From assembly GCA_009760885.1 (NCBI GenBank), contig CM019692.1, forward strand, positions 52,884,355 through 52,948,354: a DNA stretch of 64,000 nucleotides. Reading direction: 5' to 3'. Origin of the DNA: Achatina immaculata (Eukaryota > Mollusca > Gastropoda > Stylommatophora > Achatinidae). The notes below the pieces were generated by a model. The model was not told the origin of the DNA. It did not search any database and saw only the letters and a list, made by a program, of their open reading frames with translations. Below are positions 1 to 64,000 of the stretch, piece by piece. The translations under genes and the position numbers were made by a program. How positions within the stretch are numbered: position 1 is the stretch's first letter; the number at the start of each line of letters is the position of its first letter.

Positions 1-120
1 AGGGATAGAGAGACAGCGTGGGAGAGAGAGAGGGAGAAACAGAGAGGGAGGTAGAGAGCGAGAGAGAGAGAGGGAGGGAGAGAGAGCGAGAGAGAGAGAG
101 GGGGGGAGGGAGAGAAAGAG
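1..120. repeat. (GA)n purine tract
   Basis: Almost uninterrupted AG/GAGAGG sequence at the window edge. It is simple-sequence DNA with no coding signal. It could be the microsatellite tail of a LINE-A type insertion lying to the left, because LINE-A copies in this window end in (AG)n, but the diagnostic LINE-A 3' sequence is not seen beside it. Confidence 0.8.
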
Positions 121-620
121 TGGGTTTTAAACAAAGCTGTTTCTCTCTTATTTCACAGTTTTTATTTTACCACATTTGTAATTATTAGTTTATCCAGGAC
201 CTAGTTTGCAGACTTCATATTAACTTACATTTTAAAAAATAAAGTTTCAACTTACACGTTTTCAGACTGCGTCATTTCTTTCAGGGGATGCAGTCTCAAG
301 ATGAAACGAGGCCCTCATGTCACAGGCCGCTACATATTATACTGTTCTAACCCCGGGTCATGACTTCTGACCTCCGAGAGAAATTTTCTAAGCCAGTGCA
401 AAATTCCCCGCCTCCCCACTTATCTGTTTTCACCCACACCCATACCCCACCCACCCCTCCTTCTTTTATTTTGAATAGTTTTAACACGTGTTTTATAGTG
501 CTCATTTGTACAGGGTCCGGCATACAACAAAGCTGGATTTAACTGACGTAGTGAGCAGAAACTGAATACGTGTGAAAAAAAAAACTACGTTAGAGATGAA
601 CCAGACAAAAAAGGTCATTT
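121..620. other. Intergenic, no feature recognised
   Basis: AT-rich sequence with short C-rich stretches near 410-460. I see no coding region, tRNA or repeat boundary. The sequence from about 510 may be the leader of the transposase relic that follows, but I could not pair terminal inverted repeats. Confidence 0.4.
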
Positions 621-626
621 TTAACA

Positions 627-1345
627 ATGGCTTCTTGGCCAACATAACATCGCGCACTCACTGTTGAAACTTATTTTAAAAGTGGAGAATCGTCTGTTAT
701 TGTACAAAGTTTCGTCGTCATTTTGAGTTGCATCCCCGTGATAATGTTCCCGATCGAAGGACAAACCAATTTTGAAGTGGGTCAAAAAAATTGAAAGAAA
801 CCGCTAATTGCCTTAATAACAAGTCTACTGGTCGTCCAAGAACTCGACAGACACCTGAACGAATTAATGAAGTCCGCAACGCATTACTGAGTAGCCCTCG
901 GTTATCAGGTGTTAGGAACACTTTGGCACCTGGCATCCTCTTAATAGTGATCTTTATGTGCAGATGCTAATTGAATGGTTCATTCCAGACTTGGCCAATA
1001 GAAATAAGAGACTAATATGGCTTCAACAATATGGAGCAACTGCCCACACAGCCCGTCAGTCAATAGCCATGCTGCGACAAGCATTTCCCAATCGAATTAT
1101 TTCCAGATTTGAGGATATTCATTGGCCTACAAGGTCACCGGATTTATCGGCCGCAGACTTCTTTTTGTGGGGGTATTTCAAGAACAAGTGTATGCTAATC
1201 GACCACAGTCGATTGCAGACCTAAAAGATCGAATCCGACACTGCATTTAAAATATCCTTTGAACATGTTAAACGGTGTTATGCAGGAATTTTCCAGACGC
1301 CTGGCTGGATGTATGAAATGTAATGGCGGTCATCTAACCGGCGTA
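627..1345 (+). pseudogene. Decayed mariner-type transposase (DUF4817/SETMAR-like)
   Basis: Pieces of one transposase appear in order in different frames. The N-terminal HTH region begins near 627 (MASWPT) and continues as FRRHFELHPRDNVPDRRT and GRPRTRQTPERINEVRNA up to about 915. After a jump, an 88-codon open segment (958-1224) carries GATAHTARQSI, HWPTRSPDL and DFFLWGYFKNK. This is the end of a DDE/D catalytic domain as found in mariner-like transposases with an N-terminal DUF4817. The stretch between HTH and catalytic domain, including the first catalytic Asp, is missing. The second catalytic position, normally QQDGA, reads QQYGA. Frameshifts and stops are frequent, so it is inactive. The last recognisable piece is the VIFKT-like end near 1345. 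An antisense frame at 718-936 is its shadow. Confidence 0.85.
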
Positions 1346-1819
1346 ATTTTCAAAACCTAAATATAATTGTCAGTAAAAATAAAATTATGTAATTCATCAT
1401 CATCATCATCAAAATTATACCTAGCTAATACATGCTATAATACACTGACATTCACAGTTTTAGGGCAATACAATAATAGTAATACCAAAAAAAAAATTAC
1501 ATCCTTTATTAATGCTGCCCTTATCTCTGCTGCTGTTATAGTCCATCCTACTGTTTCCTTGCCATTATCTTTTTCCTGTCCTTTATTTGACGTTATTTGA
1601 ACGCTGCCTGTTAGTTTGTTTTCATTTGAAACTGCATTTTCTCTCTCACTGTATTTGCTTTACATTTTTCTTCTATAAATCATAATTGTATGTGAGATCC
1701 GTCTTACGGTGAACGTTATTAATCTGCACAAACATCTCTGATGTGGACTGAGGGGATGTATTAGAATTTCACAATTTCTCCATTGTTCTATCTACTTCTT
1801 CATTGTCAAGAACAATAAA
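1346..1819. other. Intergenic, no feature recognised
   Basis: AT-rich DNA with a short (ATC)n run near 1393-1410. It may be the 3' flank of the decayed minus-strand reading frame to the right. No gene is supported. Confidence 0.4.
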
Positions 1820-3095
1820 TCATTTTGATCTTGTCTTCCTGGTTGTCTCTACCTTATCTACTGGCAATTTATTGGGTTTTGTCTTTATGTGTTTGTTATT
1901 GTGTCGCACAGTTGTATTTAGGTTCCTTATTGCCTGTATCTGTGAACTAGTATTAGGTTGATGTTTCCATATGTGTGCCCATCTGCTTAACGCCGGATCA
2001 AGTTCAATGAGATCCTTTAATGCATCCTCTATGTATATCTGCCCATGTTTGTTATTTAATGCAGGATATCCCAAGCGTACATCATTAATTATTTTATTTT
2101 TCGTCGTGTGTGATTGTGACCTACTGGCACAATTTAGAATATCTTTCATACATGTTTTAAGTTCATCCTCATCCGGAATATCATCATAATTTGATGCCAG
2201 TCCTTCATCATTCATGTTAATATCAGTTACAGTACATATTGTGCCGTGTGAACTACTTGTACTATCAATTTTTTCTCTGACAGTTATTACATTCGTTTAA
2301 TTCTCTTCTTTCGTTTCAATCTTGCCTTCTCCCAAACATGTATAACTATCTCTTGTTACTATAGTTACAGTAGTGGTTTCTTCATCTTTGCTCATATAAT
2401 AAGACTACGGAACTACGTCATTTAACACGATCCTGTCTGTTTCTACGCTAATATCATCTGTGGCTACATCCTTCGTCTGTATTAAATAGTTTTCATTCAC
2501 TGTAGCACCTATATCAGCTGTATTTGTATCTCTCCTAACTAACTCTCTATCTGTCATAGAGGTATGGGTGTCTGGTTAATTTGTCTGTAGCTGCTGACAT
2601 AGTTCTGTTGTCCATAACTGTCTGGCTACTAGCCTCTACTAATTTTACCTTAGTTTTATTCATCTTCGCCTCACTTGTATTGTTTCGCCTATCTTTGTCT
2701 GATTTCGTACTCACTACAGCATTTATTTCTTTCCTCTCAGTCCTAACCAACCTTTTAGTGTTGTGTGGCATATATCTGCTGCTATTTCCTTTAAAAGAAT
2801 TGTGTTATTTGTCTCTACACCTTGTGTCGTTGTAGGCTGTTTGTCTGTTTTGATAACTCATGTCTGTATAGTGTTCCTGGTTTTGATATTTGTTTCTTCT
2901 TCCATGTCTCTTATTTCTATATATAAAAAAGTTCTGTGTCTGTCTAAAGTCTGTTCTAGGATAAAAACTGCAATGTGTTCTCATATTTCTTTCCTGTCTC
3001 AACTCTCTACCTAACCTAGCTACTTCTCTCCTCAGGTATCGTATCTCCCATTTTAATATATCTGTTTCTTGTATTTCTTCTCTGTATTTTGTCAT
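1820..3095 (-). pseudogene. Decayed coiled-coil reading frame, possibly a transposon ORF1
   Basis: Reading the minus strand from 3095 gives about 425 codons of protein-like composition broken by a few stops and at least one frameshift. Open pieces are 3095-2805, 2771-2547 and 2215-1820. The first two are in the same frame. The first begins MTKYREEIQETD and has heptad-like charged sequence (WEIRYLRREVARLGRELRQE), so a coiled coil is likely. The middle is Lys/Arg/Thr-rich. The last piece is acidic then basic and ends TRKTRSK. I recognise no catalytic motif or known domain. A single-copy decayed gene or the ORF1/gag of a mobile element are both possible. The duplicated block just upstream at 3300-3560 favours a mobile element, as inference. 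Confidence 0.45.
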
Positions 3096-3299
3096 TTTCT
3101 CTAACGTTATCTCTGAAAAATCTCTGAATTATTGTTACTCTATGAAATAATCAGTGAAATAATCAGTAATTTCTAGTGAAAAAATATACTAACAAAGCAG
3201 TATAAATCAAACACATATACACCGTAATTGCAACAATAATCTAATACATAACTGTCTCTTGTTCTTGGCTGAATACACTGTCCCTCCGTCGTTGGTGTT

Positions 3300-3560
3300 G
3301 TTGCTCTTTGCGAATGTCTAATTAATGTTCTCTATATACCACCATTGTTAAAGAAACAAATCGCATCAGTTCATTCCAGCACGTGATCGTCTGTACTTCG
3401 CGTTATCCTATCTTTGTTGATTTCTTTGTTAATACTGATAATGTCGGAGTTCTGAATACCACCACTGTTAGAAAGATAACAAATTCTGTGTCTGTCTAAA
3501 TCATAAAAAGTTTCGTTATAACATCAGCACGTGATCGTTAGTACTTCGTATTGTGGCCGC
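3300..3560. repeat. Two diverged direct repeats with CACGTG
   Basis: Two diverged units each contain ATACCACCAYTGTTA followed by CAGCACGTGATCGT and GTACTTCG (first unit about 3346-3405, second about 3455-3540). They lie directly upstream, on the minus strand, of the decayed coiled-coil frame. Tandem 5' promoter-like units are known in some LINEs, so this could be that element's leader. Confidence 0.55.
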
Positions 3561-3877
3561 TGACGTACCTTGGAGGTCTCCTCCCAAATGTCGGGAAAAA
3601 GTCACAGGCGCCAGTATAATATTGTATTGGTGTGAACTATCTTATTATTGACGGCACCATTATAATATTTTCGATTGTGTATTATATATTTCTCTTTTAA
3701 TGACTGATAATAGAAGTGCTCTTTGGTTCTCTGATCATAACACATCGATGTTTCACAAATATTACACTTCCACTAAATCAAAGGAAGTCCGATGAAAAGT
3801 TCACTGCATTATTTAATTCTGACAAATAAGTTCATGATGTATTGTCGACAACGTCAATTGGATTGAATCATCGTTCA
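3561..3877. other. Intergenic, no feature recognised
   Basis: AT-rich sequence between the duplicated CACGTG block and retroelement E copy 1. No coding or RNA feature is seen. Confidence 0.4.
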
Positions 3878-4896
3878 GTGAGAGATGGTTGCCTATCTAG
3901 ACTGCCCTGGTCCAGTGTCTCTGACTTCAGCATTTTGTGATCGTGGCCGCTATCCTTCCTAGTTGTGACCAGGACGGAGCTTTTGTCCAGGAGGACGAAT
4001 CCTCGCCACTAGTAAGTTCCACCCTTGGGTTGAGCCGGTTTACGCATATTATCCCAGTATAGGCGTGTTTAGGACGTGACCGACCTCTAGAGCGGAGGTA
4101 CCGTGACATGAGTAGTCATTAAGTTTCACCCCTGGGTTAAGCCGGTTTAGGCGTATTATCCCAGCATGGGTGTATATCGGACGTGGCCGGCCTCTAGAGC
4201 AGAGGTGCCGTGGTATGAGTAGCTCTCGCCGCGAGACTACTGGACATACCGATTAAGCTTCACTTTATCCTTTCCATCACCTTTTCTACTGCGGCGCCGC
4301 ATTACAACGTTAATTGCTTTTCCCCATTTTCTTACTTGGCCGGGAGGAGTTTCACTCCACGCGCGGCATCCGAAGAATCTTGCCAGCAGTGTCTTAACCC
4401 CTGGGTTAAGCCAGTTCAGGCAATTCGCCTGGTATGAGTGCACATAGGACGTGGCCGACCTCCAGAGCAGAGATGCCGTGATTTGAGTAGTTCTGACCTC
4501 GAAACTACTGATTACTTCCCTTAATCCTTTCTTTCACCTTTTCCACAGTGGCGCTAGGCGGCAACCCATTCGCACCTTTCTTCACTGGCCGGGAGGAGCC
4601 CCACTCCACGCACAGTAGCTGAATAATCTCGCCAGCAGCGGGTTTTAAATCAGAGTTTTCCCTCTCTCAGATGAGCTACTAAACAAGACTCTCATCTATC
4701 CGAAACGTCTGGCTTTCAGGCGCCAGATATTTGCATTCGCCCCTTCTCCTGTCAGTTTGATCAGTTCCGCCACGAGAAGGCCAGAAGCTGGACTTGACTG
4801 TCAGAGGCTATTTGAGAAGCACGCCTTGGAGACATTTAGTTGGAGTGGAGAGCGTATCACCCACCCCACCTCCGGCTATGACAGTCCTTAGAACCA
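3878..4896 (-). mobile_element. Retroelement E, copy 1 (3'-truncated)
   Basis: The reverse complement matches the other E copies at 32969-34050, 34487-35511 and 39023-40312. It carries the same blocks: the 5' start beside GGTTCTAAG at about 4896, GAGCTTCACTCC-type modules repeated twice, GCTCTAGAGG modules, and the segment with CACAACTAGGA and TCTAGATAGGCAACC. It stops near 3878, before the hairpin units and the (GAA)n tail seen in other copies. No long open frame is present, so E looks non-coding. No target duplication could be defined because the 3' end is missing. Confidence 0.75.
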
Positions 4897-4989
4897 ATGC
4901 TCATGCCTGAAACTTACCATATTTCCGTGCTGTTTTCTTATTACTGAATCTAATATTCTTCCTTATTTTCTGATACACAATATAATCAG

Positions 4990-5710
4990 ATTATTGTCCT
5001 TGCCAGAGCCACGTCGGGATGCCACTTTGCACTCATATCCTGCCTGACTTGCAATAGAGCGTTGTGTCGGATGTTAGATGTTGCCAAATATATCCCATCA
5101 ATTCTTTTTCTGGCTCCATGATTTCTTTAAGTTTTCGGGCGAAATTCTTCAGATCCTGCCTTACGGCCCACCCCTCCCCTTTAGAATGTCAGGAGTTTAG
5201 CAGGGACGAAACATTTGCCTTGGGGGAGGGGCGGTACTTTCTCTGACATCTAGAGAGCTGTGATGTTGCTCTACTCTACAGTACAGAGTTCCTGCACACT
5301 TCAAATTCTGTGTTACTTTCCCTTCTCAAGCCCCCCTCCCCTCCATTAGAGTGTCAGGAGTTTAATAGGAGTTTGTCGGGGGAGTACTTCCTCTGATGAT
5401 CTAGGGAGTTGTGTTGTTGTTCCGCTCTCTACAGTAGAATTTCCTGCACACTCCATATTCTGTCTTGCTTTCTCTTCGTGTTGTCTTCGACCCAGATATT
5501 CGCATCTCCTTTGCAAACTTGACACCAAACTTGACACACTGAGACCTGAGGCGCGAGACATGGCCAGAGGACACAAGCTTGGGGCTTCTATCAGGATCAG
5601 GAGAGGACTGCGGGCTTTGCCATGTCGACAGGGATCAGGATCTGAAGTGACAAACAGCCTCGAACGTAGAAGAAGAAGAAGAAAAAGAAGAAGAAGAAGG
5701 CCATCTTACC
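4990..5710 (+). mobile_element. SINE-like family F body with (GAA)n tail
   Basis: Two related ~180-bp blocks follow each other (about 5160-5330 and 5340-5480). Each has a GTCAGGAGTTTA core, TACTT(T/C)CTCTGA, and a TCCTGCACACT end. A non-repetitive piece and an (AAG)n tract at about 5670-5700 follow. The same body occurs in reverse at 31150-31440, where it is joined to a tRNA-like head. The 61-codon basic open frame over the (AAG)n tract is translated simple sequence, not a gene. Whether the (GAA)n tail belongs to this body or to a separate element is uncertain. Confidence 0.55.
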
Positions 5711-6863
5711 AGCATCGGAGGCCCATGGGCAAAGTAATCCACTAGCCCCCCCCCCCCATCATTCCTCTCTAACTTATTCAAGTAATGTTAGGAACTAAGT
5801 ACACATAGTAGACTTAAGCATATTTTTATCAGTACTTAAAGTTCCATGGGCTGATTGGGCCCCATACGTTAAGATGACACTGCTTGACACCACACTTTTT
5901 GGAGCAACGAAGGTAAATTATGTTGCCAAACAAACCTAATATTTGCTCCAAAGGTTTTCCCTATCATCTGTTTCTTCCAGCTCTCTTCACAATATCTAGT
6001 TGTTCCCAGTTCTACGTGTCCTTCAGTGGGTAGTTGACCTTATCTGGCTTTCCACCTGTAGCTTCCAGCAAGAACTTGTTGTTGTTCTTCTTATTATTAT
6101 TTGAGCAGCTGTTGAATTCAGCAGCTTTCCGAGCCACTGAGGCTCTTTGCTGCAGACAAGACACGCCTCCATTCCTTTCAGTTCTTGATCTTTTCTTGCC
6201 AGTTGTCGATTCCAAAAGCGCGTATATCTTCTTTTAGGTTGTCTCGCCATCGTTGTCTAGGTCTACCTCATGACTTCTATATAGGCCGTCTTTGTTTGTC
6301 TAGCCTCCTTCATTCTCTCTAAATGCCCGAACCACCTCGGTCTGTTGTTTTTCATAATGGTTGTTATAAGCGAAGACTTAAAGAGTATGAAGGTTTCTTT
6401 GTTACTTCTTATCTTCCACAGCAAGAACTTGTCTCGGAAAAAATGTGATGCTCGCTAAGTAGGAATGAAGGAATTAGAAAATCATCAGGAGAAGTGATCA
6501 ATCCATAGAGGTGTTGTTACTCATGCCATTTACATGTCAGCGTGATAAGGATTACAACATAACTAAAAATTATGAAATGTAAAAGTATATAGCCGCTAAA
6601 ATAACGAACAGTATAAAAATACATACAATAAAAGTGTAGAATAATGATACTGAGGATGAGCGCAGTTGTATTACTTAGGCGGAACTCGCATGAAAAATCT
6701 GGCACTTCCGTCAACATCCGGTTTGTAATCTGTAAAGATTTCAGTGGCACGTGTAAACTTTGACCAGGTACGTAACTTGGAGTTGTTCTGTTCTCTTGTG
6801 TTTTCTTTACCTGGAACATTTTTGTTGTCATAGGCAAAGTTTATAAATTGATTTTTTTTTCGC
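5711..6863. other. Intergenic with old repeat debris
   Basis: This stretch contains a poly(C) run at about 5746-5757, a phrase near 5855-5890 that resembles one at 41990-42030 (GGGCCCC..TTAAGA.GRCACTGCT, probably an old shared repeat), and AT-rich DNA to 6863. Short open frames on both strands at 6012-6250 and 6517-6865 overlap one another and have no family resemblance. Confidence 0.4.
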
Positions 6864-6874
6864 ACATGATATTT

Positions 6875-6934
6875 CTCTCTCTCTGAACCTTAAGTGCCCA
6901 GGGCACATGGGGCTTCCGCAAGGGTTTTCCACAA
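6875..6934 (-). mobile_element. LINE-A, 60-bp 3' stub with 11-bp TSD
   Basis: The sequence reads (TC)n then GAACCTTAAGTGCCCAGGGC through GGGTTTTCCACAAA, the extreme 3' end of LINE-A in reverse orientation. It is flanked by the perfect direct repeat ACATGATATTT at 6864-6874 and 6935-6945. It is therefore a genuine but severely 5'-truncated retrotransposition event. Confidence 0.9.
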
Positions 6935-6945
6935 ACATGATATTT

Positions 6946-7200
6946 AGGATTCAGTTATTGCTTGTGGTGAAGTAGGAACAGACTTATGGAGTGTCCATCC
7001 ATCGTCCCCAGGGTATGGGATGGTAAGCGGAAGAATTGCCTTGATCAATGGCACACGAAACGAAACAAGTTCATCAACTGTTTCCATGGACAAGGTAGCG
7101 AGGCATGTCTGAAAGATGTAGCTGGCCATCATGGAAAAGATGAGGACCCTGTATCAACTGCCACCCTACCATAAGAAGGAGACGGCACATGATGATGACG
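6946..7200 (+). mobile_element. Retroposon 3' fragment with (ATG)n tail
   Basis: About 250 bp ends in GGCACATGATGATGACGA. LINE-B ends in the same CATGATGATG run, and another fragment at 24000-24990 also ends CACATGATGATGATGAC. The body is too diverged to assign a protein, so this is called by its tail only. Confidence 0.4.
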
Positions 7201-7705
7201 ATTTTTTATTGTAAATGTTTTTCAGTACTAAAGAAAATATTGTAGATGCATAGGGCATAATAGGAGTTTGTTAATTTATTTGTGAACTCGTTAACGGTGC
7301 CAAGGTGAATGTGTTAGATGCCACAGACATTAGAACTGGTCATTTGTAACTGATCAAGACCCAACCTTTGGTCAACCCGATCCCCACGGGTTGCTGCATT
7401 GATTGAGCTAGGATGACGATGTATTCTGTCAAGTGTTATTTATATTTTGGCTTTGTCATATACATTTCTGGATGTGATACAGTCTAGTGCATAGCCTTTC
7501 AGATTGTGCATCACGAGTGAGATAGAGGTATGCTGCCAAATTTTTAAGTGTACAAAATAATTGTTGACAAAATTACAGTGCATTTTTGCTTTTTATATGG
7601 TAAATGCCTGCTAGTAGAGAACCCCCAGCAATTTAGTTATTTCTTCCAGTCCAGTGTGAGTTGTAATGGCCAGAGATCTGTGCCACCAAGCATGCTAGCA
7701 TATCA

Positions 7706-8473
7706 TCATCAGGTGCCGTACCGACTGGCACTAGCTATTATGCTTCTCCAGAGTAAACAATCCTTCATGCAGGCCATCAACTCAGTTGGTGATCTCCTAT
7801 CACACCATCCCGTCAGACTGTCCAGTATCATTTCTCTTGGTCTTCCTCTTCATCTTCTTCCTTCTATTTTTCCTGTTATAATATTTTCAATGCCCCCTCT
7901 TCTCATTGCATGTCCTATGAAGGTACATTGTCTCTTTTTTTTTTACAAGATTTTTTGTCTCTCCAGCTCTTCTCAAACAAACATTCTTCATTAGTTATTT
8001 TTGCTGTCCAGGGGATTCGCAACATTCTAATAAACCATATTTCTGCTGCTTCCAATGATTTTTGTGCAAACCTGCCTATTGTCCATGATTCACTTCCATA
8101 TAACAAGATAGGTTCAATATAGAATTTTAGGACTCATTTTCTAACATTTATTGATAAGGATGTGTTGGCTAATATGTTTCTCATTCTTTGAAATGCTGTC
8201 TTTGCTTGGCCTATTCTGTTCCTAATTTCTGTTCTGCATTTCCCATCTGAAGTTATTACTGCTCCAAGGTATTTGAATTTCTGTACCTGCTTTAGAATAG
8301 TTCTGTTTAGTTTTATACTGCATGCTGGTGGATTCTGTTTCTTAGATATAACCATAGTCTCTGTCTTTTTGATGTTCAAAGTAAGGTCGTTCTGTTCACT
8401 TTCTGCACTTTCTTTGGCAACTTTATCCAAGAGATTTTGCAGGTCTTGTTGGTTCTCAGCTATCAGTACTGTT
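7706..8473 (-). mobile_element. LINE-B (RTE-like) 3' fragment with 11-bp TSD
   Basis: Minus-strand translation gives the C-terminal part of a non-LTR reverse transcriptase. It has [20 protein letters not shown] (residues encoded around 8280-8220), [11 protein letters not shown] (8106 downward), then [12 protein letters not shown], and it ends at a (TCA)n run, which is an (ATG)n tail on the sense strand. The perfect repeat CTAGCATATCA flanks it at 7695-7705 and 8474-8484. The catalytic FADD/YADD part is absent, so it is a 5'-truncated dead copy. Other copies are at 36850-37284, 38412-40471 and about 48887-49527. Confidence 0.9.
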
Positions 8474-8639
8474 CTAGCATATCACATTGAAAAAAAATTC
8501 TTGTATAATAAAATTTAAAAATTGCTCTCAAATGTCTTCATCTCCCTGGACTGAGCTGGTGCTCTTTGCAGTTGATGCAGTGAAGATTTTGAGGCACAGC
8601 ATCATGTTGTTTTGGGAGCAGGTTTGATAATGAATGATG

Positions 8640-9552
8640 CCATTATATCTTATCAGAGGTTTGATTGTCATTTATCATTGATGTTGATATATCTTGTCAG
8701 AGGTTTGGTTGTCATAGATGCTAATATGTCCTGTCAGAGGTTTGGTTGTCATTTGTCATAGATGCTAATTATCTTGTCAGAGGTTTGGTTGTCATTTGTC
8801 ATAGATGCTAATTATCTTGTCAGAGGTTTGGTGTCATAGATGCTAATATGTCCTGTCAGAGGTTTGGTTGTCAGTGATGCTAATATATTTTGTTAGAGGT
8901 TTGGTTGTCAGTGATGCTAATATATTTTGTTAGAGGTTTGGTTGTCAGTGATGCTAATATATTTTGTTAGAGGTTTGGTTGTCATTGATGCTAATATATC
9001 CAGTCAGAGGTTTGGTTGTCAGTGATGCTAATATATTTTGTTAGAGGTTTGGTTGTCAGTGATGCTAATATATCTTGTCAGAGGTTTTGTTGTCAGTGAT
9101 GCTAATATATCCTGTCAGAGGTTTTGTTGTCAGTGATGCTAATATATCTTGTCAGAGGTTTTGTTGTCAGTGATGCTAATATATCTTGTCAGAGGTTTTG
9201 TTGTCAGTGATGCTAATATATCCTGTCAGAGGTTTTGTTGTCATAGATGCTAATATATCATGTTAGAAGTTTGGTTGTCAGTGATGCTAATATATCATGT
9301 CAAAAGTTTGGTTGTCATAGATGTTAATATATTCTGTCAGAGGTTTGGTTGTCACAGATGCTAATATATATTATCAGAGGGTTGGTTGTCATAGATGCTA
9401 ATATATATTATAAGAGGTTTGATTGTAATTTGTCATTGATGCTAATATATCTTATCAAAGGTTTGATTGTAATTTGTCATTGATGCTAAAATTTCTTGTC
9501 AGAGGTTTGGTTGTCATAGATGCTAATATATCTTGTCAGAGGTTTGATAGTC
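8640..9552 (+). repeat. 37-bp minisatellite abutting the ZNF593 start codon
   Basis: About 25 units of roughly 37 bp run with consensus GATGCTAATATATCTTGTCA then GAGGTTTGGTTGTCAGT. Units vary in length and sequence. The last unit runs straight into the ATG at 9553. Most units contain an ATG (GATGCTAAT). If this region is transcribed it would form a 5' leader loaded with upstream start codons. The unit is not a multiple of three, so only the nearest upstream ATG (9520) is in frame with the gene. Confidence 0.9.
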
Positions 9553-9740
9553 ATGGGGCGATACCGTAGAAAGAAGATGCACAAAGGTGATAAACCACTG
9601 AAGGAAAAGTATCGCACAAAGCGCAGAACCCGTGATTTGGATCAGATTCATGGGGACATGAAGCAACCAGAACAGCTTATAAACCAAGAGGTTGACCTTG
9701 ATAAGCCGGGATCTGCACAGCATTACTGTCTGCATTGTGC
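9553..9740 (+). CDS. ZNF593: ZNF593 exon 1
   Basis: It encodes residues 1-62, ending in the finger's two cysteines (HYCLHC), and stops at a GC|GTAAGT donor in phase 2. It contains the conserved block [13 protein letters not shown], the counterpart of the family's DLDEIH segment. Confidence 0.9.
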
Positions 9741-12700
9741 GTAAGTATTTTTGTGTTTTTTAATGTAGTGTTAAGATTCATTCCTGCTGTCATTGTTATC
9801 ACTGGAGGATGGTTGTTATATATCTCCAGCTAATTCTGTCCTTGCTCTCATGATCAGGCAGATTCTTATTCATCTCTTATGTTGTATATAACATCCTCAT
9901 TCTCATTTCCCATTGATATTTCTCTCAGATGTATTCATTATAGTGTTATGTCTTTTAATATTTGGCCCAAACATAACAATTGTGTCAATTGTGTTTTCAG
10001 TTGCGCATGATATGGTACTTCTTTGGGGTTTTTTTTTCTGCTCTGCATGTAGGATGTGCCCCAACGCTTCAGCATATCCACATTTCTTATGTGACGCTTG
10101 TTCTTCTTGTGCTGTGGATGGTGAAATGGTCTCTAGATTTAAAGACTACCTATGAACATGACAATAAAACAGCAGTGAACCAAAACAGGCACCTACCGCT
10201 GTGGATTAGTATTGTTAGCTGGCAAGTGAGGAGGAAAAAATACTGAATACAAATCAGTGAAAGGCAGTGGGAAAGCACTGCCATGGTTTATTTTGCCATC
10301 AGAATGTGCTTCAGCAGGCGGTAAATACCAGCGTAAAGGTCTGCTCACATGAGGCAGTAAATACCAGTGTAAATGTCTGCTCACACGAGGCAGTAAATAC
10401 CAGCGTAAAGGCCTGCTCACACGAGGCAGTAAATACCAGCGTAAATGTCTGCTCACACGAGGCAGTAAATACCAGTGTAAATGTCTGCTCACACGAGGCA
10501 GTAAATACCAGCATAAAGGCCTGCTCACACGAGGCAGTAAATACCAGCATAAAGGCCTGCTCACACGAGGCAGTAAATACCAGTGTAAATGTCTGCTCAC
10601 ACGAGGCAGTAAATACCAGTGTAAATGTCTGCTCACACGAGGCAGTAAATACCAGTGTAAATGTCTGCTCACACGAGGCAGTAAATACCAGTGTAAATGT
10701 CTGCTCACACGAGGCAGTAAATACCAGTGTAAATGTCTGCTCACACGAGGCAGTAAATACCAGTGTAAATGTCTGCTCACACGAGGCAGTAAATACCAGT
10801 GTAAATGTCTGCTCACACGAGGCAGTAAATACCAGTGTAAATGTCTGCTCACACGAGGCAGTAAATACCAGCGTAAAGGCCTGCTCACACGAGGCAGTAA
10901 ATACCAGTGTAAAGGCCTGCTGACACGAGGCAGTAAATACCAGTGTAAATGTCTGCTCACACGAGGCAGTAAATACCAGTGTAATGTCTGCTCACACGAG
11001 GCAGTAAATACCAGTGTAAATGTCTGCTCACACGAGGCAGTAAATACCAGCGTAAATGTCTGCTCACACGAGGCAGTAAATACCAGTGTAAATGTCTGCT
11101 CACACGAGGCAGTAAATACCAGTGTAAATGTCTGCTCACACGAGGCAGTAAATACCAGTGTAAAGGCCTGCTCACGAGGCAGTAAATACCAGTGTAAATG
11201 TCTGCTCACACAGGCAGTAAATACCAGCATAAAGGTCTGCTCACACGAGGCAGTAAATACCAGCATAAAGGCCTGCTCACACGAGGCAGTAAATACCAGT
11301 ATAAAGGCCTGCTCACACGAGGCAGTAAATACCAGCATAAAGGCCTGCTCACACGAGGCAGTAATACCAGTATAAAGGTCTGCTCACACGAGGCAGTAAA
11401 TACCAGCATAAAGGCCTGCTCACACGAGGCAGTAAATACCAGCATAAAGGCCTGCTCACACGAGGCAGTAAATACCAGTATAAAGGCCTGCTGACACGAG
11501 GCAGTAAATACCAGCATAAAGGCCTGCTCACACGAGGCAGTAAATACCAGTATAAAGGTCTGCTCACACGAGGCAGTAAATACCAGCATAAAGGTCTGCT
11601 CACACGAGGCAGTAAATACCAGCGTAAAGGCCTGCTCACACGAGGCAGTAAATACCAGCGTAAAGGCCTGCTTACATGGAGCATCCTTGCTAGGGCTGGT
11701 CATTCAGAGGAAGTTTATTAATACAGGAAATAGCATGGAGATATTGTGGGTTCAGTTCCAGACCACCACAGTAAAGTGAATGTTGCAATAAAATGAGTCG
11801 TCACCAAGTGTTTTGCCTTCCTGGTACATATAAAAGCCTACAGTCATGTTTATGCCATAGTGTAATAAGTGAACAATATGCCGACTCTAGAACAGTGATT
11901 CTCCACATCCCAGGTCCCAGATATTCCTTTTCAACCCGGGCTACTCTGAATCCACCCCAAATGTTAAATCATCATCCAGCAAGAGTTTTCCACTGTTTGA
12001 AATTTTTGTACATTCAAAATTCCTCCACCCGTCACCCACTGATTGAGAAAAACAAAAATTTTAAATATTTGATGTTGCTGAAAGATGCTGATCTTCATCA
12101 GCTGAGTCCACAGTGGATCGTGATGTGTTAATTTCCTTCAAGAACTCCTTTGCTTTCACAAGCAGGTTATCAGTTTGGCACGAGAGGCCTAGTTTTTGGC
12201 ATGTCTTGACTTGTGATATGCCTTTCTTGCTGAGCTTAATCATTTCTAGCTTTTTATTTCTAAATGAGAGACATATGACTCTTCCTTTCACTTGCATACT
12301 TTGGGACCAAACAGGCCCAATTTCAATATAACAACAATGAAGAAGTTCATAACGCAGTATCACAAAGCGCAGCAGAGTGAGTTGTGACTGTAATTCACAA
12401 GTCTTTATGAGCTGTATACAGATTTGTGAAGTATTCATATCACCACTCTGTTGTGCTTGTCTCAGTTTGCTAAAATTTTAACTGTTATTGATGAAGCAGA
12501 AGTGTAGATCTTTTTTTTTTCCAGTTTGGTTAAAAAAATAAAACATAATTTATTAAATGAAATATTTCAGCATAAATACCTTGTATACTGGCTGTAAATA
12601 GTCCTCCTAAGTGTTACTTTGTTATTGTTCATTGCTAATGAAATAGACTGAGACAGTTACTATCTCTTTCATCCAGGAAATATTTTATCAATGAGAAAGC

Positions 12701-15252
12701 GTTGAGCGATCATTTCAAGACCAAGCCTCACAAGAGACGGTAAGTCTTACAGAGCTCAAAAAATGTCATTTTGTCCTTGGTTATAATGTTCACACAGTCG
12801 GGAGAAGAAAATTTTGTACCTAAACACATGCCAGGGTTTGTTTAAGAGCATAGATAGCCCTGGCAGAGGGATATCAAAGATATCATTGAGTTATCTTTAA
12901 CTGTATTTTTGTTAACTAATTGTCGCTGCAACAGGGTGAGTGTCATTTTGTCAAAGTGTCATTGCTATGGCACAGGTGTCATTTTATTATAATGCCATTG
13001 CTACAGGCTCATTGTTATTTTATTGTGCTGTCATTGCTATGGCTTAGGTGCCATTGTTATTATAATGTCTTTGCTACGTACTGGGTGTCATACTGTCTTT
13101 GATGGTGACTGTCATCTGTATTCTGTTCTCAGGTTGAAAGCTTTGCAGGTGGAACCCTACACTCAAGAGGAAGCAGATCGAGCCGCTGGCATGGGCTCAT
13201 ACGTGGCAGTAAATACCAGTATAAAGGCCTGCTCACACGAGGCAGTAAATACCAGCATAAAGGCCTGCTCACACGAGGCAGTAAATACCAGTATAAAGGT
13301 CTGCTCACACGAGGCAGTAAATACCAGCATAAAGGCCTGCTCACACGAGGCAGTAAATACCAGCATAAAGGCCTGCTCACACGAGGCAGTAAATACCAGT
13401 ATAAAGGCCTGCTGACACGAGGCAGTAAATACCAGCATAAAGGCCTGCTCACACGAGGCAGTAAATACCAGTATAAAGGTCTGCTCACACGAGGCAGTAA
13501 ATACCAGCATAAAGGCCTGCTCACACGAGGCAGTAAATACCAGCATAAAGGCCTGCTCACACGAGGCAGTAAATACCAGTATAAAGGCCTGCTTACATGG
13601 AGCATCCTTGCCAGGGCTGGTCATTCAGAGGAAGTTTATTAATACAGGAAATAGCATGGAGATATTGTGGGTTCAGTTCCAGACCACCACAGTAAAGTGA
13701 ATGTTGCAATAAAATGAGTCATCACCAAGTGTTTTGCCTTCCTGGTACATATGAAAGCCTACAGTCATGTTTATGCCATAGTGTAATAAGTGAACAATAT
13801 GCCGAGTCTAGAACAGTGATTCTCCACATCCCAGGTCCCAGATATTCCTTTTCAGCCCGGGCTACTCTGAATCCACCCCAAATGTTAAATCATCATCCAG
13901 CAAGAGTTTTCCACTGTTTGAAATTTTTGTACATTCAAAATTCCTCCACCCGTCACCCACTGATTGAGAAAAACAAAAATTTTAAATATTTGATGTTGCT
14001 GAAAGATGCTGATCTTCATCAGCTGAGTCCACAGTGGATCATGATGTGTTAATTTCCTTCAAGAACTCCTTTGCTTTCACAAGCAGGTTATCAGTTTGGC
14101 ACGAGAGGCCTAGTTTTTGGCATGTCTTGACTTGTGATATGCCTTTCTTGCTGAGCTTAATCATTTCTAGCTTTTTATTTCTAAATGAGAGACATATGAC
14201 TCTTCCTTTCACTTGCATACTTTGGGACCAAACAGGCCCAATTTCAATATAACAACAATGAAAAAGTTCATAACGCAGTATCACAAAGCGCAGCAGAGTG
14301 AGTTGTGACTGTAATTCACAAGTCTTTATGAGCTGTATACAGATTTGTGAAGTATTCATATCACCACTCTGTTGTGCTTGTCTCAGTTTGCTAAAATTTT
14401 AACTGTTATTGATGAAGCAGAAGTGTAGATCTTTTTTTTTTTTCCAGTTTGGTTAAAAAAATAAAACATAATTTATTAAATGAAATATTTCGGCATAAAT
14501 ACCTTGTATACTGGGTGTAAATAGTCCTCCTAAGTGTTACTTTGTTATTGTTCATTGCTAATGAAATAGACTGAGACAGTTACTATCTCTTTCATCCAGG
14601 AAATATTTTATCAGTGAGAAAGCGTTGAGCGATCATTTCAAGACCAAGCCTCACAAGAGACGGTAGGTCTTACAGAGCTCAAAAAATGTCATTTTGTCCT
14701 TGGTTATAATGTTCACACAGTCGAGAGAAGAAAATTTTGTACCTAAACACATGCCAGGGTTTGTTTAAGAGCATAGATAGCCCTGGCAGAGGGATATCAA
14801 AGATATCATTGAGTTATCTTTAACTGTATTTTTGTTAACTAATTGTCGCTGCAACAGGGTGAGTGTCATTTTGTCAAAGTGTCATTGCTATGGCACAGGT
14901 GTCATTTTATTATAATGCCATTGCTACAGGCTCATTGTTATTTTATTGTGCTGTCATTGCAATGGCTTAGGTGCCATTATAATGTCATTGCTACAGATTA
15001 GATGGCATGTAGTTCTACTATCATTGCTATGGCTTAGGTGTCATTGTTATTATAATGTCTTTGCTACGTACTGGGTGTCATACTGTCTTTGATGGTGACT
15101 GTCATCTGTATTCTGTTCTCAGGTTGAAAGCTTTGCAGATGGAACCCTACACTCAAGAGGAAGCAGATCGAGCCGCTGGCATGGGCTCATACGTGGCCCC
15201 AAAACCAGTGCATGTCACGTCACAGGAGCTTATTCTGACACAGCAGAACTAG
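9553..15252 (+). CDS. ZNF593: ZNF593/Bud20-type C2H2 zinc-finger protein (gene span)
   Basis: The best model joins exon 1 (9553-9740), one exon 2 (12677-12739 or 14600-14662) and exon 3b (15123-15252) to give 126 residues, close to the usual size of ZNF593. Family members are nucleolar/nuclear proteins; yeast Bud20 is a pre-60S ribosome export factor. The sequence has a basic N-terminus (MGRYRRKK), a long-linker zinc finger with Cys59, Cys62, His75 and His81, and the family signature [18 protein letters not shown] chose the ATG at 9553 because MGR-basic is the family start. An in-frame ATG at 9520 lies inside the upstream minisatellite. Intron phases are consistent (2 and 2). Exon 2 and the first 72 nt of exon 3 are duplicated, so alternative mRNAs are possible. 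The gene converges on synaptotagmin. Confidence 0.9.
9741..10312 (+). other. ZNF593 intron 1, unique part
   Basis: Intronic sequence starts from a strong donor and runs up to the 36-bp array. Open frames at 9913-10246 on the plus strand overlap each other in two frames and look like chance. Confidence 0.6.
10313..11675 (+). repeat. 36-bp minisatellite array 1 in ZNF593 intron 1
   Basis: About 38 units of 36 bp have consensus GTAAATACCAGTGTAAATGT then CTGCTCACACGAGGCA. Two main variants (TGTAAATGTCTG and CATAAAGGCCTG) are arranged in blocks. Because 36 is a multiple of three and no unit has a stop in several frames, long repetitive frames are open on both strands. I treat these as artefacts. 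The last eleven units (from 11289) correspond unit by unit to array 2. Confidence 0.95.
11289..13204 (+). repeat. Tandem duplication in ZNF593, copy A
   Basis: This 1.9-kb block holds the last eleven 36-bp units, intron 1 sequence, exon 2a, intron 2 and the first part of exon 3a. It is followed at once by copy B (13206-15189). The two differ by scattered substitutions and one indel of about 67 bp in intron 2 (extra sequence near 14985-15050), so the event is young. Minus-strand and plus-strand frames at 11793-12438 repeat at 13714-14359 and are not genes. Confidence 0.9.
12677..12739 (+). CDS. ZNF593: ZNF593 exon 2, copy a
   Basis: A 63-nt exon with acceptor CATCCAG and donor CG|GTAAGT, phase 2 at both ends. 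It encodes [20 protein letters not shown] with both zinc-binding histidines. Being symmetrical, it can be skipped, or joined to copy b, without changing frame. Confidence 0.85.
13133..13415 (+). pseudogene. ZNF593: ZNF593 exon 3, copy a, broken by minisatellite
   Basis: The exon matches copy b from its acceptor (TTCTCAG) through GSYVA, then runs into 36-bp repeat units at about 13205 instead of the normal PKPVHV end. The frame stays open through about six repeat units ([16 protein letters not shown]) to a TGA at 13413-13415. No splice donor is evident inside. If used as a terminal exon, it would give a protein with a 12-residue repeat tail. It keeps Val in QVEPYT, the residue found in human ZNF593, where copy b has Met. 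Confidence 0.75.
13206..13595 (+). repeat. 36-bp minisatellite array 2
   Basis: Eleven units are the duplicate of the last eleven units of array 1, with variants in the same order (CATAAAGGCC and TATAAAGG types). The array begins directly inside exon 3a. Confidence 0.95.
14600..14662 (+). CDS. ZNF593: ZNF593 exon 2, copy b
   Basis: A 63-nt duplicate of exon 2a with one residue change (Asn to Ser in YFISEK) and a donor that differs (CG|GTAGGT, weaker than copy a's GTAAGT). It is equally compatible in phase with exon 1 and exon 3b. Confidence 0.85.
15123..15252 (+). CDS. ZNF593: ZNF593 exon 3, copy b (terminal coding exon)
   Basis: The exon runs from acceptor TTCTCAG through [17 protein letters not shown] to a TAG at 15250-15252. 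The C-terminal tail [17 protein letters not shown] is short, as usual for the family. Confidence 0.9.
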
Positions 15253-15555
15253 AGGTGGGCGCACGGAGATCTCAAGATGGCCTGACTACAAGAAGAAAAT
15301 GCAAGTGTTTTGGTTTTGCATAGAGTGAGTCAGTGTTGATAGATGCAGTCTTTTGCGATTGTTGTACATGTTCTGTATGTACAGACCCGCACAGTTGCAT
15401 TTCTTCTTCTCTCTCCAGCATCTATAAAGGTTTCCAGGACAATACAGAAAGGTGCTTGAGCTTATGGAAGTTGGTGAAACATTTCTGTGAAAACTGAAAG
15501 TAAAGTGTTGGCTTGTTCATAATCTTCTTTTGGTGTGTTAGAATGTCCTGATGCA
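15253..15555 (+). other. ZNF593 3' flank / probable 3' UTR
   Basis: Non-coding sequence follows the stop. I do not see a convincing polyadenylation signal close by, so the transcript end is not placed. Confidence 0.4.
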
Positions 15556-15850
15556 GACATTTCTCGTGAATGGTAGCCAACCAAGTGCAGCTTGTTGGAA
15601 CAGTACAGATTTGTTTATCAGTTGTGACAGTATGCAACCAGATAGAACTTATTGGAACAGTACCGACCTGTATGTATGTTGTGACGGTATACAGCCAAGT
15701 ACAGCTTGTTGGAGCAGTACAGATTTGTTTATCTTTGTGACAATATGCAGACAAGTACAGCTTGTTTCAACAGTACGGATTTGTTCATCTTTGTGACAAT
15801 ATACAGCCAAGTACAGCTTTGTGGAACAGTACAGACTTGTAATGGTTGTG
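15556..15850. repeat. ~55-bp tandem repeat, AAGTACAGCTTGTTGGAACAGT type
   Basis: About five diverged units are built on GTACAGCTTGTTGGAACAGT, ACAGATTTGTTTATC and TTGTGACAATATGCAGCC. Two further units lie at 17515-17640 in the duplicated region. Confidence 0.8.
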
Positions 15851-16275
15851 GTCTGTAGGGACAAAATAGTAAACAACCAAGTGTGGAAAGACAACAGACA
15901 TGCAGCTACCAACTGTGTATGAGTGTATATATTTTTTTCATATATGTGTGTGTGATACAGAAGGCTGGGATGGGATGGGCAGATGGTGGTGTGGGGTGTG
16001 TGTGAGATACAAAGGGCTGGGATAGGATGGACAGATGGTGGTGTAGGGTGTGTGTGTGAGGTAAATAGAGGGCTGGGATGGAATGGGCAGATGGTGGTGT
16101 GGTGTGTGTGTGTGAGGTACATAGAGGGCTGGGATGGGATGGGCAGATGTTGGTGTGGTGTATGTGTGCAAAAAAAAAGGCAGTTCTGAGTGTTTGTTTC
16201 TGACATAATGAAATTTCAGGAATCAAGTTTTTCCACTTTTGCTTTTCCCAAGTGGGCATTTGAGTGGTGAAGTAG
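15790..16275. repeat. Segmental duplication, copy 1 (empty LINE-D site)
   Basis: This matches 17560-17712 joined to 18087-18475. It includes the phrase GTGGAAAGACAACAGACATG, a GGGCTGGGATGGGATGGGCA minisatellite with (TG)n, and TTTCTGACATAATGAA. At 15911-15925 the sequence runs straight through the point where LINE-D sits in copy 2. Pro/His-rich minus-strand frames here are translated (TG)n-rich repeat. Confidence 0.85.
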
Positions 16276-16500
16276 TTAGTGAACTGATCTCTCATGATGA
16301 CGGTCAGGGGTGTGAATCTGGCCGGAGGAGTCCCAGTCAGCCAGCTGTGGAAATGGATACTCTGACTTCTTCCAGAGTTGGGGAAGGAAAGGTTGCTGAC
16401 TACATCAGCCACTAGTGTGCTGACAGGTCAGGGAAAATATGGGCACTGACACCATATCCCTATGTGCCTCTTAAGGCATTACATGGTTACCTTTACCTTT
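16255..16500 (+). mobile_element. SINE-1 (tRNA-derived) copy
   Basis: It begins with an A-box-like GTGGTGAAGTAGTTAGTGAA, then a degenerate B box (GTGTGAATCTGG). A body follows with CAGCTGTGGAAATGG, AGAGTTGGGGAAGG, TGTGCTGACAGGTCAGGG and CATATCCCTATGTGCCTCTT. Other copies are at 21375-21645, 22495-22690, 27790-28033, 40510-41315, 61085-61290, 62225-62400 and 63510-63760. Confidence 0.8.
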
Positions 16501-17214
16501 TACCAAGCACACAGTATACAAGTATTTACTTTGGGAAATTGATTTATTTCTTAGATCAGGAGTGGCCAGACTTTATAACCCAGTGATCCTCTTTATAGAA
16601 TGAAAGGCTTTCACAACTTATCGTGGTTCACATTATAGCACTTTATGTTTGCATTGACTAGAAATTTTAAAAAATGAAGTGTACAACCTGGCAGAGTGAA
16701 TCCATATTTTAATTATATAATAAAATTATACATACAGAAATGTTATTGTCTTTTTTGTTGTGTTTATTAAAAAACTGAAATTGTAAATAGCATGACAGAA
16801 ATTACGGTAGGAATGATAAAAGATGTTTCGTAAAACTGTGGATATTCAGACTGTTTGAAGCTAAGTTTCAGTTCTCAGAAAAAAATGAGCATGCTTTTCT
16901 GAGTATTTGTCGATGAAACCGAGTTCATCTCCTGGGATGTTAAGAACACAGTTATCTTAACGTAGCCTTTGTGAGACAGGGAACATAGATCTGATTGCTT
17001 AAAAACTCTGACCTACTTCTGTAGCCCAGAAACCTGTAGCAATCAACACTAATTGTAATTGCAAATGTTATTTTTGTAAAATGTAATGTCAGGTTGGTGG
17101 AAGGATGGGGATAAGGAGATTGCCGGCAGGAGTGAGGAAAATCTAGTTTGAAACCAAAGAATCCAGGAGATGACAAGCCTATGTGTCTCTACAACAATGG
17201 CTGTCAGAATTAGG
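16501..17214. other. Intergenic, no feature recognised
   Basis: AT-rich sequence between the two segmental copies. Two overlapping minus-strand frames (16952-17264) have no recognisable family. Confidence 0.45.
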
Positions 17215-17505
17215 TGAACAATGAATGAATAATCTTTATTTTTAAAGGGTAAAGAATTGGGCACGCAGGCCCGTCTTACATTCTGCCCTTCATCACTCCG
17301 TCTTTCATTCTTCCCACACAGTCAATTTAATACAAGTACAAATTGCATGAAGCAAAAGCATATCAAAAGAGTGTAAGATTGAACAAAACAGAACCAGCAG
17401 ACTATAGGTGGCGGGGAATGGAGTTTAAGCACTCATCAGATTCCTCATGCCAGAGTCGGAGTGTCTCTGTGGGACTGTCTCAGAGCCGTTGAGCCTGACA
17501 TGGAG
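17215..17505. other. Possible retroposon 3' end
   Basis: It starts with AATGAATGAATAATCTTTAT, which read on the minus strand would be an A/T-rich end followed by an (ATTC)n tail, as in many LINE 3' ends. The rest is not assigned. Confidence 0.3.
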
Positions 17506-17559
17506 AAGGGGCTTGTTTATCTGTTGTGACAATATGCAACCAAATACAACTTGTTGGAA

Positions 17560-18475
17560 CAGCACAGACTTGTCATCTGTTGTGACAATATACTGCCAAG
17601 TACAGCTTTGTGGAACAGAACAAACTTGTAGCAGTAGTGGTCTGTAGGGACAAAATAGCAGTAAACAACCAAGTGTGGAAAGACAACAGACATGCAGCTA
17701 CCAACCGTGTATCTTTCTTGCATCCTTCCCGTGCCGCTAAACGTCACATAGGGCCCGCATGGTAGTTCGCCAAGATTTCATGTCTTCTGCGAGTTTTTCA
17801 ATCTCATCAAGGGATGTTATGCCTGCTGAACTGTCCTCTCAACAGTGTCCTCTTTAGAGTTTCACTTGGTTGACCTCTTTTTCTTCGGCCTGTTGTGTTC
17901 CATTTGATAGCTTGTTTGGGGATCCCATGACTGTTTCTTCTCATCATTTGACTGACATATGTCCATCTTCTTTTTCTGATCACCCATGAGACAGGTTGTA
18001 GTTTGCTCATCTTCCTTATCTCTGTGTTGTTCTTGAATTTGTTCCACTTTATACCGAGTATTTTCCTTGTGGATTTGTTTTTGTATATGAGTGTATATAT
18101 TTTTGTCATATGTGTGTGTGGTGTGTGCATGAGATACAGAGGGCTGGGATGGGATGGGCAGATGGTGATGTGTGTGTGTGTGAGATACAGAGGGCTGGGA
18201 TGGGATGGGCAGATGGTGGTGTGTGTGTGTGAGATACAGAGGGCTGGGATGGGATGGGCAGATGGTGGTGTGTGTGTGAGATACAGAGGGCTGGGATGGG
18301 ATGGGCAGATGGTGGTGTGTGTGTGAAATACAGAGGGATAGGATGGGATGGGCGTGCGTGCGTGCATGTGTGTGTACACAGCTCTGAGTGTTTGTTTCTG
18401 ACATAATGAAGTTTCAAGAATCAAGTTTTTCCACTTTTACTTTTGCTAAGTGGGCGTTTGAGTGGTGAAGTAGAC
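17560..18475. repeat. Segmental duplication, copy 2 (interrupted)
   Basis: This is the second copy of 15790-16275, split at about 17712/18087 by a minus-strand LINE-D. The GGGCTGGGATGGGATGGGCA minisatellite (about 18130-18350) has expanded with (TG)n differently from copy 1. Confidence 0.85.
17713..18084 (-). mobile_element. LINE-D (RTE-like) 3' fragment
   Basis: Minus-strand translation gives the LINE-D C-terminus: [34 protein letters not shown] and [15 protein letters not shown]. Its 3' end lies at the low coordinate. The empty site in copy 1 shows it was inserted after the segmental duplication. The target duplication is short or ambiguous (TAT to TGTAT). Confidence 0.85.
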
Positions 18476-18499
18476 ATTTAGAAGTTACAGGCCAGTTTG

Positions 18500-18608
18500 A
18501 AAATTTGATATAGATAGATAGAGATTAGATATGCTGATGACAGTGTTACTGTCCGCAACACAAAAAGGAATGGAAAAACTAATTATGTCAGTCCGTAAGA
18601 ATATTGAA
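18500..18608 (+). mobile_element. LINE-C fragment with reverse-transcriptase YADD box
   Basis: It encodes YADDSVTV and matches the start of the LINE-C copy at 25480 (GGAATGGAAAAACTAATTAT). It ends abruptly at a LINE-A fragment in the opposite orientation. Confidence 0.7.
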
Positions 18609-18885
18609 AAGCAGCTGCTCTTGCCCAGGTGAGCCCTCTATTGCTCAACATCCTTTCTTTTGTTCTTCTCCATCTTTCCTTACTTCTGTTCCCCTGTGGT
18701 GCCCATCTTAGTGCTATTTTTGGTAGTGAGTTGTCAGTCATTCTAAGCACATGTCCCAACCATCGCCAGCGTCTTTCCTCAATAATTGTTGTCAGTGGCT
18801 TCATCTGTATTTCTGTCAATAAGATGTTATTTCTTATGGTGTTTGGCCAAAATATTTTTCTAATTCTTGACTGAATGATTAGTAA
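18609..18885 (-). mobile_element. LINE-A internal 3' fragment
   Basis: Minus-strand translation gives [33 protein letters not shown] and NRGLTWARA, the LINE-A C-terminal region. It lacks the terminal GAACCTTAAGTG end and tail, so the copy was cut at both ends. Confidence 0.8.
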
Positions 18886-19224
18886 AATATAATTCCCTTC
18901 TCCAACTTTTTGACCATTTGGTTCCAAAAGCAGCATTATATTGAATCTGTGCAAATTGGACTGGCACAAATCAAGGGCTGCTTATATACTTAGAAATGAC
19001 TATAATGTACTGTCATTCACTGAATTATAAAAGATAAGAAAGAATGCCATATTCAGTTTATTTTATTGTTGTAATGTTGCAAACATTCCAAAATATAGCC
19101 ATTAAACAAAAATTTTAACTGCAAAGTGGCTGAAATCAAAAAGGTTCTGAGAACAACTGCAATTTATTGTGAATTATGCGCAACACCACGATCACATAAT
19201 AGATCACATTTTATGTGTCGGTCA
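18886..19224. other. Intergenic, no feature recognised
   Basis: AT-rich DNA lies between LINE debris and the next tandem repeat. It may include the synaptotagmin 3' untranslated region on the minus strand, but no signal places its end. Confidence 0.4.
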
Positions 19225-19600
19225 TCTTAAGATATTGGCACAGAGTTTAACCATGAATCTTTAGATGCTGGCTCAGAATGAGTTTAACTGTGAATCTGTA
19301 GATACTGGCCCAGAATGTTGTCAGAGGTAAACAGTGAATCTGTAGGTACTGGCCCAGAATGTTGTCAGAGGTAAACAGTGAATCTGTAGGTACTGGCCCA
19401 GAATGTTCTCAGAGGTAAACGGTGAATCTGTAGATACTGGCCCAGAATGTTGTCAGAGGTAAACAGTGAATCTGTAGATGCTGGCTCAGGATATTATCAG
19501 TTTAACCATGAGTCTTAATATGCTGGCTCAGAATGTTTAATATTAGAGTTTAACCATGAATCTATTTTAAGATACAGGCCAGCTCAGAATGTTATCAGAG
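19225..19600. repeat. ~44-bp tandem repeat
   Basis: About seven diverged units contain AGTGAATCTGTAGATACTGG then CCCAGAATGTTGTCAGAGGT. The central four are nearly identical and the outer ones have decayed. Confidence 0.85.
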
Positions 19601-19769
19601 TTTAAAGACAGAATTCAGACATGAATATTAAGATGCACAGTTAGGCACTAACGTGATGTTTTATTTTTTCCACAAAAATATTGTGGATGAACCAAAAGAC
19701 AGTCACTTTTGAACTGATCATCTGTACCCTGATAGTAAAAACGTCCAACTTTCCAGGGCATAATTACAT

Positions 19770-19895
19770 AAGGCAACTGTACAAATGGATGCAGCAGGGC
19801 ATCTTGCTTACAATCAAGAGGCCTACAGGAGAGCTGTTAGGAAGGCAAAGTTCCACAAGAGACATGCAAATGACTGACTGTCTGAACTGTGTTTA
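19770..19895 (+). mobile_element. LINE-C 3' end fragment
   Basis: It contains GGGCATCTTGCTTACAATCA, GAGGCCTACAGGAGAGCTGT and the terminal CATGCAAATGACTGACTG, matching the ends of LINE-C at 26160, 37435, 37735 and 46285. Confidence 0.75.
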
Positions 19896-20005
19896 AGAAA
19901 ATGAAGTATTTGACTATGAAAAACATAAACTCACTATACAAATTCTGAGGAAAAGTAACAGAGCATTACATTTAACTCCCATTTTAATGAAAGAAACTTC
20001 TAGTT

Positions 20006-20191
20006 TTATCTCCGCTCTGGTATATCCTGTAATGTGTGCCACTGTGCAATGGGGTGACGAGGATTGGTCAGCATCTCGGTCCAGTGTGTAAGCTCTGCTC
20101 CCGTGGCATTGCTGCTCAGGACACATCTACCTATCAGCTCATTTGCTCCAATACGGTCATAATCAATGACGGTGATGATCAGCTCAACTTT
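20006..20191 (-). CDS. Syt1: Synaptotagmin exon 8 (C2B end, stop)
   Basis: It starts after acceptor CTTTCCAG and encodes residues 363-423 plus TAA (20008-20006). It holds the C2B Ca2+ loop 3 ([14 protein letters not shown]), where the last ligand is Glu380 rather than the usual Asp, and the PIAQWHTL signature. Confidence 0.95.
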   Translation of the reverse strand, partial: KVELIITVIDYDRIGANELIGRCVLSSNATGAELTHWTEMLTNPRHPIAQWHTLQDIPERR

Positions 20192-23100
20192 CTGGAAAGG
20201 ATCATTAAGTAAAATTATGTTAACCGTAAATAATAAAATTAGGTTAATCATTCAGAACCTTCAATTTATAACTGGTATATTCTCTAACAAAGCTATAAGC
20301 ACAAAAACCAAGCTAAGATTATTCAATTCAAATATAATATCCATCCTGATTTATGCGAAAGCTGGAAGACAACTAAAGAAATAAATAACAAATTAGACTC
20401 TTTTGAAAACAAATGCCTAAGGAAAATACTCGGTATAAAGTGGAACGAATTCAAGAACAATGCAGAGATAAAGCAGATTAATGAACAACAACCTGTCTCA
20501 TGGGTGATCAGAAAAAGGAGATGGACATGTGTCAGTCACATGATGAGAAGAAACAGAGAATCCCAAAACAAGCTATCAAGTGGAACACAACTGGGCAAAG
20601 AAAAAGAGGTCATCTTTGTGAAATTGTAAATAGGACATTGTTAAGAGAGGCCAAATTAGTAGGCATAAAATCCCTTGATGAGGTGGAAAACCCTGCCAAA
20701 AAGAGGAAAACTTGAACTACCATGTGAGCCCTATGTGATGTTTAACAGCCCGGTTAGGGTGTAAGATATTCTCTAACGTAATGTCTGGCCAGGTTCACCA
20801 GCAGCCTACAACAGTTCGTGGTATTACCAGTCCTTGTCAAACCCAGTGTCCTCTGGATGTCGTAGGAGAGTCAGAAGAGAGAAGAGTCCAGCGAGAGGGG
20901 GCCTGAAGTATATAATTATGAGGTTCCTTAGCCTGTCCATTTTTTGGCATCTCTTGCAGTTCTGCAAGATTTTCAAACATTCAGACTTTGTTCTTTATCT
21001 GAGGCTGACTGACATAGTCAAAAAGAAGAAGGGTGTAATGTGGGCAAGGTAATTCCTCCATATCAGTTGACCAGGCAAAGCTGGACATTTATTTGACTGA
21101 TGACTGAAATGTCTACCATCTACCCGTTTCAGGACTCTTTAAAAGCAAAAAAAATTCCATCATATTCTCTGACCAGCACCTGTCTGTCATGAGAGACAGA
21201 AAACTCCATCACTTCTGAATCTGCTGACATGAGGTCACAGCCTGACCTTCACATGAGTTCAGAGCTTGACCTATGCACGGAATTTATGTGTCCACACTTA
21301 ATTTTATTATCATACTATAGTACACATTTCCAGTACTGATGTGCTGTCATAATGAATCTGTTATATGGTACATTTTACATGGTAAAAGAAAAGGTAACCC
21401 TGTCATTCCTTAGAGACACATAGGGATATGGTGTTAGTGCCCATATTTCCCTTGACCTGTCAGCACACTAGAGGGTGATGTGGTCAGCATCATGCCTGGC
21501 CGCCTTTCCTTCCCCAACTCCAGAAGAAGTCAGGTACTCATTTCTATAGCTGGGTGATGGGGCGTCTCAGGTTGGATTCAAACCTCCGCCTTCACCACAA
21601 GAGACTAGTACACCAAACACTTCACGACTCAGATCCTCGTAATCCTACACATTACCTAACATTTATGTATTATTTTTTTAAAAACTCCCATCATGCAACT
21701 TCGAAATAGATTTTTTTAAACCCCCAAACTGAACATATTTTTTCCTGTGCTTTATTATTAAACCATTGGCATCAAGTGGAATGAATTCAAGAACAATGCA
21801 GAGATAAGACAGATGACTGAACAACAACCAGTCTCACGGGTGATCAGGAAAAGGAGATGGACATATGTTGGCCACTTGATGAGAAGAAATGATCAGAGAA
21901 TCCCAAAACAAGCTATCAAGTGGAACACAACAGGCCGAAGAAAAAGAGGCAGACCGCGTGAAACTCTGAAGAGAACATTATTAAGAGAGGCCAAGTTAAC
22001 AGGTATAAAATCCTTTGTTGAGGTTGAAAGACTCGCCGAAGACAGGAAATATTGGCGAACTACTTTGCGAGCCCTATGTGACGTCTAACGGCACGGGAAG
22101 GATATAAGATATAAGATAAGATTGGCTGTCAACAACAAAACCACCAGGCATAAACCTATAAAGCTGTTACTACTTACAAGTAATTCACGCAACATACAAA
22201 ACCTGAAATACCTGGATCTGTTCGAGCGGCACATCAAATGTAAAAGATTCATTGTAGTATGGGTTGAGCGTGGCTTTCTTCACAGTGGTCTTCTTCTTCT
22301 TGATTCGCTTCCCATGCAGCATCAGTGCAAGTTTCACATAGGGGTCTGTTTCACGTGAAATGTTTTCAGCAGAAGAAATAGTTTTTTTTAAAAAGGGGAG
22401 ACAAGTATTAGTATTATCAAATACTAATGAAATAAAAGGTAAATTGTATTAAATAATGCTAAGTCACATTTTAAATGGCTATCTATAGGTAAAAAAAAAA
22501 AAGGTAAAAGTAATCCTGTCATGCCTTAGAGGCACATAGGGATATGGTGCCCATATTTTCCTTGACCTACAGCACACTAGAGGATGATATGGCCCTGACT
22601 GCCTTTCCTTCCTCAACTCCAGAAGAAGTCAGGTACCCATTTCTACAGCTGGGTGACTGGGGTGCCTCCAGCCAGAATCAAATATCTATAGAGAGAGGAG
22701 ACAGTGTAACACGAAGTGTGGAAATTTGGTATTTACAGCAAGAAATGTGGTCTCCTCTGATATTATGGTGTCCCTGGCCAAGGCAATATCTCTTCATGTC
22801 CTGTAATCTTTACCATTGTCATATGCTTGCTTGTCAATACATTATTATATTTTTAGATGCAGCCAAAATATTTAATAATTTTCAAGAGCCTATTTTGTTT
22901 TTTTCAATTTCAGTTGAGCCAGTACTTATCTTTCTTTTCTGTCCACAAAATTAACCAGTACAGCTTCTGGTACAGTACACAAATTATGCTGCATACTACG
23001 TAAAATAAATACTGGCATAATACATAAACTGATGTTGTATACTATAAAATACTGGCATAGTACATAAACTGATGTTGTATACTATAAAATACTGGCATAA

Positions 23101-26100
23101 TACATAAACTGATGTTGTATACTATAAAATACTGGCATAATACATAAACTGATGTTGTATACTATAAAATACTGGCATAATACATAAACTGATGTTGTAT
23201 ACTATAAAATACTGGCATAGTACATAAACTGATGTTGTATATTATAAAATACTGGCATAATACATAAACTGATGTTGTATACTATAAAATACTGGCATAA
23301 TACATAAACTGATGTTGTATACTATAAAATACTGGCATAATACATAAACTGATGTTGTATACTATAAAATACTGGCATAGTACATAAACTGATGTTGTAT
23401 ATTATAAAATACTGGCATAATACATAAACTGATGTTGTATATTATAAAATACTGGCATAATACATAAACTGATGTTGTATACTATAAAATACTGGCATAG
23501 TACATAAACTGATGTTGTATACTATAAAATACTGGCATAATACATAAACTGATGTTGTATACTATAAAATACTGGCATAATACTAAACTGATGTTGTATA
23601 CTATAAAATACTGGCATAGTACATAAACTGATGTTGTATACTATAAAATACTGGCATAATACATAAACTGATGTTGTATACTATAAAATACTGGCATAGT
23701 ACATAAACTGATGTTGTATACTATAAAATACTGGCATAATACATAAACTGATGTTGTATACTATAAAATACTGGCATAGTACATAAACTGATGTTGTATA
23801 CTATAAAATACTGGCATAATACATAAACTGATGTTGTATACTATAAAATACTGGCATAATACATAAACTGATGTTGTATACTATAAAATACTGGCATAGT
23901 ACATAAACTGATGTTGTATACTATACAAAATGTATGAAATCCAATGCCACAGTACACTAACTGATGTTGCAGATCACCTAAAATGGAGGATGTTGATCTG
24001 AGACGGAATGTCTTACCCTCTGAAAGGTTATGTAGCATCTCAAGCATGCATAGCTTCTCGTTGCCAGGTGTAGAGGCTGCCTCCGTGGGGTCAGTGCTGA
24101 TCCTGTCGGTGCAGTCTGCTTACATGTGACAGCCTCTACACTACTGCACCCAAAACTGTACCTATCCATGGTGCCGCTGTTCACACAGAACCATTTTGGG
24201 TGTGACCGGAAACAGCGATATAACTCAGTGGAGCAGGTCTGACTCCTTTTAAGATGAGTGGAGCAAATCAACCATAGGCCCCCATCTGCCCACCCTCACT
24301 CTCCCTGTAGTGAGGCTCTTCCTATCATCTGTTGCTTGTCTCTTCATCTCCTTCTACAAGACACCCCACCCCCAACAGATGAGACTGAGTCCGACTGCTT
24401 TCATTTCCCTCCCTTGGTATGCCGGCACACACGGGGCCAAAGATGCCTAAGAGTGGAGCAGATACGACACTGATCCTTGCCTACCCGCTACAGAGATCCA
24501 TGCACAGACGCAGCCTTAACAGGATGTGACAATCCTCTCTCTAAACATGATGGCCTCTACACCGAAGCAAAAGAACCAGCCCACAGCAGTTGTGCCAGGA
24601 GACAGATAGCAGGTGGCAGGGAATGGGATGATTGCAGAACTTTGCTTGGATTCTAGGCCGAGCTTGGGAGCTTGTCGAGGTGCCTGATGTCACAACAAGG
24701 ACAAAAAGAAGCTGGTGTGAGCTGGGCTGGGATGGGTTAAACAGTGGAAGTCAGTGAATTCCTTCTTGGGGTTGGAAGACAATCCAAGGACTTCCCATGT
24801 GGAAGGAGACCTTGTATGCCCAGGTAGGGAACCAAGAGAGACACCAAACAAAATGCTGCCTTGTGGTTAGGCTGGGGACAGCCAAAAGCTAAGGAGAGCA
24901 ACCTGACAGAAACGTCTGTTTAAATTGGATGTTCTGAACCGAAACTGAATGAAATAGTGCAACACAAATCACATGATGATGATGACCATATAAAATATAT
25001 AAAAGTTACTGCCACAGTACACAAACTGATGTATGCTATACAAAACATAAAATCTATTATCATAGTACACTATATGATGTTGCATATTATATAAAATATA
25101 TAAAAGTTACTGGTGGAATACTTAATAGATGTTTTTTAATAACATTTAACAGTGAAAGAAGTGGGAGGAGCAGTCTGAACAACTCTCATAGCAAACCACA
25201 ATGAGAAACTCACTTGACAAATCACAATGAGAGACTCACCTTACATACCACAATGAGAGACTCACCTGACAAACCACAATGAGAGACTCACCTGATAAGC
25301 CACCAATATCCATCTTCTTCAAGTTTTTAGCTTCCAGAATAATAACATTCAGTTTTCCAGCGGTGGGGATATATCGAAGTGAGAAACAGATATCTCCCAA
25401 GTTGCTTTCCTGTACAAGTTGTACACCAACAATCAGTTTTTGAGCACTTGGCTCATAATTTTGAGACTTGAGACACAATGCAAAAAAGGAATGGAAAAAC
25501 TAATTATGTCGGTCTGTAAGAACAGCGAAGAGCAAAACCTCTATCTTAATGCATAGAAAACTAAATTGATGACAACTGACAAAACAAATAAAGCAGCTGA
25601 AATATATATCAATGAGGAAAAATTGAAAGAGGTGGAGAGTTTTGAATATCTTGGATCATTACTAATTAATACTGGAAATACAATGAGAGAAATTAAAAGG
25701 AGGACATCTATCGTTCGTAAAAAACAAACCACTAAAGAAGCTGTGGAGAGGAACAAACAGAACTATAAAAATAAGATTTTTAAGGTCATGCATCTTTCCC
25801 ATTGCAACATATGCTGTAGAAGATTCCTTCAGATATCATGGACACAAAAAAGAACAAATATATCTGTACTAAAAGAACTTAATATTGAAGAAGGTTGGCT
25901 ATTAAAGAGGATTAAACAGAGAAAACTTAAATATTTTGCACATATTAAATGCCATGAGAATTTAGAGAAGACCGTCTTGGAAAGGTACATAATGGGAAAA
26001 AAGAAAGAGAAAGACAAAGGCGAAGATGGCTGCAAGACATCATTGATAATCAGTGAATGGAGCATCAGCAGCAAGGCATCTTGATTACGTCCGAGAGGCC

Positions 26101-29100
26101 TACAGGAGAGCTGTTAGAGAGGCAAAGTTCTGCAAGGAACATGCAAATGACTGACTGACATGAGATTTGACTTAAAGTTGCATACAAAGACTCAATTTGA
26201 AGCTTGAACATGGTGGCTTGGAGTTTGCCATGATGGTTTTGAACACAACTCTGCTGAATGGATCACTAAGGGCTAGTGTAATGCCAGGCTGGCTTTCTTT
26301 CCCAGCCTGCAAGGAATGAGGTTTCCATTTTTATGGTGAGTATGCCTCCAGCCTGGACTGAACTAAGTATAGTTCCTCATCAGTATGGGGCACCATTGCT
26401 CAATATACAAACTGAACCTATATTTGTATACACTGACCTATATATAAGACCTTGCTGATCATACTGATATAAATATAAGATAGTAGATGGAGGTGCTTTG
26501 GCATTTCATACCATTTCTTACAAGGAGGATACCAAATATGCAAAGTGTTTGATTGTTTCATCTATTTTTCATGTTTTATCTGTTGTGTTGTTTTTGTACA
26601 TGGTCCTTGAAAAAGGCGTTTGCCGAGATACTGGATTATTGGTATATTCGTTTATATGTGCTCATCTTACTTTCTGCCATTATTGTTTCTGCCTGATTTC
26701 CTCACTCTTTCTATCTTTTTGTAAAACTGAACCAAACACCTCCACCTACTTTATTACTAGAACCAGTTTTATCACAGTCATCACTTCTCTTATCTATAAG
26801 GCATAGGATCATTTTCAATATTTGCTAACACCATAAATATAAAAGGCAAGATGATATCAAATATTTAGTTACACTGAGCAGCTTGTAAGACTCAACCCAG
26901 TAATCACAGATTTTAACAACTCAATACCTTCAGATGGGGCATGACTGGATTTATTTTCTGACCTTCTCTGAATCCACAAGCGGAGACTGGATTTCACGCC
27001 ATTCTTCAACAACCTGACCAAAATCAACAGAATTCAACGGTACTTGAACCAGTCCAATCTGGTCATGTTTTGAGACACGGTCAAAGTCATAGACAGCAAA
27101 GGTCAACACTTTTGACTGAAGTTCAGCATATGGGATCTGTTGACAATAACCAGATGCTGGTTTAGTTTCTCTTAATAAATTTAACCCTATCAATGCCAAT
27201 CCTGAAATATTGAATATAACTTATTCAGCTTTCATATTCAGTTCCAAAATATTTGGAAAACACATCACTTCCACTTATTATTTTTAGTCAAAGGTCAGTC
27301 ATCATTAGTCCCATGTACTTCCAATGGAGCATAAGACACCAGCAAAGGTTCCCCGGCCAGTTCTGTCTTGAGCAAGTCAGGACACCTCAAACCACGTCTT
27401 TCTCGTTTCTTTTAGTTCTTCTTTTATTGTGTGTCTCCATGCCCCCTATGGCCTGTCCTTCTTTCTTCTCCTGTCCAAGTCGAGGCGGCCTAGAGTTGTC
27501 TTGTCAATATCTCTGGTAAATGAAGCTGACCAACTGAAATTACAAGAAATGTTGCATGACATTAAACATTTCCACAGATTTTTACAAATTCTTCTTCTTT
27601 TTTTATTTTTTTTGATGACTTCGCCTTGACAGTGTTAAACAGATATACGATATCCTTGTTGCATGTTCACTGTAATGTATCAGGAGTATCATTCAAAGTT
27701 AGATGCGATAACAGCTGTGGTTGTTGGGTTACTGAAGTGATGAGTGAAGTGAAGGAGGTTGAAATGATAAGTGAGGTGATGAGTGAAGTTAAAAAAAGGT
27801 AAAAGTACCTCTGTCATGTCTTAGAGGCACATAGGTATATTGTGTTAGTGTCCATATTTTCCTTGCCCTGTCGACACACTAGAGGGTGATATGTCTGGCA
27901 GCCTTTCCTTCCCCAACTCCAGAAGTTGGGTACCCATTTCTACAGCTGGGTGAACTGGGATGCCTTCAGCCAGATTTGAACCCCCATCCTTCGCCATGAG
28001 AGACTAGTGCACTAACCACTTTTCCACTCACACATGAGTGAAGTGAAGGAAGTCAAAGTGATGAGTGAAGTGAAGATGGAAGTAATGAGTGAAATGGAGG
28101 AAATTTAAGTGATAAGTGAAGGTTGAAGTAATAACTGAAATGAAGGTTGAAGTGATGAGTGAAGTGAAGCAGGTTTAAGTGGTAAGTTGATAAACCATGA
28201 AATGGTAACCTTGAAAATGAAGTTTTCATTGAAGACTGGGTTCAACGTCTTTCTGTGGACTTTTGTGTCATATTTCTTCTTTTTGTCCGGCAAAATGTAA
28301 ACCCTGACATAAGGGTCACTAGATCCTGATATATCCATGGCTGGAAGATCTGTGGCTTGTATGACATTCACAGACAGCTGTCAGAATAACACACAAATTT
28401 ACATTTGATTACGCTTTAATTTTTAATAATCAGAGGGTTGTGTTTAAAAAAGTGATGGGAGAAGATGAAGGAAAGCTTTGGTTCAGCATAGTTTTTTTTT
28501 TATTAATTTGTTTACAAAGCCTTTTGTCCTAACAAACTATTGTTGTGCCATCATCATCATCATTCTGGAAGATTTTCCTTATGACTTAGACATATTGACA
28601 TTATTAAAGGGAGTGAAGACATGCTCAGATTGAGTGAGACAGCAGTCAGTGATCCATAGCTGACTGCTTACATCAAGGTTGGTCAGCCATTTTTAATAAT
28701 GGGTCTACAGCTGTTTTCTGTCCAGAAAAAAAAAAGGTTCCAAGACCAACAAAATTTAAGAACCACAGTTCTGCAGAATCCTAATCAAATGATGGACAAG
28801 GCAGCTGGCACAGAATCAACTTTCTTTCTTTAATCTGAACCCAAAAAATTTAAGCTGGTTCAGTACAAAGAGAATGCCCTGTGTCAGTACAAACTTCAAC
28901 AATTTGTAAAGTCACTTTCATTTTTGTCCCAGGACATGTGACGTAAAGGGCCATCATCAATATCAATCCTGACAAAGCTACATGGTGATGTTATGAGCCT
29001 GATGCAGACTGATGTGTTCTTCAAGGATACCCAACTTGATGTCTGAGAATATTCAAAGAAGAAAGAAGTCCCAGGATACTGAAGTGCTTTTGAAAATGAA

Positions 29101-31907
29101 AAAGCAGGTCTTCATCGACTTTACTAGTTGGCAATATGGAGGATAAAAGAAGCAAGGGATGATCCAAAGAAACATGGAGACGCACAGCAGAGAAAATACT
29201 GGTAAACAAAGAACTGGCATGGGAGACAACCAAGAAGACAGCAAATGACTGGCATGGGAGACAACCAAGAAGACAGCAAAAGACTGGCAAAAGTGGAAAA
29301 GAGAGAGAGAGAAAGTGAGTTAGCAATACGCTTGGTAGGGAGGACATTATTAACATTATGACTAAAGTCCAGTATAGATGGTGATCGATTCTCTGCATAG
29401 AATGAAAGAACTGAAAGTAAAATGTGACGTTGCTTGGTGTGAACACTATATCAAGGATAAAAACAAGAAACTGTGATTCAGCGAAGAACTTCTCATCAGA
29501 CTGTATGCAGTAATTAATATATTGATGAGAAGATAGCAGCACTTATGTATTTGCCTAGAATGCACTGATACTGATCTCAACTAACAACCAGTTTGAGAAA
29601 GCCTCCTCTAGCCCTCGCTTTTTTATATTCATCATCTCACTCATAAATTATTTTATTTTAGCATATCTCTTCTTTTCATTATCTTTTTTTCATCCATCCA
29701 GTTTTCCCCTTTAAAATCCAATTTTTGTCTTTCAACATCTATTTTTTTTCCACTGAACATCCAACTTGAATATCCAACTTTTCCAGTTTTTGTATTTCAA
29801 CATCCAATTTTTTTTTCCATTGAGCATCCTGCTTTTTCCCTTAAATATCCAGTTTTTTTCATAAAACATCCAGTTTTTGTTTGCTAACATCCATTTTTTA
29901 AAAGCTTTATTGTAGTTCTAACTTTGTTAAGAATACTACTATTTATTTTATTTAAGCAAATTGTGTTTCTGCCAGACCAAATCACATGGTATCACACAAT
30001 GTGATTGTTATCTGTCTCACTCATATACAGATATTTCTCTCTTCCATTCATAAAATCTATACATTTTTGCCTTGATTTCATTCATACTTGTAGTTGTTTC
30101 TGTCATTAACACTTCACAATATATCTCTTTCAATTTCACGGACACATCAAGGTGTTTTTTGTCTAAGTTTCATTAACATATCTAGACATTACTATCCTTG
30201 CTTCATTCACTTGGGGGAACACAATCTGCAAGAGTGCCCAGCATATGAGGTGCAGAGAAGACAGTGCCTATATCAGTTTAAGAGAAGCTGTATGGGTATG
30301 TACATCAACTTTGGGTGATCATTGATTACTTTATAGAAGATGACATCCAAGAATTCTTGAAGAAAAAAAAAAGCTTCAGTCACACATCTAGTGGACAAGT
30401 TCCTTACTTGGAAATGAACAAACAAAAATAGATGTGTTTAATATCAGTCTTCAGATTTACCTCCCCTTTGTGAAAGTCATAATCCAGAGCAAACTGTAAC
30501 ATGCCCAGCTTGGCTTCTGGCTCGGTGCTTGCTGCATCTCCATTACTCTCAGTGATGAGGGGCAGTTCATTCACATTAGGCTGAACCTGCAGAAGTCTGC
30601 CATTGTTACAGTCATATTGTAACATAATAACATTCTGTTACAATATCATATCATACCACAAGATAAAGATAAGTTCAGAAAAGAATCATAAAAATCTAAA
30701 TTCACAATAAATGCAAGAAACTGGGCTATTTGTCTCTCTTTTTTTCCCCTGCTTTAAGCTTGATTCTAGTGGCTTCCAAATTACTCCTCATTTGAAAAAT
30801 TTCCACCAAAAATATCTTTACCAAAAAATTCTTTGTAAATTTGTATTAGATTTTTTAGTTTTTTTTTTCTTTCTCTGTAAAAATAAGAGAAAATTTACCA
30901 TTATGTAACTTTCTAGGGACATTTTTACACAATATAAGGATCTGAAATAAATCCAAAATCTTCAACAGTTTGTACAAGCAGATTATAAAACTATCAAATG
31001 TCAAATATTCATAAATACTTTCAATGTTGGCTTCAATTCAGTAATAACTCAATAAATAGAACGGGACCAAATGTTCAAGGGTTCGAATCCCCAGCTGAGC
31101 AGGATTTTTTTTTTCCAACCAATACGGCACCCTATCTCATACGCTGTAGGGCCCAATCTTTAAGGTTGCTATAATCTCCCAGATGTTCTCCCACATGTTG
31201 TGCCTCACAGTTCCAGAGAAAGAGGAGAAGATGTATTCGAAATAGTATGTATGCAGGAAACTCTCTACTGTACAGAGTGGAACAACAACACAACTCCTTC
31301 AGATCATCAGAGGAAGTAACCCCCCCCCCCCCACCTCAGACAAGTGTTTCGCCCCTATTAAACTCCTGACACTCTAAGGGGGGTGGGCCCCTCTGGGTCA
31401 TAACTCCCAGAGGTCTTGTGAGTTGTTGCTTTTTTTTTTTTTTCCCCGGCCCCGGGATTGAACCCGTGATCTTCCAGTTGGCACTGCACTTTTGAAGTGC
31501 GTCTTTAGCGATTTAGCTACAGTGGCAAATGAAATTACTTATGTTCCCAATGCTTGTTTCGCATACTCCACAGCCAGCACGAAGCCTTTTCTGCTGTTTC
31601 TGAAAGGCTTCTCAATGCCCTTGCTCTTGATTGTCCCTTTATGCCCACTTGCTTACATAGGTCATATGCTGATGTTGCTACGAATCCTCTCGCTCCCACT
31701 TCTACAGCTATCACTTTTGCCCTGACTCCTGCCCCCTGCCCCCTGCCTCAGTTGCTTGACCAGATCAATATAATATTTAATATTCCAACAGTATGAGTCT
31801 GTCAGGTTCCTATTTCAAATGTTCCGCTATTGATCCACAAGGCATCTTATTGAAAATTTACAGTACTTATTCAAGGCAAAACTACTTATTTGAAAGTTAT
31901 TAGAAAG

Positions 31908-31968
<61 letters not shown>

Positions 31969-34900
31969 GAACCTTAAGTGCCCAGGGCACATGGGGCTTC
32001 CGCAAGGGTTTTCCACAAATGCCTGTCCTTCGCCTTTTTTCTACTCTTGCCCAGGTGAGCCCTCTATTGCTCAACAACCTTTCTGTTGTTCTTCTCCATG
32101 TCTCTTTTGGTCTACCCTTACTTCTGTTCCCCTATGGTGTCCATCTTAGTGCTATTTTTGGTAGTGAGTTGTCAGTCATTCGGAGCACATGTCCCAACCA
32201 TTGCCAGTGTCTTTCCTCAATAATTGTTGTCAGTGGTTTCATCTGCATTTCTGCTAATAAGATGTTATTTCTTATAGTGTTTGGCCAAAATATATATATA
32301 TCATTTGCATTTCAAGAAGTGCAGTTAACATAAGTTAACTGTCAGCCGCGCCGAGCTGCACAGCGCGGGCTGCTGCTGTTGCGCAGGCCGACCGTTCTTT
32401 TGGCGAAAAAGCGCTCTCGAGTTCCGTGCGTGGGGAGACAGGCTTTCGCTCCCTTCCCGGACGGCGAGAGTTAAGGTGTTTCGATGCAGAAGCAAGTGGT
32501 TTGTCCGTCGTGCGAAGCATGTAAACGGCTAGCCAGCCAGGTTCGTGCTAACGATGTAGTACGGTTTTGTAGACCGATGGTCTCGAAATTGGCCCATCTC
32601 TCGCAAAGAGTATCGGGTCTGCAGTATGTAACGTGTATTGTTTGTGGGTGGCCAGGCTTTCTTCTCCGCTCGTTAGAGCAGAGAGAGCCGCCCCCGCCGG
32701 TTAAAGGAAATGAAACGCCGCCGGGGTCGAAAGGGATCCGCTCTGGGCAGAGCGCTGTCTCCCTTGCCCCGCGTCGGTCTGTCGGCAGATATCCGACAAA
32801 GGTTCGGTGAAGAAAGCTTTCTGGTTGATCCTGCCAGTAGTCATATGCTTGTCTCATAGATTAAGCCATGCATGTCTAAGTTCACACTGTCTCATGGTGA
32901 AACCGCGAATGGCTCATTAAATCAGTCGAGGTTCCTTAGATGACACGATCCTACTTGGATAACTGTGGACACTGCTGGCGAGACTCTTCAAATGCCGCGC
33001 GTGGAGTGAAGCTCCTCCCGGTCAAGGAAGAAATGCGGAAAAGAAATAAAGGTTGCTGTCCGTTGCCGATGGGAAAGGTGGTGGAAAGGATAAAGTGAAG
33101 TTTAATCTTTATGTCCAGTAGTATCGCTACGAGAGCTATACATACCACGGCACCTCTGCTCTAGAGGCCGGTCACGTCCGAAATACACCTACACTGGTGA
33201 AATATGCCTAAACCGGCACACACCAGGGGTGGAACTTGATGGCTAGACATGTCATGCCACCTCCGTTCTAGAGGTCGGTCACGCCTGATATACACCCATA
33301 CTGGTGAATTTTGCCTAAACCGGCTCACACCAGGGGTGAATCTTGAAGGCTATGCATGTCACAGTACCTCTGCTCTAGAGGTCGGTCACGTCCCAAACAC
33401 GCCCATACTGGGATAATATGCCTAAACCGGCTCAACCCAGGGGTGAAAGTCACTAGTGGTGAGGATTCGTCCTTCTGGACAAAAGCTCCATCCTGGTCAC
33501 AACTAGGAAGTGTAGCGGCCACGACCGCAAAATGCTGAAGTCGGAGACACTGGACCAGGGCAGTCTAGATAGGCAACCACCTCTCACCCAGCGGGGATGT
33601 TTGCGTATCCTAATCATGCTGAGGTTTTCCGGTGAGAAAGTCCAACTCTGGACTGGATGGGCAACCACCTCTCACCCGGCGGTGATACACGGGTATATTA
33701 AAACACGTCGAGGTTTTCCGGTGAGAAGGTCCAACTCTGGCCTGGGTGGGCTACCGCCTCTCACCCAGCGGGGATGCACTGATATCCTAAACACGTCGAG
33801 GTCTTCCGGTGAGAAAATCCAACCCTAGACTAAACTGGTGCAATGAAAACCACGGTGTCACGCAATCCCGCTTCTGAGACCCACCAAGAATACAGGCTAA
33901 AGCCCTGTGATACTCTGAACCCCTTGTGATCCTCACGTGGATCTCGTGTGGTCCCTTCAGGAGACCACGGGACCTAACGAGGACCACAGGCGTAAATTCA
34001 GTAGGATCACAGTGCGGTCTTGGTGGTAGAAGCGAACGAAGAAGAAGAAGATAAGTTAACTGAAGACATTGTCCAGAAGACATAGAATTTGATGATATAA
34101 AGTAGGATGCCTTTTGGACAGAGAGGATGAGAGAAAGAGAAAAAAAATTATGATTTAGTTAACAAGTTGGATAAATAAATGGACTAGAAAAAAAAACAAA
34201 TGATAGAACAGAAGGTAAAGAGGAAATGTAGAAACTAATTATAAATAATTAATAACAAAGAAATAGCAAACGACTGTAGAAATAACAGAAAAAATGAGGA
34301 AAGGGAAAAAAATAGCCAATGCAAATGCAGATTAAAAACATAAAAAGTAAAATTCTGAATGAAAAAAATAGAAAAAACATTTTTTAAAGGAAAAAAATCC
34401 ATTTTTAAAAGAAATAAAACAAATACAGTAATGAAATCAAATAAGAAGCAAAAAAATATGAGAGAAATCAAATGATTGAAAGTAATCTTCTTCTTCTTCT
34501 TCGTTCGCTTCTACCACCAAGACCGCACTGTGATCCTACTGAATTTATGCCTGTTGTCCTCGTTAGGTCCCGTGGTCTCCTGTGTGGTCCACAAGAGGTT
34601 CAGAGTAACGCAGGGCTTTAGCCTGTATTCTTGGTGGGTCTCTGAAGCGGATTGCGTGACACTGTGGTTTTCGTTGCACCAGTTTAGTCTAGAGTTGGAC
34701 CCCTGGTGTGAGCCGGTTTAGGCATAATTCCCCAGTATGGGTGTATATCAGGCGTGACCGACCCCTAGAGCGGAGGTGGCATGACATGTCTAGCCATCAA
34801 GTTCCACCCCTGGTGTGTGCCGGTTTAGGCATATTTCACCAGTGTAGGTGTATTTCGGACGTGGCCGGCCTCTAAAGCAGAGGCGCCGTGGTATGTATAG

Positions 34901-37900
34901 CTCTCACAGCGATACTACTGGACATACCGATTAAATTTCATATCCTTTCCACCATCTTTTCACGTCGGCGCCGCAGCAGCAACCTTTATTTCTTTTCCGC
35001 ATTTTCTTCCTTGACCGGGAGGAGCTTCACTCCACGCGCGGCATTCGAAGAGTCTCGCCAGCAGTGTCTTAACCCCTGGAATAAGCCGGTTCATGCATTT
35101 TACCCGATATGACTGCACTCAGGACGTGGCCGACCTCCAGACCAGAGGTGCCGTGATTTGACTGTTTGCTTCGCTTTATCCTTTCTACCACCTTTTCCGC
35201 AGTGGTGCTGCGCGGCAACCCTATTCGCACCTTTCTTCATTAGCCGGGAGGAGCACCGCTCCACGTACGGCAGCTGAAGAATTTCGCCAGCAGCAGTAGA
35301 TGAGCTACCAAACGTGCCACTCATCTACCCTAAGTATCTGGTTTTCAGGCGCCAGATATTCGCCTTCGCCCCTTCTCCTGTCAGTTTAAACAGTTCTGCC
35401 ACGGGAAGGCCAGGAGCTGGACTTGACTGCCAGAGGCTGTTTGAGACGCACGCCGTTGGAGTGGAGATCGAATTCTCCACCCCACCTCCGGTAATAACAG
35501 TGCTTAGAACCATTCAAAGTAATAAAACAAAGGACAACTAAAGAAATCAAAAGATGAGATTTATAATAAAAGAAAAGAGTAAAACAAAAATAAGAAAGAC
35601 TAACAACAAAAATAGGAAAGAATATAAATTAATTAAAAGCAGAAAACGAGAAAGAAGGAATGAAAGAAAGAAAATAATAAATCATAATAAGATAAGCACA
35701 CAGAAACTAAATACTGAGAGAAGGAATGAAAGAATAGCAACATAAAATGGAATAAATACTGAATGAAAAGAGATCACCTTTTCCTCGTAAGTATTTCCAA
35801 GAATTTGCTGGACATTCTTCAGATCTACTGTTCCCTTCACGGCCCTCTTGCCTTCTTTCTTCTTTTTCTTCTTCTTCCTGCAACATCTTCGACACACACA
35901 AAATATACAGCAGGACAGCAACAACAAGGCTCCGATCAGGGTCAGCACAACAGCCCATACTGGCACTGAAGACCTCAATAAAAGTAACAAGTTTAAGAAC
36001 ATGTGGCATAGACAAAGCAGGAAAAGGCCGGAGATGGTAAAGTTAAGACAGCTATTGACAGTTTTGAACTAGGACGCAGGCAGACGTCAGCTGCTGTGAG
36101 TTTTGCCAAGCATGATCGTGCAGCAGCTCTGTTATGGTCGACTCTACCAATGTTGGATTTGCATACCCGGCCACCATTACAGCAAGCATTGTTTGTGTTC
36201 TAAAGATCACTTTCCTCACATCGTCTACTCATAATATAAAGGCAGTATGGCACCATATATTATTAGTTATTACATATTAATAAGATGAACAGCGACGAAC
36301 AAAACCTCTATCTTAATGCAAAGAAAACTAAATTGATGACAACTGACAAAACAAACAAGGCAGCTGAAATAAGTATCAATGAGGAAAAACTGGAAGAGGT
36401 GGAGAGTTTTGAATATCTTGGATCACTGCTAACTAATAATGGAGATACAATGAGGGAAATTAAAAGGAGGACATCTATCGTTCTTCAGAAAGTAAAATAA
36501 AGAATCTGTGGAGAGGAGCAGACAGAACTACAAAAATAAGATTTTTAAGGACATGCATCTTTCTCACCGCAACATATGCCTATGAGACCTGGACACTTAA
36601 CAAAACAGCTGAGAAACACATAAATGCCTTTGAATGTAAATGCTACAGAAGAGTTCTTCAAATATTGTTGACACAAAAAAGAACAAATATATCCATACTA
36701 CAAGAGCTTAATATTGACGAAGGCTGGCTAGTAAAGAGGATTAAAGAGAGAAGACTTAAATATTTTGGACACATTAAACGTCATGATAATCTAGAGAAGA
36801 CCGTCTTGGAAGGGTACATAATGGGAAAAAGAAAGAGGAAGACCAAGGCTATATTGAACCTATCTTGTTATATGGAAGTGAATCATGGACAATAGGCAGG
36901 TCTGCACAAAAATCACTGGAAGCAGAGAGAAATGTGGTTTATTAGAAGAATGTTGCGAATCCCCTGGACAGCAAAAATAACTAATGAAGAATGTAGGAGA
37001 TGAGCTGGAGAGACAAAAAAACCTTGTCAAAAAGATAAGAGAGAGACAATGTACTTTCATAGGACATGCAATGAGAAGAGGGGGCATTGAAAATATTATA
37101 ACAACAGGAAAAATATAAGGAAGAAGATCAAGAGGAAGACCAAGAGAAATGATATTGGACAGTCTGACGGGATGGTGTGAGAGGAGATCACCAACTGAGA
37201 AGATGGCCTGCATGAAGGATCGTGTACTCTGGAGAAGCATAATAGCCAACGCCAGTCGGCATGGCACATGATGATGATGATGATGAAGACCAAGGCGAAG
37301 ATGGCTGCAAGACATCGTTGATGATCTGCAAATGGATACATCAGCAGAAGGCCATCTTGCTCACAACCGAGAGGCCTACAGGAGTGCTGTTTGGGAGGCA
37401 AAGTTCCGCAAGGGACATGCAAATGAATGAATGAACATATTAATAAAATCATATAAACTTACACATATCCTAAAATCAACGTTAAAATTTGTTTTAAACT
37501 TGTCAGCGCAAGGTCATGAACATAGAACTAGTAACAACTTTCAGTGAGAGCATACCTGGCCCTAACATAGGACATCTTCACAAAATCCAGAATATCACGA
37601 TTAAATATCACAATTTTTTTTTTGTGTGCATTCTATCAGCACCAGGGCATCTTACTTACAACCGAGATGCCTACATGAGAGCTGTTAGGGAGGCAAAGTT
37701 CCGCAAGGGACATGCAAATGACTCTGACTGAATGATCTTTACCTTCTATATGGCACTCTTATCTGCGCTTGGTCAGTGATTCGCTACGTGTGCAACAAGC
37801 TGCAGAGCAGCAACAAATTTTCCCCAATTCTCGTGGTCTATGGCCAGCCTTTGTGTGATACCCCAAACATGATTCATGCTATTCATCTTTGCTCACCAGG

Positions 37901-40900
37901 TTGTGTTTTGTCAGTAACTAGTATCACTTTCCCTTGGGTGTCTATCACAAATGTCCCCTCTAAGTTACCTCCCCTTTGTGAAAGTCATAATCGTGTAATG
38001 TGCCCAGATTGACTTCTTGTATAAAAATGACAAAATTGCGGCTTTTATTTGTCAGTTTTTTATGTTAATAACTCTGTGATAGAGCAGCGCTGAAGAGAAA
38101 TAGCGTTATATGAGTCTGTTTTTCTGATTTCTACTTTTTTCCGGATGAGAATTTTTAAACTACGCGCTGTAATTCGACGTTACCGCGCACGATAGCGCAC
38201 ACGATTTTCTTTAGAAAATATATTTGCACACGGATCAAACATTTTGCACACGAACCGCAAAACCTTGGCGGTCACACTGACCATCACATGGTTATTTTAA
38301 CGATGTTGCTGGGGTCCCTACGGAGCACTTTGTATATAATCTCCATTATTTGAGATACTTATGGCAGTAAATGAAAATCTTTGAGGAAAAATGTATATAT
38401 ATATATTACATCATCATCAGTTGCCGTGCCGACTGGCGTTGGCTATTATGCTTCTCCAGAGTACACGATCCTTCATGCAGGCCATCAGCTCAGTTGGTGA
38501 TCTCCTCTCACACCATCCCGTCAGACTGCCCAGTATCATTTCTCTTGGTCTTCCTCTTGATCTTCTTCCTTCTATTTTTCCTGTTGTTATATTATTTTCT
38601 ATGCCCCCTCTTCTCATTGCATGTCCTATGAAAGTACATTGTCTCTTTCTTATTTTTTTTTACATCATTTTTTGTCTCTCCAGCTCATCTCATACATTCT
38701 TCATTAGTTATTTTTGCTGTCCAGGGGATTCGCAACAATCTTCTAATAAACCACATTTCTGCTGCTTCCAATGATTTTTGTGCAGACCTGCCTATTGTCC
38801 ATGATTCACTTTCAATATAACAAGATAGGTTCAATATATCATTTTAGGACTCATTTTCTAACATTCATTGATAAGGATGTGTTGGTCAATATGTTTCTCA
38901 TTCTCTGAAATGCAGTCTTTGCTTGGGCCTATTCTGTTCCTAATTTCTGTTCTGCATTTCCCATGTGAAGTTATTACTGCTCCAAGGTATTTGAATTTCT
39001 GCACCTGCTTTAGAATAGTTCCTCTGCCGCTGTTGGCGAGATCTTCAGCTGCCGTGCGTGGAGCGGTGCTCCTCCCGGCCAATGAAGAAATTTGCAAATG
39101 AGGTTGCCGCGCAGCATCACTGCGGAAAAGGTGGTAGAAAGGATAAAGCGAAGCAAACAGTCAAATCACGGCACCTCTGGTCTGGAGGTCGGCCACGTCC
39201 TGAGTGCAGTCATATCGGGTGAAATGCATGAACCGGCTTGTCTCAGAGGTTAAGACACTCCTGGCGAGACACTTCAAATGCCACCGTGGAGTGAAGCTCC
39301 TCCCGGTTAAGGAAGTAAATGCGGAAAAGAAATAAAGGTTGCTGTGCGGCGCCGATGGGAAAAGGTGATGGAAAGTGAAGTTTAACTGGTATGTCCAGTA
39401 GTATCGCTACGAGAGCTATACCATGGCACTTCTGCTCTAGAGGCCGCCCAAGTCCGAAATACACCTACACTGGTGAAACATGCCTAAACCGGCACACACC
39501 AGGGGTAGAACTCGATGGCTAGACATGTCATGCCACCTCCACTCTAGAGGTCGGTAACGCCTGATAAACACCCATACTGGTGAATTTTGCCTAAACCGGC
39601 TCATTCCAGGGGTGAATCTTGAAGGCTATGCATGTCCCGTCCCAAACACGCCCATACTGGGAATGCCTAAACCGGCTCAACCCAGGGGTAGAAGTCACTA
39701 GTGGCGAGGATTCGTCCTCCTGGACAAAAGCTCCATCCTGGTCACAACTAGGAAGGGTAGCGGCCACGACCACAAAATGCTGAAGTCGGAGACACTGGAC
39801 CAGGGAAGTCTAGATAGGCAACCACCTCTCACCCGGCGGGGATGTTTGCGTATCCTAATCACGCTGAGGTTTTCCGGTGAGAAGTCCAACCCTGGACTGG
39901 ATAGGCAACCACCTCTCACCCGGCGGTGATACACGGGTATCTCAAAACACGTTGAGGTTTTCCGGTGAGAAAGTCCAACTCTGGCCTGGGTGGGCTACCG
40001 CCTCTCACCCAGCGGGGATACACTGATATTCTAAACACGTCGAGGTCTTCCGGTGAGAAAGTCCAACCCTAGACTAAACTGGTGCAATGAAAACCACGGT
40101 GTCACGCAATCCCGCTTCCGAGACCCACCAAGAATACAGGCTAAAGCACTGTGATACTCTGAACCCATTGTGGTCCATTCGTGGATCTCGTGTGGTCTAC
40201 TTTGGACCACACAGAGGACCACGGGACCTAACGAGGACCACAGGCGTGAATTCAGTAGGTTCACAGTGCAGTTTTTGGTGGTAGAAGTGAACGAAGAAGA
40301 AGAAGAAGAAGAAGAATAGTTCCGTTTAATTTTATACTGCATGCTCGTGGATTCTGTTTCTTAGATATAACCATAGTCTCTGTCTTTTTGATGTTAAAAG
40401 TAAGGCCTTTCTGTTCACTTTCTTTGGCGACTTTATCCAAGAGATTTTGCAGCTCTTGTTGGTGTGTATTAATATATATTACATAAAAGTTTAATTTGTA
40501 CCTCTTTACGTCAAGAGCATATATATGGTCTTAGTGCCTATATTTTCCTTAGAGGCACATAGGAATATGGTCTTAGTGCCCATATTTTCCTTAGAAGAAC
40601 ATAGGAATATGATGTTAGTGCCCATATTTTCCTTAGAGGAAGATAGGGATATGGTCTTAGTGCCCATATTTTCCTTAGAGGCATATAGGGATATGGTGTT
40701 AGTGCCTATATTTTCCTTAGAGGCACATAGGGATATGGTCTTAGTGCCTATATTTTCCTTAGAGGCATATAGGGATATGGTCTTAGTGCCTATATTTTCC
40801 TTAGAGGCACATAGGGATATGGTGTTAGTGCCTATATTTTCCTTAGAGGCATATAGGGATATGGTCTTAGTGCCTATATTTTCCTTAGAGGCACATAGGG

Positions 40901-42408
40901 ATATGGTCTTAGTGCCTATATTTTCCTTATAGGCATATAGGGATATGGTGTTAGTGCCTATATTTTCCTTAGAGGCACATAGGGATATGGTCTTAGTGCC
41001 TATATTTTCCTTAGAGGCACATAGGGATATGGTGTTAGTGCCCATATTTTCCTTAGAGGCATATAGGGATATGGTGTTAGTGTCCATATTTTCCTTGACC
41101 TGTCACCACAGGGTGATGGGGTCAGCGTCACGCCTGGCCGCCTTTTTTCTTCCCCAGCTCCAGAAGTCAGGCACCCATTTCTACAGCTGGATGACTGGGG
41201 GGGGGGGGGGGGGGGGGGGCGCCGACTCCAGCCGGATTCGAACACCCCCCCCCCCTCGACCTTTGTCACGAGAGACTAGTCCACTAACCACTTCGCCACC
41301 AGGCGCACTAGAACATCTGGAATAGAGCGAATTGCTGTGTGATAAAGGATATAATGTCATATGGGCCTGCGTTCTAAATTTGTCACCCTTTGCAAATAAA
41401 GTTCAAGCAGTCTGTCAATCAATCAATCAATCAATCAATCAATAGGAATAAGGACCAATATTTAAACTGGTAATCAATCTAACGACAGAAATGTCCAGTA
41501 AAGAGATTCTACTGCAACCACTCATATTTAATATGAAAAGTGGATGTGAGTTGCTACTGGCCTCAGTGTGTTTTTTTTTTGCAGAAGTTCCATCATGTGA
41601 TATCACCAGTATCCGGATTTAGAAGAAGATACTCACCCAGCGGTTCCCAGGCTTTTCTAAGCGTGACCCTAAACCAACAATGTTAGGTGGCCCACGACCC
41701 ATGAAAGAAGACATTTTTAAATAATTAAATTCAGTTTAAAAAAAAGAATGAGTTCAGCGGCTCTAGCATGACGTAAAGATGCCATAAATCACCAAGAATT
41801 ACACATACATGTCTCTTACAAAACAATCCAACATTTATCATGATATCTATTCGCGACACTGCATCAGATCCAGGATCGTCTTAGTAGCATTGTAAGCTTT
41901 GGACAAAGCAATGCAATGGGACCCCTATCCACTCATCCATATGAATGAAAATGTTACACTGGCAATAGTTGAATCGTGGGGCCCCTGGGCAACTGCCAAG
42001 TGTGCCCATATATTAAGACGGCACTGCTCAGACCCCCTTTTTTCAGGGACCCATTGCTCTTACCGGTACTACCCCTGCTGACGCCATCATGACCTTCCAA
42101 ATAAATTTTGTATGCATGTCTAACCCTCCCCCTTCCAATCTTATGTTTTCATTCACTGTATGCCCCCAAAGTTTTCCGGGCCCATCCATAAAATAGGGAA
42201 CACCCTCCAGGTTCAGAATCAAAGCACCGGCCCCCCCCCCCAATCTAACCTCATAGGATCTGGACACCATCACTTACTGGTGATGGCTTTTGCATGTATC
42301 ACCATTTGATGATATCACCATTCACCACTTGCTGATATCCCTATTCACCTCTTGCTGATATCATCATTCAACTCCTGCCGATATCACCACTTGCTGATAT
42401 CACCACCT

Positions 42409-42447
<39 letters not shown>

Positions 42448-44373
42448 CAACATGTTAAGACTCTCTCTCTCTCTCTGAACCTTAAGTGCCCAGGGCACTT
42501 GGGGCTTCCACAAGGGTTTTCCACAAATGCCTGTCTTTCGCCTTTTTTTCTGCTCTTGCCCAGGTGAGCCCTCTATTGCTCAACATCCTTTCTGTTGTTC
42601 TTCTCCATGTCTCTTTTGGTCTACCCTTACTTCTGCTCCCCTGTGGTGTCCATCTTAGTGCTATTTTTGGTAGTGAGTTGTCAGTCATTCGGAGCACATG
42701 TCCCAACCATCGCCAGCGTCTTTCCTCAATAATTGTTGTCAGTGGTTTCATCTGCATTTCTGCCAATAAAATGTTATTTCTTATGGTGTTTGGCCAAAAT
42801 ATTTTTTTAATTCTACGTAAACATTTAGTCTGGAAAGAATTCAACTTGTTTTCTATGGTTTTGGTGATTTTCCAGCATTCACTTCCATAGAGTAGTACAC
42901 TTAGAACATTACTCTTAAATATCCTGATTTTCATATTTATGCTTAGTTTATTTGATTTCCATATATTCTGTAGCATTGCAAAAGCTTGGTTTGCTCTAGT
43001 AAGTCTGCTGTTGATGTCCTCTGTGCTGTCTCCATTTTCTACTACTCTGCTGCCAAGGTATACAAATTCGTTGACTTCCTCCACTAACTTGTTATCTACT
43101 CTGAGTACATTTCTGTTGTTCACATTTTGCTTCATTAACTTTGTCTTTCCTACATTGATCTTTAGTCCTATGTTGTTTGCATTCTGGATTAACTTGTTTA
43201 TTTTATCTTGCATATCTTTGTGACTGCTTGATAATAGACAAATGTCGTCCGCAAAGTCAAGGTCCTCCAGCACTGTGTCAAGGGTCCATTGTAATCCTCT
43301 GCGTTTGTCTGATGTTGCCTCCTTCATTAACCAGTCTACTGCCAAGATAAATAATGTTGGTGATAGTACACATCCCTGTTTCACTCCTGTTTGTACCCTA
43401 AAGCTGCTGGAGGTATGTTCTCCACAGATAACTTTGCACTGAAAACCCTCGTATAGGGCTTTGATTACATTAATTATTTTATGGGGGAGGCCATGCCATC
43501 TTAGGATTTTCCACAGTGCATCTCTGTTGACACTGTCAAAGGCTTTCTCAAAATCTATGAATAATGCATATGTTGTGCTATGCCACTCATTTGCCTGTTC
43601 TAATATTTGTCTAAGTACAAATATATGGTCTATGCATGATCTTCCTTTCCTAAATCCTGCCTGCTCTTTCCGAAGTTTTTTCTCAAGTGTTGGTACAATT
43701 CTGTTGATGATTATTCTGCAAAATACTTTACTAGTGAGTGGCAGTAGGGTAATGCCTCTCCAGTTCCCGCAATTTCTGAGGTCACCCTTCTTTGGTAGTT
43801 TTACTATAAGACCAGTTTTCCACTCCTCTGGGGCTTTTTCTAAATCCCAAATTTGTTGTAAATGTTAAGACTACTTTAGTACTAAAGTAGGAACAGGTTT
43901 GTTAACTAACCAGCACACGGTTATAGTAGGTCATGCCGACACAGGTCCTTCCTGGTATCACTGCTTGCTCTATTAACATCATTTAAACTGCAATCATTAA
44001 TTAAAATGCATTTAAATGAATAGAAGCTAGAAATGCAGCAGATACTCAGGAGTAACATTTCTGCAAATAATCTTTTTAAAATACAAATGAGAGAAAAAAA
44101 GAACGCTGTCAAATATAAACAAAGATTAAGTATTATGTACTTTAGTCATACAGATGTTAAAATCAGGACTCTGTTTATAACGAAACAATACTCACATTTT
44201 TTTAACTCATCTATAACTCCGTCACTGGTCTCCTCAGGTATGCTCTCGTGAATGTCTTCAGAGCTATATCCAGAGGAAGTAGAATTTTCCGTTGGTTTAA
44301 AGTCCACTATCGCTTCTGTTGAATTGATAGGCTCAAAGGCTGCTAGCCGCCTCATTTGGAAAAGATGATTCAT
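20006..44373 (-). CDS. Syt1: Synaptotagmin, Syt1/2-like (gene span, 8 coding exons)
   Basis: Coding exons in transcript order are 44373-44196, 35965-35778, 30586-30461, 28377-28210, 27136-26963, 25409-25292, 22345-22212 and 20191-20006. They join in frame to 423 residues, near the length of human SYT1. Synaptotagmin-1 is the Ca2+ sensor for fast vesicle fusion; it binds acidic membranes and SNAREs. The protein has a luminal N-terminus with two NST sequons (N17, N30), a membrane segment at about 61-76, a Cys-rich stretch [11 protein letters not shown] (likely palmitoylated), poly-Lys, then C2A and C2B. Ca2+ ligands are D179, D185, D237, D239 and D245 in C2A, and D312, D318, D372, D374 and E380 in C2B. 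The C2B polybasic strand (KRIKKKK) and the C-terminal WHTL are present. The family call is firm. The exact subtype (Syt1/2 against a molluscan paralogue) is inference. Confidence 0.95.
20215..20772 (+). mobile_element. LINE-D fragment antisense in synaptotagmin intron 7
   Basis: Translation in shifting plus-strand frames gives [14 protein letters not shown], then (from 20500) [17 protein letters not shown] and [17 protein letters not shown]. It begins about 20 bp from the exon 8 acceptor, so the branch-point region of that intron may lie in LINE sequence. Confidence 0.8.
20773..21374. other. Synaptotagmin intron 7, no further feature
   Basis: Intronic DNA. A 72-codon open frame at 20834-21052 has no family resemblance. 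Confidence 0.5.
21375..21645 (-). mobile_element. SINE-1 copy
   Basis: In reverse orientation it shows AGACACATAGGGATATGGTG, GACCTGTCAGCACACTAGAG, CCAACTCCAGAAG, a degenerate B box (GTTTGAATCC on the minus strand) and an A-box end near 21640. Confidence 0.8.
21775..22122 (+). mobile_element. LINE-D 3' fragment with (ATAAG)n tail
   Basis: A 91-codon open segment (21813-22088) encodes [32 protein letters not shown] and ALCDV. It then reaches the non-coding end and tail GATATAAGATATAAGATAAG. It is the best-preserved LINE-D 3' end here, antisense in synaptotagmin intron 7 and about 90 bp beyond the exon 7 donor. Confidence 0.85.
22212..22345 (-). CDS. Syt1: Synaptotagmin exon 7 (C2B)
   Basis: It encodes residues 318-362: [19 protein letters not shown], the polybasic strand that binds PIP2 and SNAREs in family members, and [19 protein letters not shown]. 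Acceptor GTGAAACAG, donor CAG|GTATTT. Confidence 0.95.
22495..22690 (-). mobile_element. SINE-1 copy, 5'-truncated
   Basis: It shares GGCACATAGGGATATGGTGC, CTTGACC.ACAGCACACTAGA and CAACTCCAGAAGAAGTCAGG with other copies. The tRNA-like head is missing or decayed. Confidence 0.75.
22985..23925. repeat. 40-bp minisatellite in synaptotagmin intron 6
   Basis: About 23 near-identical units have consensus ATAATACATAAACTGATGTT then GTATACTATAAAATACTGGC. Variants differ mainly at ATAATAC/ATAGTAC. The motif reappears, decayed, at about 25010-25130 beyond an inserted block. Confidence 0.95.
23940..25009 (+). mobile_element. Unassigned retroposon-like block with (ATG)n end
   Basis: About 1 kb of non-coding sequence interrupts the decayed edge of the 40-bp repeat and ends CACATGATGATGATGAC. 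Internal duplicated phrases such as GTAGAGGCTG and CAGCCTCTACAC form an inverted pair near 24070 and 24130. I cannot assign a family. Confidence 0.35.
25190..25291 (-). repeat. 26-bp tandem repeat of the synaptotagmin exon 6 splice donor
   Basis: On the minus strand the exon ends TTATCAG|GTGAGTCTCTC. The intron then repeats a 26-bp unit (GTGAGTCTCTCATTGTGG then TTTGTCAG) about four times. At least two downstream copies keep a near-consensus donor (TCAG|GTGAGT and TAAG|GTGAGT); a third is weaker (TCAA|GTGAGT). Confidence 0.9.
25292..25409 (-). CDS. Syt1: Synaptotagmin exon 6 (C2A/C2B linker and C2B start)
   Basis: It encodes residues 279-317: [20 protein letters not shown] and [16 protein letters not shown]. 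Acceptor TTGTACAG, donor TCAG|GTGAGT in phase 1. The donor region is tandemly repeated in the intron. Confidence 0.95.
25480..26160 (+). mobile_element. LINE-C 3' part, antisense in synaptotagmin intron 5
   Basis: A broken frame encodes [38 protein letters not shown] and [20 protein letters not shown]. It ends at CATGCAAATGACTGACTGAC. It lies about 70 bp upstream of exon 6 in gene orientation. Confidence 0.85.
26161..26962. other. Synaptotagmin intron 5, no further feature
   Basis: Intronic DNA. A 102-codon plus-strand frame (26498-26806) is hydrophobic and Cys-rich, but it has no recognisable family and lies antisense in an intron. Confidence 0.5.
26963..27136 (-). CDS. Syt1: Synaptotagmin exon 5 (C2A second half)
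   Basis: It encodes residues 221-278: [47 protein letters not shown]. It contains three C2A Ca2+ ligands (D237, D239, D245). Acceptor GTCAACAG, donor GAAG|GTCAGA. Confidence 0.95.
27700..28190. repeat. Short degenerate GTGATGAGTGAAGTGAAG repeat split by a SINE
   Basis: Irregular 12-21-bp iterations of GATGAGTGAAGT lie on both sides of the SINE-1 at 27790-28033. Confidence 0.75.
27790..28033 (-). mobile_element. SINE-1 copy with likely 11-bp TSD
   Basis: In reverse it shows the 3' AGAGGCACATAGGTATATTG, the body CCAACTCCAGAAG, a B box (GGTTCAAATC on the minus strand) and the A-box end CACTAACCACTTTTCC. The direct repeat ATGAGTGAAGT flanks it at 27779-27789 and 28034-28044, though the flank is itself repetitive. 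Confidence 0.85.
28210..28377 (-). CDS. Syt1: Synaptotagmin exon 4 (C2A first half)
   Basis: It encodes residues 165-220: [53 protein letters not shown]. Ca2+ ligands D179 and D185 are present. Acceptor CTGACAG, donor AAG|GTTACC. Confidence 0.95.
28378..30460. other. Synaptotagmin intron 3: LINE relic and T-rich repeat
   Basis: At about 29085-29330 a decayed LINE C-terminus is recognisable (plus strand, ETWRR-like), including a 33-bp direct duplication containing GGCATGGGAGACAACCAAGA. At 29690-29895 are degenerate CATCCAATTTTT units. The long minus-strand frame at 29021-29542 is the antisense of the LINE relic. The remainder has no recognised feature. Confidence 0.5.
30461..30586 (-). CDS. 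Syt1: Synaptotagmin exon 3 (linker and start of C2A)
   Basis: It encodes residues 123-164: [42 protein letters not shown]. Acceptor CTTCTGCAG, donor GGGGAG|GTAAAT, phase 0 at both ends. A decayed second copy of its 3' half lies at 37969-38021. Confidence 0.95.
30620..31074. other. Synaptotagmin intron 2, no feature recognised
   Basis: AT-rich intronic DNA without a recognisable repeat or coding segment. Confidence 0.5.
31150..31530 (-). mobile_element. SINE-like family F with tRNA-like head
   Basis: On the minus strand a head with TAGCTAAATCGCTAAAGACG (A-box region) and GGGTTCAATCCC (B box) is followed by a body matching 5160-5480 (GTCAGGAGTTTAATAGG, CTTCCTCTGATGATCT). A separate GGTTCGAATCC at about 31080 on the plus strand may be the head of another, truncated SINE. 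Confidence 0.7.
31531..31905. other. Synaptotagmin intron 2, no feature recognised
   Basis: The two overlapping plus-strand frames (31492-31796) resemble no family. One phrase (CTTCTCAATGCCCTTGCTCTTGA-like) may derive from an antisense retroelement, but this is not certain. Confidence 0.35.
31906..32295 (-). mobile_element. LINE-A 3' fragment with (TA)n tail
   Basis: An (AT)n run (about 31910-31966) is followed by CTGAACCTTAAGTGCCCAGG and the LINE-A C-terminal region in reverse ([14 protein letters not shown]) to about 32290. Here the tail is (TA)n where other LINE-A copies have (GA)n. The right flank is also (TA)-rich, so the target duplication cannot be read. Confidence 0.85.
32342..32819 (+). 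other. 5' external transcribed spacer-like rDNA segment
   Basis: About 478 bp of GC-rich, non-repetitive sequence sits immediately upstream of the 18S start, in the position of the 5' ETS. It is much richer in GC than surrounding DNA. Plus- and minus-strand frames here (32335-32857) are chance products of the composition. Its left end would mark the Pol I start if the copied RNA was complete, as inference. Confidence 0.7.
32820..32968 (+). rRNA. 18S rRNA 5' fragment (~149 nt, pseudogene)
   Basis: It contains the universal CTGGTTGATCCTGCCAGTAG start, TTAAGCCATGCATGTCTAAG, GGTGAAACCGCGAATGGCTC and TCCTACTTGGATAACTGTGG. It then breaks off where 18S normally continues CAATTCTAG. One change from the metazoan consensus is visible (TCTCATAGA for TCTCAAAGA). 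It cannot be functional. Confidence 0.95.
32969..34050 (+). repeat. Retroelement E, copy 2, internal repeats and (GAA)n tail
   Basis: It starts inside E at ACACTGCTGGCGAG. It has three ~107-bp units with CTCTAGAGGTCGGTCACG and AAACCGGC (about 33160-33470). Three ~88-bp units follow, each with TCTCACC and a matching GGTGAGA (33582/33631, 33670/33720, 33759/33808) that could pair as stems. A 3' region with a GTGGTC/GACCAC pair ends at GCGAACGAAGAAGAAG. No long open frame. Confidence 0.85.
34063..34474. other. A-rich intronic DNA
   Basis: Purine-rich, A-dominated sequence without a gene. Similar A-rich sequence resumes at 35524-35760, on the other side of the E insertion at 34487-35511. Confidence 0.5.
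34487..35511 (-). mobile_element. Retroelement E, copy 3, with ~12-bp TSD
   Basis: In reverse orientation, (TTC)n at the low end is the (GAA)n tail and GGTTCTAAGCACTG at 35511 is the 5' end. It is flanked by ATTGAAAGTAAT (34475-34486) and ATTCAAAGTAAT (35512-35523), 11 of 12 matching. This copy has the full 5' end but lacks the ~88-bp hairpin units, which shows the internal modules vary between copies. Confidence 0.85.
35778..35965 (-). CDS. Syt1: Synaptotagmin exon 2 (membrane segment)
   Basis: It encodes the rest of L60 and residues 61-122: [16 protein letters not shown], the Cys cluster [11 protein letters not shown], poly-Lys, and the linker [18 protein letters not shown] chose acceptor GTCTTCAG because it fits exon 1 in phase and gives KKLPVW. 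Acceptor TATTGAG eight bases upstream would break the frame. Donor AAAG|GTGATC. Confidence 0.9.
36284..37434 (+). mobile_element. LINE-C 3' part with 12-bp TSD, interrupted by LINE-B
   Basis: It encodes [28 protein letters not shown]-type segments and [20 protein letters not shown] in broken frames. After the nested LINE-B it continues to CATGCAAATGAATGAATG. It is flanked by ACATATTAATAA at 36272-36283 and 37435-37446. It lies antisense in synaptotagmin intron 1. Confidence 0.9.
36850..37284 (+). mobile_element. LINE-B 3' fragment nested in LINE-C, 12-bp TSD
   Basis: It starts TATTGAACCTATCTTGTTAT ([17 protein letters not shown] region) and ends GGCACATGATGATGATGATG. GAAGACCAAGGC flanks it at 36838-36849 and 37285-37296. 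The LINE-C sequence is continuous if it is removed. Confidence 0.92.
37625..37735 (+). mobile_element. LINE-C 3' end fragment
   Basis: It contains GGGCATCTTACTTACAACCG, GCAAAGTTCCGCAAGGGACA and the tail ATGCAAATGACTCTGACTG. Only the terminal ~110 bp is present. Confidence 0.75.
37969..38021 (-). pseudogene. Ghost copy of synaptotagmin exon 3 (3' half with donor)
   Basis: The minus strand reads [16 protein letters not shown] followed by GAG|GTAACT. This matches the end of exon 3 at 30461-30520 ([28 protein letters not shown]) with a three-codon deletion. The donor is kept, but the 5' half and acceptor are not recognisable. It lies in intron 1, upstream of exon 2 in transcript order, so it cannot replace exon 3 in a normal mRNA. 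Confidence 0.75.
38022..38398. other. Synaptotagmin intron 1, no feature recognised
   Basis: AT-rich DNA with no repeat or coding signal recognised. Confidence 0.5.
38412..40471 (-). mobile_element. LINE-B with 13-bp TSD, interrupted by element E
   Basis: In reverse it runs from a (TCA)n tail through [24 protein letters not shown] sequence and KYLGAVITS to about 40471, with element E nested at 39023-40312. ATATATATTACAT flanks it at 38399-38411 and 40472-40484 (low complexity but exact). Frameshifts make it inactive. Confidence 0.88.
39023..40312 (+). mobile_element. Retroelement E, copy 4, nested in LINE-B, 11-bp TSD
   Basis: This is the longest 3'-complete copy: GGAGCGGTGCTCCTCCCGG module, GGAGTGAAGCTCCTCCCGG module, CTCTAGAGG units, three TCTCACC/GGTGAGA units and a (GAA)n tail. 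AGAATAGTTCC flanks it at 39012-39022 and 40313-40323, and the LINE-B is continuous without it. There is no rRNA at its 5' end. Confidence 0.92.
40510..41315 (-). mobile_element. SINE-1 with internally expanded 42-bp minisatellite
   Basis: The tRNA-like head is at the high end (minus strand TGGCGAAGTGGTTAGTGG, then GTTCGAATCC). It is followed by the SINE body and, at about 40510-41095, some 14 copies of a 42-bp unit (TTAGAGGCACATAGGGATAT then GGTCTTAGTGCCTATATTTT CC). In ordinary SINE-1 copies this unit is present once. As 42 is a multiple of three, open frames appear on both strands; they are artefacts. A poly(G) run lies at about 41199-41219. Confidence 0.9.
41319..41445 (+). mobile_element. 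Retroposon 3' end with (AATC)n tail
   Basis: About 100 bp is followed by TGCAAATAAAGTTCAAGCAG and TCTGTCAATCAATCAATCAA. An AATAAA and a 4-bp iterated tail suggest a LINE or SINE 3' end, but no coding part is present. Confidence 0.5.
41446..42284. other. Synaptotagmin intron 1, old repeat debris
   Basis: It includes a phrase (GGGGCCCCTGGGCAACTGCC) resembling part of 5850-5890 and C-rich runs near 42228-42241. I cannot assign an element. Confidence 0.35.
42285..42446. repeat. Degenerate TTGCTGATATCACCA repeat and (TA)n
   Basis: About six 22-25-bp units of TTGCTGATATCACCATTCACC are followed by an (AT)n run. A related repeat lies at 44374-44720 on the other side of exon 1. Confidence 0.75.
42463..43861 (-). 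mobile_element. LINE-A (RTE-like) 5'-truncated copy with 11-bp TSD
   Basis: A 300-codon minus-strand frame (43384-42482) covers the later reverse-transcriptase palm with [10 protein letters not shown], the [10 protein letters not shown] region, [11 protein letters not shown] and [12 protein letters not shown]. Upstream codons to 43861 continue it in another frame ([13 protein letters not shown] region). The (GA)n tail is at the low end. ATGTTAAGACT flanks it at 42452-42462 and 43862-43872. Plus-strand frames are antisense shadows. Confidence 0.93.
44196..44373 (-). CDS. Syt1: Synaptotagmin exon 1 (luminal N-terminus)
   Basis: It encodes residues 1-59 from [10 protein letters not shown] to DGVIDELKK and ends at AAT|GTGAGT in phase 1. 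NST sequons are at residues 17 and 30. An in-frame ATG at 44442 would add 23 residues, but those codons overlap a tandem repeat, so I prefer 44373. Non-coding 5' exons may lie further up. Confidence 0.8.
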
Positions 44374-44720
44374 AGTGGTCTTGTTAGTATCACCACAGCT
44401 AGTACTTTCTTTTGTTGTATCACCAGTTGCTAGGCCAACCACCTACTATTACGGCCGCTTGCTAGAATCACCTCTGTCTGGTATCACCACTGCTAGAATC
44501 ACCACTTCCTGGTACCACACTAGCTAACGTCTGCACCTGCAAGTACCATCCCTTGCTAAGGACACCTTTTTTTCTAATATCGTCATCACTTGCTATAGTT
44601 ATCACTCACAGTCAGTATCAACACTTGCCAGTATTAGCACTTGCCAATATCAGGACTTGCCAATATCAGCACTTGCCAGTATCAGAACCTTCTGGTGTAA
44701 TCATTACTGGTGTCCATGCT
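44374..44720. repeat. Degenerate CACTTGCYAGTATCA repeat upstream of synaptotagmin exon 1
   Basis: About fifteen irregular units based on ACTTGCCAGTATCAGC run from the start codon outward. Their minus-strand translation gives the unlikely N-terminal extension of the exon 1 frame. Confidence 0.75.
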
Positions 44721-44994
44721 CACTATTGTTTATATCCTCCTGTTAATATCACTTTGATAATATGTATAAAACATAACGAATTTATCATTTACTGATATTG
44801 TCAATAACAGATATTTCCTGAAGCTTATGTTCCTTTCAATCAAGATATTCTGATGCTGGTGTGGAGGTTTGTTAAGGTCTGTGCTTGTGGTTGTACTGAT
44901 TGCCCACTCCCTACTGTGTTCGCGAGTTCTGATCACGTGACTGCATTCTCTGGAAATAGAATAATAGAGGAAATAAAAATAAATGTTTGTGGAA

Positions 44995-45070
44995 CAATGA
45001 AACAAGGGGGTGGGGGAGAGAGAGACAAGAGGGGGGGGGGAGGGAGAGAGAGAGAGAGAGAGAGAGAGAC
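44995..45070. repeat. G-rich and (GA)n simple sequence
   Basis: A GGGGGAGAGAGAGAC-type tract passes into (GA)n. The frames on both strands across it are low-complexity. Confidence 0.8.
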
Positions 45071-45224
45071 TCGCCATTGTTTAGAACTCTTTAGTCTTGT
45101 GTCATTTGTTTGGTTCACAGAGTCATTGGACGTAAGTCACGTGACAAGGTGACACGTGGTACAATGCAAGACTTGCTGTGGCTGAAATGAGATCGGCTCA
45201 CGCACTATGTTATAGTTCTTGTTC

Positions 45225-45420
45225 TACCTACCTACTTACCTGTCTATCCACCGCACCCACTCACCCACCTATCCAACCATACACCTACCTACCTACCTAC
45301 CCACCTACCTACCTACCTAACTACCCAACCAAACCCACCTACCTACCCACACATTCACTTACCTATCTACTTACCTACTTACCTACATACCTATCTACCT
45401 ACTTACTTATCCGTCCGTCG
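45225..45420. repeat. (CTAC/CCTA)n microsatellite
   Basis: Imperfect 4-bp iteration of ACCT with variants. The 98-codon Thr/Tyr/Pro frame over it is translated simple sequence. Confidence 0.85.
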
Positions 45421-45685
45421 GTCTATGTACTGGAAGAATTTGTTGATAAGAACTTGTATTTCAACTCTTACTGACGATATTTGTACAGGACCCCAGGGTA
45501 AAGAGGCAATGACCCACAGAACTTTGTCGATGCCCGGAGCAACAAAGGCAAATCTTGGAAACTCTGTTAGCTCTGCTTAATCTTTATGACCGTAGTCATC
45601 AAAGTGTAGGCATACTGTTGTATACCCGGCACGTGTCACCGGATAATTAGCCCAACCTGAACTTTACACCCTGGCTAACTCGAGG

Positions 45686-45707
45686 CACGTGATTAACTAA
45701 TCACGTG
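45686..45707. promoter_or_regulatory. 22-bp palindrome with two CACGTG boxes
   Basis: CACGTGATTA, two central bases AC, then TAATCACGTG form a perfect 10-bp inverted repeat. The exact symmetry around two E-boxes suggests a paired protein-binding site. Function is unknown. Confidence 0.5.
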
Positions 45708-45839
45708 GAGTTTTCATCGGCCCTCGTCTGATATTTGCTGCTCCAGGCTTGTAGTCTGGCACTAATATCTGGGACCGTCGACTACGAGGATTATCGACCA
45801 TTTAGGTTTATGAATCACACAATTAAAGCAGTGTAGATA

Positions 45840-46295
45840 TAGATGTTGCTGTTTTTATTTCCCATCGTAACATATGCCTATGAGACCTGGACACTTAACA
45901 AAACAGCTATGAAACACATAAATGCCTTTGAATGTAAATGCTGCAGAAGAGTTCTTCAAATATCATGGACACAAAAAAGAACAAATATATCCATACTACA
46001 AGAACTTAATATTGAAGAAGGCTGGCTACTAAAGAGGATTAAACAGAGAAAACTTAAATATTTTGGATATATTAAACGTCATGAGAATTTAGAGAAGACA
46101 CTCTCGGAAGGGTACACAATGGGAAAAAAGAAAGAGAGGATGACCAAGGCGAAGAAGGCTGCAAGATATCGTTGATGATCTGCAGATGGATGCATCAGCA
46201 ACAGAGCATCTCGCTTACAATCGAGAGGCCTACAGGAGAGCTGTTAGGGAGGCAAAGTTCTTCAAAGAACATGCAAATGACGGACTGACTGAAAT
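45840..46295 (+). mobile_element. LINE-C 3' fragment
   Basis: A 110-codon frame (45843-46175) encodes [36 protein letters not shown] and [20 protein letters not shown]. The 3' end GCAAAGTTCTTCAAAGAACA and CATGCAAATGACGGACTGAC follow in another frame. 5'-truncated and inactive. Confidence 0.88.
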
Positions 46296-46760
46296 AGAGA
46301 TAGGTGGACAATATCAACATATAGACGTGATTCTGTTTGTCGGGTGCACTATGAAAACAGAAAATGAAAAAAAATTGGAGATCCATGTTAGCCAAATCTT
46401 CTTTGACGAGGCGAACAGGATGATGATGTTTCATGAAGAGTTTAGGCAGATTTTGGTATGCACAAATATTCCGTTTACAAAAGTAAGAAAACTCTGAACT
46501 GACTTGTATTTGTTGTACGACTGTAGGAAATTAAAGGCAACATTTCTTTACCTTAAATGATATACACTGTGCCAGCAATATTCTGTAAGCTTTTGTTTAA
46601 AAATGTTACTTTACTTAGAACAGAATTCACATTAACAGTGACCACAGAAGAGTGAGAAGTGGTCCCCCCCCCCCCCCCCCCAACCTCTCAAACAAATAAA
46701 AGTAAAAATACGAAGAAGAATTTTTTTTTTTTTTAAGGAAAAGCAAACTGAAAATTACGC
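46296..46760. other. Intergenic, no feature recognised
   Basis: AT-rich sequence with a poly(C) run at about 46663-46680. The open frame at 46186-46497 is the LINE-C end reading into flank. Confidence 0.45.
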
Positions 46761-46899
46761 CATAGCTATAGTGGATGGAAACTGACGCAGAATACAACAC
46801 ATTCGCAATGGCAGATGGGTAATTCGAACACGTACAGCGTAGCGTTCTGCCCTTACTCTAATGGAAGCCAAGGTCAAATAAATATAGACAGGCCGCTGC

Positions 46900-47290
46900 G
46901 AGACTGAACCATTGTTAAACGAATGAGTCGTAATGACATGTCTCCGGCCATAGGGAGTGAAACCTGCTGATATTAATTTCCAGTGCGCGGACAAAAATGG
47001 CCGGAGAAATGCTTAGAGAGAAACTGAAATCTGCAATTCGCAGCAAAAGAAGAGAAATATTGTCAAAAACAATCTTGCTGCACCACGAAATGCACGTCCC
47101 CATGCAGTGGACATAACAGCGGAGCCAATGTAAAATCTGCGCTTTGAACGTCTTACTTTCAGCCCAGATCTGGCGCCATGTAATTATCTCGTCTTCGGTT
47201 CAAAAAGACTGTGAGGTAGTAGGTTCACCCCCGAAGATGAGGTTAAGGAAGCAGAACAGACCTGCACTTGGGAGTAGCCAAAAGCTTCCT
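46900..47290 (+). pseudogene. Decayed mariner-type transposase, second family
   Basis: In shifting frames it reads LREKLKSAIRSKRREILSKT (about 47010), then LLHHEMHVP where active mariners have a conserved Asp-Asn-Ala, then SPDLAPCNYLVFGS (about 47165) and FTPEDEVKEA. This is the C-terminal half of a SETMAR-type mariner transposase, different from the copy at 627-1345. Stops and frameshifts show it is dead. Confidence 0.7.
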
Positions 47291-48354
47291 CTTCCAAATA
47301 AAGAAGAAACTAATGGGACGATGCAAGAAAAGCTTGGGGCTACAGAAGGACCATGTAGGGAAGTGATAGAACATTTATGTTCATTTTCTCACAGTTATCG
47401 GTATTCAAAGGTTTGTTGCTTTCACTTTAAAAATTCTCCCTCGTATCTTCAATGAGTGAGGATTGATAGCATGAGTGAAGATGATTCTTTGAGTGAAGAT
47501 TGATTCCTTGAGTGAAGACAAATTCAATGATTGAAGTATGACTGGCTGCTATCGTAATGCTATGTGTTGATATAACAGTTTTGAGAGCGAAAGATTTCAG
47601 CATAAAGTTTGCCGCCTGTAAGGGAAACATCGATTGGATCTATTTTAATCAACAGTTACCCTGCACGGCAGCTATTCTCGTCACGAGCTGATGTTGGTAC
47701 TTCGATATACTGCAGTATCTTGCTTCCAGTATCTAAACTAAAGTAGTCAGCAGCGGGTCTCACAAGGCGTAAGATTAAAACAACGCGTAACCTATTTTTA
47801 TGAACTTTTAGGACATTTACAACGTAATTACATTGTTCATTCCCCTGTATGTCTATTTATAGACTTGGCTGAATGGCGAAATAGTAGCATACTTATATTC
47901 GCGAAAACGCACTGATCACGTGCTAGGTGGGCTCGAGACCATAGCAACTAACATGGGTTAATCAGGTTCGTGCCTTGTTTGATATATGAGGTACTAAATT
48001 GCGAGCATAAACATTAAAACAGGTTGGAGTTCAAAGGTCGTATTGAACTGCAGGATAAACAGCAATTTCCCGGTACTCTAGTTCTCTCAGTATTGCTGGA
48101 CTATTTTGACAAATTAAAACAATCCTGCGCAGTTGTAATAGTAACAATAATAATAATAATAATACAGAAAGAACAAACAAATCTAAGCTTGATTCATGAT
48201 ACCACGTACTGGTGACAGACCAATACTTTATTGGCTACACAGATAATTTCACTGCAGTTTTTTATCTGGACTAGAGTTTATTTTTGATCATACTTCTAGA
48301 ACTTGTAACGTTCACAGAAGGTATAATTATGGTAGCGTAGACTGAGAGGGAAAT
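47291..48354. other. Intergenic, no feature recognised
   Basis: It includes a few GAGTGAAGAT iterations near 47452-47540 and one CACGTG at 47917. No gene is supported. Confidence 0.5.
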
Positions 48355-48880
48355 ATCTACCACTCACTCACAAACACTAGGGTAGTGGACAGAGGGAGAT
48401 AATCTACCAACCACTGGAGTAGTGGACAGAGGGAGATAATCTACCAACCACTGGAGTAGTGGACAGAGGGAGATAATCTACCAACCACTGAGGTAATGAA
48501 AAAAGGAGGTAATCTACCAACTACTGGAGTAGTGGACAGAGGGAGGTAATCTACCAACCACTGAGGTAATGAAAAAAGGAGGTAATCTACCAACCACTGA
48601 GGTAGTGAAAAAAGGAGGTAATCTACCAACCACTGGAGTAGTGGACAGAGGGAGATAATCTACCAACCACTGGAGTAGTGGACAGAGGGAGATAATCTAC
48701 CAACCACTGGAGTAGTGGACAGAGGGAGATAATCTACCAACCACTGGAGTAGTGGACAGAGGGAGATAATCTACCAACCACTGGAGTAGTGGACAGAGGG
48801 AGGTAATCTACCAACCACTGGAGTAGTGGACAGAGGGAGATAATCTACCAACTACTGGGGTAGTGGACAGAGGGAAACAA
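48355..48880. repeat. 37-bp minisatellite (GGAGTAGTGGACAGAGGGAG)
   Basis: About thirteen units have consensus GGAGTAGTGGACAGAGGGAG then ATAATCTACCAACCACT, with a subtype GAGGTAATGAAAAAAGGAGG. Stray units occur at 49527-49545, 52498-52532 and 57630-57690, so the original locus was broken up by later insertions. Confidence 0.93.
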
Positions 48881-48886
48881 TCTATC

Positions 48887-49133
48887 ATCATCAGCATCAT
48901 CATCATCTTCATCATCATGTGCCCGACTGCCGTTGGCTATTATGCTTATCCAGAATACACGATCCTTCATGCAGGCCATTTGCTCAGTTGGTGATCTCCT
49001 CTCATACCATGTTGTCAAACTGTCCAGTATAATTTCTCTTGATCTTCCTCTTGATCTTCTTCCTTCTATTTTTCCTGTTGTTATAATATTTTCAATGCTC
49101 CCTCTTCTCATTGAGTGTCGTATGAAAGTACAT

Positions 49134-49189
<56 letters not shown>

Positions 49190-49527
49190 GTTTGTTTGTT
49201 TGTTTTACAAGAATTTTTGTCTCTCCAGCTCTTCTCATACATTCTTCATTAGTTATTTTTGCTGTCCAGGGGATTCGCAACATTCTTCTAATAAACCACA
49301 TTTCTGCTGCTTCCAGTGATTTTTGTGCAGACCTGCCTATTGTCCATGATTCACTTCCATATAACAAGATAGGTTCAATATAGCATTTTAGGACTCGTTT
49401 TCTAACATTCATTGATAAGGATGTGTTGGATAATAATCAGTCTTTGCTTGACATATTCTATTCCTAATTTCTGTTCTGCATTTTCCATCTGAAGTTATTA
49501 CTGCTCCAAGGTATTTGAATTTCTGCA
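48887..49527 (-). mobile_element. LINE-B 3' fragment inserted in the 37-bp minisatellite
   Basis: In reverse it has a (TCA)n tail at the low end, then [40 protein letters not shown] and [20 protein letters not shown]. An internal (CT)n run (about 49137-49186) has expanded inside it. The flanks read AATCTA on the left and TAATCTACC on the right, consistent with insertion in a repeat unit. Confidence 0.88.
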
Positions 49528-49539
49528 CCAGTAATCTAC

Positions 49540-49543
49540 CAAC

Positions 49544-49574
<31 letters not shown>

Positions 49575-49640
49575 TCACACTCACACACACACATATAGAT
49601 ACACTATCTCGGATTTGTGTGTGTGTGTGTGCCTACGCAG
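49540..49640. repeat. (TC)n, (CA)n and (TG)n microsatellites
   Basis: Adjacent dinucleotide runs directly follow the stranded minisatellite unit. Confidence 0.85.
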
Positions 49641-49839
49641 TATATCGATATGTGTTACAAGAATTTGTAACTGATGTAAAGCACGTATCGTTAGTTCATT
49701 TTCTAGTCATGATTCCGTGTACTCTCTCCATCCATCTTCCTCTATGCCGCTCACTCTAGTTTCTGGCATCTTTAGGCAGTTCTTGTGCTGGCGAATAACT
49801 AGGATTTCTTATCATCGAACGACCACACCAGTTCATCCT

Positions 49840-50145
49840 TCAACTCCAATGTACTGCAGCCGGGGCGGTGGACAGCCAGGTCGGGACCCGGGGGGTTAGT
49901 TACTATCCCTTCGCTTCCCCCCGCCCCTATCCAAAATGGAAAGTAGATGAAAATTGGTCCAGTAGACCTACGTGCGTGCAGCAGAGAACAACAGACAGCA
50001 CATCACATTCTCCAGAGTTACACAACTCACTCAGGCAGAGGACCTGCCCAGGCCCCCTATACGGTAGAAGCTCCACGGTGATGCTGAAAACCTGAGACGA
50101 GCTGTGAAGAAGAAGAAGAAGAAGAAGAAGAAGAAGAAGAATGCT
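49840..50145 (+). mobile_element. SINE-like element with (GAA)n tail
   Basis: About 270 bp ends ACGGTGATGCTGAAAACCTG, AGACGAGCTGTGAAGAAG and a long (GAA)n run. The phrase CACGGTGATGATGAAAACCC and GAGACGACCTG recurs at 52376-52406, a second decayed copy. The (GAA)n tail is like that of element E, but the body is different. Confidence 0.5.
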
Positions 50146-52325
50146 GAACGATGAAGATTATAATCATTTAAAAAATATCAAGAAACTCGAGAGCATGTGG
50201 GATAGGACAACAATGCAATTTCTTCATTTTCTATGAAATGATGGATTCAAATTTTGCAGTTTAACAAATCAAAGTTCAAAGTTTGTGTGTGTGTGTGTGT
50301 ATGTGTTTTTAAAATGGAATCCATGACATAATTTTGCTATTGCAAGTCAAGTTCACTTTTATCATGCTCTGGCATATCAGACTTTTATTTATTTATTTTC
50401 TTTATTACTCGTGTTATCTTCCAAAAAGAATTTATGTCACCCTAGAGGATCTAGTACGTACAACTTCTGCCACATCATCTTTTTTGTTTTTTTTTTTTTG
50501 CTTCTTTTTTTTTCTTGCTAGAAGCTGTTCGTTGTGGGAGTGAGCGTCTATGAGCTTTTAGGATCATCATCATCAATCATCAACCATCATTATCATCATC
50601 ATCATCAATCATCATTATCATCATCTGTATTTTTCGTTGCGCAAGGGCCAGGTTTGGATGGAGCCATGATTTCTTCATCAATCACGTGACCTAGCTTCTG
50701 TTACTTGCCACATCTGAAACTCATGCTTTCAAGAATTAATCCTGAACGTTACGTGCTCTTTGCTTCTTTTTTTTTTCTTTGATGCATCTCCATCGCTTCT
50801 TAAAACTTTCTTTTCTTTTTAATTCCCAACATGTAAAACGTGTACCACCTGTAGAAGTATAGGGAATAGGGAGATAACTGTTGTTTTTTTTTTTACAGAA
50901 AGGGCAGTTATTATGATTCTCTTTTTGAACTTTTCCGTGATCGGTCGAGATCCATCTAGAACGTCACGTGGGCTGAGAAGCCCGTGATAGAGAATTGTGG
51001 GAGAGACTGAGTGGGTAGTCAGTCTACTTTAGGATGTGTACCTGAGTGGGTGGTTTTTGTAATGTCTCTGTCGAGAGAATGGAAGTTTATATCTGTTACT
51101 GGAGTTGTGGAAGTATGAATGGACTCTCTATGTGGCAGGGCAAACCTGCCGACGGTCAGAATATCGTCATCACCATCTTCATTTTCATCCAGTTCATCAA
51201 TAAAAGCTCATGTCAAGTGATATGCAGGACTGGCTTGACTTCTGTATCGGTGTGTTGCCAACTTAAGGACTGAAAGAGCCTGGAAGTGAAGTGGATGGCT
51301 GGAGACAGTGGATAACTAATCCAGAAACACTCCGCAAACACGGCCTCATCTAGTGCCCCGACATTCTATTCAGTAACAAAAATAGTACCACAATAAACAC
51401 TGCGGCATATATCTTTTCACACCTTCATTGTTTTATTTCAATATTTTTGTCATTTATTCTAAGTCCACGCATATAAAGGTACAAAATAAACCAAAACATG
51501 GACTTTAAATGGACTTTTCTACATTCTAATACGCAAGATCCAAGTGAAATATGAAGTCTGAAAAAGAAAATATACGTATGCTACTTACTCGCTTTTGGAC
51601 TGTTACTTCGTTCCAGAAGCGCCTTAACACTGGGTTGGTAAATGATAAAAACTATTACAGGATATTAAACTGTCACTTTGTATGTCAACGTCAGGCAGGT
51701 GATAGCAACGCATTCAGTAACTTCCGTGGTATGGTAAGTAGCGCAGGTAGGGGCTGATATCTTTCGACCTGCCAAACGAGATATGGGGGGGGGGGGGGGG
51801 GAAGGAGAAGAAGTCTACCTTGTTACTCGCAGGTTCTGTGAGCACGTGACATTGAAATCACGTGGTCAGATTTGACCATTCTGCGCGCGCGTTTGCAGGA
51901 GGTCATGTTGAACTTAAGTAGGCAGGATTTAACGTTACGGATATAATTTCACTGAAAGGATGTTGCGAATGTTTTTATGTTTCTAACGAATTTGTGAAAT
52001 TTTTAGTCCTTTTAATTTTAGGAGCTAGGCCGCTAGAAGGCGGTACAGTTGTCAAAGTCGGCTAATCGGAGCTGCCCATTATTGTAACCCACCTCTTCGT
52101 GGTGTTGCAAGTAAGAGACCGTTGAACTCGGTCAGTCTAGTTAACTGTTTTAAGAGTTGGATGTGTTTGTCCATGGTGGTGGAGGCTACAGATAAGTCGA
52201 CTTCTTGGATCGCCAGGAGACTCCCGTGGAAGATATTGTAAAATGTATGGCGAATAACGGTTTGTTTTTTTTTAAGTGTCTTAGACTCAGTGATTGGTCT
52301 GTCAAGACTGTGAACTGTGCCACTT
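50146..52325. other. Intergenic, no gene recognised
   Basis: It includes a (TG)n run near 50283-50301, an (ATC)n-rich stretch at 50563-50622, T-rich runs, a poly(G) run at about 51786-51801, and a CpG-rich spot TTCTGCGCGCGCGTTTGCAG near 51880. That spot sits among CACGTG motifs and could be a distal promoter for synaptotagmin. Open frames here are short and unrecognised. Confidence 0.45.
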
Positions 52326-52654
52326 TGAAGAACTAATCAGAGTGATGGTTGTCGCTGTCATCATGTGAAGTTCTACACGGTGATGATGAAAACCCGAGAC
52401 GACCTGCCATATTTGTGAGAGAGACCGGTGCTGATGTCTGAGGGGACGAATAAGAAGAATACTGAAGGGAGATTATAATCATAAATTGTGAAGAAACACT
52501 GGGGTAGTGTACAGCAAGAGGGAGATAATCTACGTGGGTGTGTGTGTTAAAATTTTTTATTTGTTCTTCCAAATCAAGGATTCGTGTGATAACAGTTTGG
52601 GTTTTTTTTTTTTTTGGTGTTCTATCTCTCTAGTAGTACTTTATCTCTTGCAGC

Positions 52655-52655
52655 G

Positions 52656-52688
<33 letters not shown>

Positions 52689-52710
52689 TCTCTCTCTCTC
52701 TCTCTCGTAC
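52655..52710. repeat. (GC)n(AC)n(TC)n compound microsatellite
   Basis: Successive GC, AC and TC dinucleotide runs. No coding meaning. Confidence 0.85.
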
Positions 52711-52898
52711 TTCCTCTTTCCAAAGATGTACATGAATTTGTTTTGGCATTTCCTTCTCTTTCTCTACTACCGGAGTCCGTGTTCGAATCTCAGGTAATTC
52801 TCTTGTGATGTTTCTTTCTCTCACGTCTCATTAAAGTGCTTTGTCTACGATTTTTTTCAAGGTCTAATCCTACAAAACTGTGTTTTCTTACTTTACAG

Positions 52899-52937
<39 letters not shown>

Positions 52938-54497
52938 CCTTAAGTGCCCAGGGCACATGGGGCTTCCGCAAGGGTTTTCCACAAATGCCTGTCCTTCGCC
53001 TTTTCTTCTACTCTTGCCCAGGTGAGCCCTCTATTGCTCAACATTCTTTCTGTTGTTCTTCTCCATGTCTCTTTTGGTCTACCCTTACTTCTGTTCCCCT
53101 ATGGTGTCCATCTTAGTGCTATTTTTGGTAGTGAGTTGTCAGTCATTCGGAGCACATGTCCCAACCATCGCCAGCGTCTTTCCTCAATAATTGTTGTCAG
53201 TGGCTTCAGGTGCATTTCTGCCAATAAGATGTTATTTATTATGGTGTTTGGCCAAAATATTTTTTTTAATTCTTCGTAAAAATTTAGTCTGGAAAGAATT
53301 CAACTTGTTTTCTATGGTTTTGGTGATTTTCCAGCATTCACTTCCATAGAGTAGTACACTTAGGACATTACTCTTAAATATCCTGATTTTCGTATTTATA
53401 CTTAGTTTTTTTAAATTTCCATATAGTCTGCAGCATTGCAAAAGCCTGGTTTGCTCTAGTAAGTCTGCTGTTGATGTCCTCTATGCTGTCTCCATTTTCT
53501 ACTACTCTACTACCAAGGTATACAAATTCGTTGACCTCCTCCACTAACTTGCTGTCTACTCTCAGTACATTTCTATTGTTCACATATTGCTTCATTAACT
53601 TTGTCTTTCCTACGTTGATCTTTAGTCCTATGTTGTTTGCATTCTGAGTTAGCTTGTTTATTTTATCTTGCATTTCTTTGTGGCTGCTTGATAGTAGACA
53701 AATGTCGTCCGCAAAGTCAAGGTCCTCCAGCATTGTGTCAAGGGTCCATTGTAATCCTCTGCTTTTGTCTGATGTTGCCTCCTTCATTAACCAGTCTACT
53801 GCCAAGATAAATAATGTTGGTTATAGTACACATCCCTGTTTCACTCCTGTGTGTACCCTAAAGCTGCTGGAGGTATGTTCTCCACAGATAACTTTGCACT
53901 GAAAACCCTCATATTGATTACATTTACTATCTTATGGGGGGGGGGCCATGCCATCTTAGGATTTTCCGCAGTGCATCTCTGTTGACACTGTCAAAGGCTT
54001 TCTCAAAATCTATGAACAATGCATATGTTGTGCTATGCCACTCATTTGCGTGTTCTAATATTTGTCTAAGTACAAATATGTGGTCTATGCATGATCTTCC
54101 TTTCCTAAATCCTGCCTGCTCTTTCCAAAGTTTTTCCTCAAGTGATGGTACAATTCTGTTGATGATTATTCTGCAAAATACTTTACTGGTGAGTGGCAGT
54201 AGGGTAATGCCTCTCCAGTTCCCGCAATCTCTGAAGTCACCCTTCTTTGGTAGTTTTACTATAAGGCCAGTTTCCCACTCCTCTGGAGCTTTTTCCAGAT
54301 TCCAGATTTGTTGTAGTATCCGGCAGAGTTGTTTTGGTGTTTCTGTTTCATCTGCTTTCAACATCTAAACAATCACTTCATCTTCACCTGGTGCCCTGTC
54401 TAATTTTAGGTTCTTTATCACCTCATTTACTTTACTTATTGTTATTGATCCTGTATTGATGTTTAGTTCTGTTTTTGCTTCAAGTATGTCTATTGTT

Positions 54498-56691
54498 GTA
54501 GCAAAAATAAAACTAAAACTAAAATTAAGGAAAGCCAGAATCGGAGAACACAGAAAGATACATTTTGATACAAGAAAACTGATAGACCAGCAAACAAGAA
54601 ATGAATTCTCAATAATACTTAAGAACCGCTTCTGTGTCCTACAAGACGAAGCAGAAATGTCCATATTAGAGTTCAATAAAACACTACAGGAAACAGCAAA
54701 AGAGGTGCTGGGATATCGGAAAAGGAGAAAAGAGGAATGGATAAGTGAGACCACATGGGAAAAGATAGAGCAAAGAAAAGAAATCAAGAAAAAATTACTG
54801 AACACCAAATCACAACGGCTTAAAGAACGAGTTTTAAGTAATTATGCACAAAAAGACAAAGAAGTGAAGGAATCATGCCGTCGAGATAAACGTCAGTATT
54901 ATGACAACTTAGCAGAGACAGCAGAGAAAGCAGCATATACAAATGACATGAAAACCATATATAAAATCACAAAGCAGATGACAGGTAACTTCAATACAAG
55001 ATGTGAAAGTGCAGTAAGAACACAAATGGACAACTGGTCAGTGGAGAAAGAGAAAAAATTGAAAGATGGAGGGAACACTTTAACACCCTACTAAACAGAA
55101 CACAAGCAGCACAAGCAATAGATATACCTGAAGCAAAAGCGGAACTAAACATCAATACAGGACCAATAACAATAAATGAAGTAAAAGAGGCGATAAAGAT
55201 GCTAAAATCAGACAGGGCACCAGGTGAAGATGAAGTGACTGCTGAGATGCTGAAAGCAGAAGAAACAGAAACACCAAAACAACTTTGCCAGATATTACAA
55301 CAAATTTGGGATTTAGAAAAAGCCCCAGAGGAGTGGAAAACTGGTCTTATAGTAAAACTACCAAAGAAGGGTGACTTCAGAGATTGCGGGAACTGGAGAG
55401 GCATTACCCTACTGCCACTCACTAGTAAAGTATTTTGCAGAATAATCATCAACAGAATTGTACCAACACTTGAGGAAAAACTTCGGAAAGAGCAGGCAGG
55501 ATTTAGGAAAGGAAGATCATGCATAGACCATATATTTGTACTTAGACAAATATTAGAACAGGCAAATGAATGGCATAGCACAACATATGCATTATTCATA
55601 GATTTTGAGAAAGCCTTTGACAGTGTCAACAGAGATGCACTGTGGAAAATCCTAAAATGGCATGGCCTCCCCCATAAAATAGTTAATGTAATCAAAGCCC
55701 TATACGAGGGTTTTCAGTGCAAAGTTATCTGTGGAGAACATACCTCCAGCAGCTTTAGGGTACAAACAGGAGTGAAACAGGGATGTGTACTATCACCAAC
55801 ATTATTTATCTTGGCAGTAGACTGGTTAATGAAGGAGGCAACATCAGACAAACGCAGAGGATTACAATGGACCCTTAACACAGTGCTGGAGGACCTTGAC
55901 TTTGCGGACGACATTTGTCTATTATCAAGCAGTCACAAAGATATGCAAGATAAAATAAACAAGTTAACCCAGAATGCAAACAACATAGGACTAAAGATCA
56001 ACGTAGGAAAGACAAAGTTAATGAAGCAAAATGTGAACAACAGAAATGTACTCAGAGTAGATAACAAGTTAGTGGAGGAGGTCAACGAATTTGTATACCT
56101 TGGCAGCAGAGTAGTAGAAAATGGAGACAGCACAGAGGACATCAACAGCAGACTTACTAGAGCAAACCAGGCTTTTGCAATGCTACAGAATATATGGAAA
56201 TCAAATAAACTAAGCATAAATATGAAAATCAGGATATTTAAGAGTAATGTTCTAAGTGTACTACTCTATGGAAGTGAATGCTGGAAAATCACCAAAACCA
56301 TAGAAAACAAGTTGAATTCTTTCCAGACTAAATGTTTACGTAGAATTAAAAAAATATTTTGGCCAAACACCATAAGAAATAACATCTTATTGGCAGAAAT
56401 GCAGATGAAACCACTGACAACAATTATTGAGGAAAGACGCTGGCGATGGTTGGGACATGTGCTCCGAATGACTGACAACTCACTACCAAAAATAGCACTA
56501 AGATGGACACCACAGGGGAGCAGAAGTAAGGGTAGACCAAAAGAGACATGGAGAAGAACAACAGAAAGGATGTTGAGCAATAGAGGGCTCACCTGGGCAA
56601 GAGTAGAAAAAAAGGCGAAAGACAGGCATTTGTGGAAAACCCTTGCGGAAGCCCCATGTGCCCTGGGCACTTAAGGTTCAGAGAGAGAGAG
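54498..56691 (+). mobile_element. LINE-A nested copy with perfect 12-bp TSD
   Basis: A plus-strand LINE-A is truncated at the end of its endonuclease (KIKLKLRKARIGEHRKI) and complete at the 3' end with a (GA)n tail. ATGTCTATTGTT flanks it at 54486-54497 and 56692-56703. One frameshift near 55060-55095 separates the upstream linker from a long open reverse-transcriptase frame. The intact flanks and open RT suggest a recent insertion. Confidence 0.95.
55199..56674 (+). CDS. LINE-A reverse transcriptase, C-terminal open frame (491 codons)
   Basis: The frame holds the RT blocks in order: [77 protein letters not shown] with the catalytic Asp pair, and [10 protein letters not shown] post-RT region follows with [11 protein letters not shown], a zinc-free thumb/connection and [12 protein letters not shown], ending APCALGT. 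It belongs to the RTE-like group of non-LTR retrotransposons. The ATG at 55199 is merely the first in the frame, since the natural protein begins upstream. Without its endonuclease this copy cannot move on its own. Confidence 0.9.
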   Translation: MLKSDRAPGEDEVTAEMLKAEETETPKQLCQILQQIWDLEKAPEEWKTGLIVKLPKKGDFRDCGNWRGITLLPLTSKVFCRIIINRIVPTLEEKLRKEQAGFRKGRSCIDHIFVLRQILEQANEWHSTTYALFIDFEKAFDSVNRDALWKILKWHGLPHKIVNVIKALYEGFQCKVICGEHTSSSFRVQTGVKQGCVLSPTLFILAVDWLMKEATSDKRRGLQWTLNTVLEDLDFADDICLLSSSHKDMQDKINKLTQNANNIGLKINVGKTKLMKQNVNNRNVLRVDNKLVEEVNEFVYLGSRVVENGDSTEDINSRLTRANQAFAMLQNIWKSNKLSINMKIRIFKSNVLSVLLYGSECWKITKTIENKLNSFQTKCLRRIKKIFWPNTIRNNILLAEMQMKPLTTIIEERRWRWLGHVLRMTDNSLPKIALRWTPQGSRSKGRPKETWRRTTERMLSNRGLTWARVEKKAKDRHLWKTLAEAPCALGT

Positions 56692-57686
56692 ATGTCTATT
56701 GTTTGTGCTGCTTGTGTTCTGTTTAGTAGGGTGTTAAAGTGTTCCCTCCATCTTTCAATTTTTTCTCTTTCTCCACTGACCAGTTGTCCATTATGTGTCC
56801 TTACTGCACTCTCACATCTTGTGTTGAAGTTACCTGTCATCTGCTTTGTCATTTTGTATATGGTTTTCATGTCATTTGTATATGCTGCTTTCTCTGCTGC
56901 TTCTGCTAAGTTGTCATAGTAGTGACATTTATCTTGACGGCATGATTCCTTCACTTCTTTGTCTTTTTGTGTATATTTACTTAAAACTTGTTCTTTAAGC
57001 CTTTGTGATTTGGTGTGCAGTAATTTTTTCTTGATTTCTTTTCTTTGCTCTATCTTTTCCCATGTGGTCTTGCTTATCCATTCCTCTTTTCTCCGTTTCC
57101 AATATCCCAGCACCTCTTATGCTGTTTCCTGTAGTGATTGAACTCTAGTATGGACATTTCTGCTTCGTCTTGTAGGACACTGAAGCGGTTCTTAAGTACT
57201 ATTGAGAATTCATGAAGATCTTCTTTACCTGACCATATTATTGTATCTTCTGTGTGCTGTGTTGTTAATTTCCTTCTGCCTTGTCCTGTCCATCTTGCTT
57301 CTTGTATTCCTAATATGTCTAGTTTGTATCTGTGCATTTCCTTGATGGTTTGTGCTAGTTTTCCAGTCTGGTTAAGTGTTCTTACATTCCAGCTGCCTAT
57401 TTGCATCTTGTGTTTAGGTTCCAGGAGGTCTGTAGTTGGGCTGGGGACTTCCAGTGGCTGGCTTTCATCCACAACCTTCATGGGCTCAGTTTCCTGATAA
57501 GCATTTCTCCTTTCACCTGCATTTGTTTTTTCCCTTGCTTCTGTTTCTGTAGCAGTCTGATAGTCTTTTACCAGATAGGGTTGCTGGTCCTATGTCGAAC
57601 CCGCCTTAGTTGCCTTTTACGATCATGCGTGGTAGGGAGATAATCTACCAATCACTCACAAACAGTGGGTGGTGTAAACTGACAGG

Positions 57687-57795
57687 GAGATATTCTTAAT
57701 TTAAGATGCAAGATGTCAAAAATAAAGAGAGAAAAAAATGAATATATAATTTTGACTTAAAACTACGCCAGGATTTTTAAACTATATAATTTCTG
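57687..57795. repeat. ~105-bp direct repeat, copy 1
   Basis: It starts TATTCTTAATTTAAGATGCA and runs through AAAACTACGCCAGGATTTTT to ATATAATTTCT. Copy 2 at 59651-59755 differs at only a few positions. The two lie about 1.96 kb apart in the same orientation. Confidence 0.9.
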
Positions 57796-57976
57796 AAAAC
57801 TTTTTTTTTTGTGGGTTTGTTCGTCTAATGAAATTTTCTAGGTCTGAACACAACAGACTGTTTGTCCACGCAGTTTTTCCTTACAGACTTTTGTAAAACT
57901 CCATCCGAGATACAAATTCCGTGTCTACCTGATGAACGAAGTGCAGCTCTAGAGGGCCCTAGATTAAGCTACACTT

Positions 57977-58180
57977 ATCTTGTGACCTTCTACTAGTCAG
58001 TTTAGTTAACATCAGTTACGGTGACCTTCTACTAGTCAGTTTAGTTAACATAAGTTACGGTGACCTTCTACTAGTCAGCTTAGTTAACATCAGTTACGGT
58101 GACCTTCTACTAGTCAGTTTAGTTAACATCAGTTACGGTGACCTTCTACTAGTCAGCTTAGTTAACATCAGTTACACCCA
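57977..58180. repeat. 39-bp tandem repeat, about 5 units
   Basis: The unit is GGTGACCTTCTACTAGTCAG then TTTAGTTAACATCAGTTAC, nearly identical across units. Confidence 0.92.
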
Positions 58181-58199
58181 GGGTACTGACACAACCAGA

Positions 58200-59650
58200 G
58201 CTTATGATTACTACTGCTGGAGGAGTTACTTGCTAACATCTGTAGATATTGTTTACTGCTGTTACTGTAAATGTTTGTCTACTGCTGCTACCTGTAGACA
58301 TGTTCACTGATGCTAAAGTGGATGGTTTCTGAAGCTGTTGTAGATGCAGTTTGCTGCATCAATTCCAGATGTTTTTTTTTAAATGGTACTGTAGATTTTT
58401 CTTCATCCTATTGTAGATATTGTTTGTGTTTGTTGATGCTAATGTAGATCTGTCTTCACGCTATTGTAGACATTGTTTGTTGATGCTTTTATGGATGTTG
58501 CTTAATTGTTGCTATTTTAGATGTTGCAGCACTTGTCCCTGCTACACAAATTCACAGGAAACATAATACATCCAAAAAATATTCAGTCATCATCATCATG
58601 AGACTGTCACAAGAGCCCCTACTTCTACTGCATCCCATATCTGGCAAAGTAAAGGCACGGACATCAAACAAAGTGAATGTGATGAAAACACACAACAGAA
58701 CTAGACAACAAAATTTTTTGCATACAATCAATAAAGCCACAAGACTGAAGAAATCAATGCATACAGTACATTTCACTAGTCATCTTTGCTCTCAAATATT
58801 TCCAAGTATGAAGTGAAGGATTATTTTCCATACTAAAAACATAGAAACTTAAATTTAAAAAAGCCTTTCTAAATGCTAATTTTTTTATTGCTATAAAAGA
58901 TATCACAATTTGTTCACATTCTCCCCCCCACCCCCCAAATGTTATACATACAACACTGTTTTCTTCCAAATGTTAAAGTTACTTTTTTTTTAAAGCAGAT
59001 GTCAAAATCTTCACTTTTTCTTCCATATGTTAAAATCTGACATGTTTTTGTCACACAAATTTAGGAAACAAAAATGTTCTCTTCTGTTCTCGTGATGATT
59101 CTGACATCATGTTTTCATGCTCCAGATCAGCTGCTGAACTCGCTGATTTGACCACCGTATGCCCCTCTGAAGACTATTTCATAACAGCTGATATGCTTCT
59201 GAACTCAACTAGCCTAGAGCAAATGAAGATCTCCTTAAGTAAGCAAATCTGAAGAGGACAGTCATTCACTGAAATAGATATCACCACAACACATACTTCT
59301 GTGAATGTTTGCGTGTCCACATAATTCAAGTTAAGTGTGACAAATGACAAAAAGTTATACATACTGACACTAAGTGGACAAGTTTATAAACATCTACAAA
59401 AATAGAATCTGACACATTTATGGTAAAATATTTAAACTTCTACTTTTTGATAAAGTCTACTTATTAAATGATTTTTTAAAAAAAGTATCCAGCAAAACAA
59501 AGTGCTTTTGGTTGCTTGTAAAGGTAGAACATCACTCGCAAAAAAAAAGCACTTTAGAAAATAGAAAATATGGATTGCACAAGATATGAAACAATAAATT
59601 ATGGTTCTCCAATACAAAATGGATTGGCAATGAAACTGAACATCAGAAGT
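58200..59650. other. Intergenic: TGTAGAT-rich degenerate repeat, then nothing recognised
   Basis: From 58215 to 58530 irregular iterations of GCTRYTGTAGATRTTGTTTG occur. The rest is AT-rich and may include the myosin VI 3' untranslated region on the minus strand. No polyadenylation site is assigned with confidence. Confidence 0.4.
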
Positions 59651-59755
59651 TATTCTTAATTTAAGATGTAAGATGTCAAAAATAAAAAGAGAAAAAAATG
59701 AATATATAATTTTGACTTAAAACTACGCCAGGATTTTTAAACTATATAATTTCTC
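59651..59755. repeat. ~105-bp direct repeat, copy 2
   Basis: Partner of 57687-57795. No LTR-like TG..CA ends or coding sequence lie between the copies, so this is not an obvious LTR element. Confidence 0.9.
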
Positions 59756-60379
59756 TTTATCACGCATTTTTTGTTTTGTTTTTAGGATGGCAAAAGAGTC
59801 GATAAAAGGGACGAATTATTCTAAACTTAAAAGAAAGATCATGTGACAAAACGTGTGACAGATGTTAAGAATGATCACGGCAAGAGGGTATTTTACAACT
59901 GATATACCCAAGACAAAATCAATACAATATGTTCAAAAAGTACAAATAATGACAGCTACGGCACTATCTTGTGCTTAAATTGAAATCTGAAAGACGGACA
60001 TTGTCATTTTTCTCTTTGTTTTTCTCTCATGTTTGCTTCACTGTTGCCTGTATTTACTCATTCTGTCTTGCGTTTCACTGAGTTTTTCACATGAGCACGG
60101 CACAAGTATCACTTCTGTGGTACATGCTCTTCAACCACACAGAGACTGCCTAAAAAGTGCATATAAAATTCTACAGAACTTTCTAACAAGTACGTACTTT
60201 CCATGCATAGAAAATCTGAATGTTTTATTTTTAATTTGTTGAAAAAAGTTTGGTGAACTAAAGAAAATAAGACTGTTCCCATTAAGTCTGGAAAAGTCAA
60301 GAGATGTAACTGAAAAAAAAAGAAGTCAGGAGATGCAATTTAATTTAAAAAGGAAAAAAGTGTTGGCCCCTTGTACTCT
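59756..60379. other. Intergenic, no feature recognised
   Basis: AT-rich DNA downstream of myosin VI. Small frames on both strands at 60033-60300 overlap and have no family. Confidence 0.45.
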
Positions 60380-60389
60380 GTTCAGCACA

Positions 60390-60660
60390 GGCAATCTAAA
60401 ACAGTTAATTGTGGATTGTGTCATCTCTTGGTCTCATGTACTGTGTACACTCTAGGAATCTAAAACAGTTAATTGTGGATTGTATCATCTCTTGGTCTCA
60501 TGTACTGTGTACACTCTAGGAATCTAAAACAGTTAATTGTGGATTGTATCATCTCTTGGTCTCATGTACTGTGTACACTCTAGGAATCTAAAACAGTTAA
60601 TTGTGGATTGTATCATCTCATGGTCTCATGTACTGTGTACACTCTAGGAATCTAAAACAA
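60390..60660. repeat. 64-bp tandem repeat, about 4 units
   Basis: The unit contains AATCTAAAACAGTTAATTGT, GGATTGTATCATCTCTTGGT and CTCATGTACTGTGTACACTC. Units are almost identical. Confidence 0.93.
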
Positions 60661-61084
60661 CAAATTATGTACTGTAAAGGCTGTATAAAATATGTCACTG
60701 TGACCAGTCCCTTCTTAAACCCAGGACTCTCTGGTATGTCAGTCTCAACATCAAATTCTGAGACACCATCTGGAATGTTTTAAGTCTGGGAACATTTCAA
60801 TAACAACAACGTTAACAATAAAATGGGAGACAGCTCAATCCACTGCAAAACAAACAACTATTGCAGAGATCAGGGACATTATGTGGTTATTTGTCAATAA
60901 ATGGATCACATAATTCCAGTCTAACAAAGGATGAAATACACATATGACTACAACTAAACTATATTATTGTCAGGCCAAGAATTTGGTTATCCTTTCCATG
61001 ACAGATCTGAAAAAATCTGGATAGTGGATCCACGTCAGGCAAACTACAATATAAATATTACACCTGCCACCAGAACAATAAGGC

Positions 61085-61290
61085 GGTAGTGCGGTCAGAA
61101 CTCATGGTGAAGGCTGGTGGTTTGAGTCTGGTTAGACCTGGTTAAGTCACCCAGCTGTAGAAATGGCTACCTGGATCCTTCTGGAGCTGACTAAACAAAG
61201 CTGGCCAGACATGACACTGACCACATCGTGCTCTAGTGTTCCAACAGGTCAAGGAGAAATGGGCACAAACACAATATCCTTCAGGTACTT
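61085..61290 (+). mobile_element. SINE-1 copy (diverged)
   Basis: It shows CACCCAGCTGTAGAAATGGC, TTCTGGAGCTGACTAAAC, CTCTAGTGTTCCAACAGGTC and GAAATGGGCAC..ACAATATCC in the SINE-1 order. The B-box position reads GGTTTGAGTCTGG. Confidence 0.7.
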
Positions 61291-61560
61291 CAGCGTCTGG
61301 ACCACATATATTTTAAATTCACTACCACTAGTTCTGTTGATCAACTATAACTAAAGCAAGCAAATATCAGCAATGAATCAGCTCTGAAAAATTTCTTTTT
61401 TAACAAGATCATACAAGAAAAGAATTACAAATGAACATTAACTAGGAAATAAAATTTCAGCTAAAAAAAACTTGTTATACATCCCTAACAAAACACACAC
61501 AAAAAAAAAAAAGTGAACTCAGACCCTCAAACAGCTGTTAGCCACAAATGGGTAACAAAA

Positions 61561-61751
61561 CTACTTGGCTACACCTAACTGTTTTTGCAAAAACTTGGAG
61601 GAGACCTTCTGGGCATGTTTCTTGAGCAGAGCTTGTCCATCGTACTTGCTCCACTCCTCATCAAACTCATTCTGGAGAATCTCTGCACCCTTCTTCTGGG
61701 AGAGTCCCGTTTCATCCAGGGACAATTCACACATCTGCATGTCGTCAACAC
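61561..61751 (-). CDS. Myo6: Myosin VI last coding exon
   Basis: Acceptor TGCGCAG, then [16 protein letters not shown] and [15 protein letters not shown], ending KQLGVAK and TAG at 61563-61561. The minus-strand frame can be read further upstream (from 61863), but the acceptor and family alignment place the exon start at 61751. Confidence 0.95.
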
Positions 61752-63168
61752 CTGCGCAGTCAGACATCAAAACATTTAAGATTTCTTCTAACAGCACACC
61801 TACATTTTCCAGGTCATCCTCATTAATAAGTGACGATGTCTCTGGCTTTCTATACCACTCCAAATTATTGTCAGGGAAAACAATACACTGTTAATGTAAA
61901 CTGAAGATTAAACTATTTCAAGTTTATCAGAACATCTGTTGAGGAGCTGTTGATATGTTGATATATTTATACATTTATACAGCAATCTTTGTCACAATAT
62001 GCTTTCATATGCATTCTTTTCAAGAATTTTGGCAGAGAAGGACACTCCAGTTGCCTTGTTCCCCAGATAATGTTTGTGTGATATTTTTCTATTCTGGAGA
62101 CCCCATTTCTCAAGTTTCTTCAAAAGTCACCTACAGCATTGGTGATATTTAATTGATGATCATAAAGAAATGTTAATCATTTTATTCCCGCATATAAATC
62201 CAGCACCTCAGTAACAAAAAAAGATTAACACACTCATCTGTCGTGATGAGGTCCTTGGTTTGTATTCATTGGAAGCGACTCAAGTCAGCACAGCTGTAGA
62301 AGTGGGTACTATCCCGACCTGGAGAAGGGGAAGGTGGCCAGGCCTGATGGTGACCGCAGCAGGACACCATATTAGCTTGGTGCCCCCAGGGTGTGACGCA
62401 GCTTCCTCACACTGACAACTTACCTGCAATCATAAGAACTGGAGTCTTATCTGGGTAGATTTCCATTTGTCTGGCAATCCACTGCCCGTCGAAGTGAGCG
62501 TACCACATTCCATGTTTGCTCTCCTCACGGTACTCATCTGCTGGCCGTGCAAATGGTATCCTGAAGTAGCGCTGCTCCACAGATGCTCCCTTAGCCACTT
62601 TGTGGGTCGTGGTTACTTGCTGAGCTGTTCATGAAATATTTGATGTGAAAATTGAGGGAGGGGAGATTTCCACAACATTCAAATTCTGAATAATTTGTAT
62701 AACTAGGAGCTTAAATGTTTGCTGAATGTGAGCACAAACACAAAGAACATCACTGTTCTATGGCACATGAGTTTATTAAAAAATACTACATTTAGAGATC
62801 AAATTTTCTGGCTCCTCAATACAAGTAGAAAAACTATATTGAAAAAATTTAGTTAAAAAAATATTCCACTTATGAGGTGGCAGTAGTACACCATTAGCCA
62901 TATTTACAAATCATTAGCCTCCATCACATAACAGAGCCTGTACTATTAGCCTCCACCACATACCATACGCCTGTACCATTAGCCCTCATTACATACCATA
63001 AGCCTCAATTATATACCATTAGCCTCCATCACATACCATTAGCCTCCACTGAATGTGGTGCCCGCTGATCTCCCTTGTCTGCTCTCTTCTTGTTTTTTGT
63101 TTTCCAGCTGTGGTAAACCTTCAGACGACGGTGGAACTCCTCACGACATGCATCCAGCAACTCCAGAT
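61561..63168 (-). CDS. Myo6: Unconventional myosin VI, C-terminal cargo-binding end (partial gene)
   Basis: Three exons (63168-63037, 62624-62424, 61751-61561) join in phase 1 to give the last 174 residues and a TAG. Myosin VI is the minus-end-directed actin motor used in endocytosis and secretion. The segment contains [14 protein letters not shown] with the RRL adaptor-binding motif, [32 protein letters not shown] and [20 protein letters not shown], all matching the vertebrate tail. The second adaptor motif, WWY in vertebrates, reads MWY here. The last ~35 residues diverge from vertebrate myosin VI, as expected. The motor, lever and coiled-coil regions lie beyond the right edge. Confidence 0.95.
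62225..62400 (+). mobile_element. SINE-1 copy in myosin VI intron
   Basis: A decayed head (CACTCATCTGTCGTGATGAG, B box TTGTATTC) is followed by CACAGCTGTAGAAGTGGGTA and GGAGAAGGGGAAGGTGGCCA. It lies within about 25 bp of the next exon's donor. Confidence 0.65.
62424..62624 (-). CDS. Myo6: Myosin VI penultimate coding exon
   Basis: Acceptor ATGAACAG; reads [49 protein letters not shown] and [11 protein letters not shown]. Donor GCAG|GTAAGT in phase 1. The exon starts upstream of the first Met of the open frame, as the phase of the preceding exon requires. Confidence 0.95.
62880..63036 (-). repeat. ~20-bp tandem repeat of the myosin VI splice donor
   Basis: On the minus strand the exon ends GTGGAGGCTAATG|GTATGTGA. 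The intron then repeats GTATGTGATGGAGGCTAATG with variants about six to eight times, so the last ~12 exon bases and first ~8 intron bases are iterated. Several copies keep an ATG|GTATGT or ATG|GTATAT donor. Confidence 0.9.
63037..63168 (-). CDS. Myo6: Myosin VI antepenultimate coding exon
   Basis: Acceptor TTTCAAAG; reads [43 protein letters not shown]. It carries the RRL motif. The donor ATG|GTATGT lies at the start of the tandem repeat in the intron. Confidence 0.95.
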
Positions 63169-63509
63169 CTTTGAAAAACACAGAAAATTGGTAGTCAATT
63201 AAAGAATACACAAAACAAATGCATAGTCTCTCACAGATGCAGAAGACTGATAGAACTATTCGCTGTACGTGTGAGAAAGTTAAAGATTATGTTGTTGCTG
63301 TTTAAATCTCTTATGACTGTGTGTTTTGCAAAATTTACTGACTGTATGTCCGATAAATGTGTTGACATCTTTGGTCTCATAAATCAGACAAACATGTATC
63401 TGATAAACCTACTTTTTCAGTGATACCATAACCGAGTATGGAATTGTGGAAATAAAGTCTTAGAAGCAATTTGGGAAAAAATGCAATGACAAATTAGTAA
63501 AGATCAAAT

Positions 63510-63760
63510 TCCTGTTTCAATGCCATTAAGGCACATTGGGGATACGGTGTTAGGCCCGTACTTCCACAACCCTCGGCACAAGAAAGTGTGACGTCAGTAT
63601 CACGTATGGCTGCATTACTTTCCCCTGATTTCTCTGGTACCTATTTTTAGAGGTTCTGAGCACCTCAGGGTCTTTTTTTTTTGTGTATACCAGAAAAAAA
63701 TTCCACTTCTGAGACCTGAGCCCGGTGCCACTGACTTAATACACTCAGTCAACCAGGCCG
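63510..63760 (-). mobile_element. SINE-1 copy in myosin VI intron
   Basis: In reverse it shows ATTAAGGCACATTGGGGATA, GGTGTTAGGCCCGTACTTCC and a diverged head near 63740-63760 (CACTGACTTAATACACTCAG). It is strongly diverged and contains a T-run insertion at 63672-63681. Confidence 0.65.
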
Positions 63761-64000
63761 CCAATGATGAATTAGTGACAACAGAAATATCTGAGGTGGG
63801 GACAGGGCAATAGCTGACCTTGGAATGAAATTGGAAAATGTTCACTTTATTCACTGAAAGAATTTGAAATGAAACTACAACTGTGATGGAAATTCTGCTT
63901 GTGTACATGAGGTTGTACTTAAAACATCCTCAGATACTGTTTTGTACAAGTCACAGCTAAGTGCTGCCTTTTCTTCTATTCTGTTTTCCATTTCTATTTG
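63761..64000. other. Myosin VI intron, no feature recognised
   Basis: Intronic DNA to the window edge. No exon is recognised here. Confidence 0.5.

Follow-up and report, generated by a model that had tools for sequence, protein, structure and literature searches.

About a thousand dispersed fusions of 5′ pre-rRNA sequence with a non-coding retroelement in the Achatina immaculata genome, probably made by template jumping

In a 64,000-nucleotide stretch of Achatina immaculata DNA (the window), a copy of the 5′ end of the ribosomal RNA precursor is joined in sense to a non-coding retroelement, here called E, and units of the same kind recur throughout the genome. The sequence-only reading from which this analysis started had taken the locus for a single unusual event; instead, 861 exact matches to an 18S 30-mer and 717 to a 30-mer of the 5′ external transcribed spacer (ETS) point to about a thousand fusions of differing age. 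We think it quite probable that these fusions are explained by LINE-type target-primed reverse transcription (TPRT) of E RNA, in the course of which the enzyme jumped to 5′ pieces of pre-rRNA as template, and, as part of the same reading, that E is a non-autonomous, non-coding, LINE-dependent retroelement of about 1.3 kb with a (GAA)n tail, whose fuller form, M-E, carries a 176-nt 5′ module, M.

The insertion in the window and its surroundings

The insertion at 32342-34050 is bracketed by a perfect 12-bp target-site duplication (TSD), ATAAGTTAACTG, of which the left copy (32330..32341) and the right copy (34051..34062) are exact matches and the only two plus-strand occurrences in the window, which bears out the earlier view that the ETS, 18S and E sequences entered as one insertion. 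The first 476 nt (32342..32817, + strand) are taken to be a copy of the pre-rRNA 5′-ETS from its first bases, a label given by position ahead of 18S; relatives elsewhere start at the same place, and the segment is joined to 18S both here and in them. It is followed by 18S rRNA nucleotides 1-151 (32818..32968, +). The Rfam SSU_rRNA_eukarya model matched at 32821-32837 (CTGGTTGATCCTGCCAG, model positions 4-20) and scored 14.6 bits against a gathering score of 50, a shortfall due to the shortness of the piece, and Rfam at gathering thresholds accordingly gave no match in the window. The model positions place the 18S start at 32818, so that the proposed beginning at the first 18S base held while the proposed length of about 149 nt became 151 nt; relatives extend to 18S 1685 or into ITS1. 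Element E then occupies 32969..34050 (+), is 5′-truncated as had been supposed, beginning at E position 218, the second internal repeat, and runs to position 1299 and a (GAA)n end with 93% identity to the E of locus L012. The 18S/E junction (32968/32969) was likewise as first described, with one shared G at most. In a self-comparison of the window, the ETS-18S part gave the self-match alone and E gave three further copies.

The base preceding TCAGCC was G in 20/20 relatives, which probably makes G 32341, here also the last base of the left TSD, the real start of the insert. Position 32342 had been put forward as the RNA polymerase I (Pol I) start; what stands is that the first base marks the 5′ end of the RNA, probably the Pol I start, with the coordinate itself probably moving one base to the left. 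Compared with the commonest copies, the window leader is missing 10 nt near its 5′ end and has 11 substitutions in 626. A deletion of 10-11 nt near the leader start (32341-32360) recurs in L013, L025 and L026, copies that are otherwise different, and may represent an rDNA length variant or repeated slippage. A complete rDNA unit was not found in the assembly, where a presumed 5.8S word gave 0 matches, and the 18S 3′ end occurred exactly in L039-L041 only, with no normal unit downstream in the stretch read at any of them. A search of plasmid records with the query gave two partial matches and nothing more.

Other copies of E lie in the window. One without rRNA or M (39023..40314, +) has the common E start, CGCTGTTGGCGAG, at 39028 and a TSD, AATAGTTCC, recognised by eye at 39014-39022 and 40315-40323. 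An M-E copy (34489..35511, −) consists of M, starting GGTTCTAAG, and E with an internal deletion, and an older M-E copy (3878..4895, −) has its 3′ side cut off; M with the start GGTTCTAAG is found at 35511-35340 (−), 4895-4640 (−), in L046 and L050, and in others. A different element at 5600-5700 has a tail, GAACGTAGAAGAAG, that is similar to how E ends, and was possibly moved by the same LINE. Two window open-reading frames, 42482-43861 (−) and 55007-56671 (+), belong to two LINE copies with RVT_1 and DUF6451; no link from either to a (GAA)n tail was found, nor was the LINE partner of E found. A repeat overlapping both LINE copies also flanks the window insertion on its left.

Abundance, integrity and recurrence of the fusions

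A 627-nt ETS-18S query run against the genome (a 1.65-Gb assembly of 145 contigs, window included) produced 2,284 first-look candidates, and the 40 of these that were scored gave 42 match rows on many contigs at 97-100% identity, 41 of which begin at query base 1 or 3. From this set, which is selected for complete leaders, 20 places were fetched, and an E tail lay downstream within the fetched stretch in 19, the exception, L024, having 559 nt of E; the piece between leader and E varied in length, with the 18S part stopping at different points. A second set, blind to ETS and E, was formed from the first 31 entries among the dispersed matches to the 18S 30-mer (18S 140-169; reversed control 0), minus L024, which was already in the first set. 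In these 30 unselected loci, rRNA runs into E in 29, with the E call in L032, L066, L070 and L079 made partly by eye and with L077 having 18S without E. The rRNA is unprocessed: ETS is attached in 29/30 (L062-L081 having been fetched only from leader position 356 or 376 onward), the exception being L079, which begins within 18S, and the mature 18S end is not the starting point of any locus. Over all 51 loci, E succeeds the rRNA in sense in 50, including L011, where a presumed 28S piece intervenes, and excluding L077. On contig C1, the 18S word had 47 matches and the ETS 30-mer also 47, 17 of the latter without a nearby 18S word, giving ~64 fusions on C1 and an estimated genome total of ~950 (scaled by length) to 1,200 (by word count), figures that are based on exact words and miss mutated old copies.

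Each unit is a single insertion, since one TSD surrounds the whole unit in 20 of the 22 loci compared: the longest word common to the 5′ and 3′ flanks was at least 9 bp in these (median 12), against 2/460 in a mismatched-pair control, the 22 being those of 31 loci that had both ends, with the other 9, which lacked one, set aside. L014 and L023 arose by duplication of a single insertion together with its flanks; L027 was scored through a neighbouring repeat word in its flank, its own TSD, ATAGGACTAGT, being seen separately; L017 was missed in the count through the picking of an inner tail, and its 11-bp TSD was seen separately; and in L020 a TSD was absent from both flank comparisons. Among 19 clear duplications judged by eye, 12 were at TT/A and 14 at TT/R, which is the context expected for an APE-type endonuclease, and the TSD length together with the TT/A context fit mobilisation by a LINE reverse transcriptase as the likely enzyme. 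Misassembly or chance is a practically negligible explanation, given the many loci with unique flanks and matching TSDs and a reversed control word that gave 0 matches in every word search that gave matches.

The units also usually share a 5′ end. Of the 10 unselected loci whose 5′ side was available, 6 begin at (G)TCAGCC or its mutated form and 4 at leader position 15, 62, 63 or 162, and GTCAGCC is probably the Pol I start and the true 5′ end of the RNA. This common end and the dispersed, TSD-bracketed relatives support the original proposal that TPRT on E RNA was followed by a switch to pre-rRNA, which was then copied as far as its 5′ end. As in LINE-mediated chimeric retrogenes, the two parts are joined directly in the same orientation, one TSD lies round the whole chimera and the 5′ part appears to reach the RNA 5′ end. 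Copies both old and young are found among the fusion loci, and ETS and 18S tend to be more diverged the more E differs from one young copy (rho 0.53 and 0.68 across the 28 of 51 loci that qualified), indicating that the parts aged together and that the process has been long-running.

The 18S end of the fusions is variable and shows preferred points, with 19 endpoint clusters in 50 loci, of which 21 loci fall at 220-225, 4 at 151-152 and 4 at 169; in the 30 unselected loci, 12 endpoints are at 220-225 and 3 at 169. In this set, 20/50 loci were chosen by their ETS (19 fetched plus the window), L023 is left out as the duplicate of L014, L025 is counted by its second copy, its first ending at 152, the cluster at 629 is L077 without E, and the endpoints of old copies are approximate BLAST ends. 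On a tree of E from 42/51 loci, the endpoint label 219-226 (19 rows) needs 17 changes, at least 9 of them forced by starred branches, while shuffled labels need 14.1 on average and 487/500 shuffles were as low as the observed 17. The tree omits L032, L066, L070, L075 and L079 by choice, L030 and L077 for having no E row, and 2 loci of less than 700 nt, and it includes L024, L062, L068 and L080 on long branches that probably reflect non-E sequence past the truncation. The label is unclustered, indicating that the endpoint recurs and is not inherited, as expected for a property of the acceptor, and we rejected on this ground the candidate explanation that the hot-spot copies descend from one chimera. 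From their sequences, the fusions appear to be recurrent and not one amplified chimera.

The same tree bears on the idea that a single ETS-18S-E chimera became a self-copying retroelement family, in which internal deletions gave the 18S lengths. Such a family would produce copies in many places that share a 5′ end and have TSDs, but the scattered endpoint label, an E start that is mostly fixed beside an 18S endpoint that is variable, the existence of old and young copies, and the presumed 28S insert and tandem pre-rRNAs described below make it highly improbable. An rRNA-headed SINE family would have one junction by descent; the 19 endpoint clusters in 50 loci, unclustered on the E tree, do not have this form.

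Exact words along 18S fall from 861 matches (140-169) to 226 (554-583) and 55 (1013-1042), and the counts fit an exponential with a decay length of about 317 nt, which predicts 4 at the 18S end. The 18S 3′-end word had 3 matches, of which only L040 is a long pre-rRNA copy, L041 being the last stretch of 18S and L039 a scrambled old copy. This falling coverage suggests either that the acceptors are 5′ pieces of pre-rRNA or that success comes mostly at 5′ run-off with limited processivity. The scrambled 18S pieces of L039 and its ITS1-like sequence adjoin degenerate TTAGGG-like repeats.

The E start, module M and repeated jumps

The 5′ stop of E is discrete, and it is mostly at this point that rRNA is attached. 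Exact matches to the 35-mer of the E start number 3,026 genome-wide, and those to the M start 1,805. Among the first 19 E-start matches, 9 extend upstream into M (8 with the exact M start, GGTTCTAAGG, and L051 truncated), 9 into sequence unlike the rRNA/E references or M, and 1 is an rRNA fusion, and an exact rRNA word, read from lists, stands close upstream in 8 of about 100 listed E-start matches; fusions thus make up several percent of the sampled E insertions that reach the E start (1/19 and 8/~100). E is also joined to rRNA at several internal positions (22, 218, 293, 449 and 1207). A predicted hairpin in M of -17.1 kcal/mol ends at the E start and ranks 10 of 1,440 M-E windows (z about -3.3), and no unusually stable hairpin was found at jump points 218 (the window), 293 and 449, including those of L026 and L028, so a pause model covers the common E start alone. 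At C1:39568228-39588357 (L042), 8 E-start matches follow in a row at ~2.93-kb spacing with one step of 2.57 kb, and the single unit read from this array carries E in sequence without rRNA.

M was also compared with an HDV-like topology (nested P1-P2-P3 from G1, with a CNRA joint), using a post hoc descriptor that we take to represent HDV-like ribozymes and wrote after M had been seen. It fits 3/3 M, 10/3000 shuffles and 322/63,840 window positions. The candidate helices are P1, GGTTCT/AGAACT (first pair G-U), P3, GCC-TTCCCGT-GGC, and P2, CTCCTG/CAGGAG, and they are kept in two old copies. A search of M against all Rfam families at E 0.5 gave no match. At the E start, the loose descriptor is satisfied only with weak pairs, and no HDV-like fold is claimed there. 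ARAGORN, with bacterial settings, found no tRNA in L012, L042, L046 and L050.

Several loci carry more than one jump. At C1:110538 (L085/L086), read in sense, 18S runs to 223 and is followed by GTCAGCC and a second complete leader to 18S 38, then by CGCTGTTGGCGAG of E, the two ends of this locus having been read and its middle being a match row from the ETS-18S search. At C7:67894 (L087), 18S to 169 is followed by GTCAGCC and the leader to ETS 102, then by E starting at position 26, with about 10 nt shared at the join. In both cases the enzyme quit one pre-rRNA at GTCAGCC and resumed on a second at sites that also receive jumps from E, which argues that GTCAGCC lies at the end of an RNA, that it is the acceptor that carries the hot spots and that the enzyme jumps on reaching the end of its donor. 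In L011, 113 nt that we take to be 28S lie between 18S and E, and in L083, a rarer case, 18S ~404 is joined to the first G of M. L040 and L041 contain the 18S-ITS1 boundary followed by internal E, indicating that acceptors can be unprocessed on the 3′ side of 18S too. It is plausible that the acceptor pre-rRNA is nascent, as the earlier reading called it, because the ETS is unprocessed and ITS1 is present in two loci.

These loci weigh against the main alternative of that reading, an E copy lying inside rDNA at 18S ~149 and co-transcribed with it. In its general form, E inserted in the 18S genes of rDNA would give read-through Pol I ETS-18S-E transcripts that were retroposed elsewhere after priming at the (GAA)n end, and this would account for the pre-rRNA 5′ end, for the orientation in sense and for endpoints common to several copies, 18S 223 among them. 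It would also need a separate rDNA insertion for nearly each of the 19 endpoint clusters, most with the same E start base, and common E ancestry among same-endpoint copies, which they do not have; it does not account for 18S 223 or 169 of one pre-rRNA abutting the +1 of a second, nor the presumed 28S between 18S and E in L011. We consider it very unlikely. A fixed site of the R type is not seen either, as the units are dispersed with TSDs across the fetched loci, rDNA itself being outside the assembly.

The same loci bear on the order of joining and copying. If the 3′ ends of pre-rRNA pieces were ligated to E or M-E RNA and the chimeric RNA was then reverse transcribed in one pass, the discrete 3′ ends and the fixed E start would fit cleaved RNA ends. 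We regard this as an unlikely general explanation, since the double-jump loci would require ligation to a Pol I primary 5′ end, which is normally a triphosphate, and since it sits poorly with the roughly 10 nt of shared sequence at the E junction of L087 and with the several internal positions at which E is joined. Ligation before reverse transcription is possible for single-junction copies, and it has been put forward for U6/L1 chimeras (PMC13174262).

A template-jumping model and its relation to known systems

In the template-jumping model that we favour, APE-type LINE machinery would nick genomic DNA, often at TT/A, and prime copying at the (GAA)n terminus of E RNA, at a site that we infer to be nuclear or nucleolar. 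The enzyme would mostly stop at CGCTGTTGG, the base of the stable M hairpin, and less often at another E position or at the M 5′ end, after which the insertion would be completed as E alone or M-E, or the enzyme would jump to the 3′ end of an unprocessed 5′ piece of pre-rRNA. This acceptor would be copied in sense toward GTCAGCC at its beginning, probably where Pol I starts, with an occasional further jump to a second pre-rRNA or a 28S piece. Acceptor 3′ ends would cluster at 18S 151, 169 and 220-225 and coverage would drop about exponentially along 18S, and the insertion in the window would be one such event. The hot spots could be internal landing sites instead of RNA 3′ ends.

Among the closest parallels, mammalian U6, 5S and 28S chimeras with L1 resemble the E fusions in placing a cellular RNA 5′ of a retroelement and in lying within TSDs, the U6 and 28S parts being mostly in sense; 18 28S/L1 and 27 5S/L1 chimeras are given there, the 5S typically antisense and the RNAs mature, with template switching or RNA ligation put forward as their origin (PMC13174262, PMC4476161). 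The E fusions differ in numbering about a thousand in one genome and in containing unprocessed pre-rRNA, usually from its first base; '18S' and '45S' have 0 occurrences in the main text of PMC13174262. The MINE elements of Magnaporthe are fusions of the WEIRD RNA to the MGL LINE (33 bipartite, 1 tripartite), and they share with the E fusions one cellular RNA repeatedly fused to one retroelement, double jumps, hot spots and predicted hairpins beside switch sites, as at the common E start (PMC2104539). The MINE partner is a full-length RNA of unknown function, whereas that of E is variable-length 5′ pieces of pre-rRNA; 'ribosomal RNAs' are already named there among chimera partners (PMC2104539). 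R2 is like E in the end-to-end template jumping reported for it (PMC2881922) and, if M is HDV-like, in a self-cleaving 5′ end, R2 having a self-cleaving 5′ ribozyme (PMC3414825), but R2 targets a specific site in 28S genes, whereas E insertions are scattered and carry TSDs. SINEs whose heads derive from rRNA (5S, 28S) are also named in PMC13174262. They are like the E fusions in carrying an rRNA-derived 5′ part on a LINE-dependent element. Such SINEs are families with a fixed head, whereas the junctions of the E fusions vary and are not inherited. In a literature search covering mainly open-access journal articles, no pre-rRNA/LINE chimera was apparent from the titles or abstract openings of the records listed. 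As far as searched, the kind of event is known (U6/L1, MINE), and its scale and partner are new.

In the papers compared here, the rRNA and MINE cases of LINE template jumping amount to tens of loci for each partner RNA. A thousand or so fusions with a single RNA make the rules of such jumping readable statistically, namely the donor stop, the acceptor ends, the 5′ run-off and the repeated jumps. The fusions would also preserve features that otherwise go unseen, namely the site where Pol I starts, a fossil record of successive 5′ ETS sequences and the preferred 3′ ends of unprocessed germ-cell pre-rRNA, and they suggest that E retrotransposition occurs near nascent rRNA. On the main reading, long-running switching of E onto pre-rRNA has probably dispersed dated copies of the first bases of the precursor over the chromosomes. 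Tentatively, E retrotransposition may be physically coupled to the nucleolus, its reverse transcription complexes routinely taking new pre-rRNA 5′ pieces as a second template. If that were true, the genome would be a dated archive, over the history of E, of the Pol I start, of ETS evolution and of where pre-rRNA that was aborted or decaying had its 3′ ends (18S 151, 169 and 220-225).
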